From the NCBI RefSeq assembly GCF_014645655.1, contig NZ_BMMD01000004.1, positions 1 through 64,000 of the forward strand: 64,000 nucleotides of DNA, read 5' to 3'. Below, piece by piece: positions 1 through 64,000 of this stretch (position 1 is its first letter; the number at the start of each line of letters is the position of its first letter). Under the pieces are notes generated by a model that was not told where the DNA came from, made no database searches, and saw nothing but the letters and a program-made list of their open reading frames with translations. This DNA comes from Agromyces bauzanensis (lineage in GTDB: Bacteria > Actinomycetota > Actinomycetes > Actinomycetales > Microbacteriaceae). The position numbers were made by a program, and so were the translations under genes.

Positions 1-57
1 CTCCCGCTCCTCATCACTCAGAATCAACTCGGCCTTCGGGCGTCCCGTTCTCGGCAT
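1..57 (-). CDS. IS630-like transposase, N-terminal end only (runs off the window)
   Basis: Nineteen codons read leftward from an ATG at 57 and begin MPRTGRPKAELILSDEE. The short basic GRPKAEL segment followed by LSDEER is the usual opening of actinobacterial IS630-family transposases, where it leads into a helix-turn-helix domain. The DDE catalytic domain lies outside the window, so whether the element is intact cannot be judged. The call rests on recognising this N-terminus; no other family I know starts this way. Confidence 0.7.
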   Translation of the reverse strand, partial: MPRTGRPKAELILSDEERE

Positions 58-103
58 ACCCCATTCTACAACTTAACCAGAGAATTTCAGGCGCACGACA
101 CTA
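1..103 (-). mobile_element. End of an IS630-like element, border probably at the TA at 102-103
   Basis: The ~45 bases upstream of the transposase start (58-103) are less GC-rich than their surroundings, as expected for an IS end, and finish at a TA dinucleotide, which is the IS630/Tc1 target. The other end and its inverted repeat are outside the window, so the exact border is an inference. A reading frame coming from the right stops at the TAG formed at this TA. Confidence 0.5.
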
Positions 104-256
104 GGTCGCTTGCGACATCCCCTCGGGACGCTCACCCGTCCGCGTGCGGGCTGCCGAGCGGCGTGGTCGGCGTGCCTCCGAACGGTCGATGACGAGCAGC
201 GGGCCGAGCACGGAGGTCGCCGGGCTCACCACGACCAGCGCCTGACGGGCGGTCAT
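101..256 (-). pseudogene. Truncated reading frame interrupted by the IS630-like element
   Basis: From an ATG at 256 a 51-codon frame reads leftward with GC-rich third positions typical of genes here (for example ALVVVSPATSVLGPLLVID). It ends in a TAG exactly at the probable IS border, as expected when an insertion cuts a gene. I do not recognise the protein family. It may be a remnant of cargo from an integrated element, given the tRNA scar just to its right. Confidence 0.3.
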
Positions 257-370
257 CGCTAACCCATCCCTAGCAACCGCAGGCGACCGCCAATGATCCG
301 ATAGACTCGGTGATCGGCCGTCGCCGTAATCCCTGCTAACGCAAGGAAACCCAAGACAATCCGGGGCTGC

Positions 371-434
371 CGGGGCCACTCGGTGATGGCTCGGTGGCTT
401 CGGGAGGTCGCAGGTTCGAATCCTGTCGCCCCGA
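371..434 (+). pseudogene. Broken tRNA-Pro (CGG-type) just before tig
   Basis: The T-arm (GCAGG-TTCGAAT-CCTGT), variable loop (GGTC) and 3' acceptor strand CGCCCCG plus discriminator A match actinobacterial tRNA-Pro. An anticodon-loop-like TTCGGGA is present, but the 3' anticodon stem is missing (about 6 nt), and no D-arm is visible. CGGGGCC at 371-377 could pair with 6 of 7 acceptor positions. At 64 nt it is too short for a working tRNA. In related genomes a tRNA-Pro often precedes tig, so this is probably that gene after an integration or deletion event. Confidence 0.55.
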
Positions 435-485
435 CGAGTCGCCAGCGGCTCGACACGAACTTCCACACAACAGGAGATCTTCCAC

Positions 486-1889
486 ATGCCGACCACTTCG
501 GTTGAGAAGCTGAGCCCCACGCGCGCCAAGCTCACCATCTCGGTGACGCCCGAGGAACTGGAGCCCAGCATCACCCACGCCTACGAGCACATCGCCGAGC
601 AGATCAACGTGCCAGGCTTCCGCAAGGGCAAGGTGCCGCCGCCCATCATCGATCAGCGGGTCGGCAAGGCCGCCGTGCTCGAGCACGCGGTGAACGAGGG
701 CCTCGACGGCTTCTACCGCGCGGCGGTCACCGAGCACGAGCTCCGCCCCCTCGGCCGTCCCGAGGCCGACATCGTCGAGTGGCCTGACGAGAAGGACTTC
801 TCGGGCGACCTGCTGCTCGCCATCGAGGTCGACGTGCGCCCCGACGTGGAGCTCCCCGACTACGACGGCCTCGCGCTCACGGTCGACTCGGTCGAGGTCG
901 GCGGCGACGAGGTCCAGGCCGAGCTCGAGCGCCTCCGCAGCCGCTTCGGCACCCTGATCACGGTCGACCGCCCCGCGACCACCGGCGACTTCGTGACCCT
1001 TGACCTGGTCGCCACCATCGACGGCACCGAGGTCGACACCGCGAGCGGCATCTCGTACGAGCTCGGCTCGGGCGAGCTGCTCGAGGGCATCGACGAGGCG
1101 CTCGAGTCGCTCACCGCCGGCGAGACCACGACGTTCGAGTCCAAGCTCCTGGGCGGCGACCACGAGGGCGAGACCGCCGAGATCACCGTCACCGTCACGG
1201 CCGTCAAGGAGCGCGAGCTCCCCGCGGCCGACGACGACTTCGCGCAGATCGCGAGCGAGTTCGACACCCTCGAGGAGCTCACGCAGAGCCTCACGGAGCA
1301 GGTCGCACGCAACAAGTCGTTCGGCCAGGGCACCCAGGCCCGCGATCTCCTCGTCGAGAAGCTCCTCGAGCTCGTCGACGTGCCCGTCGCCGACAGCGTC
1401 ATCGAGGACGAGGTGCACCGCCACCTCGAGTCCGAGAGTCGCCTCGAGGACGACGAGCACCGCGCCGAGGTCACCGAGTCGAGCACCAAGGCGTTCAAGA
1501 CGCAGATCGTGCTCGACAAGATCGCCGAGGCCGAGAAGGTGCAGGTGAGCCAGGACGAGCTCACCCAGTACCTCGTGCAGGGCGCGGCCCAGTACGGCAT
1601 GGACCCCAACGAGTTCGTCCAGGTCCTCAGCCAGAACGGCCAGATCCCCGCCATGGTCGGCGAGGTCGCGCGCAACAAGGCGCTCGCGATCGCGCTCGGC
1701 AAGGCCAAGGTGACGGATGCCGCGGGCAACCCCGTCGACCTCTCCGAGTTCACGGCCGTGGCCGAGTCCGACGAGGCCGAGTCGGTAGCCGCCGCAGAGG
1801 CGCCCGTCGAGGAAGCCGCGACTGCGGCGCCCGCCGAGGAGAAGAAGCCCGCGAGCAAGCGCGCTGCGAAGAAGGCCGACGACGAGTAG
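486..1889 (+). CDS. tig: Trigger factor, ribosome-associated chaperone and prolyl isomerase
   Basis: Trigger factor binds the ribosome exit tunnel and folds nascent chains. The 467-residue length is normal for actinobacteria. The ribosome-binding signature GFRKGK is at residues 44-49. The FKBP-like prolyl-isomerase domain covers about residues 150-245, and the helical chaperone arms follow to about 430. The tail is Ala/Glu/Lys-rich and ends in a basic patch before DDE, which is common in this family in actinobacteria. The ATG is preceded by AGGAGAT at a normal distance. It heads the tig-clp block, and a perfect hairpin follows the stop. Confidence 0.97.
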
Positions 1890-1903
1890 GCACCATCGCA
1901 GGC

Positions 1904-1935
1904 GAGGGCCGGATGCCGCGGGGCATCCGGCCCTC
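1904..1935 (+). terminator. Hairpin after tig
   Basis: A perfect 14-bp inverted repeat (arms GAGGGCCGGATGCC and its complement, loop GCGG) starts 15 nt after the tig stop. There is no clear U-tract, which is common for high-GC actinobacterial terminators. Confidence 0.7.
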
Positions 1936-1984
1936 CGTCGTCTCCACGGGGGATACCGTCGACTGACGAACCCGGAAGAACCAC

Positions 1985-2194
1985 ATGGACGACTGGCAGC
2001 GACGCATCGACGCCGTGTGGTCGGCCGACGATCCGCATCCTCGGCAGACCGATCGAATCCATCGCGCTCCTCGGCGCCGTCGGGTCTGAGGCGGGCGAGC
2101 TCCATGACGCGGTCGTCGCGTTCCGCGCGCGGCACCTGCCGCGGTACCGCGTGTCGATGTCTGCCTACGCGGCGGAGCTCGCGCCTCCGCCTAG
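1985..2194 (+). pseudogene. Remnant of a small TPR-repeat protein gene
   Basis: An ATG with a weak GGAAGAA site opens a frame starting MDDWQRRIDAVWSADD, the usual N-terminus of a ~165-residue tetratricopeptide protein in Microbacteriaceae. After about 16 codons the homology moves to another frame (RILGRPIESIALLG, then AGELHDAVVAFRA) and jumps straight to the C-terminal piece (RHLPRYRVSMSAYAAELA). The middle TPR helices and a segment before the C-terminus are missing. Two internal deletions, one with a frame change, leave about 40% of the gene. The comparison is from memory of the family, not an alignment. Confidence 0.55.
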
Positions 2195-2267
2195 GGCGAA
2201 CAGCCCGGTTGGCACGTGTTGCACCGGATAGATTCGAGTGAACGCGACAACGGAAACGGAGCGACAC

Positions 2268-2855
2268 ATGGCCGAAGCGACACCCAGCCCCGGTGTTTTC
2301 GATCGACTGCTGAAGGACCGCATCATCTGGCTGGGTTCCGAGGTTCGTGACGATAACGCAAACGAGATCGCGGCGAAGCTGCTCCTCCTCGCCGCCGAGG
2401 ACCCCAAGAAGGACATCTACCTCTACGTGAACTCGCCCGGCGGTTCGATCACGGCCGGCATGGCGATCTACGACACCATGCAGTTCGTTCCCAACGACAT
2501 CGTCACGGTAGGCATCGGAATGGCCGCGTCGATGGGCCAGCTCCTGCTCACCGCGGGCACCAAGGGCAAGCGCTACATCACGCCCAACGCCCGCGTGCTG
2601 CTGCACCAGCCGCACGGAGGCTTCGGCGGCACCGCGAGCGACATCCAGACCCAGGCGCAGCTCATCCTCGACATGAAGCGCCGCCTCGCCGAGATCACCG
2701 CGGCGCAGACGGGCAAGACCGTCGAGCAGATCAACGCCGACGGCGACCGCGACCGCTGGTTCAACGCGCAGGAGGCCCTCGAGTACGGGTTCGTGGACCA
2801 CATCCGCGAGTCGGCGCTCGACGTGTCCGGCGGCGGCGGAACCGAACAGGCGTAG
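2268..2855 (+). CDS. clpP1: ATP-dependent Clp protease proteolytic subunit (first paralogue)
   Basis: A serine peptidase subunit that forms the Clp tetradecamer, presumably mixed with the product of the next gene, and degrades substrates delivered by ClpX or ClpC. From the ATG at 2268 the protein has 195 residues, the usual size. The nucleophile is Ser88 (GMAASMG), the base His113 (LLHQPHGG), and the acid probably Asp162. A GTG at 2238 would add ten residues, but GGAG six bases before 2268 favours the ATG. The gene lies 26 bp before the second clpP and is probably co-transcribed with it. Confidence 0.96.
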
Positions 2856-2881
2856 GCATCGAGAGAAGAGAGAACCAGCGA

Positions 2882-3550
2882 ATGAACATCCCTGCCTTCG
2901 GCGGCACCGCCTTCAGCGGCATGCAGGCGCCTGGCTCGCGCTACATCCTGCCGAGCTTCGAGGAGCGCACGGCCTACGGCTACAAGCGCCAGGATCCCTA
3001 CGCCAAGCTCTTCGAGGACCGCATCATCTTCCTCGGCGTGCAGGTCGACGACGCATCGGCCGACGACATCATGGCCCAGCTCCTGGTGCTCGAGTCGATG
3101 GATCCCGATCGCGACATCATCCTCTACATCAACTCGCCCGGCGGCTCGTTCACGGCCATGACCGCGATCTACGACACCATGCAGTACATCCGTCCCGAGA
3201 TCCAGACGGTCGTGCTCGGCCAGGCCGCGTCGGCGGCGGCGGTCATCGCCTCGGCAGGTACGCCCGGCAAGCGCCTCGCGCTGCCGAACGCTCGTGTGCT
3301 CATCCACCAGCCCGCCATGGGCGAGGCCGGTCACGGCCAGGCATCCGACATCGAGATCCAGGCGGCCGAGATCATGCGCATGCGCACGTGGCTCGAGGAG
3401 ACGCTCTCGCGGCACTCGAACCGCACCAAGGAGCAGGTGAACGCCGACATCGACCGCGACAAGATCCTCTCCGCCGAGGAGTCGCTCGAGTACGGCCTCA
3501 TCGACCAGGTGCTCTCGTCGCGCAAGAGCGTTCCGGCGCTCACGCGCTAG
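2882..3550 (+). CDS. clpP2: ATP-dependent Clp protease proteolytic subunit (second paralogue)
   Basis: Second ClpP subunit of 222 residues. It has a longer N-terminus than ClpP1, as actinobacterial ClpP2 proteins usually do. Catalytic Ser117 (GQAASAAA) and His142 (IHQPAMG) are in place. In actinobacteria ClpP1 and ClpP2 form a mixed complex that docks ClpX through ClpP2; that is family knowledge and is not visible here. A strong hairpin after the stop separates it from clpX, which has its own promoter-like sequence. Confidence 0.96.
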   Translation: MNIPAFGGTAFSGMQAPGSRYILPSFEERTAYGYKRQDPYAKLFEDRIIFLGVQVDDASADDIMAQLLVLESMDPDRDIILYINSPGGSFTAMTAIYDTMQYIRPEIQTVVLGQAASAAAVIASAGTPGKRLALPNARVLIHQPAMGEAGHGQASDIEIQAAEIMRMRTWLEETLSRHSNRTKEQVNADIDRDKILSAEESLEYGLIDQVLSSRKSVPALTR

Positions 3551-3563
3551 TCGACGCCCCATC

Positions 3564-3604
3564 GAGGCGGGCGACCGGTCCACGCAGGACGGGTCGCCCG
3601 CCTC
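3564..3604 (+). terminator. Hairpin after clpP2
   Basis: Perfect 13-bp arms (GAGGCGGGCGACC and its complement) flank a 15-nt loop, starting 13 nt after the clpP2 stop. Confidence 0.65.
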
Positions 3605-3739
3605 GTCGCATGTACGGCCCGGTGCGTTGGGAGGCCCGCCGGATCGCGGCATCCGAGCCCGATCCGATGGTTCGCGGACTGCGAACCGCCTTCGGCTGCC
3701 AATCCGGGCGCGTCATGCCGCATGGCCCGATTCTCGGGC

Positions 3740-3745
3740 TAGGCT
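3740..3745 (+). promoter_or_regulatory. -10 element of the clpX promoter
   Basis: TAGGCT fits the TAGNNT hexamer seen before many genes in this window. It lies 30 nt before the clpX ATG and would give a leader of about 25 nt carrying the AGGGAGG ribosome site. Confidence 0.45.
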
Positions 3746-3775
3746 CGGAACAGACTGGTCGACAGGGAGGGTTCG

Positions 3776-5053
3776 ATGGCACGCATCGGGGAGAGCGCCG
3801 ATCTGCTCAAGTGCTCCTTCTGCGGAAAGAGCCAGAAGCAGGTCCAGCAGCTCATCGCCGGACCCGGCGTCTACATCTGCGACGAGTGCGTCGAACTCTG
3901 CAACGAGATCATCGAGGAGCGACTCGCCGAGGCGGGCGAGACCGAGGCCGGCGAGTTCGAGCTGCCGAAGCCCAAGGAGATCTTCGCCTTCCTCGAGGAG
4001 TACGTCATCGGCCAGGATGCCGCGAAGAAGGCACTCGCCGTCGCGGTCTACAACCACTACAAGCGCGTACGCGCCCGCACGACCCTCACCTCCGCCGACC
4101 GGGCGCATGACGACGTGGAGATCGCGAAGTCGAACATCCTGCTCATCGGCCCGACCGGGTGCGGCAAGACCTACCTCGCGCAGACCCTCGCGAAGCAGCT
4201 CAACGTGCCGTTCGCGGTCGCGGATGCCACGGCCCTCACCGAGGCCGGGTACGTCGGCGAGGACGTCGAGAACATCCTCCTGAAGCTCATCCAGGCTGCC
4301 GACTACGACGTCAAGCGAGCCGAGACCGGCATCATCTACATCGACGAGATCGACAAGATCGCCCGCAAGGCGGAGAACCCGTCGATCACGCGGGATGTCT
4401 CGGGCGAGGGCGTGCAGCAGGCGCTGCTGAAGATCCTCGAGGGCACCGTGGCTTCTGTGCCGCCGCAGGGCGGACGCAAGCATCCCCACCAGGAGTTCAT
4501 CCAGATCGACACGACGAACGTGCTGTTCATCGTGGCGGGCGCATTCGCGGGCCTCGAGGACATCATCTCGTCGCGTGCCGGCAAACGCGGCATCGGCTTC
4601 GGTGCCCCCCTGCACAGCAAGGAGGACGAGGCCGACATCTTCAGTGAGGTGCTGCCCGAAGACCTGCACAAGTACGGTCTCATCCCCGAGTTCATCGGCC
4701 GACTGCCCGTGGTCGCCACCGTGCTGCCGCTCGACCGCGATGCCCTCATGGAGATCCTCACGGTGCCCCGCAATGCCCTGGTGCGCCAGTACCAGCGCAT
4801 GTTCGAGCTCGACGGCGTGGAACTCGACTTCGAGCCGGCCGCGCTCGAGGCCATCGCCGACCTCGCGGTGCTGCGCCAGACCGGGGCCCGCGGCCTGCGC
4901 GCCATCATGGAGGAGGTGCTCGGGCCGATCATGTTCGAGGTGCCGTCCTCGATGGGGGTCGCGCGCGTCGTCGTCACGAAGGCCGCGGTGCTCGACAATG
5001 CGGCCCCGACCATCGTGCCGCACAAGCCCCGCCGCGCGGAGAAGTCCGCGTAG
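3776..5053 (+). CDS. clpX: ATP-dependent Clp protease ATP-binding subunit ClpX
   Basis: AAA+ unfoldase that recognises substrates and feeds them to ClpP. The 425-residue protein has the N-terminal C4 zinc finger (Cys13, Cys16, Cys35, Cys38), a Walker A motif GPTGCGKT at 125-132, Walker B YIDEID at 188-193 and a C-terminal Clp-D2 domain (about 315-405). The pore-lining GYVGE motif is at about 158-162. The ATG follows a strong AGGGAGG. Confidence 0.97.
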
Positions 5054-5068
5054 TCGATCGTCGGCGCG

Positions 5069-5186
5069 TCAGTCGTAGACGCGCACCAGCTGCCAGTGCG
5101 CGCCGTCGTGCTCGACGTCGAACACGTGGGTCTCGCCGTCGTCGGCGCTCGCCTGGAATCGCCAGCCTGAGAGCGACAGGGGCACG
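5069..5186 (-). pseudogene. C-terminal fragment of an unrecognised protein, cut by a MITE-like element
   Basis: About 38 codons ([17 protein letters not shown] to [13 protein letters not shown]) look like the beta-rich end of a real protein and resemble the tail of DUF6504-type proteins only weakly. Going upstream, the frame enters the inverted-repeat element at 5187 and no plausible start or N-terminal domain follows on the far side. The host gene was therefore probably interrupted and has lost its 5' part. Confidence 0.35.
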
Positions 5187-5346
5187 TATGTTCTGGGCAT
5201 CTGTCTCGGTGAAGCGGCCGGCCTACGCGCTTGGTTCCTCATGATTCGGCGCCAATTCCGGTGGAGTCCGATGGATCCCCGCGCCCGCTTGCGCAAGATG
5301 CGGGATCTGACTCCGCACTTCACCGAGGCAGATGCCCAGAACGTAT
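5187..5346. mobile_element. MITE-like element with 25-bp terminal inverted repeats
   Basis: Bases 5191-5215 (gttctgggcatctgtctcgg and on) are the inverted complement of 5318-5342 with 24 of 25 matches. GTAT is found directly outside both ends (5187-5190 and 5343-5346), consistent with a 4-bp target duplication. The ~100-bp interior holds no convincing gene. This is the layout of a non-autonomous element mobilised by a transposase elsewhere; no relative is visible in this window. Confidence 0.55.
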
Positions 5347-5430
5347 GTTCGAATGCCAGCACCGCACGGCGCGGCGCATGAAAGGTCGGGGCCAGCGGAT
5401 ACCTCGCGGCGGGCCGAAGTCGGGGAGCCG

Positions 5431-6513
5431 TCAGGCCAGGTCGTCGTCGCTGCGCGCGCCGAAGACGATCTCGTCCCAGCTCGGCATCGACGCGCGGCCC
5501 TTCTTCGCCGGACGGTTGGCCTGGGCGCTGGACGGCTTGCCGCCCCAGAGCGTGCGTGCCGCCGTTCCGGGCGTGTCGTCGGTAGTCGGCTTGGCCTCGG
5601 GCACCGACGGTGTCTCCGCGGCCGGCGCCGGCGCCTTGGGCTCCGGCGCGGCGGGCCGCTCGGCCTCGGCTCCGGCGGCTTCGCGTTCGCCGCGTCGCCG
5701 GCGGAGCGCCTCGAGCAGGTCGGCGGTCTCACTGAGCGTCGGCTTCGGCTCGTCCGCGCGCTTGATCGCCGCTCGCGCCGCCGCGGGGCTCGAGGCCGGG
5801 GCCGTCGTGCGTGCATACGGCAACGGCTCGAGATGCGGCGCGGTGTCGAACTCGGCGTGGTCGGGCTCCTCGAACGTGAACGCGCCGCTGTCGAACCGGC
5901 TGGGTTCGTCGGTGTCGGGCGCGACCGCGCGCAGCCGCGGGATCAGCCCGCCCTTGAGGTCGCCCTGCTGCGAGAGGGTGGTGGCCTCGGAGTTCAGCGG
6001 ATGCAGCGCCCGGGTTCGCGGCTCGAAGCCCCAGCGCGCGTCGTGGTCGATGGTGTCGGCCGCGAACTCGAGCTTCACGATCCAGCCGCGCTCGTCGTCC
6101 TTCCAGCTGGCCCAGCGCTCGCCGTGCACGCCGAGCTTCGACAGGCGCTCGCGGATGACGCTGCCGAACGTTGCCGGGTCATCGGCGGGATCGACGTCGG
6201 CCGCGACGTGCACGGGCACGGCGAGTGCGCTCGTCACGACGTGCTCGCGCTCGGCCAGCACAGGTCCCTCGAACCGGCGGATGTAGTCGATCGACGCACC
6301 GGTGACCTGCGCGACATCCTCGCCCGACAGCCCTGAGCGGATGAGCGACTGCACCTCGCGAGGCGAGGGTTTGGGTCCGGTGGGGCTCTCGGGCTGCGCC
6401 TGCCGGATCCGGGACTGCAGCACCTCGTCGATCTCGATCCGGAAGCGTGCTCCATCGTCGGAGGCGGCGAGCAACGCGCCGTTCTCGACTCCGATTACCT
6501 TGAGTTCCTGCAT
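5431..6513 (-). CDS. sepH: Septation protein SepH (DUF3071)
   Basis: SepH binds FtsZ and promotes its assembly at division sites in actinobacteria. The ~360-residue protein starts MQELKVIGVENG and has the N-terminal DUF3071 domain with a helix-turn-helix at about residues 51-83 (PREVQSLIRSGLSGEDVA). A long, charged, Pro/Ala-rich disordered region follows, and a short conserved C-terminus ends in PSWDEIVFG. An in-frame ATG 24 bases further upstream exists, but GGAAGG lies 11 nt before the chosen start and the family begins here. It is divergent from the DUF4193 gene. Confidence 0.9.
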   Translation of the reverse strand: MQELKVIGVENGALLAASDDGARFRIEIDEVLQSRIRQAQPESPTGPKPSPREVQSLIRSGLSGEDVAQVTGASIDYIRRFEGPVLAEREHVVTSALAVPVHVAADVDPADDPATFGSVIRERLSKLGVHGERWASWKDDERGWIVKLEFAADTIDHDARWGFEPRTRALHPLNSEATTLSQQGDLKGGLIPRLRAVAPDTDEPSRFDSGAFTFEEPDHAEFDTAPHLEPLPYARTTAPASSPAAARAAIKRADEPKPTLSETADLLEALRRRRGEREAAGAEAERPAAPEPKAPAPAAETPSVPEAKPTTDDTPGTAARTLWGGKPSSAQANRPAKKGRASMPSWDEIVFGARSDDDLA

Positions 6514-6707
6514 AACGACAAAGCCCTTCCGTGCCATCGTCTCCGCCCAAGGATGCCATGCCGGGGAAGGCGCCGCCGGGAATAGCGCGGGCGCGCCGGA
6601 AGTTGAGCACGTAGCAGGTTGCCGGGTGGCGCGAGTGGTTTGCTTACGCACCCGAATTGATGCAGACTATGGCCGCCGAATCTTCGGCACCGAAGAAATG
6701 GATGGGA

Positions 6708-7001
6708 ATGGCAACGGATTACGACGCACCGCGGAAGACCGAGGACGACTCCGAGTCGATCGAGGCCCTCAAGGAGCGCGTCCCCGACAAGATGTCGGGA
6801 GTGGTGGATGTCGACGACGCCGACAACCCTGGAGGCTTCGACCTGCCCGGTGCCGATCTCTCCGACGTCGAGCTCGACGTCGTCGTGCTCCCGCCCCAGG
6901 CTGATGAGTTCACGTGCGTGAACTGCTTCCTCGTGAAGCATCGCTCGCAGATCGACCACGAGACGAAGCTCGGCCCGATCTGCCTGGAGTGCGCCTCCTA
7001 G
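6708..7001 (+). CDS. DUF4193 family protein, small zinc-ribbon-like
   Basis: A 97-residue acidic protein with two CxxC pairs (Cys70/73 and Cys92/95) near the C-terminus, which probably bind one metal ion as in RbpA-like or zinc-ribbon proteins. Function is unknown. It is one of the most conserved actinobacteria-specific families and nearly always sits beside sepH, DUF3093 and dut. In-frame ATGs upstream give a poorer, Met-rich N-terminus; MATDYDAP is the family start. Its 3' end overlaps the convergent DUF3093 gene by 4 bp. Confidence 0.88.
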   Translation: MATDYDAPRKTEDDSESIEALKERVPDKMSGVVDVDDADNPGGFDLPGADLSDVELDVVVLPPQADEFTCVNCFLVKHRSQIDHETKLGPICLECAS

Positions 7002-7462
7002 ACGTCTCGCTCCGCATCGCCCGGCCGTCGTGATCCGTTGATCGCGACGGCCAGTTCGTCGGGTCGACGGCTCGAGATGAGCCAGTACGGCGTGGGGTCG
7101 CTCGGGTCGGAGATCGGCACCCGCACGACCGGCTGCACCCATCCTCGGATGACGAGGAACGCCCGCGCGTCGAGCCCGGTCCCTCGTTCGACCCGCGCGT
7201 CAGCGTCGAATGCAGCGACGGCCTCGCCCGTGTGGGCAAGCGAGATCTCGGCGCGGCCGGCGCGGAGCATCCCGTCCTGCACCTCGATGACGGGAGCCGT
7301 GAGCGTGAGCGATCCGGCCACTGCGAGGTAGAGGACGACGCCGGTGGCGATGCCGGCGGGCATCGAGACGGGCGCGAGCACCAGGATGCTCGCGGGCACG
7401 AGGAGCAGGGTCGCGATGTAGATCCAAGGCGTCGGCCACAGTCTCTCGTGGTAGTCGGGCAT
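6998..7462 (-). CDS. DUF3093 family membrane protein
   Basis: A 154-residue protein that starts MPDYHERLWPTPW, a typical DUF3093 opening. Two hydrophobic segments (about 14-33 and 36-55) form a hairpin in the membrane, followed by a soluble beta-rich domain of about 95 residues containing TPYWLISSRRP. The role is unknown. It diverges from dut, with only 38 bp between the two starts. Confidence 0.85.
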   Translation of the reverse strand: MPDYHERLWPTPWIYIATLLLVPASILVLAPVSMPAGIATGVVLYLAVAGSLTLTAPVIEVQDGMLRAGRAEISLAHTGEAVAAFDADARVERGTGLDARAFLVIRGWVQPVVRVPISDPSDPTPYWLISSRRPDELAVAINGSRRPGDAERDV

Positions 7463-7488
7463 GGCTCTATTCGATCAGACTTCTGCAC

Positions 7489-7494
7489 TACCCT
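7489..7494 (+). promoter_or_regulatory. -10 element for a leaderless dut transcript
   Basis: TACCCT ends exactly 6 nt before the dut GTG, and no ribosome site precedes that GTG. Transcription would start at or next to the start codon. Confidence 0.5.
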
Positions 7495-7500
7495 CGAACA

Positions 7501-7959
7501 GTGACCGATTCCGTCGATGTGCTGATCACGGCCGACCGCCTCCCGACCTACGCCCATCCCGGCGACGCGGGTGCCGATCTGCATGCATCCGAGTCCGTCG
7601 TGCTCGCGCCCGGAGCGCGGGCCACGGTGGGCACCGGCGTCTCCATCGCCCTGCCCGACGGGTACGTCGCGTTCGTGGTGCCGAGGTCGGGCCTCGCCTT
7701 CAAGCACGGCATCACGATCGTGAACGCGCCGGGCACCGTCGACGCGGGCTACCGGGGCGAGATCAAGGTTGCGCTCCTCAATACCGACGCGGGCGAATCG
7801 TACACGATCGAGGCGGGCGACCGGATCGCGCAGCTCGTCGTGATGCCGGTGAGTCGCGCGCGGTTCGTGGAGGTCGAGCGGCTTCCCGGAAGCATGCGCG
7901 GCGAAGGGGGATTCGGTTCGACGGGATTCGGGGAGCACAGATCAGGAGTGAACGCGTGA
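7501..7959 (+). CDS. dut: Deoxyuridine 5'-triphosphate nucleotidohydrolase (dUTPase)
   Basis: Hydrolyses dUTP to dUMP and pyrophosphate, keeping uracil out of DNA and supplying dTMP synthesis. All five trimeric dUTPase motifs are present: AGADLHA (23-29), PRSGLAFKHG (61-70), the uracil-binding hairpin around NAPGTVDAGYRGEI (75-88), GDRIAQLV (106-113) and the C-terminal GGFGSTGFG arm (136-144). Length is 152 residues. The GTG start has no Shine-Dalgarno and appears leaderless. The stop overlaps the next gene (GTGA). Confidence 0.96.
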   Translation: MTDSVDVLITADRLPTYAHPGDAGADLHASESVVLAPGARATVGTGVSIALPDGYVAFVVPRSGLAFKHGITIVNAPGTVDAGYRGEIKVALLNTDAGESYTIEAGDRIAQLVVMPVSRARFVEVERLPGSMRGEGGFGSTGFGEHRSGVNA

Positions 7960-8570
7960 GCGACATCGAGAACATCGACGACGTCCCCCTCGACCAGCCC
8001 AAGTCGGCGCCCGAAGACCGAGCGGTCGCCGGCCCGTTCGACGAGTCGGAGGCGAACCCGGTGCGCCCCTACGTCGACCTCGGCGGGGTCAAGGTGCTGC
8101 CTCGCGAGGGCCTGCACCTGCGGCTCGAGGTCGAGGAGGGCACGAAGCGCGTCGTGGCCGTGGGCCTCGACTACGCCAACTCCACGCTGCAGGTGCAGCC
8201 GTTCGCGGCGCCGCGCTCGAGCGGGCTGTGGCATGAGATCCGCGCGCAGATCGCCGAGCAGATCGCGCGCCAGGGCGGCACGACCACCGTCCGCGAGGGA
8301 ACGTTCGGCCCCGAACTGCTCGCCCAGATCCCCGTCGCCGCAGGTGAGGGCCAGGCCGGGCACATGCGCCTCGCGCGCTTCATCGGCGTGGACGGCCCGC
8401 GCTGGTTCCTGCGTGGCGTCATCGCCGGCGAGGCAGCGGTCGACCCGACCGCTGCGGCCCAGGTCGAAGACCTCTTCCGGTCCATCGTCGTCGTGCGCGG
8501 AACCACGCCCATGCCGCCCCGCGACCTGATCCCGTTGCGCATGCCGGCCGCCGGCGCGCCCACGGCATAG
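7956..8570 (+). CDS. DUF3710 domain-containing protein
   Basis: A 204-residue soluble protein with an acidic N-terminal ~35 residues and then the DUF3710 core (RPYVDLGGVKVLPREGLHL; RWFLRGVI; DLFRSIVVVRG). Function is unknown, but the gene follows dut throughout actinobacteria. The GTG overlaps the dut stop by 4 nt (GTGA), so translation is coupled to dut. Confidence 0.9.
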   Translation: MSDIENIDDVPLDQPKSAPEDRAVAGPFDESEANPVRPYVDLGGVKVLPREGLHLRLEVEEGTKRVVAVGLDYANSTLQVQPFAAPRSSGLWHEIRAQIAEQIARQGGTTTVREGTFGPELLAQIPVAAGEGQAGHMRLARFIGVDGPRWFLRGVIAGEAAVDPTAAAQVEDLFRSIVVVRGTTPMPPRDLIPLRMPAAGAPTA

Positions 8571-8574
8571 CCCG

Positions 8575-9330
8575 ATGGCCGATCCCGACGCCCGACGCGA
8601 GCCCGACGACCAGCCAGCGGATGCCGCAGGCCCCGAGCAGGACGGCGCGAACGAGTTCGGCCGGCAGCTCGCGGCCGCGGCCGAGCGCTCCGGGCTCGGC
8701 GGCATCGCCCGCGAGGAGACCCTGACGGGTCGCGACCTGCTCGGCGCACTCGGGGGCGTGCGCGGCCTCGCCGAGGCGATCCTGCCCGGCCTCGTGTTCC
8801 TCGTCGTCTACACGTTCACCAAGGAGCTCGTGCCCGCGCTCGCGGCCTCCATCGGCCTCGCCGTGATCTTCACGGTCGTGCGGCTCGTACGCCGGAGCGG
8901 ACCGACGCAGGCCATCGCGGGACTCGTCGGGGTCGGGGCATCCGCTGCCCTCGCCCTCTGGACCGGGCGAGCCGAGGACAACTACGTGCTCGGCTTCTAC
9001 ACGAATGCCGCCTATGCCGTCGCGCTGCTCGTGTCGCTCCTCGTGGGGTGGCCGCTCATCGGCCTCATCGTCGGGTTCCTCGTCGGCGACGGCACCTCGT
9101 GGCGCACGGAACGTCGCAGGCTGCAGGCCATGCAGTTCCTCACGCTCGTCTGGATCGGACTCTTCGCGGCGCGACTCGTCGTGCAGGTGCCGTTCTATTT
9201 CGCCGGGAACGTGGAGGCGCTCGGGGCCACGCGCCTGCTGATGGGCGTGCCGCTGTACGCACTCGTGCTGGTGTTCACGTGGCTCGTCGTGCGGGCGGTG
9301 TACCCGTCGTCACCACGATCGCCTCAGTGA
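8575..9330 (+). CDS. DUF3159 family membrane protein
   Basis: A 251-residue protein with a ~50-residue charged N-terminus and about six hydrophobic segments (roughly 68-105, 120-140, 148-178, 190-210 and 222-243). GVRGLAEAILPGLVF and the GTSWR-WR-type loop mark it as DUF3159. Function is unknown. It starts 4 bp after DUF3710 and is the last member of the dut operon. The acnA control region begins right after its stop. Confidence 0.88.
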   Translation: MADPDARREPDDQPADAAGPEQDGANEFGRQLAAAAERSGLGGIAREETLTGRDLLGALGGVRGLAEAILPGLVFLVVYTFTKELVPALAASIGLAVIFTVVRLVRRSGPTQAIAGLVGVGASAALALWTGRAEDNYVLGFYTNAAYAVALLVSLLVGWPLIGLIVGFLVGDGTSWRTERRRLQAMQFLTLVWIGLFAARLVVQVPFYFAGNVEALGATRLLMGVPLYALVLVFTWLVVRAVYPSSPRSPQ

Positions 9331-9336
9331 TAGAGT

Positions 9337-9354
9337 TATCTCGACATCAAGATA
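9337..9354. promoter_or_regulatory. 18-bp palindromic operator candidate upstream of acnA
   Basis: TATCTCGACATCAAGATA has near-perfect dyad symmetry (half-site TATCTYGA) and stands out as AT-rich in this DNA. It lies 31 nt before the acnA start and just after the DUF3159 stop. It does not match the AcnR consensus of corynebacteria. It is probably a repressor or activator site, or overlaps the promoter; the regulator is unknown. Confidence 0.5.
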
Positions 9355-9385
9355 AATACGCGTCATCCGCGAAGGAGAGGACATC

Positions 9386-12214
<2,829 letters not shown>

Positions 12215-12298
12215 CTCGTAGCTCGCAGCTCGCGAATCGGGGTGGTCGGCACTCGCCCACCGCCCCGGACTCTGCCCGGCCTCCCAGAATGCCCGGCG

Positions 12299-12304
12299 TA
12301 GACT
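12299..12304 (+). promoter_or_regulatory. -10 element of the dxs promoter
   Basis: TAGACT lies 46 nt before the dxs ATG. The leader between them contains GGAGGC as ribosome site. Confidence 0.4.
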
Positions 12305-12350
12305 CGATTCGATCCGCGGCACCCGCCGCGAGCACCCGGAGGCGCCACCC

Positions 12351-14297
12351 ATGACCCTGCTCGAGACGATCTCAGGACCACGCGACCTCGACGCGCTGGA
12401 CCAGGAGCAGCTCGAGCAGCTGGCCCGTGAGGTGCGCGAGTACCTCGTCGCATCCGTCTCGAAGACCGGGGGCCACCTCGGCCCGAACCTCGGCGTCGTG
12501 GAGATGACGATCGCCATCCACCGCGTCTTCGACTCGCCGCGCGACGCCATCGTGTTCGACACCGGTCACCAGTCGTACGTGCACAAGCTGCTCACGGGCC
12601 GCAAGGACCTCTCGACGCTCCGTCAGACCGGCGGGCTCGCGGGCTACCCGCAGCGCTCCGAGTCCGAGCACGACATCGTCGAGAGCTCGCACGCCTCCAG
12701 CTCGCTGTCGTGGGCCGACGGCATCTCGAAGGCGTTCGAGATGACCGGCCAGTACGACCGGCACGTGGTCGCCGTCGTCGGCGACGGCGCACTGACGGGC
12801 GGCATGACGTGGGAGGCGCTCAACAACATCTCCGACGACAACACACGCCGGCTCGTCGTGGTCGTGAACGACAACGGCCGGTCGTACGCGCCCACCATCG
12901 GCGGCATGGCCAGGTTCCTGAACTCCGTGCGCACCAAGCAGACCTACCGCGCCCTGCACCTGTCGAGCCGCCGTGCGTTCGACCGGATGGGCGGGCCCGC
13001 GCGAGCGTTCTATCGCGGCGTCCGCGGCGGCCTGCACGGGTTCCTCAGCCGGTTCACCAACAACGAGGCGCTGTACTCCAACCTCGACATCAAGTACATC
13101 GGGCCGATCGACGGACACGACGAGCGCGCCATGGAGGAGGCGCTCCGACAGGCCAAGGACTACGGGGCGCCCGTCATCGTACACGCCATCACCGACAAGG
13201 GCCGCGGTTACGAGCCCGCACGCAACGACATCGCCGACCAGTTCCACGCGGTCGGCCAGATCGACCCCGAGACGGGGGAGTCGCTCGAATCCTCGTCGGC
13301 CCCGTCATGGACGAGCGTGTTCGCCGACGAGCTCGTGCGCCTCGCCGAGCACGACGAGCGCCTGGTCGGCATCACCGCGGCGATGCTCCGCCCGACGGGA
13401 CTGCACCGCATGGCCGAGCGGTTCCCGAGCCGAGTCTTCGACGTCGGCATCGCCGAGCAGCACGCCGCCACCTCTGCGGCCGGCCTCGCGTTCGGCGGCC
13501 TCCATCCCGTCGTCGCCGTCTACGCCACGTTCATCAACCGCGCCTTCGATCAGGTGCTCATGGATGTCGCGCTGCACAAGGCCGGCGTGACGTTCGTGCT
13601 CGACCGCGCCGGCGTCACGGGCCCCGACGGACCGAGTCACCACGGCGTCTGGGACCTCTCGATCCTGCAGGTCGTGCCCGGCATCCGCATCGCCGCGCCG
13701 CGCGACTCCGTGCGGCTCGCCGAGGAGCTGGCCGAGGCCGTGGCCGTCCAGGACGGCCCCACCGTGCTTCGGTTCCCGAAGGGCACGGTGGGCGTCGACT
13801 ACGACGCCGCGCGTCGCACGCACGACGGCGTCGACGTGCTCGCCGAGTCGGGTCGCAGGGACGTTCTGCTCGTCACGGTCGGCCCCATGGCGGGCATCGG
13901 CCTCGAGGTCGCCGAGCGCCTCGAAGCCCACGGCATCGGCGCCACCGTCGTGGATCCGCGCTGGGTCGTCCCGGTGCCGGCGAGCGTCGTCGACCTCGCC
14001 CGCGAGCACCGCATCGTCGTGAGCCTCGAGGACGGCATCCGGGTGGGAGGCATCGGCACGCGCATCCGGCAGGACCTCCGCGAAGCGGGTGTCGACACGG
14101 CGGTCACCGAGATCGGCCTGCCCGACGAGTTCCTCGAGCACGGCTCGCGCAGCGACATCCTCGAGCGCGTCGGCCTCACGCCGCAGCACATCGCGCGCGA
14201 CGTCACGGCCATGGTGCTCGGATCGAAGCTGCCGCATGCCCGTGCCGCGAGGCTCGAGCGCGTCTCGAGCGATACGCGACCGCAGCCCCGGGTCTGA
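12351..14297 (+). CDS. dxs: 1-deoxy-D-xylulose-5-phosphate synthase
   Basis: Thiamine-diphosphate enzyme that condenses pyruvate and glyceraldehyde 3-phosphate, the entry step of the MEP isoprenoid pathway. The 648-residue protein shows the transketolase order: FDTGHQSYVHKLLTGR near residues 66-81, the ThDP/Mg motif GDGALTGGMTWEALNN at about 143-158, the pyrimidine-binding domain (ERFPSRVFDVGIAEQHA, with the catalytic Glu) and a C-terminal domain. ATG with GGAGGC upstream. It stands alone between acnA and a convergent accessory operon. Confidence 0.97.
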   Translation: MTLLETISGPRDLDALDQEQLEQLAREVREYLVASVSKTGGHLGPNLGVVEMTIAIHRVFDSPRDAIVFDTGHQSYVHKLLTGRKDLSTLRQTGGLAGYPQRSESEHDIVESSHASSSLSWADGISKAFEMTGQYDRHVVAVVGDGALTGGMTWEALNNISDDNTRRLVVVVNDNGRSYAPTIGGMARFLNSVRTKQTYRALHLSSRRAFDRMGGPARAFYRGVRGGLHGFLSRFTNNEALYSNLDIKYIGPIDGHDERAMEEALRQAKDYGAPVIVHAITDKGRGYEPARNDIADQFHAVGQIDPETGESLESSSAPSWTSVFADELVRLAEHDERLVGITAAMLRPTGLHRMAERFPSRVFDVGIAEQHAATSAAGLAFGGLHPVVAVYATFINRAFDQVLMDVALHKAGVTFVLDRAGVTGPDGPSHHGVWDLSILQVVPGIRIAAPRDSVRLAEELAEAVAVQDGPTVLRFPKGTVGVDYDAARRTHDGVDVLAESGRRDVLLVTVGPMAGIGLEVAERLEAHGIGATVVDPRWVVPVPASVVDLAREHRIVVSLEDGIRVGGIGTRIRQDLREAGVDTAVTEIGLPDEFLEHGSRSDILERVGLTPQHIARDVTAMVLGSKLPHARAARLERVSSDTRPQPRV

Positions 14298-14309
14298 CGC
14301 GGGCGGTCG

Positions 14310-14984
14310 TCACGGCGTGAGCAGTTCGGCGTCGGGGAGCACGCGCAGCTCGAGCGTCAGGCTCGAAGGACGGTCGATGTCGATTCGGACGCCGCCGAAC
14401 GGACCGTCGGGCTCGGCGACGTGGCCGTCTTCGGTGCTGACGCTCGACAGGACGAGGTTCTCGAAGTCGGGGGCGGCGATATTCGGGCGCGCCCGATCGA
14501 ACGCCGAGGCGTCGAATCGGTAGGTTCCGCGCTGCACGCGCAGGGTGAGCTCGGGTGCGTCGAGTCCGCGGCGGAAGAAGAACGCGTCGACGGTGCCTGC
14601 GTCGCGTCGGCGCAGGAGCGGCTCGAACCGGTCCGGAACCCCGGAGAGGTGAAGTGGGTCGATCGTGATCGACATCTGCCGATGCGCGACGTCCGGTGCG
14701 ACGACGCTGCAGGAGAGGGACACGAGATCGTCGGAGCGGATCACGAGCGCGGTGTCGCGGCCATCCGGGCGCACCTGCGCGTGCACCACGGCGAGCACAT
14801 CGACGCTCACCCGGCCGACCGCCATCAGGGGACCCGATTGCCGGCCGACATCCACCTCGAACCGACCGTCGGTCGACGTGTCGGTGGCCCCGACCACCGG
14901 CGAACCCGTCTCCGGTACCACGAGGACGCGCTGTGCGGCGACGGGAACGTCGTCGAGCCGCAGCACACCCCGGACGCGCGTCAT
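14310..14984 (-). CDS. Uncharacterised beta-rich protein, partner of the annexin-repeat protein
   Basis: I do not recognise this 224-residue protein. Residues 1-60 (VRGVLRLDDVPVAAQRVLV, then DTSTDGRFEVDVG) resemble a carboxypeptidase-regulatory or transthyretin-like beta sandwich, in which such STDGRFEV strands are typical. The rest alternates short beta strands (ISIT/LTLRVQRGTYRF/LTLELRV) with no transmembrane segment and no signal peptide. Its ATG overlaps the upstream annexin-repeat gene's stop by 4 nt (ATGA), so the two are co-translated and probably work together. Base composition matches the neighbours. Confidence 0.7.
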   Translation of the reverse strand: MTRVRGVLRLDDVPVAAQRVLVVPETGSPVVGATDTSTDGRFEVDVGRQSGPLMAVGRVSVDVLAVVHAQVRPDGRDTALVIRSDDLVSLSCSVVAPDVAHRQMSITIDPLHLSGVPDRFEPLLRRRDAGTVDAFFFRRGLDAPELTLRVQRGTYRFDASAFDRARPNIAAPDFENLVLSSVSTEDGHVAEPDGPFGGVRIDIDRPSSLTLELRVLPDAELLTP

Positions 14985-16375
14985 TGTACGTACGCGAACT
15001 TCGGATAGAGGGAGATGAGCACGGACTTGAAGTGGGCGGGCATGCCCGACACCTTACCCGGACCGCCGCCCTTGGTCGTTCTCGTGCTCGAGGTCTTCGA
15101 CGTGTAGGCCCATTCGACGACGACCGTCGTGTGGTAGACCGTGTTGTAGTCCTGCACGAGGAACTGGTCGAAGTGGTCGCGTTCGACGACCTTCGTGGCA
15201 CCGCCGTCGAACTGCGCCGAGACGATGGAGCCGAACTCCGACGGACGGTCGTAGATCACCGTCGAGGTCGGCGTGCGGATGTCGACGCCCGCACTCTCGT
15301 AGAAGGGGTCGTCGGCGCTGGCCGAATCGATCGTGCGAATGGGGCTGGACGGATCGGTGGTGAGCGACATCGTGCCCTTCGTGGTCGGAATGCCGCCCTG
15401 GCTCACGAAGGCCGATGAGCCATCGGCCTGGGTCGCGACGACTTCCGACCAGAGGAACTGGATCCACCCCGTGTCCGGCGCGAGCGCGCCCTCGTATCCG
15501 ACGGTGAACCCTCCGGGGTACGCGGCGCCGCTCGGCAGCGTGAAATCGGCGCCGCTGCGCACCGAGACCTTTCCGCCCGGGATCGTGCCCGCGTGCTCTT
15601 CCGTGCCGGGTGAGCCCGGCACGACCTCCGCTGTCGGCGCCCGCGGTGCGGGTGCGTGGAGCAGGTACAAGGCGTATGCCGCCTCGTCCGAACTCATCTC
15701 GTCGGCGATGTCGGCCGCGAGTCCTCTGCCCGTGAGGCCGCCGCTGTACTCCGTGTCGTACGTGCTCGACAGCTTCGCGGTCCGCATCTGATCTCGTCCC
15801 ATGGGGATGAGCGCCGAATAGACCGCTTCCTCGTCGGTGCCGAGTCGATCCATCGCGCCGTGGAGCGTGCGCGCCGCGGCCTTGTAGTCGGCGTCCGAGG
15901 CCGGCGCCGCCTTCACTGCCGAGCCCGACACCCCCAGCAGTTCGAGCGCGAGCGCGAGCTCGGTGCCGCTCATCTCCGAGCGGATGGCCGACTCGAGGTC
16001 GGCGGCGTGGGCCGTACGGTAGGCGGCCTTGAGCTTGGCGATTGCGGCGGCGTCCTTGTCGAGTTCCTGCAGAGACACGAAGATCGCCTCTTCGTCGGTT
16101 CCCCAGCGATCCATCGCTCGATGCATACGTTCGGCGAGCGCAGAGATGTCGTCGCCGCTGAGCGCGACCCGCTGCACAGTGACGGGGGCCCGTTGCACGA
16201 GCGGTCCGAGGAAGTCGCCGGTCGCGAGCATCGACTCGGCGACGGCGACGTTGCCCGCGCGTCGCTGCATCGAAACGAACCGGTCGACGACGGTCGGCAC
16301 AGGTGCGCTGCGGTTCACCCCGCGTGTCGGCACCGACGGGTGACCACGGTCCGATCGCGCTCGCCCGTGCTCCAT
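14981..16375 (-). CDS. Annexin-repeat protein with an eCIS/DUF4157-cargo-like N-terminus
   Basis: A 464-residue protein. Near residues 30-65, SMQRRAGNVAVAESML followed by VQRAPVTVQRV matches the QR-AGN-AV...VQR leader of proteins that accompany DUF4157 and extracellular contractile injection systems. Two annexin-like repeats follow (about 75-145 and 160-235). Each has a loop of the GTDEEA type (RWGTDEEAIF; RLGTDEEAVY) and an exit like IRSEMSGTELALALELL. The C-terminal ~220 residues are beta-rich, Thr/Ser-rich and unlike anything I know. There is no signal peptide. A TAGGTT -10 lies 7 nt before the ATG (leaderless). A TTG three codons upstream is possible. Confidence 0.75.
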   Translation of the reverse strand: MEHGRARSDRGHPSVPTRGVNRSAPVPTVVDRFVSMQRRAGNVAVAESMLATGDFLGPLVQRAPVTVQRVALSGDDISALAERMHRAMDRWGTDEEAIFVSLQELDKDAAAIAKLKAAYRTAHAADLESAIRSEMSGTELALALELLGVSGSAVKAAPASDADYKAAARTLHGAMDRLGTDEEAVYSALIPMGRDQMRTAKLSSTYDTEYSGGLTGRGLAADIADEMSSDEAAYALYLLHAPAPRAPTAEVVPGSPGTEEHAGTIPGGKVSVRSGADFTLPSGAAYPGGFTVGYEGALAPDTGWIQFLWSEVVATQADGSSAFVSQGGIPTTKGTMSLTTDPSSPIRTIDSASADDPFYESAGVDIRTPTSTVIYDRPSEFGSIVSAQFDGGATKVVERDHFDQFLVQDYNTVYHTTVVVEWAYTSKTSSTRTTKGGGPGKVSGMPAHFKSVLISLYPKFAYVQ

Positions 16376-16382
16376 CGCGATC

Positions 16383-16388
16383 AACCTA
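16383..16388 (-). promoter_or_regulatory. -10 element for a leaderless transcript of the annexin-repeat operon
   Basis: On the minus strand TAGGTT ends 7 nt before the ATG at 16375, and there is no ribosome site between them. Confidence 0.45.
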
Positions 16389-16455
16389 CTCGCAGACCCC
16401 GAGGCGTCAAGGGCCCAACGGGTACCCGAAGGGGCAGGGCGGGGCTCGCTGATTC

Positions 16456-16487
16456 GGGGACCCCGGGGAACGGTTCCCGGGGTCCCC
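16456..16487. terminator. Strong GC hairpin downstream of the beta-oxidation operon
   Basis: A near-perfect palindrome of about 15 bp per arm (GGGGACCCCGGG... and complement, one bulged G) lies 43 bp beyond the stop of the fadB-like gene and before the annexin operon promoter, insulating the two. Confidence 0.65.
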
Positions 16488-16529
16488 GACGGGAACCGAC
16501 GGATGGGAGATTCGCGACGGCAGCTCGCG

Positions 16530-18668
16530 CTACGCGTCGACGCCCCGGATCGGCGGGTGGTGGAACGTGTCGCCGAAGACCTGCTCCGATGCGCCGACCC
16601 GGTCGAGGTACGGTGTCAGGCCGCCCATCTGGAACGGGAAGCCGGCGCCCAGGATCATGCACAGGTCGATGTCCTCCGCCGCGGCGACCACGCGGTCGTC
16701 GAGCATGAGCTTCGCCTCGCGTGCGAGACCGTCCTGCAGCCGGGCGAGGATCTCCTCGGGCGTCGAGGGGTTCTTCCCGCCGGAGACGATCTTGAGGGCG
16801 CCCTTGTCGAAGCCCGTGACCTTGCCCTTGTCGTCCTTCTCGAGCAGCTTGCCGTAGTCGGCGAGCCGGTGCAGGTTCTCGGACCGGTAGAAGCGGTCGG
16901 GAAACGCGGCGTGGTGCGTGTCGAGCACGTGCGCGCCGACCCTGAGCCCGACCAGGTCGAGCAGTTGCGACGGCGCCATCGGCAGGCCGAGGGGCGCCAT
17001 CCCCTCATCGACCGTGGCGAACGACGTGCCGTCGTCGACGGCGCGCATCGCCTCGCCGAGCAGCACCGCGAGCAGGCGGTTCACGACGAAGCCGGGGGTG
17101 TCGGCCGTGATCACCGCCGTCTTCTTGAGCTTCGCGGCGGTGACCATCGCGGTCGAGAGCGTCGCGTCGTCCGTCGCCGGGGTCTTCACGACCTCGATGA
17201 GCGGCATCACCGCGACGGGAGTGAAGAAGTGGAAGCCCACCACGCGCTCGGGGTGCGCCAGCTTCGCGCCGATCTGCTCGACCGAGAGCGACGACGTATT
17301 GGTGGCGAGCACGGCCTCGGGGGAGACGAACTGCTCCACCTCGGCGAAGACCTGCTGCTTGATCTCGAGTTCCTCGAAGACGGCCTCGATCACCCAGTCG
17401 CAGTCGGCGAAGTCGGCCTTGTCGGTGGTGCCGGTGACAAGCGCGTTCAGGCGGTTCGCCTCGTCGGGCGAGATGCGCCCCTTGTCGAGCAGCTTGTCGA
17501 CCTCGGCCGAGATGTAGCCCACGCCCTTGTCGACACGCTCCTGGTCGATGTCGGTGATGACGACGGGAACCTGCAGACGGCGCACGAACAGCAGTGCGAG
17601 CTGGCTCGCCATGTACCCGGCGCCGAGCACGCCGACCTTCGTCACGCGCTTCGCGACCGCCTTGTCGGGGGCGCCGGCGGGCCGCTTCGCGCGCTTCTGC
17701 ACCAGGTTGAAGGCGTACACGGATGCCTGGAGCTGATCGCCTGCGATGAGGTCGGCGAGCACCTCGTCCTCGCGCTCGAAGCCCTCGGCCCTCGTTCCGC
17801 TCTTCGCGGCCTTCAGGAGCTCGAGTGCGGCGTACGGGGACTTCGGCACGGTCCCGATGCGGCTCTTCAGCATCTTCGTGGCGATGCCGATGGCGGCATC
17901 CCACTTGACGAGTCGCTCGATCTTGCCCGGCTCATTCGGTCGCTTCACCTTCACGCGGCCCGAGACGACGTCGTCGGCCCACCTGATGGAGTCCTCGAGG
18001 AAGCTCACCGAGGGGAAGCGGACGTCGGCGATGCCGAGTTCGAGCACCTCGTCGGCCTTGAGCGTGCGGTTCTGCTTCAGCGGGTTCTCGATGACGACCT
18101 TGAGCGCGTTCTCGATGCCGATGAGATTCGGCAGGAGGTAGGCGCCGCCCCAGCCCGGGATGAGGCCGAGGAACACCTCGGGGAGCGCGACGGCCGGCAC
18201 CGAGGCATCCACCGTGCGGTAGTCGGCATTGAGCGCGATCTCGAGACCGCCGCCGAGCGCGAGGCCGTTGATGAACACGAACGACGGCACTCCGAGCTCC
18301 GATGCCTTGCCGAGCGCGTAGTGGCCGAGTTGGCCCATGCGCAGGGCGACCTCACGGCTCGGGATCTCGTCGACCTTGGTGAGGTCGGCGCCCGCGGCGA
18401 GGATGAAGGGCTTTCCCGTCACGGCGACGGCGTGGATCTCACCCGCGGCGGCACGATCCCGAAGCGCGTCGAGCGTCTTCGCGTACTCGAGCAGCGAGAC
18501 CGGGCCGAGCGTGTTCGGCCGGGTGTGGTCGCGACTGTTGTCGAGCGTCACGAGGGCGAGCGTCCTCCCGCCCGAGAGCGGGACGTCGCGCACGTACGAG
18601 TGCGTGACGACCTCGTCCTCTGAGAGCGCGGTGAGCGACCCGAAGTCGATCGTGGTGTAGTCGGTCAT
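16530..18668 (-). CDS. Fatty-acid oxidation multifunctional enzyme: enoyl-CoA hydratase / 3-hydroxyacyl-CoA dehydrogenase
   Basis: Catalyses hydration of enoyl-CoA and NAD-dependent oxidation of 3-hydroxyacyl-CoA. The ~712-residue protein has a crotonase domain (about 40-260) with oxyanion segments KPFILAAGADL and NGLALGGGLEIALN, and Glu in PEVFLGLIPGWGG. A Rossmann domain follows, with VGVLGAGYMASQ near 345, then C-terminal 3HCDH domains with HPERVVGFHFFTPV. MTDYTTIDFGSL is the family start. It lies 11 bp after the thiolase gene, forming the usual beta-oxidation pair. The symbol fadB or fadJ would fit, but I cannot choose between them. Confidence 0.94.
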   Translation of the reverse strand: MTDYTTIDFGSLTALSEDEVVTHSYVRDVPLSGGRTLALVTLDNSRDHTRPNTLGPVSLLEYAKTLDALRDRAAAGEIHAVAVTGKPFILAAGADLTKVDEIPSREVALRMGQLGHYALGKASELGVPSFVFINGLALGGGLEIALNADYRTVDASVPAVALPEVFLGLIPGWGGAYLLPNLIGIENALKVVIENPLKQNRTLKADEVLELGIADVRFPSVSFLEDSIRWADDVVSGRVKVKRPNEPGKIERLVKWDAAIGIATKMLKSRIGTVPKSPYAALELLKAAKSGTRAEGFEREDEVLADLIAGDQLQASVYAFNLVQKRAKRPAGAPDKAVAKRVTKVGVLGAGYMASQLALLFVRRLQVPVVITDIDQERVDKGVGYISAEVDKLLDKGRISPDEANRLNALVTGTTDKADFADCDWVIEAVFEELEIKQQVFAEVEQFVSPEAVLATNTSSLSVEQIGAKLAHPERVVGFHFFTPVAVMPLIEVVKTPATDDATLSTAMVTAAKLKKTAVITADTPGFVVNRLLAVLLGEAMRAVDDGTSFATVDEGMAPLGLPMAPSQLLDLVGLRVGAHVLDTHHAAFPDRFYRSENLHRLADYGKLLEKDDKGKVTGFDKGALKIVSGGKNPSTPEEILARLQDGLAREAKLMLDDRVVAAAEDIDLCMILGAGFPFQMGGLTPYLDRVGASEQVFGDTFHHPPIRGVDA

Positions 18669-18679
18669 CGTGGTCGTCC

Positions 18680-19888
18680 TCAGGCCTTCTTCGCTGCCCT
18701 GCGCGAGTAGTTCGGGTTCTCCCAGATCATCGTGCCGCCCTGTCCGAGGCCGACGCACATGGTCGTCATGCCGTAGCGCACGTCGGGGCGCTCTGCGAAC
18801 TGGCTCGCGAGCTGGTTCATGAGGCGGACACCCGAGGAGGCGAGCGGGTGGCCGACCGCGATGGCACCGCCCCACGGGTTGATGCGCGGGTCGTCGTCGG
18901 CGATGCCGTAGTGCTCGAGGAACGAGAGCACCTGCACGGCGAACGCCTCATTGATCTCGATGAGGTCGATGTCCTCGATCTTCAGGCCCGCCTTGCGGAG
19001 CGCCTTCTCGGTGGCGGGAATCGGCCCGATGCCCATGATCTCGGGGTCGACGCCCGCGAATGCGAAGCTCAGCAGCTTCATCTTGGGGGCGAGACCGAGC
19101 TCCTTGGCGACGGCGCCGGAGGCGAGCATCGCGGCGGTGGCTCCGTCGTTGAGACCCGACGCGTTGCCGGCGGTCACCCGTCCGTGGGGACGGAACGGCG
19201 TCTTCAGCCCGGCGAGTCCTTCGAGCGAGGTCTCGGGGCGCATGACCTCGTCGCGGGTCGCGAGACCCCAGCCCTCCTCGGTACGGATGGCGACGGGGAC
19301 GAGGTCCTGCTGGATCTTTCCGGCCTCGTAGGCCGCGGCGGTCTTCTGCTGGCTCGCAAGGGCGAACCGATCGCTGCGCTCCTTGGTGAGCTGCGGGAAC
19401 CGGTCGTGGATCCGCTCGGCGGTCGCGCCCATCACGAGCGCGTCTTCGCCGACGAGCTTCTCACTGACGAACCGCGGGTTGGGGTCGACGCCCGACCCGA
19501 TCGGGTGGTGGCCCATGTGCTCGACCCCACCGGCAATGGCGAGATCGTACATGCCGAACCCGATCGAGCTCGACATCATCGCCGCAGCCGTCATGGCGCC
19601 CGCGCACATGCGGTCGATGGCGAAGCCCGGAACGGACTTCGGGATGCCGGCGAGGATCGCCGCGGACCGGCCGATCGTGAGGCCCTGGTCGCCCGTCTGC
19701 GTCGTGGCGGCGATCGCGACGTCGTCGATGCGATCCTTCGGCACGCTGGGGTTGCGTTCCAGCAATCCGACGATCGCCTTCACCACGAGGTCATCTGCCC
19801 TCGTGTTCCAGTACATGCCCTTCTCGCCGGCTCGTCCGAACGGGGTGCGGACCCCGTCGACGAAGACGACTTCAGCTCGTTCAGCCAC
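18680..19888 (-). CDS. fadA: Thiolase (acetyl-CoA C-acyltransferase)
   Basis: Cleaves 3-ketoacyl-CoA with CoA to acetyl-CoA and a shortened acyl-CoA, the last step of beta-oxidation. The 402 residues include the acylated Cys95 (IDRMCAGAMT), the GHPLASSGVR histidine and the second cysteine in TTMCVGLGQGG. GTG start with GAGGGAG upstream. It is first in a two-gene operon with the multifunctional hydratase/dehydrogenase and has its own promoter-like TAGGAT. Confidence 0.94.
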   Translation of the reverse strand: MAERAEVVFVDGVRTPFGRAGEKGMYWNTRADDLVVKAIVGLLERNPSVPKDRIDDVAIAATTQTGDQGLTIGRSAAILAGIPKSVPGFAIDRMCAGAMTAAAMMSSSIGFGMYDLAIAGGVEHMGHHPIGSGVDPNPRFVSEKLVGEDALVMGATAERIHDRFPQLTKERSDRFALASQQKTAAAYEAGKIQQDLVPVAIRTEEGWGLATRDEVMRPETSLEGLAGLKTPFRPHGRVTAGNASGLNDGATAAMLASGAVAKELGLAPKMKLLSFAFAGVDPEIMGIGPIPATEKALRKAGLKIEDIDLIEINEAFAVQVLSFLEHYGIADDDPRINPWGGAIAVGHPLASSGVRLMNQLASQFAERPDVRYGMTTMCVGLGQGGTMIWENPNYSRRAAKKA

Positions 19889-19922
19889 GCTGCAGCTCCC
19901 TCGTTTCGGTCAGGATGCCTCG

Positions 19923-19928
19923 ATCCTA
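19923..19928 (-). promoter_or_regulatory. -10 element of the thiolase operon
   Basis: TAGGAT on the minus strand, 34 nt before the thiolase GTG. The leader carries GAGGGAGC. Confidence 0.4.
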
Positions 19929-19967
19929 TGAAAGCCATCGGAGAGGGGCGGAATCGCTTGACGGAAC

Positions 19968-21164
19968 CTACGAAGCCCCGTGCACGGCATCCTGAAGGGA
20001 TTGTTCCGCGTCGACAAAGGCATCGGCGATCACCTGTGCGGTTGCCTCAACCTGCCACGGCCGCGCCCCGAGACGGCTGAGCGCCGCGGCGATCGCATCG
20101 GCGGTGGGCTCGGCCGGCGGCCACCAGGCGACGCGGCGCAGGTGGTCGGGGGTCAGCAGGTTCTCCACGGGCATCTCGAGTCGCTCGGCGACCTCGGCGA
20201 CGGCCTGCTTCGCGAGCCGGAGTCGCGCGTCCGCCTCGGGATTGCGCATCGCCCAGGCGCGCGGCGGAGGCGGCGCATCGTTCGGCACGCGCACGGCCGG
20301 GAGGTCGGTGGCGGCGAGCCCGCGCTCGACGGCCGCCCACCATCGGTCGAGCTCGGTGCGGCTCGCGCGCCCCGTGAACTCCCGGAGGTCGGCGAGGGCC
20401 CGGCGGCTCTGCGGCAGCGCCTTCGCCACCGCGAGGATCGCCGCGTCGGGTACCATGCGCCCCGGCGCCACGTCGAGTTCGGCCGCCCGCGCGTCGCGCG
20501 CGAGCCAGAGCTCCCTGGCGACGGCGAGGTTGCGCTGGCCGCGCACGCCGTGGATGCCGGAGAGGCGGCGCCACGGCTCGGCGGCCGGCGACTTCGCCTC
20601 GCGGTGCAGCACGGCCTCGAACTCCTGGAGCGCGAGGTCGGCCTTGGCGGTCACGTCGAGTCGTTCGACGAGCCGATCTCGCACGTCCACGAGGAGTTCG
20701 ACATCGAGCGCCGCGTACTGCAACCACGACTGCGGGAGGGGCCGCGTCGACCAGTCCGATGCGGAGTGCTCCTTCGCGAGCCTGATGCCGAGCAGTTCCT
20801 CGACGACCGAGGCGAGTCCGACCCGGGGCATCCCGAGCAGCCGCGCCGCGAGCTCAGTGTCGAAGATTCGCTCGGGGTCGAGGCCGACCTCGCGGAGGCA
20901 CGCGAGGTCCTGGCTCGCGGCGTGCAGCACCCACTCGACCGGGCGAACCGCGGCCTGCAACTCGGAGAAGTCGGGGATCTCGGGCGGGTCGAAGAGGAAC
21001 GTGCCAGCCTCACGGCGGAACATCTGGATGAGGTAGGCCCGTTGCGAGTAGCGAAAGCCGCTCGCACGCTCGGCATCCACGGCGACCGGCCCCTCGCCGT
21101 CGGCGATCCGCCTCACGGCATCGCCGAACTCGACGGGCGAGGCGATCACCCGGAACTCATCCAC
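19968..21164 (-). CDS. rnd: Ribonuclease D (DEDD exonuclease with HRDC domain)
   Basis: 3'-5' exoribonuclease that trims tRNA and other RNA ends. Residues Asp30 and Glu32 (VAVDAERASGFRYSQ) are exo motif I. LHAASQDLACL (about 93-103) is motif II, and a Tyr/Asp motif III precedes QYAALDVELLVDVR. The HRDC RNA-binding domain covers about 215-300. At 398 residues it is the actinobacterial size. A GTG start overlaps the upstream DUF3000 gene by 8 bp, so the two form an operon. Confidence 0.93.
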   Translation of the reverse strand: MDEFRVIASPVEFGDAVRRIADGEGPVAVDAERASGFRYSQRAYLIQMFRREAGTFLFDPPEIPDFSELQAAVRPVEWVLHAASQDLACLREVGLDPERIFDTELAARLLGMPRVGLASVVEELLGIRLAKEHSASDWSTRPLPQSWLQYAALDVELLVDVRDRLVERLDVTAKADLALQEFEAVLHREAKSPAAEPWRRLSGIHGVRGQRNLAVARELWLARDARAAELDVAPGRMVPDAAILAVAKALPQSRRALADLREFTGRASRTELDRWWAAVERGLAATDLPAVRVPNDAPPPPRAWAMRNPEADARLRLAKQAVAEVAERLEMPVENLLTPDHLRRVAWWPPAEPTADAIAAALSRLGARPWQVEATAQVIADAFVDAEQSLQDAVHGAS

Positions 21165-21747
21165 GCTTGGTCCTCCGTCGGGGCAGGGCGGTCACCCCCT
21201 CTGATCGGGGCGGCAGCCCCGCGAGCATGCACAGCAACTCACCCCAGCCTTCCACATGGGGGCCGATGTCGGCGTCGAGCGGGGTCCAGGAGGCCCGCAG
21301 CTCGATCTGGGCTCCGTCGCCCTGGCGTGCCAGCTCGCCGAATCCGGTCGAGAGGACCTTGGTCGCGGTGCCGGATGCCGCGACGTAGCGCGCGCCCCGG
21401 GCATCGAGCGCGTCAACGAGCCACGACCACGCGACATCCGCGAGGAACGGGTCGAGTCCGATGTCGGTCTCGAGCGGCGCCTGCGCGAAGCAGACCACTC
21501 GGAAGCGACCGCCCCAGGCCTCGGGCTCGCTCGGGTCGTACAGCAGCACGAACCTGCCCGTTCCGAGGTCGGAGTCATCGGCGTGCCGGGTGGGTGAGAC
21601 ATCCGCCGACAATGCCACCGCGTGCGGGGCGAGCGACCCGGGCGCGGGGATCTCCGACACGCGCAACTCCGGCCGTGGCGAGGCCGCACGCAGCGATTCG
21701 AGCGCGGCCTCGAACTCGGGTGGCAGATGCGTCGCGGAGTCGGGCAC
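21157..21747 (-). CDS. DUF3000 domain-containing protein
   Basis: A 196-residue soluble protein of unknown function, almost always paired with an RNase D gene in actinobacteria, as here. Characteristic segments are PPEFEAALESLRAA, the FVLLYDPSEPEAWGGRFR strand region and a C-terminal VEGWGELLCMLAGLPPR. The GTG start lacks a ribosome site and sits 6 nt after a -10 hexamer, so the operon is probably leaderless. Confidence 0.88.
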   Translation of the reverse strand: MPDSATHLPPEFEAALESLRAASPRPELRVSEIPAPGSLAPHAVALSADVSPTRHADDSDLGTGRFVLLYDPSEPEAWGGRFRVVCFAQAPLETDIGLDPFLADVAWSWLVDALDARGARYVAASGTATKVLSTGFGELARQGDGAQIELRASWTPLDADIGPHVEGWGELLCMLAGLPPRSEGVTALPRRRTKRG

Positions 21748-21753
21748 GTGTGC

Positions 21754-21759
21754 AGACTA
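21754..21759 (-). promoter_or_regulatory. -10 element for a leaderless DUF3000-rnd transcript
   Basis: TAGTCT on the minus strand ends exactly 6 nt before the GTG at 21747. Confidence 0.5.
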
Positions 21760-21838
21760 GAGTCTCGGATGGGGCGGATGTCGGCGGCACGCCGCACGCC
21801 GCCGTGCACACGGGATCGCTTCGCAGGAAGGGGTGCAG

Positions 21839-23053
21839 ATGAGTCGGCGCACGGGAGTCCGCGACACCGTCGGAATGGTCGCCGCGGCGACCGGATTGCT
21901 CGCGGTCGGCGTCAGCGCGGTCGTTGCGTTCATCGTCGTGCGGTTCGCGCGGAAGGTCGTCATCCCGCCTGCCGTGCGCGAGGAGGACGTGCGGATCACG
22001 GCGATCGACCTTCCGAGCGGCGAGGTCGTGCTCGCGGCATCCGACGAATCCCGCATGCGCGGCCGGTACGGGCTCTGGTTCGATCGGGAGTCGGGGCATG
22101 CCCGCCTCGGCGACGTCATCGAGGTGGACGACCGGCAGGTGCGTCGGCGCCTCGACCGGGTCGACTTCGGCCGGCTCGAGCGCGCTGAGCGCGGTCGGAT
22201 CAACGGCTTCTACCACCTCGGTCCGTGGGAGCTCGACCTGCCCTACGAGAACGCCGTCGTCGAGATGCCGCTCGGTCCGGCGCCCGCCTGGGTGGTGCCC
22301 GCCGAAGGCGGTTCGGACCGATGGGTGATCCAGGTGCACGGCCGCGGCGCGAAGCGGCAGGAGGGACTGCGCGCCGTGCCGCCGGCGCACGAGGCCGGCT
22401 GGACGACGCTCCTCATCTCCTACCGCAACGACGGCGAGGCACCAGAGAGTGAGGACCGGCGATACGGGCTCGGGGGCACCGAATGGGCCGACGTGGTCGC
22501 CGCCGTGCACCACGCGATCGAACATGGCGCCGACCGCATCGTGCTCATGGGCTGGTCGATGGGCGGCGCCATCGTGCTGCAGTCGGTACTGCGTTCGCCC
22601 GCGGTGCGAGAGCGCCTCGTGGGCGTCGTGCTCGATTCGCCGGCGATCGACTGGATCGATATCCTGCGCTTCCAGGGGAAGGCCCTGGGGTACCCGCGCG
22701 GCCTCGGTGACTTCGTCTCGCGGCTCATCGGCGGGCCCTGGAGCGGTGGACTCACGGGACTCGCCGCGCCCATCGACGTGACCGACCTGGATCCCGTGGC
22801 GCGGGCCGACGAGTTCGACGTGCCCATGCTCCTCATGCACAGCGTCGACGACGGTTTCGTGCCGATCGACGGGTCGCGGCGATTCGTCGAGGCGCGGCCC
22901 GACCTCATCGAGTTCGAGGTGTTCGAGGGGGCGCGGCACACGAAGCTGTGGAACCACGATCCCGAACGGTGGACCGGTCTCGTGCGGGGCTGGCTCGAGC
23001 GCAGTTCCGAGTCGCCGGAGCGGATCGGCGAGGAGGCCGAGATCGCCGGGTAG
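21839..23053 (+). CDS. Membrane-anchored alpha/beta hydrolase
   Basis: A 404-residue serine hydrolase. An N-terminal transmembrane helix (about 14-36) anchors it. Then comes a ~100-residue beta domain (YGLWFDRESGHARLGD) and an alpha/beta-hydrolase fold with the nucleophile Ser240 in GWSMGG, an acid probably Asp in HSVDDGFVP and a His in GARHTKLW. The substrate is unknown; relatives are annotated as lysophospholipase-like or prolyl-oligopeptidase-like. The ATG at 21839 is favoured by AGGAAGGGG; a GTG two codons upstream is less well placed. Confidence 0.85.
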   Translation: MSRRTGVRDTVGMVAAATGLLAVGVSAVVAFIVVRFARKVVIPPAVREEDVRITAIDLPSGEVVLAASDESRMRGRYGLWFDRESGHARLGDVIEVDDRQVRRRLDRVDFGRLERAERGRINGFYHLGPWELDLPYENAVVEMPLGPAPAWVVPAEGGSDRWVIQVHGRGAKRQEGLRAVPPAHEAGWTTLLISYRNDGEAPESEDRRYGLGGTEWADVVAAVHHAIEHGADRIVLMGWSMGGAIVLQSVLRSPAVRERLVGVVLDSPAIDWIDILRFQGKALGYPRGLGDFVSRLIGGPWSGGLTGLAAPIDVTDLDPVARADEFDVPMLLMHSVDDGFVPIDGSRRFVEARPDLIEFEVFEGARHTKLWNHDPERWTGLVRGWLERSSESPERIGEEAEIAG

Positions 23054-23111
23054 GCCGCGGGCTCCGCTGCGGACGCGGGCATCCGCTGCGGCGGCTGCGT
23101 CCGTCTCGCGG

Positions 23112-23564
23112 TCAGGCTGCCGCGACGCGCTCCCGGAGCTGCCGCTTGGCGCGTCCGAGCATGCCGGTCATTCCACGCACGCGGAGCGGCGACACCGCCT
23201 CGCCGAGGCCGAGCGACTGCGGGTAGTCGTCGGGGATGCCGAACACCTCCTCGGCGGTGAGCCCCTCGAGGCCCTGGGCGAGGATCGACGCGAAGCCCCG
23301 GGTCGTCGGCGACTCGGCGGGCGCGGTGGCGTGCATGTGCACGAGCCCGTCGTCGTCGAGCTCGACGAAGATGTACACGGGCGACTGGCATTCCAGCACC
23401 CGCTCGAGCAGGTCGGGGTGGTCGGCGTATCGCGTGGGCAGCTCGGGCAGCTCGTTCGAGAACTCGAGCAGCAGCTGCAGGCGGTCCTTCACGCCGAGCG
23501 CGAGGAAATCCTCGCGGGTCTCGGCGAGCCGGGCGGGCAAGGTCATGGCATCCATCGCCTCCAT
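23112..23564 (-). CDS. sufE: SufE family protein
   Basis: Cysteine-desulfuration partner that accepts persulfide sulfur, for example from SufS, for Fe-S cluster assembly. The 150-residue protein has the acceptor Cys59 in LERVLECQSPVYIF and the family tail LRVRGMTGMLGRAKRQL. Nearby in-frame ATGs (MDAM, MTLPARL) leave the start uncertain by up to six residues. It lies downstream of the sulfurtransferase gene on the same strand, a pairing common in actinobacteria outside the suf operon. Confidence 0.92.
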   Translation of the reverse strand: MEAMDAMTLPARLAETREDFLALGVKDRLQLLLEFSNELPELPTRYADHPDLLERVLECQSPVYIFVELDDDGLVHMHATAPAESPTTRGFASILAQGLEGLTAEEVFGIPDDYPQSLGLGEAVSPLRVRGMTGMLGRAKRQLRERVAAA

Positions 23565-23604
23565 TCTCGCACCAATGGCGACCGCGCTCGGCCGGCGCCG
23601 AACG

Positions 23605-24504
23605 TCAGCGCGCGGGCGCTTCGCCCCGCTCGTGGCCCGTCGCGATCGGGACGCGCACGGCGCTGCCCCACTCAGTCCACGAGCCGTCGTAGTTGCGCAC
23701 GTTCTCGAAGCCCAGCAGGTGCGTCAGCACGAACCAGGTGTGGCTCGAGCGCTCGCCGATGCGGCAGTACGCGATGACGTCGTCGCCCGCGGCGAGCCCG
23801 ACCTCGCCGCGGTAGATGGCGTCGAGTTCCTCGCGGGTCTTGAACGTGCCGTCGGGTGCGGCGGCACGGGCCCAGGGCACGGATGCCGCGGTGGGTATGT
23901 GCCCGCCGCGCAGCGCGCCCTCCTCGGGATAGGCGGGCATGTGCGTGCGCTCGCCGGTGTACTCCTCGGGCGAGCGCACGTCGATGAGGGGCTTGCCGAA
24001 GTGCGCGAGCACGTCATCCTTGAATGCGCGCACGACCGCGTCGTCGCGCTCGACCACGGGGTACTCGACCGGGGTGACCTCTGGGGCGTCTGTCGTGATC
24101 GGGCGACCCTCGGCGATCCACAGGTCGCGCCCACCGTCGAGCAGGCGCACGTCGTCATGGCCGAACAGCGTGAACACCCACAGGGCGTAGGCCGCCCACC
24201 AGTTGTTCTTGTCGCCGTAGATGACCACGGTCGTATCCCGGGCGATGCCCTTCGAGCCGAGGAGCGCGGCGAACTGCTCGCCGTTCAGGTAGTCGCGCAC
24301 GACGGGGTCGTTGAGCTCGGTGTGCCAGTCGATCTTCACGGCGCCGGGGATGTGCCCGGTCTCGTAGAGCAGGACGTCCTCGTCGGACTCGACCACGACG
24401 AGGCCGGGTCGCCCGAGGTGTTCGGCGAGCCAATCGGTGCTGACGAGACGCTCGGGATGCGCGTACTCGGCGAACTTGGCGGCGGAGTCGAACTCGGCGG
24501 ACAT
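23605..24504 (-). CDS. Rhodanese-type sulfurtransferase (thiosulfate/3-mercaptopyruvate)
   Basis: Transfers sulfane sulfur to a thiophilic acceptor. Two tandem rhodanese domains make up 299 residues. The catalytic Cys247 is in [14 protein letters not shown] in the C-terminal domain. The N-terminal domain keeps the fold ([21 protein letters not shown]) but has no cysteine in its loop ([11 protein letters not shown]), as usual. GGAGG precedes the ATG. It is 40 bp from sufE in the same direction, so it may supply that protein with sulfur. Confidence 0.92.
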
Positions 24505-24553
24505 GGAACCTCCAGGGATCGTCCGGTCGGACGGGGGTGTGCGGGGAGCGGAC

Positions 24554-24559
24554 TAGGCT
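24554..24559 (+). promoter_or_regulatory. -10 element of the zapE promoter
   Basis: TAGGCT gives a leader of about 80 nt before the zapE ATG. I see no riboswitch or clear leader peptide in that leader. Confidence 0.35.
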
Positions 24560-24644
24560 GTTGACCTGTCCACCTCGAATCTACGCGGCGTGCGGGTGGA
24601 AGTCAGCATGCCCGACATCCGGTGCAACACGGGAGCCCCTCCAG

Positions 24645-25697
24645 ATGACCACGGCTTCGAGCCATGCCCTCGTCCGACTCGTCGAGCGGAACCCGTCGAT
24701 CTCCGCGGCCGAGATCGCGTCGGAGCTCGTCCCGCCGCCGCAGTTCGAGCACGCCTCCTTCGCGTCGTATCGGCCCGATCCCGACCACCCTTCGCAGCAG
24801 GCCGCCCTCGATCGGCTCAAGGAGTTCGCCGGCGCCTGGCGGGCCGCGCAGCGGCCCGGGGGCTTCTTCTCGCGCAAGCGGCCCGCACGCATCGAATTGC
24901 CGGGCGTCTACCTCGACGGGGGCTTCGGCGTCGGCAAGACGCACCTCCTCGCCGCACTCTGGCACGTCGCGCATGGCCCCAAGTACTTCGGCACCTTCAT
25001 CGAGTACACGGCCCTCGTCGGCGCCCTGGGTTACGCGCAGGCCGTCGAGCTCCTCCGCGGTGCCCGCCTCATCTGCATCGACGAGTTCGAGCTCGACGAC
25101 CCGGGCGACACCATGCTCATGACGCGTCTCCTCGGCGAGCTCATGGCCGGTGGCACGCGGGTCGCCGCCACGAGCAACACGCCGCCGAACGCGCTCGGCG
25201 AGGGTCGCTTCGCCGCCGCCGACTTCCTGCGCGAGATCCACGCACTCTCGGCGAACTTCGAGACCCTCCGCATCGACGGACTCGACTACCGCCGCCGCGA
25301 CATCCAGGGGCATGCCGAGACGCTCACCGACGAGGCGGTCGCCCACGCCGCCGACGCGCTCTCTGGTCGCGGCCACCGCGTGTCGCTCGACCGGTTCGAC
25401 GCCCTCATCGCCCACCTCGCGACCGTGCACCCGTCGAAGTACATCAAGCTCATCGATGGGCTCGAGATCATCGCGCTCCAGGGCGTGCACGAGCTGAACG
25501 ACCAGAATGCGGCGCTGCGCCTCGTCGCGTTCATCGATCGGGTCTACGACGCCGAAGTGCCCATCGTCGCGAGCGGACTGCCGCTCGACCGGGTCTTCGA
25601 CGACGAGATGATGGGCGGCGGGTACCGCAAGAAGTACCTCCGCTCGATGAGCCGCATGATCGCGCTCACCGCGGGCGAGCTGCCGCCCCACGACTGA
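24645..25697 (+). CDS. zapE: Cell division protein ZapE (AFG1-like ATPase)
   Basis: P-loop ATPase of the AFG1/ZapE family, which acts on Z-ring constriction in proteobacteria; its role in actinobacteria is less clear. The 350-residue protein has Walker A GGFGVGKT (about 92-99), Walker B LICIDEFELDD (about 141-151), a sensor region AATSNTPPNALGEGRF and a C-terminal helical lid. It is divergent from the sulfurtransferase gene. Confidence 0.9.
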   Translation: MTTASSHALVRLVERNPSISAAEIASELVPPPQFEHASFASYRPDPDHPSQQAALDRLKEFAGAWRAAQRPGGFFSRKRPARIELPGVYLDGGFGVGKTHLLAALWHVAHGPKYFGTFIEYTALVGALGYAQAVELLRGARLICIDEFELDDPGDTMLMTRLLGELMAGGTRVAATSNTPPNALGEGRFAAADFLREIHALSANFETLRIDGLDYRRRDIQGHAETLTDEAVAHAADALSGRGHRVSLDRFDALIAHLATVHPSKYIKLIDGLEIIALQGVHELNDQNAALRLVAFIDRVYDAEVPIVASGLPLDRVFDDEMMGGGYRKKYLRSMSRMIALTAGELPPHD

Positions 25698-25764
25698 CTC
25701 GCAGGGGATCTCACATGGATTCCCATGCCAGCCGAAATGTGCTGTTTACGTGAACGCCGCGTCC

Positions 25765-25802
25765 GTAACATCATCGAAACACTTCGCGATCCCTCTCGAA
25801 AC
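25765..25802 (+). promoter_or_regulatory. GlnR-type binding site array upstream of amt
   Basis: GTAAC at 25765, GAAAC at 25776 and GAAAC at 25798 fit the actinobacterial GlnR pattern gTnAC-n6-GaAAC-n6-gTnAC-n6-GaAAC with the right 11-bp steps; the third box (CGATC at 25787) is degenerate. The array is 62-99 nt before the amt ATG, where GlnR activates ammonium transporters under nitrogen limitation in streptomycetes and mycobacteria. Whether this organism has a GlnR is not visible here. Confidence 0.65.
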
Positions 25803-25863
25803 GTCCCGTCATGAGACTGGGCGGCACAGGTTCCCACCCCTGCAAATCTGAGAGAGGTTCGAG

Positions 25864-27126
25864 ATGGATCAAGGCAACACGGCGTTCCTTCTGATAATGG
25901 CGGCTCTCGTGCTGCTCATGACCCCGGGACTCGCATTCTTCTACGGCGGCCTCGTGAAGGCGAAGAGCGTCATCAGCATGATGATGATGAGCTTCGGCGC
26001 CATCGGCCTCATCGGCGTGCTGTGGGTGCTGTACGGGTACGCGATCGCATTCCCCGGCGCTGACGGCCTGGTGCCGCCATGGTCGATCGACTGGTCGGCG
26101 CTCGGGCTGTCGAGCCTCCTCGAGACGCCCGAGGACGCGGCGTACCCGCCGCTCGCCTTCGTCGCGTTCCAGGCGACCTTCGCGATCATCACGGTCGCGC
26201 TCATCTCGGGCGCCATCGCCGACCGCGCCAAGTTCGGTGCGTGGATGATCTTCGCCGGCGTGTGGGCGACGCTCGTCTACTTCCCCGTGGCGAGCTGGGT
26301 GTTCAACTTCGGCCTCGCCGACGACGGGTCGTTCGCATACGGCGGGTGGACCACCTACGGCATGCAGGAGTTCTTCGGCGTCGGCGTACTGGACTTCGCG
26401 GGCGGTACCGCGGTGCACATCAATGCCGGTGCTGCGGCGCTCGCTCTCGCGTTGGTTCTCGGCAAGCGCGTCGGATTCCAGAAGGGCGCGCACGTCCCGC
26501 ACAACCCGCCGTTCGTGCTCCTCGGCGCCGGCCTGCTGTGGTTCGGCTGGTTCGGCTTCAACGCGGGTTCGGAGCTCGCCGCCGACGGCACTGCGGCCGT
26601 CGCATGGATCAACACGCTCGCCGCTCCCGCTGCGGCGCTGCTCGCGTGGCTCGTGGTCGAGAAGATCAGGGACGGCAAGCCCACGTCCGTCGGCGCCGCT
26701 TCGGGTGCCGTCGCCGGTCTGGTCGCCATCACCCCGGCCTGTGCGTTCGTGACGCCGTCCTGGGCGATCGTCCTCGGCATCATCGCCGGCGCCGTGTGCG
26801 CCCTCGCGATCGACCTGAAGTTCAAGTGGGGCTTCGACGACTCGCTCGACGTCGTGGGCATCCACCTCGTCGGCGGCCTGATCGGTACCCTCTACCTCGG
26901 CTTCTTCGCCAACGGCACGGGCCTCATCTACAGCGGCGACGCGACGCAGCTCCTGGTCCAGGCGATCGCCGCCCTCTCGGTGCTCGTGTACTCGTTCGTA
27001 CTCGCCTACGCCATCGGCTGGATCATCCAGAAGACGATCGGCTTCCGCGTGAAGAACGAGGATGAGATCGCCGGCATCGACACCATCGTCCACGGTGAGG
27101 AGGGCTACAAGCTCGAGACCGTCTAG
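25864..27126 (+). CDS. amt: Ammonium transporter Amt
   Basis: Inner-membrane ammonium channel. The 420-residue protein has about eleven transmembrane helices starting at residue 6. The signature FAGGTAVHINAGAAALALAL carries the first pore histidine, and DVVGIHLVGGLIGTLYLGFFA carries the second. The ATG follows GAGAGAGG. No glnK or glnD follows, unlike in many actinobacterial amt operons, so PII control must come from a gene elsewhere. The upstream GlnR-type boxes suggest nitrogen-regulated expression. Confidence 0.95.
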   Translation: MDQGNTAFLLIMAALVLLMTPGLAFFYGGLVKAKSVISMMMMSFGAIGLIGVLWVLYGYAIAFPGADGLVPPWSIDWSALGLSSLLETPEDAAYPPLAFVAFQATFAIITVALISGAIADRAKFGAWMIFAGVWATLVYFPVASWVFNFGLADDGSFAYGGWTTYGMQEFFGVGVLDFAGGTAVHINAGAAALALALVLGKRVGFQKGAHVPHNPPFVLLGAGLLWFGWFGFNAGSELAADGTAAVAWINTLAAPAAALLAWLVVEKIRDGKPTSVGAASGAVAGLVAITPACAFVTPSWAIVLGIIAGAVCALAIDLKFKWGFDDSLDVVGIHLVGGLIGTLYLGFFANGTGLIYSGDATQLLVQAIAALSVLVYSFVLAYAIGWIIQKTIGFRVKNEDEIAGIDTIVHGEEGYKLETV

Positions 27127-27138
27127 ACCGGCCGGTCT
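27125..27138. terminator. Short palindrome after amt
   Basis: AGACCGGCCGGTCT overlaps the amt stop codon and is followed by TCGG. It is weak as a terminator, and the REP-like repeat follows directly. Confidence 0.3.
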
Positions 27139-27140
27139 TC

Positions 27141-27164
27141 GGTCCCTGAGCTCGTCGAAGGGCC
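27141..27164. repeat. REP-like word between amt and pemK
   Basis: GGTCCCTGAGCTCGTCGAAG followed by GGCC has partial dyad symmetry (GGTCCCT...AGGGCC-like ends). It is almost the same as the copy in acnA at 9955-9979, which is in the opposite orientation. Confidence 0.55.
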
Positions 27165-27179
27165 GCGAGGGCGGTGGGG

Positions 27180-27185
27180 TAGTGT
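27180..27185 (+). promoter_or_regulatory. -10 element for a leaderless pemK-like transcript
   Basis: TAGTGT ends exactly 6 nt before the GTG at 27192, with no ribosome site between. Confidence 0.45.
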
Positions 27186-27191
27186 GCGGGT

Positions 27192-27737
27192 GTGCCAGAC
27201 ACCAGCCGCTTCCTCACCGCCCTCGGGCGTGTCATCCGGTCCTTCTCGGCGGGACGCTCCGGGGCTGCGAGGACGGATGTCGCGAGCCGCGCGTCGACCA
27301 CGACCGGCGTGCTCTCACCTGGGCAGGCGGGACCCGACGCTACGATCGAGCTGGACCCACGCGCCATCCGCCGCGTGCGGCTCGCCTACGCGCCGGCGCG
27401 CGACGGCGAACCCGACCCGGGCGAGATCGTGTGGACCTGGGTGCCGTACGTGGAGAACGACGGGCGCGGCAAGGACCGCCCGGTCGTGATCGTTGCGACA
27501 TCCGGCTCAGGGAATTTCCTCGCGGTGCAGCTCACGAGCAAGCCGCGCGACGGCGATCGTGACCACGTGCCGCTCGGCGACGGCGCCTGGGACACCGAGG
27601 GCAGGCCGAGCTGGGCGCGCATCGATCGTGTCTTCCGCGTGCGCGCCGGCGGCATGCGCCGGGAGGCGGCATCGCTCGACGCGGAGCGTTATGCGCGGCT
27701 CGCGTCGGCGCTCCGCGAGCGGTACGGCTGGCACTGA
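27192..27737 (+). CDS. PemK/MazF-like endoribonuclease-fold protein, no adjacent antitoxin
   Basis: A 181-residue protein. Residues 1-65 are a variable Ser/Thr/Ala-rich extension. The C-terminal ~110 residues have the PemK/MazF fold: PGEIVWTWVPY, then GKDRPVVIVATSGS, AVQLTSKPR and SWARIDRVFRVRAGGMRR. MazF toxins cut RNA, but this long-form actinobacterial branch is usually encoded alone and may have another role. There is no small antitoxin gene on either side (amt upstream, tRNAs downstream). The start is a leaderless-type GTG. Confidence 0.75.
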   Translation: MPDTSRFLTALGRVIRSFSAGRSGAARTDVASRASTTTGVLSPGQAGPDATIELDPRAIRRVRLAYAPARDGEPDPGEIVWTWVPYVENDGRGKDRPVVIVATSGSGNFLAVQLTSKPRDGDRDHVPLGDGAWDTEGRPSWARIDRVFRVRAGGMRREAASLDAERYARLASALRERYGWH

Positions 27738-27850
27738 CCCGACCCGGAAGGGCGTGGCGGCTCGCTCAGTGACGCGGCGGTCGGTGCTGTTAGCCGCGCG
27801 GCCCCCTCATCGCCGCCGTGGACCCCAGCGGGCACGGGGGAGACGGAGAA

Positions 27851-27872
27851 CGCCCCCAGTGGAGTGGGGGCG
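27851..27872 (-). terminator. Terminator of the minus-strand tRNA-Val
   Basis: The 8-bp arms CGCCCCCA/TGGGGGCG with a 6-nt loop lie just 3' of the tRNA, followed in its reading direction by GTTCTCC. Confidence 0.55.
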
Positions 27873-27876
27873 TTCG

Positions 27877-27949
27877 TGGGCGATGCCGGGCTCGAACCGA
27901 CGACCTCTTCCGTGTGAAGGAAGCGCGCTACCAGCTGCGCCAATCGCCC
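27877..27949 (-). tRNA. tRNA-Val (CAC)
   Basis: A 73-nt cloverleaf: acceptor GGGCGAT/ATCGCCC with discriminator A, D-arm GGCGCAGCTGGTAGCGC, anticodon stem CTTCC/GGAAG around TTCACAC, and T-arm with GGTTCGAGCC. CCA is not encoded. It points away from the three plus-strand tRNA genes. Confidence 0.93.
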
Positions 27950-28119
27950 ATCAGGGTGCGGCTCGAACTCGTCGCCACCGCGGGTTCGATACTAGCCGAC
28001 AGGGGCAGGCGAATGCACATCGGAACGGACCGCCGGACGGTCGACGGCGATGACACGCCCGGAAGCCGGGACGGATTGGCCTGATGACCGAGCCGAACGA
28101 GCCAGGCGACCCCCTCGGT

Positions 28120-28149
28120 TTGTGATTCGTTCATCCAATCCGTTAGAGT
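28120..28149 (+). promoter_or_regulatory. Promoter of the tRNA Gly-Cys-Val cluster
   Basis: TTGTGA and TAGAGT are 18 bp apart and 28 nt before the tRNA-Gly gene. This is one of the few places in the window with both a recognisable -35 and a -10, as expected for a strong stable-RNA promoter. The ~200 bp between it and the minus-strand tRNA-Val hold nothing else I recognise. Confidence 0.5.
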
Positions 28150-28176
28150 CTCTCTGTCGCTGAAACACGTGACAAC

Positions 28177-28249
28177 GCGGATGTGGCGCAGTTGGTAGCG
28201 CATCACCTTGCCAAGGTGAGGGTCGCGAGTTCGAGTCTCGTCATCCGCT
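28177..28249 (+). tRNA. tRNA-Gly (GCC)
   Basis: A 73-nt cloverleaf: acceptor GCGGATG/CATCCGC with discriminator T, anticodon stem TCACC/GGTGA around TTGCCAA, T-arm with AGTTCGAGTCT. CCA is not encoded. Confidence 0.94.
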
Positions 28250-28301
28250 CTGATCAGGCCGGCGCAAGCCGGTTTGTTCGTTGGTGGTGAACCCAAGCAA
28301 C

Positions 28302-28372
28302 GGTGGATTGGCCGAGAGGCGAGGCAGCGGCCTGCAAAGCCGTATACACGGGTTCGAATCCCGTATCCACCT
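28302..28372 (+). tRNA. tRNA-Cys (GCA)
   Basis: A 71-nt cloverleaf: acceptor GGTGGAT/ATCCACC with discriminator T, anticodon stem CGGCC/AGCCG region around CTGCAAA, T-arm GGGTTCGAATCCC. It lies 52 bp after tRNA-Gly. Confidence 0.93.
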
Positions 28373-28398
28373 CCAAGCCGAGTCCTCGCACTCGACTC

Positions 28399-28473
28399 GG
28401 GCGATTGGCGCAGCGGTAGCGCGCTTCCCTGACACGGAAGAGGTCACTGGTTCGATCCCAGTATCGCCCACCA
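28399..28473 (+). tRNA. tRNA-Val (GAC), CCA encoded
   Basis: Acceptor GGGCGAT/ATCGCCC, discriminator A and an encoded CCA (28471-28473). Anticodon stem CTTCC/GGAAG around CTGACAC. It is the last of the Gly-Cys-Val cluster and the only one of the four tRNA genes here with CCA in the DNA. Confidence 0.94.
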
Positions 28474-28480
28474 GACGTGA

Positions 28481-28508
28481 ACGGCCCCGATCCACTGATC
28501 CGGGCCGT
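28481..28508 (+). terminator. Terminator of the tRNA cluster
   Basis: ACGGCCC and GGGCCGT arms around a partly paired CGATCCACTGATCC loop start 8 nt after tRNA-Val and are followed by TTTCCC. Confidence 0.65.
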
Positions 28509-28663
28509 TTCCCGTTCCGGAGAGGCGGAGTTTCCGGGGCTGGCGGACGTCGGGCCTTACGGCAGAGGGGACACCCCGCTGCCCGCGATACGCTGCACCG
28601 GATGGCCCCCCGTCATTGGGGCGGACGGGCGTTCGCAGGGTGCGCCATGGCGATGGGGGGATC

Positions 28664-29707
28664 ATGCCGCCGGCACGGAAACTCGCGACAGTGACGTTCA
28701 CTGCGGCCGGACTCGCGCTCCTTGCAGCCTGCGTCGGTTCCGCGCGAACCGGTGACCGGGATTCCGGGGGTCAGCCGACACCGGCTGCCGCCGCGCTGAC
28801 GTTCACGGCATCCGGCGACATCGGGGCGACCGCGGAGTCGGCGGAGACGCTCGAGCAGATCCGTTCACTCGACCCCGATCTGCACCTCGCCCTCGGTGAT
28901 CTCTCGTATGGCGGGACCGGAGAGGAGGGCGTGTGGTGCGAGTTCGTCACGGAACGGGTCGGCGCAGGCATCCCGTTCCAACTCCTGTCGGGCAACCACG
29001 AATCCGACGGGCGTAACGGTGACATCGACGCCTTCGCGGACTGCCTGCCGAATCGCCTTCCCGGCCTGGCCGGCGAATACGCCCGGCAGTACTCCCTCGA
29101 CGTTCCTGCGGACACCCCGCTCGTGCGGTTCGTGATGATCTCGCCCGGCCTCACCTTCAGTGATGGCCCGTGGTCGTACGCCCCCGGGTCCGAGCGCTTC
29201 GAATGGACGAGGGAGGCCATCGAGGGCGCGCGCGAGGCCGGGATCCGATGGGTCGTCGTGGGCATGCACAAGCCATGCCTCTCGGTCGGGGACTACGGGT
29301 GCGACCCGGAACCGGAGCTCATCGACCTCCTCGTCTCCAGCGGCGCCGACCTCGTGGTCAGCGGACACGAACACCTCTACCAGCGGACCGTGCAGCTCGG
29401 CCTCGGCGACGCGTGCGCCTCGATCGCGCCCCAGCGCATCAGCGGGGCGTGTGTGGCCGATGACGGGGCCCCGCTTGATCAGGGCCGTGGCACCGCGTTC
29501 GTCACCGTCGGCACCGGAGGGGCGGCGCTGCGCGACGTCCACACCGACGATCCCGACGCGGCGTACTTCAGCGCATGGTCGGGGGCCAATACCGAACCGA
29601 GCTGGGGCAACCTCGAGGTCCGCCTCTCGGAATCGCTCCTCGAGGCGGAGTTCGTCGCTGCCGTCGGCTCCTTCGACGACAGGTTCCGGATCGTCGCTCG
29701 CGATTGA
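28664..29707 (+). CDS. Purple-acid-phosphatase-like metallophosphoesterase lipoprotein
   Basis: A 347-residue secreted phosphoesterase. A signal peptide with lipobox LLAAC (Cys23) predicts a lipid anchor. The five purple-acid-phosphatase motifs are in order: GDIG (SGDIGAT), GDLSY, GNHES, GMH (VVVGMHKP) and GHEH (SGHEHLYQRT). The GDxG/GDxxY form marks PAP rather than the generic GDxH class. It probably releases phosphate outside the cell; the substrate is unknown. The ATG follows a run of Gs (GGGGGG). Single gene between the tRNA cluster and a decayed region. Confidence 0.85.
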   Translation: MPPARKLATVTFTAAGLALLAACVGSARTGDRDSGGQPTPAAAALTFTASGDIGATAESAETLEQIRSLDPDLHLALGDLSYGGTGEEGVWCEFVTERVGAGIPFQLLSGNHESDGRNGDIDAFADCLPNRLPGLAGEYARQYSLDVPADTPLVRFVMISPGLTFSDGPWSYAPGSERFEWTREAIEGAREAGIRWVVVGMHKPCLSVGDYGCDPEPELIDLLVSSGADLVVSGHEHLYQRTVQLGLGDACASIAPQRISGACVADDGAPLDQGRGTAFVTVGTGGAALRDVHTDDPDAAYFSAWSGANTEPSWGNLEVRLSESLLEAEFVAAVGSFDDRFRIVARD

Positions 29708-29765
29708 CGAGGCCGGTCACTCACCAACATGCCGGGCCGAAGTCGACGTGCGCCCAGAATGCCGG

Positions 29766-30187
29766 TCAGAGCTCGTCGCCGGGCAGATCGGCGGCTTGTC
29801 GGATCCAAATCGCAATGCGTCCGTCGTCGAACTCGTCGTCCTCCTGGAGATCGAGATAGCGCACTCGCTCGTGCTTGGATTCCCCGGAGGACGGGGATCC
29901 AGGCTTGACCCATTCAGCCAGGTCACTCGCACGTACCGGGTGAAGCAGTGGTAGCTGAGGAACCATCCGTTGCCTTCGATGCCGTAGTGCGGCGAGTTCC
30001 AGCGCACCGCCATGCGGACATCGGGGACCGTCCGCACGACGAGGTCGTGCAGGCGCTGACCAACGTGCTGTTTCCAGCCCGGCATCGCACGGAGATACGC
30101 GTTGACGGGCTCGTCGCCGTCGCCCTTCGGGATCTGCGGGTTGCCGCCGGCCAACAGTCGCGGCTCCGCTGAGGTCTGCTCTGCCAT
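29766..30187 (-). pseudogene. DUF1801 protein gene with a frameshift
   Basis: The first ~95 codons from the ATG at 30187 (PGWKQHVGQRLHDLVVRTVP, then NGWFLSYHCFTRYVRVTWLNG) are a normal DUF1801 domain. The expected C-terminus (GESKHERVRYLDLQEDDEFDDGR to ADLPGDEL) is intact in the +1/-1 frame. The shift lies around 29890-29910, in a run of Gs and Cs, so it could be a genuine mutation or a one-base sequencing error. If corrected, the protein would have about 140 residues. Confidence 0.65.
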
Positions 30188-30229
30188 ACGCGGGATGCTA
30201 GTCCTCCTCGCACGGAGCCTCCGACGTTG

Positions 30230-30494
30230 GGCGTCGAGTCCGAGATGAGCCGGGTGCCGCAGCTGCCGCGTCGGCGTGCCACGACGCCATTCAGGCGGAG
30301 CTGGAATCCCGTGACGTCGCCGCGATCGAGGTGTCGCGTCCTTCGAGGTCGTCCCGGCCGGCGGCGACGCCTACCAGGCGACCGGGGCCGCGGTCTTCGA
30401 GGGCACCGACGGATCGACGCACCATGCCGACGCACGATGCACGGTCAGGGCCGACGACGGCTCGTTGCGCGCGACGGCCATTCGGATCCAGGAC
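30230..30494 (+). pseudogene. Decayed fragment of a small exported-type protein
   Basis: Two reading frames together give a coherent ~85-residue C-terminal domain: SACHDAIQAELESRDVAAIEV in one, then after a shift near 30325 FEVVPAGGDAYQATGAAV to ADARCTVRADDGSLRATAIRI in another. The paired cysteines and short beta strands resemble small Actinobacteria-specific secreted proteins of unknown function. No start codon, signal peptide or stop in the right place remains. Confidence 0.4.
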
Positions 30495-30940
30495 TGGCGC
30501 TACTTCTCGGCCGCCACGTCGTCGAACACGACCTCGGTCGCGTTGACGCGGCGGTCTTCCACCGGGGTCGGGGCCTCGAGGTGCAGGGCACCGCTCGGCA
30601 CGATGCCGGGACACCTCGCGCGGTGTGCTGGGGTGATCGGCAGAGTCGGCCACGGCCGGCTCCTGGTGCAGATGCTCGCGAGCTCGGGAGCCGCCCCCGC
30701 GATTGCGAGCCGAAGCTCCTTGGTGCGACGCGCCGGCCGGATGAACCAGCCGTTGTCGCGCAGGTGGCGATTGATCTCTCCCGAGATCGCCTCTCGCCTC
30801 CTTCGCCCGCCGAACGGCGCCGTCGCGTGAGGCCCCTCCCCGGCAGAGAAGTATCGAGAATCGCTTCTCGAGACACGATTGCCAGAAGCGAGAAGACGCG
30901 CGAGGCGTGAGCCGCGGCGGGTGGCGTGATCCGGTCGCAC
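30495..30940. other. Non-coding or decayed stretch upstream of thrS
   Basis: No intact gene is visible on either strand. Frames open here but show no recognisable domain and are probably high-GC artefacts or unrecognisable remnants. One perfect inverted repeat, TCGAGAA-TCGC-TTCTCGA, lies at 30854-30871, about 70 nt before the thrS -10. Its role is unknown. Confidence 0.4.
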
Positions 30941-30946
30941 TACAGT
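30941..30946 (+). promoter_or_regulatory. -10 element of the thrS promoter
   Basis: TACAGT, 37 nt before the thrS GTG. No T-box (no specifier loop or TGGN antiterminator) is visible in the short leader. Confidence 0.4.
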
Positions 30947-30983
30947 TGAAGGGTTCGTCTCGACTCACAGGGAGTGGATCACA

Positions 30984-32930
30984 GTGGCCGACGGCTTCGA
31001 GCTCTTCACTGATCGATCCGTTGTCGCGATGCGCGTCAACGGCGAGCTCAAGGACCTCGCCACGACGGTGACCGACGCCGATGTCGTCGAGCCCGTGACG
31101 ATCGACTCACCCGACGGCCTGAGCATCCTTCGGCACTCGACCGCGCACGTGCTCGCGCAGGCCGTGCAGGCGGTGAACCCCGAGGCGAAGCTCGGCATCG
31201 GCCCGCCCGTCACCGACGGCTTCTACTACGACTTCGACGTGACCGAGCCGTTCACGCCCGACGACCTCAAGGCCCTCGACAGGGAGATGGCCCGCATCGT
31301 CCGCTCGGGGCAGCGGTTCGTGCGGCGCGTCGTGTCCGACGACGAGGCCCGCGCCGAGCTCGCGAACGAGCCGTACAAGCTCGAGCTCATCGGGCTGAAG
31401 GGCCACGCGACCGGCACCGAGCAGTTCGAGGAGAGCGAGACTGTGGAGGTCGGCGGCGCCGAGCTCACGATCTACGACAACGTCGACCCGAAGTCGGGGG
31501 AGACCGTCTGGAAGGATCTCTGCCGCGGACCGCACCTGCCGAACACCCGGACGATCGGCAACGGCTGGGCGCTCTCCCGGGTGGCGGCCGCGTACTGGCG
31601 CGGGTCCGAGAAGAACCCTCAGTTGCAGCGCATCTACGGCACCGCATGGCCGACGAAGGACGAACTTCGGGTCCACCAGCATCGCCTCGAGGAGGCGGCC
31701 AGGCGCGATCACCGCAAGCTCGGCACCGAACTCGACCTCTTCTCGTTCCCGGAGGAGATCGGGTCGGGCCTGCCGGTCTTCCACCCCAAGGGCGGCATCA
31801 TCAAGCGCGAGATGGAGGACTACGTCCGCCGCCGCCACATCGAGGAGGGCTTCCAGTACGTCTCGACGCCGCACATCGCGAAGGCGCACGTCTTCGAGCT
31901 GTCGGGCCACCTGCCGTACTACAAGGACACCATGTTCCCGCCGATGGAGCTCGAGAACAGCGAGTACTACCTGAAGGCGATGAACTGCCCGATGCAGAAC
32001 CTCATCTTCCGGTCGCGCGGCCGCTCCTATCGCGAGCTGCCCCTGCGCTTCTTCGAGTTCGGCACCGTCTACCGCTACGAGAAGTCGGGCGTCGTGCAGG
32101 GGCTCACCCGGGTGCGCGGACTCACCCAGGACGACTCGCACAGCTACGTCACGCCCGAGCAGGCGCCCAGCGAGATCGAGCACCTCCTCGACTTCGTGCT
32201 CGGCCTGCTGCGCGACTTCGGGCTCGACGACTTCTACCTCGAGCTGTCCACCCGCGACGCGGACTCCGACAAGTTCAAGGGCTCCGACGAGCAGTGGGAG
32301 GACGCGACGGACGTCCTGCGCGAGGTCGCCGAGGCATCCGGGCTCGAGCTCGTGCCCGACCCGGGCGGCGCCGCCTTCTACGGGCCGAAGATCTCGGTGC
32401 AGGCGCGCGACGCCATCGGCCGCACCTGGCAGATGTCGACCATCCAGTACGACTTCAACCAGCCCGAGGGCTTCGGCCTCGAGTACACCGCGGCCGACGG
32501 CACGCACCAGCAGCCGGTCATGATCCACTCGGCGAAGTTCGGCTCGATCGAGCGGTTCTTCGGCGTGCTCACCGAGCACTACGCAGGCGCGTTCCCGGTC
32601 TGGCTCTCGCCCGTGCAGGTGGTCGGCATCCCGGTGGCCGACGAGTACGCCGAGTACCTCGGCGGCATCATCGACGAACTCCGTCGCGCGGGCGTGCGCG
32701 CCGAGCTCGACACGAGCGACGACCGCATGCAGAAGAAGATCCGAACGCACACCCAGCAGAAGGTGCCCTTCCAGCTCATCACGGGCGAGATCGACCGCGC
32801 CGGCGCGACCGTGAGCTTCCGGTTCCGCGACGGCAGCCAGGAGAACGGCGTGCCGATCGCAGAGGCCGTCAGGCGCATCCTGGCGGCCATCGACGATCGC
32901 CGCCAGGTGATGACGAAGGACGATCTCTGA
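30984..32930 (+). CDS. thrS: Threonine-tRNA ligase
   Basis: Charges tRNA-Thr. The 648-residue protein has a short TGS-like N-terminus (1-55), the editing domain with [10 protein letters not shown], the second additional domain, the class II catalytic core with the zinc cysteine in [10 protein letters not shown] and [12 protein letters not shown] as motif 2, and the anticodon-binding domain after [13 protein letters not shown] start after GGGAG. The next gene (HIT) starts one base after its stop. Confidence 0.97.
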
Positions 32931-32931
32931 C

Positions 32932-33495
32932 GTGGGCGCCTACCAGGCCGACGAGTTCGAGGGCGTGCCGACGGATGCCGCGGCCGACATCGCCGGGGTC
33001 CCCGACGCGTTCCAGCGGCTCTGGACCCCGCATCGACTCGTCTACATCCAGCACGGACAGCAACCCAACGAGCACGCCTGCCCGTTCTGCCGCGCGCCCG
33101 AGCTGAGCGACGAGGAGTCGCTCATCGTCGCGCGCGGCACGCACGCGTTCGTGCTGCTCAACCTGTACCCCTACAACAGCGGTCACCTGCTCGTGTGCCC
33201 ATACCGCCACGTCGCCACGTACGACGAGGCGTCGCCCGAGGAGGTCGCCGAGATCGGCGAGCTCACCCAGGTCGCCATGCGCGTCGTGAAGCAGGTCTCG
33301 AGGTGCGACGGCTTCAACATCGGCATGAACCAGGGTCGCATCGCCGGCGCGGGCATCGCCGAGCACCTGCACCAGCACATCGTGCCGAGGTGGGCGCTCG
33401 ATTCCAACTTCTTCCCGATCATCGCCGGAACGAAGGCGCTGCCGCGCCTGCTCGGCGAGGTCCGGCACGAGATCGCCGAGGCCTGGCCGGCCTGA
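32932..33495 (+). CDS. HIT family hydrolase, probable Ap4A phosphorylase type
   Basis: A 187-residue histidine-triad protein with HLHQHI at 145-150 and a CPFC pair (50-53) that probably binds zinc. The gene after thrS in mycobacteria encodes an Ap4A phosphorylase of this type; Ap4A is a by-product of aminoacyl-tRNA synthetases, so the pairing with thrS makes sense. That function is transferred from the family. GTG start one base after the thrS stop (coupled). In contrast to mycobacteria, pdxS rather than pgsA follows. Confidence 0.9.
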   Translation: MGAYQADEFEGVPTDAAADIAGVPDAFQRLWTPHRLVYIQHGQQPNEHACPFCRAPELSDEESLIVARGTHAFVLLNLYPYNSGHLLVCPYRHVATYDEASPEEVAEIGELTQVAMRVVKQVSRCDGFNIGMNQGRIAGAGIAEHLHQHIVPRWALDSNFFPIIAGTKALPRLLGEVRHEIAEAWPA

Positions 33496-33590
33496 CCACC
33501 CGGCGCCGGGCGCGGCATCCGTTGGCCACCGTGTCCAGTGAGCGGCACCACGACTTCCATCGCGGCGTCTGCCGCCCTCACCCCGACGAT

Positions 33591-33596
33591 TAGGAT
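33591..33596 (+). promoter_or_regulatory. -10 element for a leaderless pdxST transcript
   Basis: TAGGAT ends exactly 6 nt before the pdxS ATG, with no ribosome site between. It starts a new unit after the thrS-HIT pair. Confidence 0.5.
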
Positions 33597-33602
33597 TGAC
33601 CC

Positions 33603-34520
33603 ATGACCGAGCACTCCGTCCCCGCGCCCGCCGCCACCTCGCAGACCGGCTCGAGCCGCGTCAAGCGCGGCCTCGCCGAGATGCTGAAGGGCGGCGTCAT
33701 CATGGACGTCGTCACGCCCGAGCAGGCGCGCATCGCCGAGGACGCCGGCGCCGTGGCGGTGATGGCGCTCGAGCGCGTGCCCGCCGACATCCGCGCGCAG
33801 GGCGGCGTCGCCCGCATGAGCGACCCCGACCTCATCGAGGCGATCATCGCCGAGGTCTCCATCCCCGTCATGGCGAAGGCGCGCATCGGGCACTTCGTCG
33901 AGGCGCAGGTGCTGCAGGCGCTCGACGTCGACTACATCGACGAGTCCGAGGTGCTCTCGCCCGCCGACTACGTGAACCACATCGACAAGTGGCAGTTCAA
34001 CACCCCGTTCGTGTGCGGTGCCACCAACCTCGGCGAGGCGCTGCGCCGCATCAACGAGGGCGCCGCCATGATCCGCTCGAAGGGCGAGGCCGGCACGGGC
34101 GACGTGTCCGAGGCCACCAGGCACATCCGCAAGATCACGGGCGAGATCAACCAGCTGAAGTCGATGACGCGCGACGAGGTCTACGTCGCCGCCAAGGAGC
34201 TGCAGGCCCCCTACGAGCTCGTGCTCGAGGTCGCCGAGACCGGCAAGCTCCCGGTCGTGCTCTTCACTGCCGGTGGCGTCGCGACGCCGGCGGATGCCGC
34301 GATGATGATGCAGCTCGGCGCCGACGGCGTCTTCGTGGGCTCGGGCATCTTCAAGTCGGGCAACCCCGAGCAGCGCGCCGCAGCCATCGTCAAGGCCACC
34401 ACCTTCTACGACGACCCGTCGGTGATCGCGGATGTCTCGCGCGGCCTGGGCGAGGCCATGGTCGGCATCAACGTCGGCGACCTCGCCGCTCCGCACCGGC
34501 TCGCCGAGCGCGGCTGGTGA
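33603..34520 (+). CDS. pdxS: Pyridoxal 5'-phosphate synthase lyase subunit
   Basis: Builds PLP from ribose 5-phosphate, glyceraldehyde 3-phosphate and ammonia supplied by PdxT. The 305 residues include the Schiff-base Lys92 ([10 protein letters not shown]), Asp35 ([11 protein letters not shown]) and the second lysine in [12 protein letters not shown]. The family is highly conserved. The leaderless-type ATG lies 6 nt after a -10. The stop overlaps pdxT (GTGA). Confidence 0.97.
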
Positions 34521-35164
34521 CGACGCTCCGCAGCGAATCGATCGGCGCGGGGGAGACGGCTGCGGTCGGCCCCCGGGTCGGCGTCCTTGCGCTCCAGGGC
34601 GACTTCCGCGAGCACGCGCACCTGCTGGCGCGGCTGGGCGCCCACGTGTCGCTCGTGCGTCGGCCGGAGGAGCTCGCGACAGTCGACGGCCTGGTGATCC
34701 CGGGCGGCGAGTCGACCGTCATGGACAAGCTGTCGCGCGCCTACGGACTCGCCGAGCCGTTGAAGCGCGCCATCGCCGGCGGCCTGCCCGTGTACGGCAC
34801 CTGTGCCGGCCTCATCATGCTCGCCGACACGATCCTCGATGCGATCGCCGGCCAGCAGACGCTCGGCGGGCTCGACGTGGTGGTGCGGCGCAACGCATTC
34901 GGCTCGCAGAACCAGTCGTTCGAGACCGATCTCGACATCCCCGCGCTCGGCGACGAGCCGGTGCACGCGGTGTTCATCCGCGGGCCGGTCGTCGAATCGG
35001 TCGGACCGGCGGCGACGCCGCTCGCTGCCCTGCCTGACGGACGTGTCGTCGCGGTCGAGCAGGGCAACCTCCTCGGCACCAGCTTCCACCCCGAGATCAC
35101 GGGGGAGTACCGCTTCCACGAGTACTTCCTCGGGACGGTGCGAAACCGTACGCTGAACGGATGA
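34517..35164 (+). CDS. pdxT: Pyridoxal 5'-phosphate synthase glutaminase subunit
   Basis: Hydrolyses glutamine and channels ammonia to PdxS. The 215-residue class I glutaminase has the start signature [12 protein letters not shown] (22-33), nucleophile Cys96 (GTCAGLI), and His191 and Glu193 (FHPEIT). The N-terminal ~20 residues from the overlapping GTG are an extension; a later start is possible but has no better signal. It overlaps pdxS by 4 nt and the next gene by 4 nt. Confidence 0.96.
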
Positions 35165-35688
35165 CTCGGTACATCGCGCTCCTGCGCGGCGTGAACGTGG
35201 GCGGCATCACCATCCGCTCGGCGGACCTGCGGGAACTGTTCGAGGGACTCGGGTTCGACGGCGTGCGCACCGTGCTCGCGAGCGGCAACGTCGCGTTCAC
35301 GGCCGAGGGAGCGGATGCCGCGGCGCTCAAGTCCCGCATCGAACGCGCGCTCTCCGACCGCTTCGGCTACGACGCCTGGATCGTGCTCATCACGCACGAC
35401 GACCTCCGGGCCGCCATCGACGGATTCCCCTTCGATGCCGAGGACGCGCACCGGCAGCCGTACGTCGTCTTCACCTCGGAGCCAGCCGTGCTCGACGAAC
35501 TCCTCGATGACCCCGGCCGCTTCGACCCCGACGTCGACCCGATCGCCGGCGGGCACGGCGTCGTCTACTGGAATCCGGTGAAGGGCACCACCGTCGACAC
35601 TCCCTTCGCCAAGCTCCTCGGCAGGGCGAAGTTCAAGCCGACGACCACCAACCGCAACCTCCGTACGCTGCACAAGCTCGTCGACTGA
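35161..35688 (+). CDS. DUF1697 domain-containing protein
   Basis: A 175-residue protein with the family start [15 protein letters not shown], the ALASGNVAF strand and the FKPTTTNRNLRTLHKL end. Members are common, short, soluble proteins of unknown function. The ATG overlaps the pdxT stop (ATGA), so it is translated with the PLP operon. Confidence 0.9.
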   Translation: MTRYIALLRGVNVGGITIRSADLRELFEGLGFDGVRTVLASGNVAFTAEGADAAALKSRIERALSDRFGYDAWIVLITHDDLRAAIDGFPFDAEDAHRQPYVVFTSEPAVLDELLDDPGRFDPDVDPIAGGHGVVYWNPVKGTTVDTPFAKLLGRAKFKPTTTNRNLRTLHKLVD

Positions 35689-35754
35689 CGTCGCGACCTC
35701 GTTTCGGGGATGACCCGGAGGCGATCGGCCGCGGCATCCGCTTCGCTGGAGGTC

Positions 35755-36486
35755 ATGACCGAACGCCTTCCCTCGACCGGCGCGCCCGCCGCGCCCGACG
35801 CCCCCGCCACCCCCTGCCGCAGCGACGAGGTGGTGCTGATCCACCTGGTGTTCCGCCGACTGTTCGGCGATGCACCGGGACTCGTGCGCGACGTGGCGCC
35901 CGGCGATGTCGATCGGGCGGCCTTCCTGGCCCGGCACCTGCTCGGCCTCACCGAGATGCTGCACACGCACCATCGCGCGGAGGACGCCTTCTTCTGGGAC
36001 CGGATGGCCGAGCGCGCGCCCGCGTGCGGACTGCACGTGACCGCCATGCGCCGCCAGCACGAGGCGCTGTCCGACGAGCTCGACGTCGTCGACGCGCTCG
36101 TCGACGACTGGAAGGCCGAAGCCGACGTCATCGCCGCCGAACACCTCGCGGTCGCGCTCGACCAGGTCGATCGCGCGCTCGCCGTGCACCTCGACGACGA
36201 GGAGCGCGACGCCTTCCCGGTGCTCGACGAGGTGTTGAGTGAGGTCGAGTGGGACGAGATCAGCGCCGAGGTGGGGCGTGAGCGGCCGGCGCTTCCGCTG
36301 TTCCTGCTGGTCGGGCTGATCATGGACAGCCTCCCCGAGAGCGAGCGCGACGCGTGGATTGCACGCGAGCTGCCCTGGCCGATGCGCGCGGCGTACCGGC
36401 TGGTGGGCCGGCGGAGCTACGAGCGACAGCTGCAGCGCCTGCGCCCCGCCGCGTCCTCGCCGAAGGGCTCCCGTCCGCTGGCTTAG
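35755..36486 (+). CDS. Hemerythrin domain-containing protein
   Basis: A 243-residue helical protein. The iron-binding pattern of a hemerythrin-like cation-binding domain is visible: HLVF near 29, [12 protein letters not shown] (about 79-90), [12 protein letters not shown] (about 106-117) and [12 protein letters not shown] (about 159-170). It may bind a di-iron centre and sense oxygen or store iron. A GTG/ATG at 35710 would add 15 residues. Neither start has a well-spaced ribosome site; MTERL fits the family better. Confidence 0.85.
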
Positions 36487-36489
36487 AAT
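36484..36489 (+). promoter_or_regulatory. -10 element of the yebC-ruvCAB promoter
   Basis: TAGAAT overlaps the hemerythrin gene's stop codon and lies 32 nt before the yebC ATG. The leader carries GGGAGA. Confidence 0.5.
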
Positions 36490-36521
36490 GTCGGGGTACC
36501 GACCACCCAGACGGGAGACAC

Positions 36522-37280
36522 ATGTCCGGGCATTCCAAGTGGGCGACGACCAAGCACAAGAAAGCGATCATCGACTCGCGCCGTGCGAAGTCGTTCGCGA
36601 AGCTCATCAAGAACATCGAGGTGGCCGCCAAGATGGGCGGCGCCGACCTCTCCGGCAACCCGACGCTCGTCGACGCCGTGCAGAAGGCGAAGAAGACCTC
36701 CGTTCCGAACGACAACATCGACCGTGCCATCAAGCGCGGCGCCGGGCTCACCGGTGAGTCCATCGAGTACACGACCATCATGTACGAGGGCTACGGGCCG
36801 AACGGCGTCGCCCTCCTCATCGAGTGCCTCACCGACAACCGGAACCGCGCCGCCGCCGAGGTGCGCACGCTCATGACCCGCAACGGCGGCACGATGGCCG
36901 ACCCGGGCTCGGTCGCCTACAACTTCGCGCGCAAGGGCGTCATCGTCGTGCCGGCCGACGGCACGACCGAAGACGACGTGCTCGCCGCCGTCCTCGACGC
37001 CGGCGCCGAGGAGGTCACCGACGAGGGCGAGACCTTCGAGGTCATCACCGAGGCATCCGACATGGTGGCCGCCCGCACCGCACTCCAGGCGGCGGGCATC
37101 GACTACGACTCCGCCGACGCCGCGTTCGTGCCCAACCTCAAGGTCGAGATCGACGCAGACACCGCACGCAAGGTGTTCCGGCTCATCGACGCCCTGGAAG
37201 ACAGCGACGACGTGCAGAACGTCTACAGCAACTTCGACCTGTCGCCCAAGGTCCAGGCCGAGCTCGAGGCCGAGGACTAG
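36522..37280 (+). CDS. yebC: YebC/PmpR family protein
   Basis: A 252-residue protein with the invariant start [18 protein letters not shown] and the core [10 protein letters not shown] and [11 protein letters not shown]. Long annotated as a transcriptional regulator; recent work on the family ties it to translation of polyproline stretches. It is first in the yebC-ruvC-ruvA-ruvB operon, an order conserved across bacteria. Confidence 0.95.
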
Positions 37281-37289
37281 GCCGTCGCC

Positions 37290-37901
37290 GTGCGCGTGCT
37301 CGGCATCGACCCCGGCCTCACGCGCTGCGGCGTCGGAGTGGTCGACGTCGAGCCGAACCGCACCGCGCGGCTCGTCGACGTCGTCGTGCTGCGATCGCCC
37401 GCCGGCCTCGACACGCCCAGGCGACTGGCCCGCATCGCCGACGGGATCGAGGCGATCCTCGATGAGCATCGTCCGGAGGCGGTCGCGCTCGAGCGGGTCT
37501 TCGCGAGGTCGGATGTCTCGACCATCATGGGCACCGCCCAGATCTCGGGCGTGGCCATGCTCATCGCCGCGCGCCGGGCGCTGCCCGTGGCCATGCACAC
37601 GCCGAGCGAGGTGAAGGCTGCGATCACGGGCTACGGGCGCGCCGACAAGGCGCAGGTCGGCGCGATGGTCGCGCGAATCCTCGGCCTCGATGCGGTCCCG
37701 AAGCCGGCGGATGCCGCCGATGCGCTCGCCCTCGCCATCTGCCACGCCTGGCGCACCGGGGGAGTGGCGGGCGCTGCGATGGTCGAGGCGGGATCGGCGA
37801 CGACGGCGGATGCCGCGGCGCCCACGCCGGCTCAGCGCGCGTGGCTCGCCGCGGAGCGTTCCGCCGCCGTGTCGGGGGCGGCCCGTAGGCTGAAGGAGTG
37901 A
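37290..37901 (+). CDS. ruvC: Holliday junction endodeoxyribonuclease RuvC
   Basis: Resolves Holliday junctions. Acidic residues of the RNase H-like site: Asp7 (GIDPGLT), Glu in [10 protein letters not shown] (about 70) and the Asp pair in [14 protein letters not shown]. The 203 residues include an Ala-rich C-terminal tail beyond the usual ~165-residue core. GTG start 9 bp after yebC. The stop overlaps ruvA by 4 nt. Confidence 0.95.
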
Positions 37902-38518
37902 TCTCCTCTCTTCGAGGCCGCGTGCTCGCCGCGGCCGGCAGCTCGATCGTGATCGAGGTCGGCGGCGTCGGCCTCCACGTGAACGCCACGCCCGCGCTCG
38001 CGCTCGCGAGCCGCGAGGGCAGCGACCTCACGGTGCACACGAGCCTCATCGTGCGGGAGGACGCACTGACGCTGTTCGGCTTCGCGACGCGCGACGAACT
38101 CGAGGTCTTCGAGCTGCTGATCGGCGTCACGGGCGTCGGCCCCAAGTCGGCGCTCGGGGTGCTCTCGGCGCTGTCTCCCGAGCAGGTCGCCGCCGCGGTG
38201 CAGGCCGACGACGACGCCGTGTTCCGCAAGGTCAGCGGCATCGGGCCGAAGACCGCGAAGCTCATCACGGTGTCGCTCGCCGGCAAGCTCGTCGCAACGA
38301 CGACGAGGCGGGCGCCGGCCGCGATCAGCACCGGCGGCGTGGCCGAGAGCGTGCTCGCCGCGCTCACGGGCCTCGGCTGGTCGGAGCGCGTGGCGGCCGA
38401 GGCCGTCGAGGAGACCATGGCCGCGGCATCCGACACCGAGACCGCGTCCGTGCCGGCGCTCCTGCGCCTCACGCTGACGCGACTCGGTCCCGCGCAGCAG
38501 GCCGGACGGGCGCGATGA
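37898..38518 (+). CDS. ruvA: Holliday junction branch migration protein RuvA
   Basis: Binds four-way junctions and loads RuvB. The 206-residue protein has the OB-fold N-terminal domain ([12 protein letters not shown]), two helix-hairpin-helix motifs ([26 protein letters not shown]) and a C-terminal RuvB-binding domain. The GTG overlaps ruvC (GTGA). GAAGGA before it serves as ribosome site, and a TAGGCT hexamer 6 nt upstream could add a second, internal promoter. Confidence 0.95.
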
Positions 38519-39588
38519 CCCGCAACGAGACCGGCGAGGACGACCTCGACCTCACCGATCCCAAACTCGCGTCCGAGGCCGAGCTGGCATTCGAAGGCGC
38601 GCTGCGTCCGCGCAGCCTCGCCGAGTTCGTCGGCCAGACCCGCGTGCGCGGGCAGCTGCAGCTCCTCCTCACGGCGGCCACCCTGCAGCAGCGCACGCCC
38701 GACCACATCCTGCTCGCCGGGCCTCCCGGGCTCGGCAAGACGACGCTCGCCATGATCGTCGCGCACGAGGCCGGCCGACCCCTGCGCATGTCGAGCGGGC
38801 CGGCGATCCAGCACGCCGGAGACCTCGCGGCCGTGCTCAGCTCGCTCGTGCCGGGCGAGGTGCTCTTCATCGACGAGATCCATCGCATGGCGCGCTCGGC
38901 CGAGGAGATGCTCTACCTCGCCATGGAGGACTTCCGCATCGACATCATGGTCGGCAAGGGCGCAGGCGCCACGTCGGTGCCGCTCGATCTCTCGCCGTTC
39001 ACGCTCGTCGGCGCCACGACGCGTGCGGGCCTCCTGCCCAACCCGCTGCGCGACCGGTTCGGATTCACCGCACACCTCGAGTTCTACGACGAGGCCGAGC
39101 TCGAGCAGGTGCTCGCGCGGGCCGCCTCGATGCTCGGACTCGCCATCGACGGCGAGGCGATCGCCGAGATCGCAGGGCGGTGCCGCGGCACGCCCCGCAT
39201 CGCGAACCGGCTGCTGCGCCGGGTGCGCGACTACGCGCTCGTTCACCCGTCGACCGGTTCGGGGCGGCGCGCCGACGTCGACGCGGTCCGCGCGGCCCTC
39301 GACCTGTATGACGTCGACGCGCTCGGGCTCGACCGGCTCGACCGCGCGGTCATGCAGATCATCCTCACCCGCTTCGACGGCGGCCCGGTCGGCCTCAACA
39401 CCCTCGCCGTCTCGGTCGGCGAGGAGGCCGAGACCATCGAGGCGGTCGTCGAGCCGTTCCTGGTCCGCATCGGACTCATCACGCGCACCCCGCGCGGCCG
39501 GGTCGCCACGCCAGCGGCGTGGCGGCACTTCGGGCTGCCGAACGGCCCGTCGGAAGGCGCAGCCACCCTTCCCATCGATGACCTATAA
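38515..39588 (+). CDS. ruvB: Holliday junction branch migration DNA helicase RuvB
   Basis: Hexameric AAA+ motor of branch migration. The 357 residues carry Walker [10 protein letters not shown] (about 67-75), Walker [10 protein letters not shown], sensor 1 VGATTRAG and the arginine-finger region PLRDRFG. A C-terminal winged helix follows. The ATG overlaps ruvA by 4 nt. Confidence 0.97.
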
Positions 39589-39589
39589 T
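39584..39589 (+). promoter_or_regulatory. -10 element (TATAAT) before yajC-secDF
   Basis: A perfect consensus TATAAT overlaps the ruvB stop. It lies 72 nt before the yajC ATG and suggests that the sec genes have their own promoter. Confidence 0.5.
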
Positions 39590-39660
39590 CCTTGGAGGCT
39601 TCGTCCTCAACGCCGTCGACTTCGTGCGGCATGCCGCACACCGGAAGGTTCCAACCCCTC

Positions 39661-40047
39661 ATGACGTTCGATCCGTTCACCATCATCATGCTCGCCGTTC
39701 TGGCGGTGCTGATCTTCTTCATGTTCCGCAACTCGCGCAAGCGGCAGGCCGACGCGCGCGAGTTGCGGACGAAGGTCCAGCCGGGTGCGAAGGTGATGAC
39801 CAACTTCGGCGTCTTCGGCACCATCCTCTCGATCGACGAGGACGAGAACCAGGTGCTCCTCGAGACTTCGCCCGGCACGGTACTCACCGTGCACCGCCAG
39901 GCGGTCGCGCGCGTCGTCGAGCCGGTAGCGGCCGCCTCCGCGACCGAGGTGGAGCCGGTCGCGGGCGACGGTGAGCCCGAGTACGGCGAGCGTGTCGACG
40001 ACACCCCGACCGACGAGACGCCCGACACCAAGAAGTCGGACGACTGA
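39661..40047 (+). CDS. yajC: Preprotein translocase subunit YajC
   Basis: Accessory membrane protein of the SecDF complex. The 128 residues have one transmembrane helix (about 7-25, IIMLAVLAVLIFFMF), the YajC core with PGAKVMTNFGVFGTI, and an acidic tail. An ATG 12 bases after AAGG is used. secD and secF follow. Confidence 0.93.
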   Translation: MTFDPFTIIMLAVLAVLIFFMFRNSRKRQADARELRTKVQPGAKVMTNFGVFGTILSIDEDENQVLLETSPGTVLTVHRQAVARVVEPVAAASATEVEPVAGDGEPEYGERVDDTPTDETPDTKKSDD

Positions 40048-40066
40048 GGCTCCCCACCGAGGCTCG

Positions 40067-40088
40067 GCCCGCGCGTGATCGCGCGGGC
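40067..40088 (+). terminator. Hairpin between yajC and secD
   Basis: Perfect 9-bp arms (GCCCGCGCG/CGCGCGGGC) around TGAT, followed by TCTTGC. It may partly terminate or stabilise the mRNA 3' of yajC; secD lies 22 nt further on. Confidence 0.5.
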
Positions 40089-40110
40089 TCTTGCAGAGAA
40101 AGCAGAACAC

Positions 40111-41850
40111 GTGGCTGCACCATCGAAGCGGTCATCGAGGCCGACCCCCGTTCGCAAGGCCTGGCGATCCCTCACCTGGCTCGGCGTCATCATCGTCGGC
40201 CTCTTCGCCATCAACGCGGCGGGCGTCATCTGGGGCGGCGGATCGTGGACGCCGAAACTCGCGCTCGACCTCGAGGGCGGCACCCAGATCATCCTCGAGC
40301 CCCAGGTCGAGACCGGCGCGTCCGTGTCTCAGGAGCAGCTCGACCAGGCGGTCTCGATCATCCGGCAGCGCGTCGACGCGTCGGGCGTCGCCGAGGCCGA
40401 GATCAACACCGAGGGCTCGAACGTCGTCGTCCGCATCCCAGGTGAGCTCGACGACCAGACCCGCAACCGCATCGAGTCGTCGGCCAAGCTCGAGCTCCGC
40501 GCCGTGCTGCTCGCGGATGTCGCGACCAACCAGTCCATCGACCCCAGCGCGAGCCCCGAGCCGACCGAGCCCGCCGAGGAGCTCGAGTCGACGCCGACCG
40601 CCGAGCCGACCGACGGCAGCGACCTCGCCTGGGTCACGCCGGCGCTGCAGGACCAGTTCGACAACTTCGACTGCGCCGCGCTCGACGAGGCGGACGCCAA
40701 CGTCGCGCCCGCCGATGAGCCGCTCGTCACCTGCGACGTCGCGCGCAGCGTGAAGTACCTCCTCGGCCCCGTCGAGGCGAGCGGCGAGAACATCGTCGAC
40801 GCCACGAACGGCATGGTGACGACCCAGACGGGCGCCAGCACCGGACAGTGGGCGGTCAACATCCAGTTCGACGAACAGGGCACCGAGGACTTCGCCGCGG
40901 TCTCGACGCGCCTCTACGGCCTCCAGGCCGAGGGTGCGAGCCCGCGCGACCAGTTCGCCTTCGTGCTCGACGGCGCGGTGCTGACGGCGCCGCAGATGAA
41001 CGGGGCCATCACCGACGGTCGTCCCCAGATCACCGGCAGTTTCACGCAGGAGTCGTCGAAGACGCTCGCCGACCAGCTGAAGTTCGGCGCCCTGCCGATC
41101 AGCTTCACGGTGCAGTCATCCGACACGATCTCGGCCACGCTCGGTACCTCGCAGCTGCAGTCGGGCCTCATCGCAGGCCTCATCGGCCTCATCCTGGTCG
41201 TGATCTACACGCTCTTCCAGTACCGCGCCCTCGGCTCGGTGACGATCGCCTCTCTCGCGATCGCGGCACTCATCACCTACCTGATGATCACGATCCTGTC
41301 GTGGCGCGAGGGCTATCGCCTCTCGCTTGCCGGTATCGCGGGTCTCATCGTCGCGATCGGCTTCACCGCGGACTCGTTCATCGTGTACTTCGAGCGCGTG
41401 CGCGACGAGATGCGCGACGGCCGTTCTCTGGTCGGCGCCGTCGAGGCCGGCTGGAAGCGCGCGTTCCGCACCATACTCGCCTCGAAGGGCGTCAACCTCC
41501 TCGCCGCGGTCGTGCTGTTCATCCTCGCGGTCGGCAGCGTGAAGGGCTTCGCCTACACGCTGGGCCTCACCACGATCATCGACGTGGTTGTCGTGATCCT
41601 GTTCACGCACCCGATGCTGCAGCTGCTCGCGCAGACCAGGTTCTTCTCGAGCGGCAACCCCTGGTCGGGCCTGGACCCGAACGCGCTGGGCGCGGTCTAC
41701 CGCGGTCGGGCGGAGTTCCGCAAGCCCGTCGCGGTTCCCGCGACCAAGGTCGCGTCGAGCTCGAAGGAGGCGCAGAAGCGCCAGACCATCGCAGAACGCA
41801 AGGCCACCGCGGGCGTCGGCAGCGGCACGGGCGAAGGCAAGGAGTCCTGA
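40111..41850 (+). CDS. secD: Protein translocase subunit SecD
   Basis: RND-type subunit that uses the proton gradient to help export. The ~579 residues contain a first helix (about 20-40), the large periplasmic P1 region with DLEGGTQIILEPQ (the LDLxGG motif) and an acidic Pro/Glu/Thr-rich insert (about 148-170). The five C-terminal helices (from about 350) include GFTADSFIVYFER. GTG start with AGAGAAAG upstream; an earlier in-frame ATG reads into the hairpin and is unlikely. The stop overlaps secF (TGATG). Confidence 0.95.
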   Translation: MAAPSKRSSRPTPVRKAWRSLTWLGVIIVGLFAINAAGVIWGGGSWTPKLALDLEGGTQIILEPQVETGASVSQEQLDQAVSIIRQRVDASGVAEAEINTEGSNVVVRIPGELDDQTRNRIESSAKLELRAVLLADVATNQSIDPSASPEPTEPAEELESTPTAEPTDGSDLAWVTPALQDQFDNFDCAALDEADANVAPADEPLVTCDVARSVKYLLGPVEASGENIVDATNGMVTTQTGASTGQWAVNIQFDEQGTEDFAAVSTRLYGLQAEGASPRDQFAFVLDGAVLTAPQMNGAITDGRPQITGSFTQESSKTLADQLKFGALPISFTVQSSDTISATLGTSQLQSGLIAGLIGLILVVIYTLFQYRALGSVTIASLAIAALITYLMITILSWREGYRLSLAGIAGLIVAIGFTADSFIVYFERVRDEMRDGRSLVGAVEAGWKRAFRTILASKGVNLLAAVVLFILAVGSVKGFAYTLGLTTIIDVVVVILFTHPMLQLLAQTRFFSSGNPWSGLDPNALGAVYRGRAEFRKPVAVPATKVASSSKEAQKRQTIAERKATAGVGSGTGEGKES

Positions 41851-42872
41851 TGGCCAACCGGCTGACCACATTCGGCAACGACCTCTACGCGGGCAAGCGC
41901 TCATTCAACTTCGTCGGCGGCCGCAACAAGTGGTACGCGATCGCGGCGGTGCTGATCATCCTGTCGGTGCTCGTCCCCGTGCTCCGCGGCGTCAACTTCA
42001 GCATCGAGTTCCGCGGCGGATCGCAGTTCCAGATCGCCGGCATCGAGAACGCGGAGCCGGGCCCCGCGATCGACGCCGTGGCATCCGTGGTACCCGACGC
42101 GGCCACGCACGTGACCATCGTCGGCGGCGATGGCGTGCGCGTGCAGACCGACCAGCTCGAGCAGTCCGAGTCGCGCGCCGTCACCACGGCCCTCGCCGAG
42201 GCCTACGACGTGCCCGAGTCCGAGGTCACGTCATCGTTCATCGGCCCGAGCTGGGGAGCGGATGTCACGAGGCAGGCGCTCGTGGGCCTCGCCGCGTTCC
42301 TCCTGCTGGCGGCCATCATCATGGCGCTGTACTTCCGCACCTGGAAGATGTCGCTCGCGGCGATCCTCGCGCTCCTCGGCGATCTCATCGTGACCGTCGG
42401 CATCTACGCCGCCGTCGGCTTCGAGGTCAGCCCCGCCGCGACCATCGGCATCCTCACCATCCTCAGTTACTCGCTGTACGACACCGTCGTGGTCTTCGAC
42501 AAGATCCGCGAGAACACCTCGGAGGACGGCATGGAATCGCGGCGCACGTTCGCCGAGTCCGTGAACCTCGCCGTGAACCAGACGCTCGTGCGCTCGATCA
42601 ACACGAGCGTGGTGGCGGCCCTCCCGGTCGCCGCGATCCTCTTCATCGGCGCCGGCGTGCTCGGAGCCGACACGCTCCGCGACATCTCGCTGGCGCTGCT
42701 CATCGGCATCATCGTGGGCACGTGGTCCACCGTGTTCATCGCCGCGCCGTTGTACTCGCAGCTGCGCGAGGGCGAGCCGGCGATCAAGCGCCACGACCAG
42801 AAGGTGCTGAAGGAGCGCGAACGCGCAGGCGCGTCATCCGACACCTCGGCGGAGGCGGTGCCGACCGGATGA
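41850..42872 (+). CDS. secF: Protein translocase subunit SecF
   Basis: Partner of SecD, 340 residues with six transmembrane helices. The motif FSIEFRGGSQFQI follows the first helix, and SYSLYDTVVVFDKIREN is the conserved helix-4 region with the Asp needed for proton use. A charged C-terminal tail follows. The ATG shares one base with the secD stop. Confidence 0.96.
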   Translation: MANRLTTFGNDLYAGKRSFNFVGGRNKWYAIAAVLIILSVLVPVLRGVNFSIEFRGGSQFQIAGIENAEPGPAIDAVASVVPDAATHVTIVGGDGVRVQTDQLEQSESRAVTTALAEAYDVPESEVTSSFIGPSWGADVTRQALVGLAAFLLLAAIIMALYFRTWKMSLAAILALLGDLIVTVGIYAAVGFEVSPAATIGILTILSYSLYDTVVVFDKIRENTSEDGMESRRTFAESVNLAVNQTLVRSINTSVVAALPVAAILFIGAGVLGADTLRDISLALLIGIIVGTWSTVFIAAPLYSQLREGEPAIKRHDQKVLKERERAGASSDTSAEAVPTG

Positions 42873-42917
42873 CGTTCGCCTCGGGCGAGCGTGGCGCGAA
42901 CCAGGGCTCGGAGCGGC

Positions 42918-42923
42918 GATAAT
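42918..42923 (+). promoter_or_regulatory. -10 element of the rsh promoter
   Basis: GATAAT, 20 nt before the rsh ATG. The short leader carries GGAGGTG. Confidence 0.45.
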
Positions 42924-42943
42924 TGAGTCTCGGAGGTGTGCGC

Positions 42944-45196
42944 ATGACTGAGGCGGGAGTCAACTCGACCGCTTCGCTGCGCCGTCTGGTGCCCCGCATC
43001 TTCTCGCGGGCCCAGCCGTCGGGTGCCGTCGAGACGCTCATGCGCACCGTGCGGATGCACCACCCGAAGGCCGACCTCGTACTGGTCGAGCGCGCCTACA
43101 CCGTCGCCGAGCGCGCCCACGAGGGGCAGAAGCGAAAGAGCGGCGAGCCGTACATCACGCACCCGATCGCGGTCGCCCAGATCCTGGCCGATCTGGGTAT
43201 CGGCCCGAAGACGATCGCCGCGGCCCTCCTGCACGACACCGTGGAGGATACGGCGTACACGCTCGACCAGGTGCGCGCGGACTTCGGCGACGAGATCGCC
43301 ATGCTGGTCGACGGCGTCACGAAGCTCGACAAGGTCAAGTACGGCGACTCGACGCAGGCCGAGACGGTGCGGAAGATGATCGTGGCGATGTCGAAGGACA
43401 TCCGCGTGCTGATCATCAAGCTCGCGGATCGCCTGCACAACGCCCGCACCTGGGGATTCGTGCCCGCCCAGTCGGCGACGCGCAAGGCCACGGAGACCCT
43501 CGAGATCTATGCCCCGCTCGCCCACCGCCTCGGCATCCAGGCGATCAAGCTCGAGCTCGAGGACCTCTCGTTCGCGGTGCTGTATCCGAAGCTCTACGCC
43601 GAGATCGAGAGCCTCGTGAGGCAGCGCACGCCGCAGCGCGAGGAATTCGTGCAGAACGTGATCGACTTGGTCACCGACGATCTCAAGGCCGCGAAGATCC
43701 GCGGCAAGGTGATGGGGCGGCCCAAGCAGTACTACTCGATCTACCAGAAGATGATCGTGCGCGGCCGGGACTTCGACGAGATCTACGACCTCACCGGCAT
43801 CCGGGTGCTCGTGAACTCGGTTCGCGACTGCTACGCCGTGCTCGGCGCGATCCACGCGAGGTGGACACCACTGCCCGGGCGATTCAAGGATTACATCGCG
43901 ACGCCGAAGTTCAACCTCTACCAGTCGCTGCACACGACGGTCATCGGGCCGAAGGGGCGGGCCGTCGAGATCCAGATCCGCACCCACGACATGCACCAGC
44001 GCGCCGAGTTCGGCGTCGCGGCGCACTGGAAGTACAAGGAGCGGATGAACTCGGGGCGCACCACCGAGATTGCGGGCGCCAACGAGACCGACATGGCGTG
44101 GCTCGCGCACATCTCCGACTGGCAGGCCGAGACCGCCGACCCGGGCGAGTTCCTCGACTCGCTGCGGTTCGAGATCGGCGCGAAGGAGGTTTACGTCTTC
44201 ACGCCGAAGGGCCGTGTGATCGGCCTGCCGGCAGGCGCGACCCCGGTCGACTTCGCGTACGCCGTGCACACCGAGGTCGGCCACCGCACCATGGGGGCGA
44301 AGGTGAACGGCCGCCTCGTCCCGCTCGAGAGCGAGCTGAACAGCGGCGATGTGGTCGAGGTGTTCACCTCGAAGAACCCCGACTCCGGTCCGAGCAAGGA
44401 CTGGCTGACGTTCGTCAAGAGTCCCCGTGCGCGGAACAAGATCCGGCAGTGGTTCACCAAGGAACGCCGCGACGAGGCGATCGAGCAGGGTCGTGACGCG
44501 ATCGCCCGCGCGATGCGCAAGCAGAATCTCCCGCTCCAGAAGCTCATGAGCCAGGAGTCGTTCGCCGAGGTCGCCGCGCTGCTCAAGTACGACGACGTCT
44601 CGTCGTTGTATGCGGCGGTCGGCGAGGGGCACATCTCCACCCAGTCGGTGCTCGAGAAGGTCGTCGCCCTCGTGCGGGATGTGGAGGAGGGCGACGAGCC
44701 CGAGCTGCCGATCCCGGTGCGGTCGCGACCGCTGCCGCGCAGTTCGGACTCGGGCGTGCTCGTGCGCGGCGCACCCGACATCCTCGTGAAGCTCGCCCGC
44801 TGCTGCACGCCCGTGCCGGGCGACGAGATCGTCGGCTTCATCACGCGCGGCTCGGGCGTCTCGGTGCACCAGGCCAACTGCCACAACGTGCAGGGCCTCA
44901 TGCGCGAGCCCGAGCGCATGATCGACGTGGAGTGGGCGCCGAGCTCGAAGAGCGTGTTCCTCGTGCAGATCCAGATCGAGGCGCTCGACCGCGCGGGCCT
45001 GCTCTCCGACGTCACGCGCGTGCTCTCTGAGCATCACGTGAACATCCTCTCGGCGAACGTGTCGACCTCGACCGACCGGCTCGCGTTGAGCCGCTTCGTC
45101 TTCGAGATGGGCGATACGACGCATCTCGACCGCGTGCTGAACGCCGTCCGGCGCATCGACGCCGTGTACGACGTCTACCGCGTGAGCGACGGCTGA
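42944..45196 (+). CDS. rsh: Bifunctional (p)ppGpp synthetase/hydrolase (RelA/SpoT homologue)
   Basis: Makes and degrades the stringent-response alarmone. From the ATG at 42944 it has 750 residues. The HD hydrolase domain contains HDTVEDT and the ED pair region (about 50-200) and the synthetase domain contains RVLVNSVRDCYAVLG and KFNLYQSLHT (about 245-370). TGS (VYVFTPKGRV), zinc-finger (ARCCTPVPGDEI...HQANC) and ACT domains follow. Both active sites look intact, so it should have both activities. GGAGG seven bases upstream supports the start; a GTG two codons earlier is also possible. Also named relA. Confidence 0.96.
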   Translation: MTEAGVNSTASLRRLVPRIFSRAQPSGAVETLMRTVRMHHPKADLVLVERAYTVAERAHEGQKRKSGEPYITHPIAVAQILADLGIGPKTIAAALLHDTVEDTAYTLDQVRADFGDEIAMLVDGVTKLDKVKYGDSTQAETVRKMIVAMSKDIRVLIIKLADRLHNARTWGFVPAQSATRKATETLEIYAPLAHRLGIQAIKLELEDLSFAVLYPKLYAEIESLVRQRTPQREEFVQNVIDLVTDDLKAAKIRGKVMGRPKQYYSIYQKMIVRGRDFDEIYDLTGIRVLVNSVRDCYAVLGAIHARWTPLPGRFKDYIATPKFNLYQSLHTTVIGPKGRAVEIQIRTHDMHQRAEFGVAAHWKYKERMNSGRTTEIAGANETDMAWLAHISDWQAETADPGEFLDSLRFEIGAKEVYVFTPKGRVIGLPAGATPVDFAYAVHTEVGHRTMGAKVNGRLVPLESELNSGDVVEVFTSKNPDSGPSKDWLTFVKSPRARNKIRQWFTKERRDEAIEQGRDAIARAMRKQNLPLQKLMSQESFAEVAALLKYDDVSSLYAAVGEGHISTQSVLEKVVALVRDVEEGDEPELPIPVRSRPLPRSSDSGVLVRGAPDILVKLARCCTPVPGDEIVGFITRGSGVSVHQANCHNVQGLMREPERMIDVEWAPSSKSVFLVQIQIEALDRAGLLSDVTRVLSEHHVNILSANVSTSTDRLALSRFVFEMGDTTHLDRVLNAVRRIDAVYDVYRVSDG

Positions 45197-45762
45197 CGGA
45201 GTTCACCCTTCGGGGCCGCCGCCTCGGCGCGACCGAGGCGTGAGAGTGCAAGCGACTTGTGCGGCATGCGGGTCGCGGCGTCCAGTCGGGCATGCAGGGC
45301 AGACGTGAGCCAGGGCCGGTCCGCGATGAGCGCGGTCACCACCGCCTCGCCGCCGGTCGCGTCGTAGTCGGGGTCGCGCAGAACGTCGAATCCGGTGCGC
45401 ACGACGGACGTACAGCGGATGCCGCCGAGGTCGACGATCTCGGACTCGTCGATCTTCACCTCCCGCACGGACATACGGGGCTCGCCGAGCACCGCGATGC
45501 GCGCGCTGTGCGGCACGCAGAACTGGGCGACCGAAGGCGGGACGGGCAGGGCGCCGTGCACCCACGCGGCGGACCTCCGTTCGATGACGAGGGGACGCGG
45601 CATCCTGAGCGCGACGACCGCGGCACGGAAAGCCGGCAGGTCGGGCTCGTCGATCGGCGCCCAGCCGTCGTCGATCGCGAACAGCTCGCCGTCGAGGCGT
45701 GCCGCGCAGAGCTCGGCGATGGGGAGATCGACGGTGCCGAGCACCATGGGAAGCCTGGCCAT
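45175..45762 (-). CDS. AbiEi-antitoxin-like protein, orphan
   Basis: A ~195-residue protein with the pattern of type IV AbiEi-family antitoxins as found in Microbacteriaceae: LVIERRSAAWVHGALPVPP, then a CVP-SAR strand, EIVDLGGIRCTSVVRTGFDVLR and a helical end with LALSRLG. The usual N-terminal winged helix is reduced. No AbiEii nucleotidyltransferase toxin lies next to it. Similar lone genes are found beside rsh in relatives. Its end overlaps the convergent rsh gene by 22 bp. A GTG at 45780 would add six residues. Confidence 0.6.
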   Translation of the reverse strand: MARLPMVLGTVDLPIAELCAARLDGELFAIDDGWAPIDEPDLPAFRAAVVALRMPRPLVIERRSAAWVHGALPVPPSVAQFCVPHSARIAVLGEPRMSVREVKIDESEIVDLGGIRCTSVVRTGFDVLRDPDYDATGGEAVVTALIADRPWLTSALHARLDAATRMPHKSLALSRLGRAEAAAPKGELRQPSLTR

Positions 45763-45886
45763 TCGCCCATGCTCGGGCACCGCCCCGCCTCAGGACGGGT
45801 CGGTGGGCTCGACTGTGGAGAACCCGGCCGGGTCGACGCATCCGCGGACGAGTCGGGCCCGTCCCGGCGACAGGCCCGCGACAGAC

Positions 45887-47119
45887 TCAGCCGCCGACCG
45901 CCTTCAGCCATGCCCGGCGCGCGTCCAGGGCCTCCCGCGCGGCGTCCGCCGCGCGCCGGTCGCCCGCGGTCTCCGCGGCGGCCAGCTCCGACTCGAGCTT
46001 GGCGATGGCGTCCTGCAACTGGCCGAGCATGCCCTCGGAGCGGGCCTTCTTCTCGGGGTCCTCGCGCTCCCATTGCTGGTCCTCGAGCGAGCGCACGTGC
46101 GTCTCGACCTTGCGCAGGCGGTCCTCGACGGGCCGCACCTGGTCGCGGGGCACGCGACCGATGTCGTCCCAGCGCCGCTGGATGCGGTTGAGCGCGGCGC
46201 GGGCCGCCTTGGGATCCGTCTCGGCGAGCAGTTTCTCGGCCTCTTCGAGCAGCGCGAGCTTCTCGGTGAGGTTGGCGCGATACTCCTCGTCCTCCTTGGC
46301 GTCGACCTCGGCCTTCGCTTGGAAGAGCACGTCGCCGGCGGCCTTGAACCGGGCCCACAGGGCGTCATCGACCTTCTTGCCCGCGCGGCCGGCCTGCTTC
46401 CACTCGTCGAGGAGGCTGCGGTAATCGGCCACGGCGTCGGCGCCGCGCGGGGCGAGCGCCTCTGCACGCTCGATCAGGCGCTGCTTCCTGGCGCGCACGT
46501 CGCGGTGCGCCGCGTCGAGTTCCGCGAAGAACGCCTTGCGGTGTTGCTCGATGGTGGAACGGGCCGTGCGGAAGCGTTTCCAGAGCTCGTTGGCCTCGTT
46601 CTTCGGCAGGCGCGGGCCCTCCTGCTGGTGCTGCTGCCAGCTCGCGAAGAGCGCGTCGAGCTCGGCTGTCGCCTGCTTCCACTGCGTCTTGGCCGGATCC
46701 TGTGCGGCGAGCGACTCGGCCCGCTCCACGATCCGCGTGCGCTGCGCGATGGCCTCGCCGATGGCGGCCTTGGCCTCGGCCTGCTGCTGCTCCGTGAGTT
46801 CCTTCGTCGTGCCCGACAGGGCCTCGAGCCGACGGGCGAGCGATTCGAGGTCGCCGACCGCCTTGGCAGCGGCGACCGACTCGCGCAGGGAGGCGACGGC
46901 CTTCGCGACATCCGCCGCCGGTGCCCCACGGCGGACGCGCTGCTCGAGGAGTCCGACCTGGCCGGCGAGGTCGGCGTACTTGCGCTCGAAGTAGGCGAGC
47001 GCCTCTTCAGGCGTCGCGTCGGGGTACTGGCCGACCTCGCGCTCGCCGTCGGCGGTGCGTACGAAGACGGTGCCCGTCTCGTCGACGCGGCCCCACGGTT
47101 GCTGCTCTGAATCGGTCAC
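45887..47119 (-). CDS. DUF349 domain-containing coiled-coil protein
   Basis: A 410-residue highly charged helical protein with repeated DUF349 units. Each has a W-x(n)-RF or W-x-x-x-R core, such as LWKRFRTARSTIEQHRKAF, LWARFKAAGDVLFQ and RRWDDIGRVPRDQVR. It opens with a short beta domain (WGRVDETGTVFVRTADGERE). Function is unknown in this group. GTG start with GGTGAGG upstream. It lies downstream of the cyclophilin gene on the same strand, with its own promoter-like TAGGCT. Confidence 0.88.
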   Translation of the reverse strand: MTDSEQQPWGRVDETGTVFVRTADGEREVGQYPDATPEEALAYFERKYADLAGQVGLLEQRVRRGAPAADVAKAVASLRESVAAAKAVGDLESLARRLEALSGTTKELTEQQQAEAKAAIGEAIAQRTRIVERAESLAAQDPAKTQWKQATAELDALFASWQQHQQEGPRLPKNEANELWKRFRTARSTIEQHRKAFFAELDAAHRDVRARKQRLIERAEALAPRGADAVADYRSLLDEWKQAGRAGKKVDDALWARFKAAGDVLFQAKAEVDAKEDEEYRANLTEKLALLEEAEKLLAETDPKAARAALNRIQRRWDDIGRVPRDQVRPVEDRLRKVETHVRSLEDQQWEREDPEKKARSEGMLGQLQDAIAKLESELAAAETAGDRRAADAAREALDARRAWLKAVGG

Positions 47120-47171
47120 GGCCTCACCCTGTCGTGGTCGGATGCCGCCCGCGGCGGCGATGACGGCATCA

Positions 47172-47177
47172 AGCCTA
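47172..47177 (-). promoter_or_regulatory. -10 element of the DUF349 gene
   Basis: TAGGCT on the minus strand, 52 nt before the GTG at 47119. Confidence 0.35.
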
Positions 47178-47205
47178 TTGCACCGCTCGCGGGCGGCGCC
47201 GGACG

Positions 47206-47970
47206 TCACTCGATCGTGAACCCGGCGATCGTCACGGCCACCGCAGGTGCCCCGTCGGTCGCTCCATCGGCGGTGCCCGCGTCGGTGATCCCCGCTCGCA
47301 ACTCGTCGAGTCCGTTCGTGACGCGGCCGACGACGGTGTAGCCGCCGGCCTCGTCGGGGGTCAGTGTGGTGTCCTCGTAGACGATGAAGAACTGGCTGCC
47401 GTGGCTGTAGCCGTCCAGGGGTTGGCGAGCCATCGCGATGGTGCCGGCCGGGTAGAGGTTGTCGGCCGGCGCGTTCTCGACCGGGCCGTAACTGTACCCG
47501 GGACCGCCGGTGCCGTCGCCGACCGGGTCGCCGCACTGGAGCACCCAGATGTTGTCCTTCGTCAGGCGGTGGCAGGTCGTGCCGTCGTAGAAGCCCGACT
47601 GGATGAGGCTGATCTCGCTCGAGACGGCCTGCGGGGCGGCCGCGCCGTCGAGTTCGACGCCGAGCGGGATGTCGTTGAGCGTGAGCGTGCCCGTCCACGT
47701 GCGGCCTTCGGCGATGTCGGCCGAGGGGACGTCGCCCTCGTTCTCGCCGGCGGGCGGAGTCGGCGTGGCGGTCGGCTCGGCCTCGGGCGTGCCCGGGCCG
47801 CCGTTGAAGTAGAGCAGCTGGGCGGCGGTCGCGAGCGCGAGCACGGCGACGACCGCGATGACGTTGTCCCTGGTGCGTCGGCGCTGCTTGCGGGCGTGCA
47901 CTTCCTGGCGGGCCTGGTAGGTGCGGAGGCGCGCTCGTTCCTCGCGCGCCTGACGGTCGTTCGATGCCAC
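47206..47970 (-). CDS. Membrane-anchored cyclophilin-type peptidyl-prolyl isomerase
   Basis: Isomerises Xaa-Pro bonds outside the membrane. The 254-residue protein has a basic cytoplasmic head (about 1-35, rich in Arg/Lys), one transmembrane helix (about 37-56, [19 protein letters not shown]), a Pro/Glu/Thr-rich linker and a cyclophilin domain with [23 protein letters not shown] and [10 protein letters not shown]. The usual QGGD is replaced by [19 protein letters not shown] start after AGAAGGAG. It diverges from rarA. Confidence 0.9.
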
Positions 47971-48001
47971 GCATGCTCCTTCTCGGGACTCCTGCGTGCC
48001 G

Positions 48002-48007
48002 ACTCTA
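48002..48007 (-). promoter_or_regulatory. -10 element of the cyclophilin gene
   Basis: TAGAGT on the minus strand, 31 nt before the GTG at 47970. Confidence 0.35.
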
Positions 48008-48072
48008 CGCAAGGCCCGGTTTCGGCACCAATCGCCCCGGAGGGGGCGGACTTCGGTGTCGGATGCCGCGGC

Positions 48073-48078
48073 TACGCT
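48073..48078 (+). promoter_or_regulatory. -10 element for a leaderless rarA transcript
   Basis: TACGCT ends 7 nt before the ATG at 48086, with no ribosome site between them. Confidence 0.4.
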
Positions 48079-48085
48079 TGACGGC

Positions 48086-49453
48086 ATGGTGGACTCCGGC
48101 CCGGGGCTGCGCTCCGGCGCGACCCCGCTCGCGGTGCGCATGCGCCCGAGGAGCCTCGACGAGGTCGCCGGCCAGCGCCACCTCCTCACCCCGGGGTCCC
48201 CGCTCGTGGCGCTCGCGAGCGACCGCTCGGGCGAGTCCGGCTCGGTGTCGGTCATCCTCTGGGGGCCACCCGGCACCGGCAAGACCACGCTCGCCCAGGC
48301 CATCGCACGTTCCTCCGGTCGCAAGTTCGTGGAGTTCTCCGCGGTCACCGCAGGCGTCCGCGACGTCCGGCAGGTCATGGAGGAGGCGCGTGCCAGCCGT
48401 GACCTCTACGGCCTGTCCACCGTGCTCTTCCTCGACGAGATCCACCGGTTCACGAAGGCGCAGCAGGACGCACTGCTGCCCGGCGTCGAGAACGGCTGGG
48501 TCATCCTGGTCGCTGCGACGACCGAGAACCCGTCGTTCTCGGTGATCTCGCCGCTCCTGTCGCGGTCGCTGCTGCTCACCCTCGAGCTCCTCACCGACGA
48601 CGACCTGGGCGTGCTCGTGGACCGCGCGGTCGACGACCCGCGCGGACTCGCCGGTCGCGTCCGGTTGGAGCCCGAGGCGAGGGCTGCGATCATCCGGCTC
48701 GCCTCGGGCGATGCGAGGCGAGCCCTCACGGCGCTCGAGGCCGCCGCGGTCGCCGCGTCGCAGACGGCGACCGAGGGCACCGATGAGCCGACGGATGTCG
48801 CGGAGCCGGTGAAGCCCGAGATCACCGCCGACGTCGTGGCGCGCGCCGTCGACCGCGCGCTGCTCCGGTACGACCGGAACGGCGACGAACACTACGACGT
48901 CATCAGTGCGTTCATCAAGTCGGTGCGGGGGAGCGACGTCGACGCCGCCCTGCATTACCTCGCGCGCATGATCGAGGCGGGGGAGGACCCGCGGTTCATC
49001 GCCCGCCGCATCATCGTGCTCGCCTCGGAGGACATCGGCATGGCCGATCCCGCAGCGCTCGGCGTCGCGGTGGCGGCCGCCGACGCCGTGCAGTACATCG
49101 GCATGCCCGAGGGCCGGATCCCCCTCGCGCAGGCGGTCGTGCACCTCGCGACGGCGCCGAAGTCGAACGCGGCCTACCTCGGCATCGACCAGGCGATCGC
49201 CGACGTCCGCGCCGGCAAGGCCGGCCCCGTGCCGTCGCACCTCCGCGACGCGCACTACCCCGGGGCGAAGCGGCTGGGCCACGGCAAGGGCTACGTGTAC
49301 CCGCACGACGATCCCATCGGCGTCGTACCCCAGGAGTACCTGCCCGAGTCGCTGCGCGGCGCCGTGTACTACGAGCCCACCGAGCACGGGAACGAGCGTG
49401 AGGTGTTCGCGCGCCTGGCCAAGCTCCGGCGCATCGTGCGCGGAGGCCGTTGA
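48086..49453 (+). CDS. rarA: Replication-associated recombination protein RarA (MgsA-type AAA ATPase)
   Basis: AAA+ clamp-loader-like ATPase acting at stalled forks. The 455 residues show [21 protein letters not shown], Walker [10 protein letters not shown] (about 54-62), Walker [11 protein letters not shown], sensor ATTENPSF and the MgsA C-terminal domain ([25 protein letters not shown]). A GTG at 48056 with a GGAGGGGG site would add ten residues; I prefer the ATG because it sits at the leaderless distance from TACGCT, but both are possible. Confidence 0.93.
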
Positions 49454-49482
49454 GCTTGGTGCGCCACATCGGCCCCGCGTGA

Positions 49483-49653
49483 TAGCATATCCGTCGGCCT
49501 GAAGCCAGATTCTCGAGCGCGGCTGCGAGAGAGTCAACGGCGAATGGGTGCGACCTGTAGCCGGTCCGCCCTTGGTGAATCCCTCTGACACAGACTTCCG
49601 GTGCCACGATCGCGCCGTGAATTCACACTTGAGATTCTTCCGAAAGGACATTC
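49483..49653 (+). promoter_or_regulatory. rpsD promoter and ~160-nt leader
   Basis: TAGCAT at 49483-49488 is the only good -10 in the gap. It gives an unusually long 5' UTR before the rpsD GTG, ending in GAAAGGAC. S4 represses its own mRNA in several bacteria, so the leader may hold an S4-binding structure. I could not fold it by eye with confidence. Confidence 0.4.
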
Positions 49654-50277
49654 GTGTCGAACCAGTCACGTAGCAAGACCCGCCTCTCCCGTGCGCTCGG
49701 CGTCGCCCTCACCCCGAAGGCCGCCCGATACATGGAGAAGCGCCCCTACGCTCCCGGCGAGCACGGCCGCACCAAGCGCAAGGCCGACTCTGACTACGCG
49801 GTGCGTCTGCGCGAGAAGCAGCGCCTGCGCGCCCAGTACGGCATCCGCGAGAAGCAGCTGCGCATCGCCTTCAACGAGGCGCGCCGCACCGACGGCCTGA
49901 CGGGTGAGAACCTCGTCGAGCTCCTCGAGATGCGCCTCGACGCGCTCGTGCTCCGTGCCGGCTTCGCCCGCACCATCGCGCAGGCCCGCCAGTTCGTGGT
50001 GCACCGCCACATCCTCGTCGACGGCAGGATCGTCGACCGTCCCTCGTTCCGCGTGAAGCCGGGCCAGACCATCGGCGTCAAGCAGCGCTCCGAGGGCACC
50101 GAGCCGTTCCAGGTCGCCGCTGCCGGCGGCCACGTCGACGTGCTGCCCAAGCTCCCGGGCTACATCGACGTGCAGCTCGACCAGCTCCAGGCGACGCTCG
50201 TCCGTCGTCCGAAGCGCGCCGAGGTCCCCGTGACCTGTGACGTCCAGCTCGTCGTCGAGTACTACGCCGCTCGCTGA
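49654..50277 (+). CDS. rpsD: 30S ribosomal protein S4
   Basis: Primary 16S rRNA-binding protein of the small subunit. The 207 residues begin MSNQSRSKTRLSRALG, the zinc-free (C-) form, without the CxxC pairs of the other type. The S4 RNA-binding domain covers about 95-160 (MRLDALVLRAGFARTIAQAR). It is a stand-alone gene, as in many Microbacteriaceae. GTG start after GAAAGGAC. Confidence 0.97.
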   Translation: MSNQSRSKTRLSRALGVALTPKAARYMEKRPYAPGEHGRTKRKADSDYAVRLREKQRLRAQYGIREKQLRIAFNEARRTDGLTGENLVELLEMRLDALVLRAGFARTIAQARQFVVHRHILVDGRIVDRPSFRVKPGQTIGVKQRSEGTEPFQVAAAGGHVDVLPKLPGYIDVQLDQLQATLVRRPKRAEVPVTCDVQLVVEYYAAR

Positions 50278-50293
50278 TCCGCGAGATCGGACA

Positions 50294-50320
50294 GGGGCCG
50301 CGGGGACATCCCGCGGCCCC
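50294..50320 (+). terminator. Hairpin after rpsD
   Basis: Perfect 11-bp arms (GGGGCCGCGGG/CCCGCGGCCCC) around GACAT, then CGTTCCGTC, 17 nt past the stop. Confidence 0.7.
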
Positions 50321-50362
50321 CGTTCCGTCTTCGGCGGCATCCGCCGCCACTAGACTGTATGG

Positions 50363-50419
50363 ATGTGCGCCGGGCAGTGGTCGCGCGGCTTCGGATCGGT
50401 CAGAGGGAGCACTTCGTGA
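50363..50419 (+). CDS. Candidate leaderless 18-codon upstream ORF
   Basis: TAGACT (50351-50356) is followed after exactly 6 nt by an ATG that opens MCAGQWSRGFGSVRGSTS. Its stop overlaps the next gene's GTG by the GTGA arrangement seen throughout the window. The small ORF fits the leaderless promoter rule and could couple or tune translation of the next gene. No homologue is known to me, so this may be chance. Confidence 0.3.
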   Translation: MCAGQWSRGFGSVRGSTS

Positions 50420-50616
50420 AGAGCATGCTGTGGTTCGCCGTGGGCGTCGCAACCGGCTTCGTCGCCGCGCACCAGCTCAACCAGACCAAGCAGGGCCGGG
50501 AGTTCTTCTCGTCGATCGACGCCAAGGCGAGGGCCTTCGGCAAGGCCATCGCCGAGGGCTACCACGAGCGCGACGCCGAGCTGCGCGCAGAGGGCGACGC
50601 CTCGTCCACGAGCTGA
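50416..50616 (+). CDS. Small membrane protein between rpsD and alaS
   Basis: A 66-residue protein, MLWFAVGVATGFVAAHQLNQ and on, with one N-terminal helix (about 4-20), then an amphipathic charged part (REFFSSIDAKARAFGKAIAEG). Similar small proteins of unknown function precede alaS in actinobacteria. The GTG start has GAGGGAGC seven nt upstream. alaS begins 56 bp later. Confidence 0.7.
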   Translation: MKSMLWFAVGVATGFVAAHQLNQTKQGREFFSSIDAKARAFGKAIAEGYHERDAELRAEGDASSTS

Positions 50617-50672
50617 AGGCCGGCCCCACGACCCGCCCGCGCGACGCCGGGCAGCTGAACCAGAACGGAATC

Positions 50673-53330
50673 ATGCAGACTGCAGACATCCGCCAGCGAT
50701 GGCTGGACTTCTTCGCCGCGCGCGGCCACACCGTTGTGCCCTCGGCCTCGCTCGTGTCCGACGACCCGACGCTCCTGTTCACGGTCGCCGGCATGGTGCC
50801 CTTCGTGCCGTACCTCACTGGACTCGTGCCCGCGCCGTACCCGCGCGCGACCAGCGTGCAGAAGTGCATCCGGACCAACGACATCGAAGAGGTCGGAAAG
50901 ACCCCTCGGCACGGCACGTTCTTCCAGATGAACGGCAACTTCTCGTTCGGCGACTACTTCAAGGAAGGCGCCATCGCGTTCGCGTGGGAGCTGCTCACCA
51001 CCCCCGAGGCGGACGGCGGCCTCGGCTTCGACCCGCAGGACCTCTGGGTCACCGTCTACAAGGACGACGACGAGGCCATCGAGCTCTGGAAGAAGGTCGC
51101 CGGCCTGCCCGACGAGCGCATCCAGCGCCTCGACAAGGACACCAACTACTGGCACACCGGTCAGCCCGGCCCGGCGGGGCCCTGTTCCGAGATCTTCTTC
51201 GATCGCGGCCCGGCATACGGCGTCGACGGAGGGCCGGCGACCGACGACGATCGCTACGTCGAGATCTGGAACCTCGTGTTCATGCAGTACCTGATCGACG
51301 ACGTGACATCGAAGACCGACTTCCGCATCGTGCGGGAACTGCCGAAGAAGAACATCGACACCGGCATGGGCCTCGAACGCGTCGCCTTCATCAAGCAGGG
51401 CGTCGAGAACATGTACGAGATCGACCAGGTGCGCCCGGTGCTCGACCGTGCGGCGGAGCTCTCCGGCCGCACCTACGGCACGAACCACGACGACGACGTG
51501 CGCATGCGCGTCATCGCCGACCACGTGCGCTCCTCGCTGATGCTCATGAGCGACGGCGTCGCCCCGTCGAACGAGGGCCGCGGGTACATCCTGCGTCGCC
51601 TCCTCCGTCGCACCATCCGCGCGATGCGCCTGCTCGGGGTCGACGGCGCGACCTTCCGCGAACTCTTCGCAGCCTCGCGCGACGCCATGAAGTCGGCCTA
51701 CCCCGAGGTCGCGCACGACTACGCGCACATCGAGAAGCTCGCGCTCGGCGAGGAGGAGACGTTTCTGCGCACGCTGGTGGCCGGCACGTCGATCCTCGAC
51801 ACCGCCGTCGCGGCGACGAAGCAGTCGGGCCGGGAGGAGCTCGCAGGCGACACCGCGTTCCTCCTGCACGACACCTACGGGTTCCCGATCGAGCTCACGC
51901 TCGAGATGGCCGAGGAGGCCGGCCTCGCGGTCGACCGCGGCGCGTTCGACGAGTTGATGACCGCACAGCGCACGCGCGCGAAGGCCGATGCGAAGTCGAA
52001 GAAGAAGGTGCTCGCCGACCTCTCGGTGTACGGGCAGTTCCGCGCGCGGGGCGAGACCATCTTCACGGGCTACACCGACCTCACGACCGAGTCCACCGTG
52101 CTGGGCCTCATCGTCGACGGGCGGGAGGTGCCCGTCGCGACCGCCGGGCAGACGGCCGAGGTCATCCTGGCCGAGACGTCGCTCTACGCGGAATCGGGCG
52201 GCCAGGCTCCCGATCAGGGGCGCATCGTCGGCGACGGCTTCGAACTCCAGGTGATCGACGTGCAGAAGCCCGTCAAGGGGCTCACCAGCCACACCGTGAA
52301 GGTCGTCTCCGGTGAAGTGGGCGTCGGCGTGCCCGCGACGACGCTCGTGGACGAGGACTACCGGCGCGGCGCCACCCAGGCGCATTCCGGAACGCACATC
52401 GTGCACGCCGCGCTGCGTCAGGTGCTCGGGCCGACGGCGCACCAGTCCGGTTCGTTCAACAAGGCGGGCTACCTGCGCCTCGACTACGGGTGGAACTCGG
52501 CGCTCTCGACGGCCACGCGCAGCGAAATCGAGGAGATCTCGAACAACGCCATCCGCGACAACCTCCAGGTCGTGGCTCGCGAGATGCCGCTCGACGAGGC
52601 CAAGTCGCTCGGCGCCATGGCGCTCTTCGGCGAGAAATACGGCGATGTCGTGCGCGTCGTGGACATCGGCGGGCCGTGGTCGCGCGAGCTCTGCGCGGGC
52701 ACGCACGTGTCGACGAGCGCCGAGATCGGCATGATCAACATCGTCGGCGAATCCTCCGTCGGCGCGTCGAACCGCCGTGTGGAGTCGCTCGTCGGCCGTG
52801 ACGCGTTCACGCGGTTCGCCGCGGAGCGCGCGCTCGTCAACGAGCTCACCACGAGCCTGAAAACCCGCCCCGAGCAGCTGGTCGATCGGGTCGGCGAGCT
52901 CGTGGCGAGCCTGAGGGCTGCGGAGAAGAAGATCCAGGCGTACGAGGCCCGTGCGCTCAGCGATCGCGTCCCGGCGCTCGCCGCGAACGCGGTGCGGTCG
53001 GGCGACGTGCTCCTCGTCGCCGAGACGGTGGGGCGGCTCGGCTCGGGCGACGCGCTGCGCTCGCTCGCCACCGCCGTGCGCGGGAAGCTCGGCGACGCGG
53101 CATCCGTCGTCGCCCTCGCGGCCGAGGTGGGCGGCAAGCCCGTCGCGATCGTCGCGACCTCGCCCGCGGCCCGAGAGGCCGGCGCGAACGCCGGCGCACT
53201 CGCCAAGACGATGGCGGCGGTGCTCGGCGGCGGCGGCGGCGGCAAGGCCGACCTCGCGCAGGGCGGCGGCAGCGACCTCTCGGCCATTCCCGCAGCACTC
53301 GACGCAGTGCGGCGCGAGTTCGGCCGGTAG
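50673..53330 (+). CDS. alaS: Alanine-tRNA ligase
   Basis: Charges tRNA-Ala and edits mischarged Ser/Gly. The 885-residue protein has the class II core (PTLLFTVAGMVPF; RHGTFFQMNGNFSFGDYFK), the editing domain with zinc-binding HSGTHIVHA and CAGTH, and the C-terminal DHHA1 domain with the glycine-rich GGGGGGKADLAQGGG. The ATG follows GGAA. It is the first of a run with ruvX and mltG. Confidence 0.97.
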   Translation: MQTADIRQRWLDFFAARGHTVVPSASLVSDDPTLLFTVAGMVPFVPYLTGLVPAPYPRATSVQKCIRTNDIEEVGKTPRHGTFFQMNGNFSFGDYFKEGAIAFAWELLTTPEADGGLGFDPQDLWVTVYKDDDEAIELWKKVAGLPDERIQRLDKDTNYWHTGQPGPAGPCSEIFFDRGPAYGVDGGPATDDDRYVEIWNLVFMQYLIDDVTSKTDFRIVRELPKKNIDTGMGLERVAFIKQGVENMYEIDQVRPVLDRAAELSGRTYGTNHDDDVRMRVIADHVRSSLMLMSDGVAPSNEGRGYILRRLLRRTIRAMRLLGVDGATFRELFAASRDAMKSAYPEVAHDYAHIEKLALGEEETFLRTLVAGTSILDTAVAATKQSGREELAGDTAFLLHDTYGFPIELTLEMAEEAGLAVDRGAFDELMTAQRTRAKADAKSKKKVLADLSVYGQFRARGETIFTGYTDLTTESTVLGLIVDGREVPVATAGQTAEVILAETSLYAESGGQAPDQGRIVGDGFELQVIDVQKPVKGLTSHTVKVVSGEVGVGVPATTLVDEDYRRGATQAHSGTHIVHAALRQVLGPTAHQSGSFNKAGYLRLDYGWNSALSTATRSEIEEISNNAIRDNLQVVAREMPLDEAKSLGAMALFGEKYGDVVRVVDIGGPWSRELCAGTHVSTSAEIGMINIVGESSVGASNRRVESLVGRDAFTRFAAERALVNELTTSLKTRPEQLVDRVGELVASLRAAEKKIQAYEARALSDRVPALAANAVRSGDVLLVAETVGRLGSGDALRSLATAVRGKLGDAASVVALAAEVGGKPVAIVATSPAAREAGANAGALAKTMAAVLGGGGGGKADLAQGGGSDLSAIPAALDAVRREFGR

Positions 53331-53337
53331 TCGGCGC

Positions 53338-53814
53338 ATGCGATCGGGCGTCAGGCTCGGCATCGACGTGGGGCGCGCGCGCATCGGCGTCGCCCGGTGC
53401 GATGCCGGAGCCCTCCTCGCAGTGCCCGTCGAGACGGTGCCTCGCGCCGCCGAGGGCGATGCCGACGTGCGCCGAGTCCTCGAGCTGGCAGACGAGTTCG
53501 GAGCCTTCGAGCTGGTGGTGGGGCATCCGCTGTCGCTGTCGGGGCAGCCGACGGCGTCGACCGATGACGCCGTCGGGTTCGCCGAGCGCCTCGTGGCCGC
53601 GGGTGCCGCCGTGCGGCTCGTCGACGAACGACTCTCGACGGTGAGCGCCCAGCAGGCGCTGCGGGCCTCGGGGCGCTCGGCTCGGAGCCGGCGACCGGTC
53701 GTCGATCAAGTTGCAGCGGTTATCATTCTGCAACACGCCATCGACTCGGAGCGGGCGTCGGGCGCCGAGCCCGGACGGCTGCTCACGACAGACGAAGGGT
53801 CGTCCCCCCTGTGA
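53338..53814 (+). CDS. ruvX: Putative pre-16S rRNA nuclease / Holliday junction resolvase-like YqgF
   Basis: A 158-residue RNase H-like protein. Motifs: GIDVGRARIGVA (8-19), VVGHPLSLSG (about 60-69), LVDERLSTVSAQ (about 97-108) and DQVAAVIILQ (about 121-130). Members process the 5' end of 16S rRNA; the older name reflects fold similarity to RuvC. It starts 8 bp after alaS and overlaps mltG by 4 nt, an order conserved in actinobacteria. Confidence 0.93.
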   Translation: MRSGVRLGIDVGRARIGVARCDAGALLAVPVETVPRAAEGDADVRRVLELADEFGAFELVVGHPLSLSGQPTASTDDAVGFAERLVAAGAAVRLVDERLSTVSAQQALRASGRSARSRRPVVDQVAAVIILQHAIDSERASGAEPGRLLTTDEGSSPL

Positions 53815-55487
53815 CCCATCTCCCTCCCGCCTCGCCGGGCGGCAGACGCGATCGGCCTCCGATGACCCGTCGCGAAGTGCGAGAGGCCGAGCAGCGGGCA
53901 GCCGCGCTGCTCGCCCAGCAACAACTGGAGCAGGAGCAGGCGGCTGCCGCGCAATCTCCCGCCGCTCCGCCACCTCAGCACTACCCGACGCCGGAGCAGC
54001 CTGCCGCCGCCCGACCCGCAGGGCCGCTCGACGCCCCCCGTCGACCCGTGTACGACCGGGGTCCCGTGCAGCAGCAGGCGGCCGAGCAGTGGGCGGCCGA
54101 GCAGCAGGCGGCCGCGCAGCAGGCGGCCGAGCAGCAGGCGGCCGCGCAGCAGGCGGCCGCGCAGCAGGCGGCCGAGCAGCCACCGCAGCCGCAGCAGCAG
54201 TGGCAGCCCGAGCAGCAACTCGGGCCGTCGGAGACCACGTTCCGTTGGCAGCTCGACGACCCCGACCCCTCGGGGCAGCCTCGCGAGCAGCAGGACCCGC
54301 TGCCGTGGAACGACGAGCTGCAGGGTTGGTCGGGCGACCCCGATGACGAGTCGTCGGGGCGGCTGAGCCGCGCCGAGCGACGTGCGCTCAAGCGCGAGGA
54401 CTACGACGACGAGCGGTCACGCCGGAGGGGCCCGTGGGGATGCCTCGTCGGACTCCTCATCGTCGCCGCGCTCGGCGCGGGCGCCTTCGTCTTCCTGCAA
54501 GACCCGATCAACTCCCTCATCGAGCGCTTCACGCCCGCCGAGGACTTCGAAGGCTCGGGCACGGGTGAGCTCGTCTTCATGATCTACGAGGGCGACACCG
54601 GGTCGGACATCGCCGAGAACCTCGTCGACGAGGGCGTCACCGCCTCCTACGACGCCTTCTACAACCTTCTCCTCGCACAGACACCGGAGCCCGAGTTCCA
54701 CCCGGGCGCGTACCGGCTCGCGGAGCAGATGAGCGCGCAGGCCGCGCTCGACGCGCTCCTCGACCCGGCGAACAAGCTCGAGAACACGTTCGTGATCCAG
54801 GAGGGGATGTGGGCGAAGAACGCGCTGGCAGAGGCCGCCTTCGTCACGGGCATCCCCGTCGAGGAGCTGCAGGCCGCTGCCGCGAATCCGCAGGTGTACG
54901 GCCTGCCGGCCGAGGCCACGAGCATCGAGGGCTTCCTGTTCCCGGCGACGTACACGGTCGAGCCGAACATCACGGCCGACGCGCTCGTGAAGATGCTGGT
55001 CGACCGCTCATTCGAGGCGCTCGATGCGGCGGGCGTGGCGCCGGAGGACCGATGGCGAACGATCGTCAAGGCGTCGCTCATCGAGCGTGAGGCAGGACTG
55101 CGCGACGACTACTACAAAGTCTCCCGGGTCATCGAGAACCGCCTGAATCCCGAGCTCTTCGACAGCGGCCTCCTGCAGTTCGACTCGACCGTCCACTACG
55201 GCATCGGCGACGACTCGGTCGTCACGACGACGGACGCCGAGCGCGCCGACCCGGCGAACCCGTACAACACGTACGTCCATCCGGGCCTGCCGCCCGGCCC
55301 GATCGGCAACCCGGGCGACCTCGCGATCGACGCGGCCCTGCACCCCGCCGAGGGACCGTGGCTGTACTTCGTGACCGTCGACCTCGACACCGGCGAGACC
55401 GTGTTCTCGGCGACGATCGACGAGCACGATGCGGCCGTCGAACGGTTCCTCGCGTGGCTCGAGGAGCACCCGGAGTACGGGAACTGA
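53811..55487 (+). CDS. mltG: Endolytic peptidoglycan transglycosylase MltG
   Basis: Membrane enzyme that cuts nascent glycan strands. The 558 residues divide into an unusual cytoplasmic region of ~200 residues, Gln/Ala-rich with seven tandem AA(E/A)QQ pentapeptides at 90-124; a transmembrane helix at about 208-228 (GCLVGLLIVAALGAGAFVF); a LysM-like region; and the YceG catalytic domain with KASLIEREAG (catalytic Glu) and FDSTVHYGIGD. GTG start overlaps ruvX. The end overlaps aroE by one base. Confidence 0.94.
   Translation: MTHLPPASPGGRRDRPPMTRREVREAEQRAAALLAQQQLEQEQAAAAQSPAAPPPQHYPTPEQPAAARPAGPLDAPRRPVYDRGPVQQQAAEQWAAEQQAAAQQAAEQQAAAQQAAAQQAAEQPPQPQQQWQPEQQLGPSETTFRWQLDDPDPSGQPREQQDPLPWNDELQGWSGDPDDESSGRLSRAERRALKREDYDDERSRRRGPWGCLVGLLIVAALGAGAFVFLQDPINSLIERFTPAEDFEGSGTGELVFMIYEGDTGSDIAENLVDEGVTASYDAFYNLLLAQTPEPEFHPGAYRLAEQMSAQAALDALLDPANKLENTFVIQEGMWAKNALAEAAFVTGIPVEELQAAAANPQVYGLPAEATSIEGFLFPATYTVEPNITADALVKMLVDRSFEALDAAGVAPEDRWRTIVKASLIEREAGLRDDYYKVSRVIENRLNPELFDSGLLQFDSTVHYGIGDDSVVTTTDAERADPANPYNTYVHPGLPPGPIGNPGDLAIDAALHPAEGPWLYFVTVDLDTGETVFSATIDEHDAAVERFLAWLEEHPEYGN
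54078..54182 (+). repeat. Seven 15-bp tandem repeats within mltG
   Basis: The unit GCGGCCGMGCAGCAG is repeated seven times in frame; the first and last copies diverge at their ends. The middle copies differ only at one base (Glu or Ala codon). Copy number is likely to vary between strains by slippage. Confidence 0.85.
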
Positions 55488-56305
55488 TGCGCCGGCTCGC
55501 CGTGCTCGGGTCTCCGATCGCCCATTCGAAGAGCCCCGGGCTGCACCGCGCCGCCTACCGAAGGCTGGGGCTCGATTGGGAGTACACCGCGATCGAGATG
55601 CGGGGCGCCGGGCTCGCTGAATTCATCGACGGGCTGGATGCCACGTGGCGCGGGCTCTCGCTGACGATGCCGCTCAAGCAGGACGTGCTGCCGCTCGTCG
55701 ACGACCTCGACGAGTTGGCGACCATCACCGGGGCGGCCAACACCGTGCTCTTCGATGACGGCGTGCGGCATGGGTTCAACACCGACGTCGGCGGCATCGT
55801 CCGCACGCTCGGCGAGGCGGGCGTGGGCATGGTGCGCCACGGCCTGATCCTCGGCGGCGGCGCGACCGCGGCGTCCGCCCTCGCCGCGGTGGCGGAGCTG
55901 GGCGCCTCGCACGTGCGCGTGCTGGTGCGTCGCCCCGGTGCCGCGGCCGAGCTCGCGAAGCTCGGCGGGCGCCTCGGGCTCGTCGTGGAGGAGGGTCGGC
56001 TCGACGAGCTCGCGGGGATCGAGGACGCGGAGCTGGTCGTGAGCACCGTGCCGGGCGGAACCGACCTCGGCGTGGGGCCGCGCGCCGCGCTCGCACGGCG
56101 CGCGACGCTCCTGGACGTGGCATACGACCCGTGGCCGTCGCCGCTCGGTGCGAGCTGGATCGCGGCGGGCGGGATGGTCGTGCATGGCCTCGGGATGCTC
56201 CTGCACCAGGCTCTCCTGCAGGTGCGGATCTTCGTCAACGGCGACCCGTTCGCGGAGCTGCCCGACGAGGGAGCCGTGCTCGCCGTCATGCGCGAATCCG
56301 TCTGA
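55487..56305 (+). CDS. aroE: Shikimate dehydrogenase
   Basis: Reduces 3-dehydroshikimate to shikimate with NADPH. The 272-residue protein has the substrate-binding SKSPGLH (15-21), catalytic Lys in MPLKQDVLP (about 64) and a Rossmann domain with LILGGGATAAS. The C-terminal part has MVVHGLGMLLHQA. It overlaps mltG by one base and is the first gene of the aro run. Confidence 0.94.
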   Translation: MRRLAVLGSPIAHSKSPGLHRAAYRRLGLDWEYTAIEMRGAGLAEFIDGLDATWRGLSLTMPLKQDVLPLVDDLDELATITGAANTVLFDDGVRHGFNTDVGGIVRTLGEAGVGMVRHGLILGGGATAASALAAVAELGASHVRVLVRRPGAAAELAKLGGRLGLVVEEGRLDELAGIEDAELVVSTVPGGTDLGVGPRAALARRATLLDVAYDPWPSPLGASWIAAGGMVVHGLGMLLHQALLQVRIFVNGDPFAELPDEGAVLAVMRESV

Positions 56306-56329
56306 CACGGCTGTGGAAGGATAGGGAGC

Positions 56330-57550
56330 ATGCTCCGTTGGCTCACCGCCGGAGAGTCGCACGGGCCTGAGCTCGTCGCGATCCTCGAGGGTCTTCCCGC
56401 CGGTATTCCAGTCTCGCTCGACGCGATCCGCGCCGACCTCGCTCGGCGCAAGCTCGGCTACGGCCGCGGCGCGCGCATGAAGTTCGAGCAGGACGAGCTC
56501 GCGATCTCGGGCGGCGTCCGGCACGGCGAGAGCCTCGGCAGCCCGATCGCCCTGCGCATCGGCAACACCGAGTGGCCGAAGTGGCAGGAGGTCATGAGCC
56601 CCGAGCCCGTGGACCCGGGCACGCTCGGCCGCGGTCGCGGGGCGCCGCTCACGCGACCCCGGCCCGGGCACGCCGACCTCGTCGGCATGCAGAAGTACGG
56701 CTTCGACGAGGCCCGCCCGGTGCTCGAGCGGGCGAGCGCCCGAGAGACGGCGGCCCGAGTCGCCCTCGGCGCGGTGGCACGAGCCTTCCTCGGCGAGCTC
56801 GGGATCCGCCTCGTGTCGCACACGATCGCGATCGGCCCTGTGCGCGTGCCCGAGGACCGCCCGCTCCCCATGCCGGGAGACGTCGAGCGCCTCGACGCCG
56901 ACCCCCTCCGATGCTTCGATCCCGAGACCTCCGAGCGAATGGTCGCCGAGGTCGACTCCGCCCATAAGGACGGCGACACCCTCGGTGGCGTGGTCGAGGT
57001 GCTCGCCTACGGCGTGCCGCCGGGCCTCGGGTCGTACGTGCACTGGGATCGCCGGCTCGACGCCCAGCTCGCCGGCGCGCTCATGGGCATCCAGGCGATC
57101 AAGGGCGTCGAGGTGGGCGACGGCTTCACGACCACGACGCGCCGAGGCTCGGCCGCGCACGACGAACTGCACCAGAGCGACGGGCGCATCGTGCGGGCGA
57201 GCGACCGCGCCGGCGGCACCGAGGGCGGCATGTCCACGGGCACCGTCCTGCGGGTGCGCGCCGGCATGAAGCCGATCGCGACGGTGCCGCGCGCGCTGCC
57301 CACCGTCGACGTCGCCACGGGCGAGGCCGCGCCCGCGCACCATCAGCGATCGGATGTCTGCGCGGTGCCCGCAGCCGGCGTCGTCGCGGAGGCGATGGTG
57401 GCACTCACCCTGGCGAATGCGGTGCTCGAGAAGTTCGGCGGCGACTCGGTCGGCGAGACCCGTCGCAACCTCGAGTCGTACCTCGCGGCCATCCCCGACG
57501 CGCTCCTCACCGAGATCGCGACCTCGGAGGTCGCGGGCGATCGTGTCTGA
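56330..57550 (+). CDS. aroC: Chorismate synthase
   Basis: Converts EPSP to chorismate with reduced FMN. The 406-residue protein has the three signatures: [18 protein letters not shown] near the start, [18 protein letters not shown] (about 100-117) and [17 protein letters not shown] near 340. The ATG is preceded by GGAAGGATAGGGAG. It overlaps aroK by 8 bp. Confidence 0.97.
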
Positions 57551-58061
57551 GCGAGCGGGGCTCGCCCTGCCCATCGTGCTCATCGGTGCGATGGGGGCCG
57601 GCAAGTCCGCGGTCGGGCAGCGGCTCGCGGCATCCGTCGGTGCCCCCTTCATCGACACCGACGCGCGGATCGTCGAGCGGTACGGACCGATCGAGGAGAT
57701 CTTCGCACGTCGGGGCGAGGAGGCCTTCCGGGTCGTCGAGCGCGAGGTCGTGGCCGAGGCGTTGCGCGAGGAGGCGGTGATCTCGCTGGGCGGCGGCGCG
57801 GTGCTGCATCCCGAGACCCGCAGGGACCTCGCCGACCTGCCGGTCGTGTGGCTGCGCGTTTCGCCCGAGGCGGTGGCCCCACGGCTCACCGGCGGGACCC
57901 GCCCGCTGCTCGCCGAGGGTGGGCTCGCGAGGTGGGCGGCCATCCTCGAGGAGCGCACGCCGGTCTACCGGTCGCTCGCCGACCTGGATATCGACACGTC
58001 GCGCCGCTCGGTCCCACGTATCGTCCACGACATCGCCGAACGGTTCGGAGGATCACGATGA
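57543..58061 (+). CDS. aroK: Shikimate kinase
   Basis: Phosphorylates shikimate at O3. The 172-residue P-loop kinase has Walker [12 protein letters not shown] (about 15-25), the [11 protein letters not shown] substrate segment and [11 protein letters not shown]. The GTG start overlaps aroC by 8 bp, and the stop overlaps aroB by 4 nt (ATGA). An in-frame start further left would lie inside aroC and is not supported. Confidence 0.95.
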
Positions 58062-59143
58062 CGGCAGGCGAGACGCGCACGACGATCCGCGTCGGGGGCG
58101 AGCCGGGCTACGACGTCGTCGTGGGGCGGGGCGTCCTCGCCGAACTCGGCGACGTGCTCGGTTCATCGGTCCGCAAGGTGCTCGTCGTGCACGCGCCGAC
58201 GCTCGGCGCACGCGCGATCGCCATCCGCGAGGAACTCCAGGATCGGTTCGAGGTGCTGCTCGCCGAGGTGCCCGACGCCGAGGCCGGCAAGCGCGTCGAG
58301 GTGGCGGCGTTCTGCTGGCAGATCCTCGGCCAGGCCGACTTCACGCGCAGCGACGCGATCGTTGGGCTCGGTGGGGGAGCGATCACCGACCTCGCGGGAT
58401 TCGTGGCGGGCACGTGGCTCCGCGGGGTGCGCGTCGTGCAGGTGCCGACCACCGTGCTTGGCATGGTCGACGCGGCCGTGGGCGGCAAGACCGGCATCAA
58501 CACGAACGAGGGCAAGAACCTCGTCGGCGTGTTCCATGCCCCGGCCACCGTGCTCTGCGACCTCGAGATGCTCGACACGCTGCCGCGCAACGAGATCCTC
58601 GCCGGGTTCGCCGAGATCGTGAAGGCCGGGTTCATCCGGTACCCCGAGATCCTCGACATCATCGAGGCCGACCCCGACGTCGCGACCGACCCGACGTCGC
58701 CCGAGTTCCGCCGCGTCGTCGAGCTCGCGATCCGGATGAAGGCGGACGTCGTCTCGGAGGACTTCACCGAGCAGGGGCTGCGTGAGATCCTGAACTACGG
58801 GCACACGCTCGGCCACGCCGTCGAGCACGCCGAGCGCTACCAGTGGCGGCACGGCGCGGCGATCTCGGTGGGCATGGCGTTCGCCGCCGAGCTCGGCCGC
58901 CTCTCGGGCCGCCTCTCGGACGAGGTCGCCGACCGGCACAAGCGCGTGCTCGACCTGCTCGGCCTGCCCACGACGTATCCCGCCGGACGCTGGAACACGC
59001 TGCTCGCGACCATGCAGCGCGACAAGAAGGCCCGCGCCGGGCAGCTGCGCTTCATCGTGCTCGACGACCTCGCGAAGCCCACCGTGATGCAGGCGCCCGA
59101 CCAGTCGCTGCTGTTCGCGGCGTACCAGGAGATCGGGTCCTGA
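58058..59143 (+). CDS. aroB: 3-dehydroquinate synthase
   Basis: Cyclises DAHP to 3-dehydroquinate using NAD and a divalent metal. The 361-residue protein shows GLGGGAITDLAGFVAGTWLRG (NAD-binding), VPTTVLGMVDAAVGGKTGIN, AGFAEIVKAGFI and the metal histidines in NYGHTLGHAVEHAERYQWRHG. GGAGGATC upstream. Last gene of the mltG-aroECKB run; a strong terminator follows. Confidence 0.97.
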   Translation: MTAGETRTTIRVGGEPGYDVVVGRGVLAELGDVLGSSVRKVLVVHAPTLGARAIAIREELQDRFEVLLAEVPDAEAGKRVEVAAFCWQILGQADFTRSDAIVGLGGGAITDLAGFVAGTWLRGVRVVQVPTTVLGMVDAAVGGKTGINTNEGKNLVGVFHAPATVLCDLEMLDTLPRNEILAGFAEIVKAGFIRYPEILDIIEADPDVATDPTSPEFRRVVELAIRMKADVVSEDFTEQGLREILNYGHTLGHAVEHAERYQWRHGAAISVGMAFAAELGRLSGRLSDEVADRHKRVLDLLGLPTTYPAGRWNTLLATMQRDKKARAGQLRFIVLDDLAKPTVMQAPDQSLLFAAYQEIGS

Positions 59144-59147
59144 CGGG

Positions 59148-59184
59148 AACGGCGGGTGGACGCCGGGGGCGTCCACCCGCCGTT
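59148..59184. terminator. Bidirectional terminator between aroB and the GDPD fusion gene
   Basis: A perfect 17-bp stem (AACGGCGGGTGGACGCC and complement, loop GGG) separates the two convergent genes. It starts 5 nt past the aroB stop and lies 18 nt from the other stop. Confidence 0.8.
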
Positions 59185-59201
59185 CATCCGGCGGTCGCCG
59201 C

Positions 59202-61454
59202 TCAGCGGATCGCGGCCACGGCGACGTCGGGGTTGTCGCTGAACATGCCGTCGAGGCCCGCCTCGACGAAGACGCGGATCTCGCCCGCGAGGTCGCCGAT
59301 GCCGGCCGGGTCGCTGCTCGAACGGAACTCCGCGGGCAGGAACACGTTCTCACGCCGGAACGTCCAGCCGTGCACGTCGAGCCCCGTGCGGTGCGCGTCC
59401 TCGATGACCGGGCTCGGGGCGCCGAGCGTGCCGTCGGCATTGCGGGGGATGACGACGTTCTTCTCGACGCCGATGCCATCGGCGTAGCCGGCGATCTCGG
59501 CGAGCCCGGCGGGGGTCACGAGGTCGGCGTAGGTGCGCGCATCCCCGGCGACGGTGAAGTCGTACGGCCGACCGCTCGAGCTGATGAGCTGGGCGAGTGC
59601 GACCTCCGTCATGCCGTCGAGCTCCTTCAGGTTCGCGACCTCGAAGCTCTGCACGATCACCGGGGCGTCGGCGTCGTCGACCCCGTTCGCCGAGAGCTGG
59701 GCAACGAGCGGCTCCTCGAGGGAGAGGCCGATCGAGTCGAAGTACGACGGATGCTTCGTCTCGGGGTACACGCCGATCGGCTCGCCCTGGCAGCTGGTCG
59801 AGTGACGGGCCAGGTCGATGACCTCGTCGAGCGTCGGCACCTGGTAGAGCCCGTTGAACGCCGTGTTCTCGGGACGGACCTGGGGCAGCCGCTCGATCGC
59901 GCGGAGCGTCTTCAGCTCGGCGAGCGTGAAGTCCTCGGTGAACCAGCCCGACACCGTCACCCCGTCGATGGTCTTCGTGGCCATGCGGTCGGCGAACTGA
60001 GGGCGGGACGCGACATCCGTCGTGCCGCTGATCTCGTTCTCGTGACGGGCGACGAGCACGCCGTCCTTCGTGGCGACCACGTCGGGCTCGATGAAATCGG
60101 CGCACTGCGTGATCGCCGTCTCGTACGCGGCGAGCGTGTGCTCGGGTCGGTAGCCGCTCGCGCCGCGGTGGGCGACGACCGTGATGTCGGAGGAGGGCAC
60201 GCGCTCCTTCTCGAGGTCGATGACGTCGAACTCGGTGTCATCGGGCGTTCCCGTGATGCGTGCATCGTTGCCGGGGTAGTTGTTGTCGTTGCCGATGAGC
60301 AGGCGTCCGTCCCGGAGGCGCACGACGGTCTCGAACGACTGCACCGGCAGCGAGAACGCCTCGCCCGTGCCGTATCCGTCACCCGCGCCGATCAGGTCGG
60401 GATTGGCGATCCGCAGCGCATCGAGCACGAGCGACTTCTCGACGTAGCCCTCGTCATCGATGCGGGACAGGTCGATCTCGTAGACGCGCTTCGTGACCGA
60501 CTGGTCCCCTTCGAAGTCGTCGCGTTCCACGAGCAGCAGCACATCGCTGCGCACCGTGAACGCATCGCCCACGACGTTCGCGTCCTGGTCGGCCTGGTAG
60601 CTCCAGGTGCGATCCGTGTAGGCGCCCGTCTTCGTGTCGAACTCGAGGATCTCGCGCCGCCGGAGGTCGGGGTCGTCGGCGTAGGGGCCCTCGAGGACGG
60701 GGTAGAGGTAGCGTCCGCTCGCGCTGCCCGCCAGGGCCTCGAACCCGCGGCTCGGGCGCACTCGCGGCGTCTCGCCCGCGGCGAGGTAGGGGTTCTGGGG
60801 CGACTTGGCTCCGCCGGGCAGCGAGTAGGGCTTCTCGAGGAGCGTGCCGTCTGCGTCGAAGTGCAGGAGGAACGGACCGAACTCCTCGCCGACCCAGAAC
60901 GAGCCGTCCTTCGCTTGAACGACGGATTCGACGTCGAAGTCGGCCCCGGTGAGGAGGCGCTCGGCCGTGGACTCGTTCACGATGGGGAAGTCGAGCACGC
61001 CGTTCGCGTCGTTGTAGGAGATGAAGCGCTCGATCTCTATCTGGCCCGCGCCGCCCTCGGCGGTCTCCCAAGCGGGGCGGACGAGGTAGTTGCGCAGCAG
61101 GAAGTCGGCCGAGTTCGTCTTCGAGCCGAACCCGTTGTCCGGCTGCGCCCAGAAGGTGCCGTCGCCGTTGTCGATCATCGCCGAGAATCCGGGCACGACC
61201 TGGCCGGCGAACGGGCCGGTGCGGCCGTTCGCCGGCGAGGCGAGCGCGCCGGATGCCGGCCCGGGCTCGAGGTGGTCGGCCGACAGCGTCGCGCGGGCCA
61301 CGAGGGTGGGCTCGACGACCTTCTCCGTAGGGTTCTGCGGCTCGCCGTTGCCGGCGGCGTTCGCGGGAGCTGGGATGAGGATGACGGCCGAGGTGGCGGC
61401 CGCCGCGGCAAGGGCGAGGATGCGCGTCCGTGCGCGTGCGATGCGATGTGCCAT
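59202..61454 (-). CDS. Secreted esterase-like (phytase-fold) / glycerophosphodiester phosphodiesterase fusion
   Basis: A ~750-residue exported protein. A signal peptide (about 1-33, ending ANAAG) is followed by a phytase/esterase-like beta-propeller domain (about 60-410, with GPFAGQVVPGFSAMIDNGDG, VGEEFGPFLLHFDADG and LLIGNDNNYPG). The C-terminal GDPD TIM barrel (about 415-750) has HRGASGYRPEHT, FIEPDVVATKDG and a late GMFSDNPDV. It probably releases phosphate or glycerol 3-phosphate from glycerophosphodiesters outside the cell. The ATG at 61454 is preferred; a GTG three codons upstream is possible. It sits against the strand of the surrounding aro-efp genes. Confidence 0.88.
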   Translation of the reverse strand: MAHRIARARTRILALAAAAATSAVILIPAPANAAGNGEPQNPTEKVVEPTLVARATLSADHLEPGPASGALASPANGRTGPFAGQVVPGFSAMIDNGDGTFWAQPDNGFGSKTNSADFLLRNYLVRPAWETAEGGAGQIEIERFISYNDANGVLDFPIVNESTAERLLTGADFDVESVVQAKDGSFWVGEEFGPFLLHFDADGTLLEKPYSLPGGAKSPQNPYLAAGETPRVRPSRGFEALAGSASGRYLYPVLEGPYADDPDLRRREILEFDTKTGAYTDRTWSYQADQDANVVGDAFTVRSDVLLLVERDDFEGDQSVTKRVYEIDLSRIDDEGYVEKSLVLDALRIANPDLIGAGDGYGTGEAFSLPVQSFETVVRLRDGRLLIGNDNNYPGNDARITGTPDDTEFDVIDLEKERVPSSDITVVAHRGASGYRPEHTLAAYETAITQCADFIEPDVVATKDGVLVARHENEISGTTDVASRPQFADRMATKTIDGVTVSGWFTEDFTLAELKTLRAIERLPQVRPENTAFNGLYQVPTLDEVIDLARHSTSCQGEPIGVYPETKHPSYFDSIGLSLEEPLVAQLSANGVDDADAPVIVQSFEVANLKELDGMTEVALAQLISSSGRPYDFTVAGDARTYADLVTPAGLAEIAGYADGIGVEKNVVIPRNADGTLGAPSPVIEDAHRTGLDVHGWTFRRENVFLPAEFRSSSDPAGIGDLAGEIRVFVEAGLDGMFSDNPDVAVAAIR

Positions 61455-61585
61455 GCACGCCACCCAACCGGGTCGAGCGCACGACGACGTGGCCGGAGTC
61501 CATCCCGATGCCGACGAACGGGTGAACGGGAGGCGCGCCCGCCCGTCGACGTGCCACCCGCCGTCATCCCGGCGTTCACCGTGGA

Positions 61586-61591
61586 TAGGCT
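61586..61591 (+). promoter_or_regulatory. -10 element for a leaderless aroQ transcript
   Basis: TAGGCT ends exactly 6 nt before the aroQ GTG, with no ribosome site between. Confidence 0.5.
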
Positions 61592-61597
61592 GGCCGG

Positions 61598-62041
61598 GTG
61601 ACCACCACGATCCTCGTCCTCAACGGCCCGAATCTCGGTCGGCTCGGGACCCGCGAGCCCGAGGTGTACGGCAGCGAGACGCTCGCCGACATCGGTGCCG
61701 GGCTCGCAGCATCCGTGCCGGACGACGTCGCGATCGACCTGCGGCAGACCGACGACGAGGCCGAACTCATCGGCTGGATCCACGAGGCGGTGGACCGGCG
61801 CGTACCGGTGGTGCTCAACCCGGCGGCGTTCACCCACTACAGCTACGCGCTCCGCGACGCCGCCGCGCAGTTGAAGCGGGCCGGCGTGCCGCTCGTCGAG
61901 GTGCACCTCTCGAATCCCTACACCCGCGAGACGTTCCGGCACACGAGCGTCATCTCGGGCGTCGCCACCGGAGTCATCGCCGGGTTCGGCGCAGATTCCT
62001 ATCGCCTGGCGGTCGACTGGGTTCTGCGGTCGCGCGGGTGA
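61598..62041 (+). CDS. aroQ: 3-dehydroquinate dehydratase, type II
   Basis: Dehydrates 3-dehydroquinate in the shikimate pathway. The 147-residue dodecameric type has LNGPNLGRLGTREPEVYG (6-23, with the catalytic Tyr and Arg), NPAAFTHYSYALRDA (about 71-85) and HLSNPYTRETFRHTS (about 104-118). Leaderless-type GTG. It completes the aro set and is cut off from aroB by the GDPD fusion gene. Confidence 0.95.
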   Translation: MTTTILVLNGPNLGRLGTREPEVYGSETLADIGAGLAASVPDDVAIDLRQTDDEAELIGWIHEAVDRRVPVVLNPAAFTHYSYALRDAAAQLKRAGVPLVEVHLSNPYTRETFRHTSVISGVATGVIAGFGADSYRLAVDWVLRSRG

Positions 62042-62047
62042 GTCGAC

Positions 62048-62053
62048 TACACT
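62048..62053 (+). promoter_or_regulatory. -10 element of the efp promoter
   Basis: TACACT gives a leader of ~55 nt before the efp ATG. Confidence 0.35.
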
Positions 62054-62116
62054 CGATCAGTTGCACGCCATCGGCGCGTGCCCTGCGACTTCCTTCGACG
62101 ATCGGAAACACCACCA

Positions 62117-62680
62117 ATGGCAAGCACCGCTGACATCAAGAACGGCGTCGTACTCAACATCGACGGCCAGCTCTGGAGCGTCATCGAGTTCCAGCACGTC
62201 AAGCCCGGCAAGGGTGGTGCATTCGTCCGAACGAAGCTGAAGAACGTCGTCACCGGCAAGGTGGTCGACCGCACCTACAACGCCGGCGCCAAGGTCGACA
62301 TCGAGAACGTCGACCGCCGCGACTTCACCTACCTGTACAGCGACGGCGACGGCTTCGTGTTCATGGACTCGACCGACTACGACCAGGTCACGGTACCCGC
62401 GCCCGTCGTCGGCGACGCGAAGAACTTCATGCTCGAGAACCAGGCCGTCACCATCGCGCTGAACAACGGCAACCCGCTCTACGTCGACCTGCCCGCGTCG
62501 GTCGTGCTCGAGATCACGTACACCGAGCCGGGCCTGCAGGGCGACCGCTCGACGGGCGGCACGAAGCCCGCCACCGTCGAGACCGGCTACGAGATCCAGG
62601 TGCCGCTCTTCCTCGAGACCGGCACGAAGGTCAAGGTCGACACCCGCACGGGCGACTACCTCGGCCGCGTGAACGACTAG
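62117..62680 (+). CDS. efp: Elongation factor P
   Basis: Relieves ribosome stalling at polyproline. The 187 residues begin [17 protein letters not shown]. The tip loop is [15 protein letters not shown] with Lys at the position that is modified in some bacteria; no modifying enzyme gene is near. Two OB domains follow. Its last base is shared with nusB's GTG. Confidence 0.97.
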
Positions 62681-63093
62681 TGAGCGCGCGCACGAAGGCG
62701 CGCAAGCGCGCCCTCGACATGCTCTACTCGGCGGACATGCGCCGGGTGCCCGTCGAGCAGGTGCTCGCGGTCGAGGCCGAGCGCGCGGTCAGCGAGCCCG
62801 AGCGCCAGGCGTCCTGGCTGTACGCGCGCGAGATCGTCGACGGCATCGTCGACCACAGTGAGGAGATCGACGAGCTCATCACCACGCATTCGCGCGGGTG
62901 GACGCTCGAGCGCATGCCCGCCGTCGACCGTGCGCTCCTGCGCATCGGGGTGTGGGAGATCGTCTTCAACGACGAGGTGCCCGACCCCGTGGCGATCTCC
63001 GAGGCCGTCGAGGCGGCCACGGTGCTGTCGACGGATGACTCGGCAGGATTCGTGAACGGGCTGCTCGCCGCGATCTCGCACGCGAAGGGTTAG
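62680..63093 (+). CDS. nusB: Transcription antitermination protein NusB
   Basis: RNA-binding factor of the rRNA antitermination complex. The 137-residue all-helical protein has the Arg-rich opening [38 protein letters not shown] and a C-terminal GFVNGLLAAI. The GTG overlaps the efp stop by one base, the usual efp-nusB arrangement. Confidence 0.95.
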   Translation: MSARTKARKRALDMLYSADMRRVPVEQVLAVEAERAVSEPERQASWLYAREIVDGIVDHSEEIDELITTHSRGWTLERMPAVDRALLRIGVWEIVFNDEVPDPVAISEAVEAATVLSTDDSAGFVNGLLAAISHAKG

Positions 63094-63122
63094 GACCGGC
63101 GTCCGAGCTCCACGGCGCACGG

Positions 63123-63184
63123 TAGACTCGTCGGAGTTGACAACCTTTAAGGCCGTCCCGTGAGGCGGAGAAGGGAGTCGGTCC
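63123..63184 (+). promoter_or_regulatory. pyrR promoter and PyrR-binding leader
   Basis: TAGACT (63123-63128) is followed by a ~50-nt leader with CCGTCCCGTGAGGCGGAGAA and GGGAG, the hairpin-loop pattern of PyrR binding sites in actinobacteria (conserved GUGAGGC in the loop, AAGGG as the ribosome site). In mycobacteria PyrR bound to UMP blocks translation of the pyr mRNA at such a site. The stem is read by eye. Confidence 0.65.
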
Positions 63185-63727
63185 GTGGCACGTGCCGTGC
63201 TCAACCAGGCTGACATCACGCGGGCGCTGACCCGCATCTCGCACGAGATCCTCGAGTCCAATCGAGGCAGCTCGGATCTCGTGCTCCTCGGCATCCCGAC
63301 CCGGGGCGTCGCGCTCGCGCGCCGCATCGCCGAGACCCTCGCGCGCATCGAACCCGATGCCCCGCCCGCCCTCGCTGGCTCGCTCGACGTCACGATGTAC
63401 CGCGACGACCTCGGCCGCACGCGCACTCGCACGCCCGCGCCCACTGAGGTGCCGCCCGGCGGCATCGATGGGAAGACCGTGGTGCTCGTCGACGACGTGC
63501 TCTACTCGGGCCGCACCATCCGCGCCGCCTTCGACGCGCTCGCCGACCTCGGTCGGGCTCGCGCCGTGCGCCTCGCCGTGCTCGTCGACCGTGGCCATCG
63601 CGAGTTCCCGATCCGTGCCGACTTCGTCGGCAAGAACCTGCCGAGCTCCACCCGCGAGCGCATCAACGTGCGCCTCGCCGAGATCGACGGCGACGACTCC
63701 GTCACGATCGGAGGGGGCGAGGGCTGA
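63185..63727 (+). CDS. pyrR: Bifunctional pyr operon regulator / uracil phosphoribosyltransferase PyrR
   Basis: Senses UMP/UTP and binds the pyr leader; it also has weak uracil phosphoribosyltransferase activity. The 180 residues carry the PRPP motif [17 protein letters not shown] (about 99-115), [10 protein letters not shown] (about 37-46) and the RNA-binding basic edge. GTG start after AAGGGAG. The stop shares a base with pyrB (TGATG). Confidence 0.96.
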
Positions 63728-64000
63728 TGCGCCACCTTCTCAGCACCCGTGAACTCGACCGCGAGGCGGCGATCGCACTCCTCGATGTCGCCGAGGACAT
63801 GGCGGCCGTGCAGGAGCGCGAGGTCAAGAAGCTCCCGACGCTCCGGGGCAAGACGGTCGTCAACCTGTTCTTCGAGGACTCGACCCGCACCCGCATCTCA
63901 TTCGAGGCCGCCGCCAAGCGCCTCTCGGCCGACGTCATCAACTTCAGCGCGAAAGGGTCGAGCGTCTCCAAGGGCGAGAGCCTGAAGGACACGGCGCAGA
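63727..64000 (+). CDS. pyrB: Aspartate carbamoyltransferase catalytic subunit (5' part, runs off the window)
   Basis: Condenses carbamoyl phosphate and aspartate. The 91 codons present include the carbamoyl-phosphate site [13 protein letters not shown] (about 49-61) and the 80s loop [17 protein letters not shown]. Start overlaps pyrR by one base. The rest of the pyr operon is beyond the window. Confidence 0.95.

Follow-up and report, generated by a model that had tools for sequence, protein, structure and literature searches.

The two-gene locus between dxs and fadJ

Two open reading frames, here called P1 and P2, lie on the minus strand of the window, the 64,000-nucleotide stretch of Agromyces bauzanensis DNA that was analysed. 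The window is on contig C4 of a genome sequence of 3.72 Mb in 93 contigs that is 99.9% complete. The features of the locus are listed in Table 1. The original prediction had placed a two-gene arrangement here, with a co-translated partner for the first gene, and both ORFs and the ATGA overlap between them were found. It had also proposed a leaderless-type promoter, which stands in part: a TTGACG-16-TAGGTT site can be seen by eye close to the ATG of P1, but a consensus promoter scan of 14200-16600 listed none. The site is compatible with a leaderless transcript, which is unproven. An in-frame TTG is present at 16384, upstream of the ATG.

Table 1. Features of the P1-P2 locus and its flanking genes (positions in the window)
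Feature	Positions	Strand	Description
dxs (1-deoxyxylulose-5-phosphate synthase)	12351-14297	+	Named by reading the sequence; one edge of the apparent insertion
P2	14310-14984	-	224 aa; ATGA overlap with P1
P1	14981-16375	-	464 aa ORF, ATG start; leader 1-70, annexin repeats ~72-242, CT ~255-464
CT	14984-15613	-	P1 residues 255-464; conserved, beta-rich, without Pfam name
P1 annexin part	15650-16162	-	Residues 72-242, two repeats
P1 leader	16166-16375	-	Residues 1-70; pLDDT about 35-70, predicted helix 29-51 over QRRAGNVAV
Leader core QRRAGNVAV	16241-16267	-	Residues 37-45; hit of the degenerate DNA pattern
Promoter-like TTGACG-16-TAGGTT	16383-16410	-	3' end 7 bases before the P1 ATG; spotted by eye
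fadJ-like 3-hydroxyacyl-CoA dehydrogenase	16530-18875	-	Named from sequence; may in fact start further in; second edge of the apparent insertion

The annexin assignment of P1 is better than chance at the level of sequence. The annexin profile PF00191 matches P1 with an E-value of 1.8e-10 and 41.2 bits (cut-off 25), and comparison with annexin XII by phmmer gave an E-value of 1.5e-12. This bears out the two annexin-type repeats with GTDEEA loops (residues 92-97 and 179-184) that had been predicted; the absence of any annexin-fold match in profile searches had been named beforehand as the result that would speak against them, and such a match was found. Eukaryotic annexins have four (or eight) repeats, whereas P1 has two. 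The annexin calcium loop is GxGT with an acidic cap residue. The loops of P1 are DRWGT and DRLGT, in which the second Gly and the Thr are kept and the first Gly is replaced by Arg in both repeats, and the acidic residue is retained (SEMSG and DEMSS). The consensus of alignment A1, made from 39 of 58 hits and the window's protein, has Gly at the first GxGT place in both repeats, unlike P1. Judged from these residues, the Arg could weaken calcium binding in P1.

The nearest named relatives of P1 and P2 are proteins of A. bauzanensis, at 88% and 83% identity, respectively. Neither protein has a match in NCBIfam or PADLOC, and a search of a viral structure library returned nothing at E <= 0.001. 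A foreign base composition was considered and rejected, the G+C content being 0.68 for P1, 0.70 for P2, and 0.70 for the window.

P1 is present in one of 60 genomes of the genus and in one of 299 genomes of the family, with up to 5 candidates scored per genome in the family search. In five genus genomes where dxs and fadJ were located, the two are direct neighbours in three, their aligned ends being about 90-130 bases apart, and have unrelated genes between them in two. One of these intervals (L067:3451-4685) holds a TetR-like regulator and a membrane-protein-like ORF and the other (L068:210-1301) a reductase-like and a lipoprotein-like ORF, all named from sequence. The unrelated ORFs indicate that the place between dxs and fadJ takes up different genes. 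From its position, the P1-P2 pair looks like an accessory insertion at this variable place.

The CT domain and its partner P2

The C-terminal part of the first protein, here called CT, had been said to match nothing known. This holds in so far as it has no Pfam name and no convincing relative in the PDB, but CT is a conserved domain, found in 61 of the proteins fetched, which are 60 relatives and the window's own (P0001-P0045 and P0062-P0077, P0001 being the window's own). The search for relatives scored the 7997 candidates sharing most words. A1 was the source of both the annexin and the CT profile, so that matches to most of those proteins follow from how the profiles were made; L006, L007, L011, and P0062-P0077 are outside A1. 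A further sequence, P0046, is partial with 26 bits and is not counted among the CT proteins. In all 61, one or more annexin repeats come directly before CT, and 12 further hits have annexin without CT. The occurrence of CT without annexin, as missing Pfam labels would have it, was rejected: in each of the 61 (at least 234 bits), CT is immediately preceded by a match to annexin that scores 39 bits or more. The conservation of this domain, always behind annexin repeats, is new. A DUF4157-type HExxH is found in cis in 34 of the 61.

The model of CT has pLDDT block means above 90 nearly throughout. Across the eight sequences of A3, the residues W54, Q56, F57, LTT88-90, D100, PFYE107-110, R117, and D126 (A3 numbering) are invariant. 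A known fold for CT was sought and none was accepted; the best match of the profile to PDB sequences has an E-value of 0.2, and the parts of the model that one fifth or more of the rows in the structure comparison span are 69-300, so that this comparison hardly bears on the CT fold. A search for CT in 396 genomes of the window's phylum and 386 of that of L006, with up to 7 candidates scored per genome, found only two genomes that were already known.

A restriction of P2 to Agromyces, suggested by a protein search with three hits including its own, was overturned by tblastn and profile searches of the loci. CT is encoded at three of the 25 annexin loci in genome_contigs, in an Acidobacteria MAG (L006), a Blastocatellia MAG (L007), and a Bacteroidia MAG (L011). 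At all three the next gene downstream of CT is a homologue of P2, with tblastn E-values of 1.5e-14 in L006 and 2e-15 in L007 and a profile E-value of 1.6e-22 in L011, which is outside that profile. The genes for CT and the P2 homologue overlap by four bases in L006. Counting the window, DNA is available for four CT loci, a small number, and the pair is present at all of them. Among the 5647 open frames of all loci the P2 profile has no other match at E <= 0.01, the best other being 0.06 at a leader locus, and no P2 homologue lies beside any of the 22 annexin loci without CT. The presence of P2 beside CT and its absence from these 22 loci suggest that P2 goes with CT and not with annexin generally. 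On these comparisons, P2 is a conserved partner of CT across phyla, and the pair seems to be new.

Compared with the window, identity is about 25% for P2 and 48-49% for CT in L006 and L007, and in L011 the two are alike at 22% and 25%. The description of P2 as beta-rich, made in the original prediction, rests on a poor model with a pLDDT of 59, and pilin and CnaB-type hits were not relied on as an indication of its fold. The only Pfam match of the window's P2 is DUF5801 (E 0.18), and the only one in PHROGs is phrog_29976, of unknown function (E 0.01). The N-termini of the L006 and L007 homologues have weak Ig-type matches, to carboxypeptidase-regulatory (E 1e-4) and bMG3 (E 0.003 and 0.007), that are below the cut-offs.

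Directly after the P2 homologue, L006 and L007 encode very long eCIS_core proteins (L006:11661-15989, 1442 aa; L007:2980-8439, 1819 aa). A match of the latter to the metallo-beta-lactamase superfamily narrowly exceeds the cut-off (24.9 versus 22.7 bits).

The injection system of the genome and the P1 leader

A phage sheath (PF04984) and an eCIS_core (PF13699) each have one match in the genome, both on contig C24. The statement that the window has no tail, sheath, or baseplate gene is correct for these two families. A search of the remaining genome for genes of an extracellular contractile injection system (eCIS), which had been recommended, found a system with its main parts on C24. The cluster encodes an AAA ATPase, sheath, gp19 tube, CIS_tube/LysM, spike hub, gp25, Baseplate_J, Tail_P2_I, a BTAD-type regulator, and eCIS_core. 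The eCIS_core protein is small (an ORF of 257 aa), and nothing else in Pfam matches it at E <= 0.001. Toxins associated with an eCIS often, though not always, have DUF4157 in the protein itself or in a neighbouring gene, and they are usually encoded in or beside the eCIS cluster. P1 has DUF4157 in neither place, the only match in the genome being that on C24, and its gene, on C4, is neither within nor next to the eCIS cluster.

Many relatives of P1 are either fusions with eCIS parts or have such parts encoded next to them, as became evident from the neighbourhood survey of homologues that had also been recommended. With the C24 proteins as tblastn queries (E <= 1e-4) against the 25 annexin loci, an eCIS gene was found nearby in 15, with the AAA ATPase in 13 of those. 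In 11 of these 13 the AAA ATPase gene is followed, on its own strand and at a distance of about 0.8-1.8 kb, by the annexin stretch. No eCIS gene was found at the other 10; some of these are short, but L019, L022, and L024 are about 20 kb each. In the L006 genome the contig that encodes CT also has sheath matches. The L007 and L011 genomes, both MAGs, have no sheath match, and L007 has three DUF4157 stretches. A search of genome_contigs with a single protein found no close relatives.

The predicted QRRAGNVAV...VQR leader is present before the repeats of P1, with VQR at residues 60-62 and 67-69; its helix is modelled with low confidence. The leader was sought in DNA with a degenerate pattern encoding Q-R-x-[AV]-G-N-x-A-V, with the reversed pattern as control. 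There are three matches in the window's own genome: P1, the small DUF4157 (eCIS_core) protein of C24, where the motif is also in the N-terminal part, and a protein at C4:134837. The reversed pattern has no match in this genome.

Strong eCIS_core matches are present in 5 of the 299 family genomes, and one more, G071, has a weak match (23 bits). The five have 11 matches to the leader pattern (3, 3, 2, 2, and 1) and the other 294, among which G071 is counted and has none, have seven; the reversed pattern has five over all 299. The 11 are five eCIS_core proteins and six others, all in frame, with the motif starting at residue 36-113 of mechanical ORFs. The open frames that hold the seven background matches are 70-130 residues long in five cases and longer in two. 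When the eCIS_core proteins are left out, the comparison is 4 of 5 genomes versus 7 of 294 (Fisher p 5e-6, uncorrected for relatedness). By these counts the leader pattern is concentrated in eCIS-bearing genomes. Five of the six other leader proteins are encoded far from the eCIS_core gene (on another contig or at least 0.7 Mb away) and one within 4 kb of it. In pairwise BLASTP (E <= 0.1) the six match each other over 21-68 residues, all around the leader, which suggests that the leader is their common part.

A looser pattern, applied to the protein sequences, finds the leader in the first 120 residues of 36 of the 61 CT proteins, compared with a shuffled rate of 0.0004. It is found in 20 of the 27 without the DUF4157-type HExxH and in 16 of the 34 with it, and the other 25 of the 61 have no match in their first 120 residues. 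The leader is common to P1 and eCIS proteins by a criterion that is this analysis's own and not a published one.

The second leader protein of the genome (L034:6592-8883, that is C4:134591-136882, plus strand) is 763 aa long and matches P1 only around the leader. It has a weak GmrSD_C match near its C-terminus (E 0.009, below the cut-off) and is a candidate for a second remote cargo. Leader proteins of other eCIS-bearing family genomes are encoded at L056:3677-5263 (minus), L057:5332-9519 (plus), L058:7781-10087 (minus), and L059:4956-7544 (plus), and their likeness is confined to the leader and its surroundings. Downstream of the gene for the L058 protein lies an overlapping ORF, and downstream of that for the L059 protein one at a short distance; neither ORF resembles P2 (best E 1.6).

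The P1-P2 pair as a putative cargo and its partner

P1 is probably a cargo protein, and a probable effector, of the eCIS encoded on C24, with P2 as its cognate partner; the probability of this reading is put at roughly 0.75. The original prediction had left the choice between an orphan cargo and a self-standing membrane-binding pair. The orphan cargo is favoured by the C24 eCIS, the occurrence of the leader in eCIS genomes, and the eCIS-linked relatives, and the self-standing pair has become the weaker of the two. Counting against a cargo are the location of P1 on a different contig from the eCIS, its lack of DUF4157, the 25 of 61 CT proteins with no leader match, the 10 of 25 loci with no eCIS gene, the L007 and L011 genomes with no sheath match, and the four other family genomes that have a strong eCIS_core without P1. 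As P1 is found in one family genome, its co-occurrence with an eCIS inside the family rests on that one genome. The Arg in both calcium loops, the low-confidence leader helix, and the poor model of P2 also count against this reading.

We infer that the QRxAGNxAV leader would direct P1 to the particle, either straight to the baseplate or tube or via the small DUF4157 protein as an adaptor in trans. In the available sections of a study of Streptomyces lividans, a small DUF4157 protein co-elutes both with a tube initiator and with the N-terminal part of a DUF4157-less cargo (PMC13277306), which makes the C24 DUF4157 protein a natural adaptor candidate for P1. Sle1/Sle2 of that species, as described there, resemble the present case in combining a DUF4157-less cargo with a small separate DUF4157 protein, one able to bind that cargo and a baseplate-related protein, whereas Sle1 is tape-measure-like and encoded in the cluster and P1 is an annexin-CT protein encoded elsewhere. 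Relatives with DUF4157 in cis would need no separate adaptor. Once delivered, P1 would be placed by its annexin repeats on an acidic phospholipid membrane, and CT may act at that membrane. P2, made by translational coupling, would be the cognate partner of CT, most likely as an immunity protein or as a dedicated chaperone keeping CT harmless until loading.

In the effector-immunity pairs of the T6SS, a cargo has an adjacent, translationally coupled small partner. The P1-P2 pair has this toxin-immunity-type trait, in that an adjacent coupled partner is kept with the CT domain, but the T6SS is a different machine, and toxicity of CT and neutralisation by P2 are putative. As regards the role of P2 only, there is almost an even chance that immunity is not involved and that P2 is a loading chaperone or a co-delivered second component, CT and P2 acting jointly and P2 either holding CT in a tube-compatible state or leaving with it. 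The highest Kyte-Doolittle 19-residue mean among P2 and its three homologues is 1.49, so that none of them has a strongly hydrophobic segment, and the retention of the pair over phylum distance at every CT locus with DNA would suit an obligate partner. In the available sections of Geller et al. (2021, PMC8213781), many tested eCIS toxins have no putative immunity gene; some toxin-immunity pairs do, however, adjoin eCIS operons. P2 also lacks the leader, and its faster divergence than CT in L006 and L007, if not in L011, would suit an immunity protein as well.

It is unlikely that P1 is a structural or anchoring factor of the eCIS, for example one tethering particles to the producer's membrane, and not an injected effector. 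Annexins are membrane-binding modules, which would fit such a role. A contractile injection system is also reported to require a membrane protein, CisA. However, the sporadic presence of P1 (1 of 60 genus genomes) and the variable interval in which it lies suit an accessory cargo better, and four other family genomes have a strong eCIS_core without P1. Less probable still is a self-standing membrane-binding pair that serves the producer, with a leader left over from some ancestral protein of an eCIS. Flanking genes of housekeeping appearance, the lack of DUF4157 in cis, and the pair's own promoter-like site would agree with it, but the leader is intact and matches in type that of the genome's eCIS_core protein, the genome has an eCIS with its main parts, and a second leader protein elsewhere is P1-like only around the leader.

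Annexin as an eCIS cargo is not new, since PF00191 is already listed as a putative anti-eukaryotic eCIS domain (Geller et al. 2021, PMC8213781, sections available). A 2014 survey of bacterial annexins describes, as in the P1 family, annexin repeats in bacteria and in some cases fusions to DUF4157, there read as a putative metalloprotease (PMC3894181). Neighbourhoods gave no general clue in the passages available from that survey, and the word 'injection' does not appear in its main text. In the available text of Danov et al. (2024, PMC11297309), no conserved signal sequence was detected in eCIS-associated toxins (EATs), and nearly all EAT genes lie no more than ten genes from the last core gene. 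EATs with DUF4157 (PMC8213781 and PMC11297309, as far as available) are like the P1 family in the leader region and in that relatives of P1 have DUF4157 in cis or lie behind an eCIS ATPase. P1 itself differs from the EATs of the 2024 excerpts in being without DUF4157 and outside the cluster, and in having the leader motif and a conserved partner gene.

Six literal leader strings retrieved no paper from the open-licence literature, in which other spellings are possible, and no paper there has both 'contractile injection' and 'Agromyces'. Judged within this literature, three things seem to be new: the enrichment of the leader in genomes with an eCIS, the set of remotely encoded cargo candidates, and the pairing of CT with P2.

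The cargo-type leader of P1 and its distant location suggest a readable address label for scattered cargo genes. A broader proposal, made tentatively and at somewhat less than even odds, is that QRxAGNxAV may be a conserved loading address of DUF4157-type eCIS, read by a docking surface for the small DUF4157 protein. Cargo genes could then be anywhere in the genome as swappable orphans with their own C-termini and sometimes a partner gene, and annexin-CT with P2 would be one travelling module in at least three phyla. If dispersed cargo can be recognised by a readable leader, effectors could be discovered by searching for a pattern, and the question of eCIS loading would become testable by deletion and proteomics. 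P1-P2 also offers a concrete two-protein system for the role of bacterial annexin repeats, which the 2014 survey left open in the text available (PMC3894181).

One annexin locus was also found on a viral contig (L063, IMG/VR); it has no CT or P2 match and carries three annexin-like open frames on one strand.
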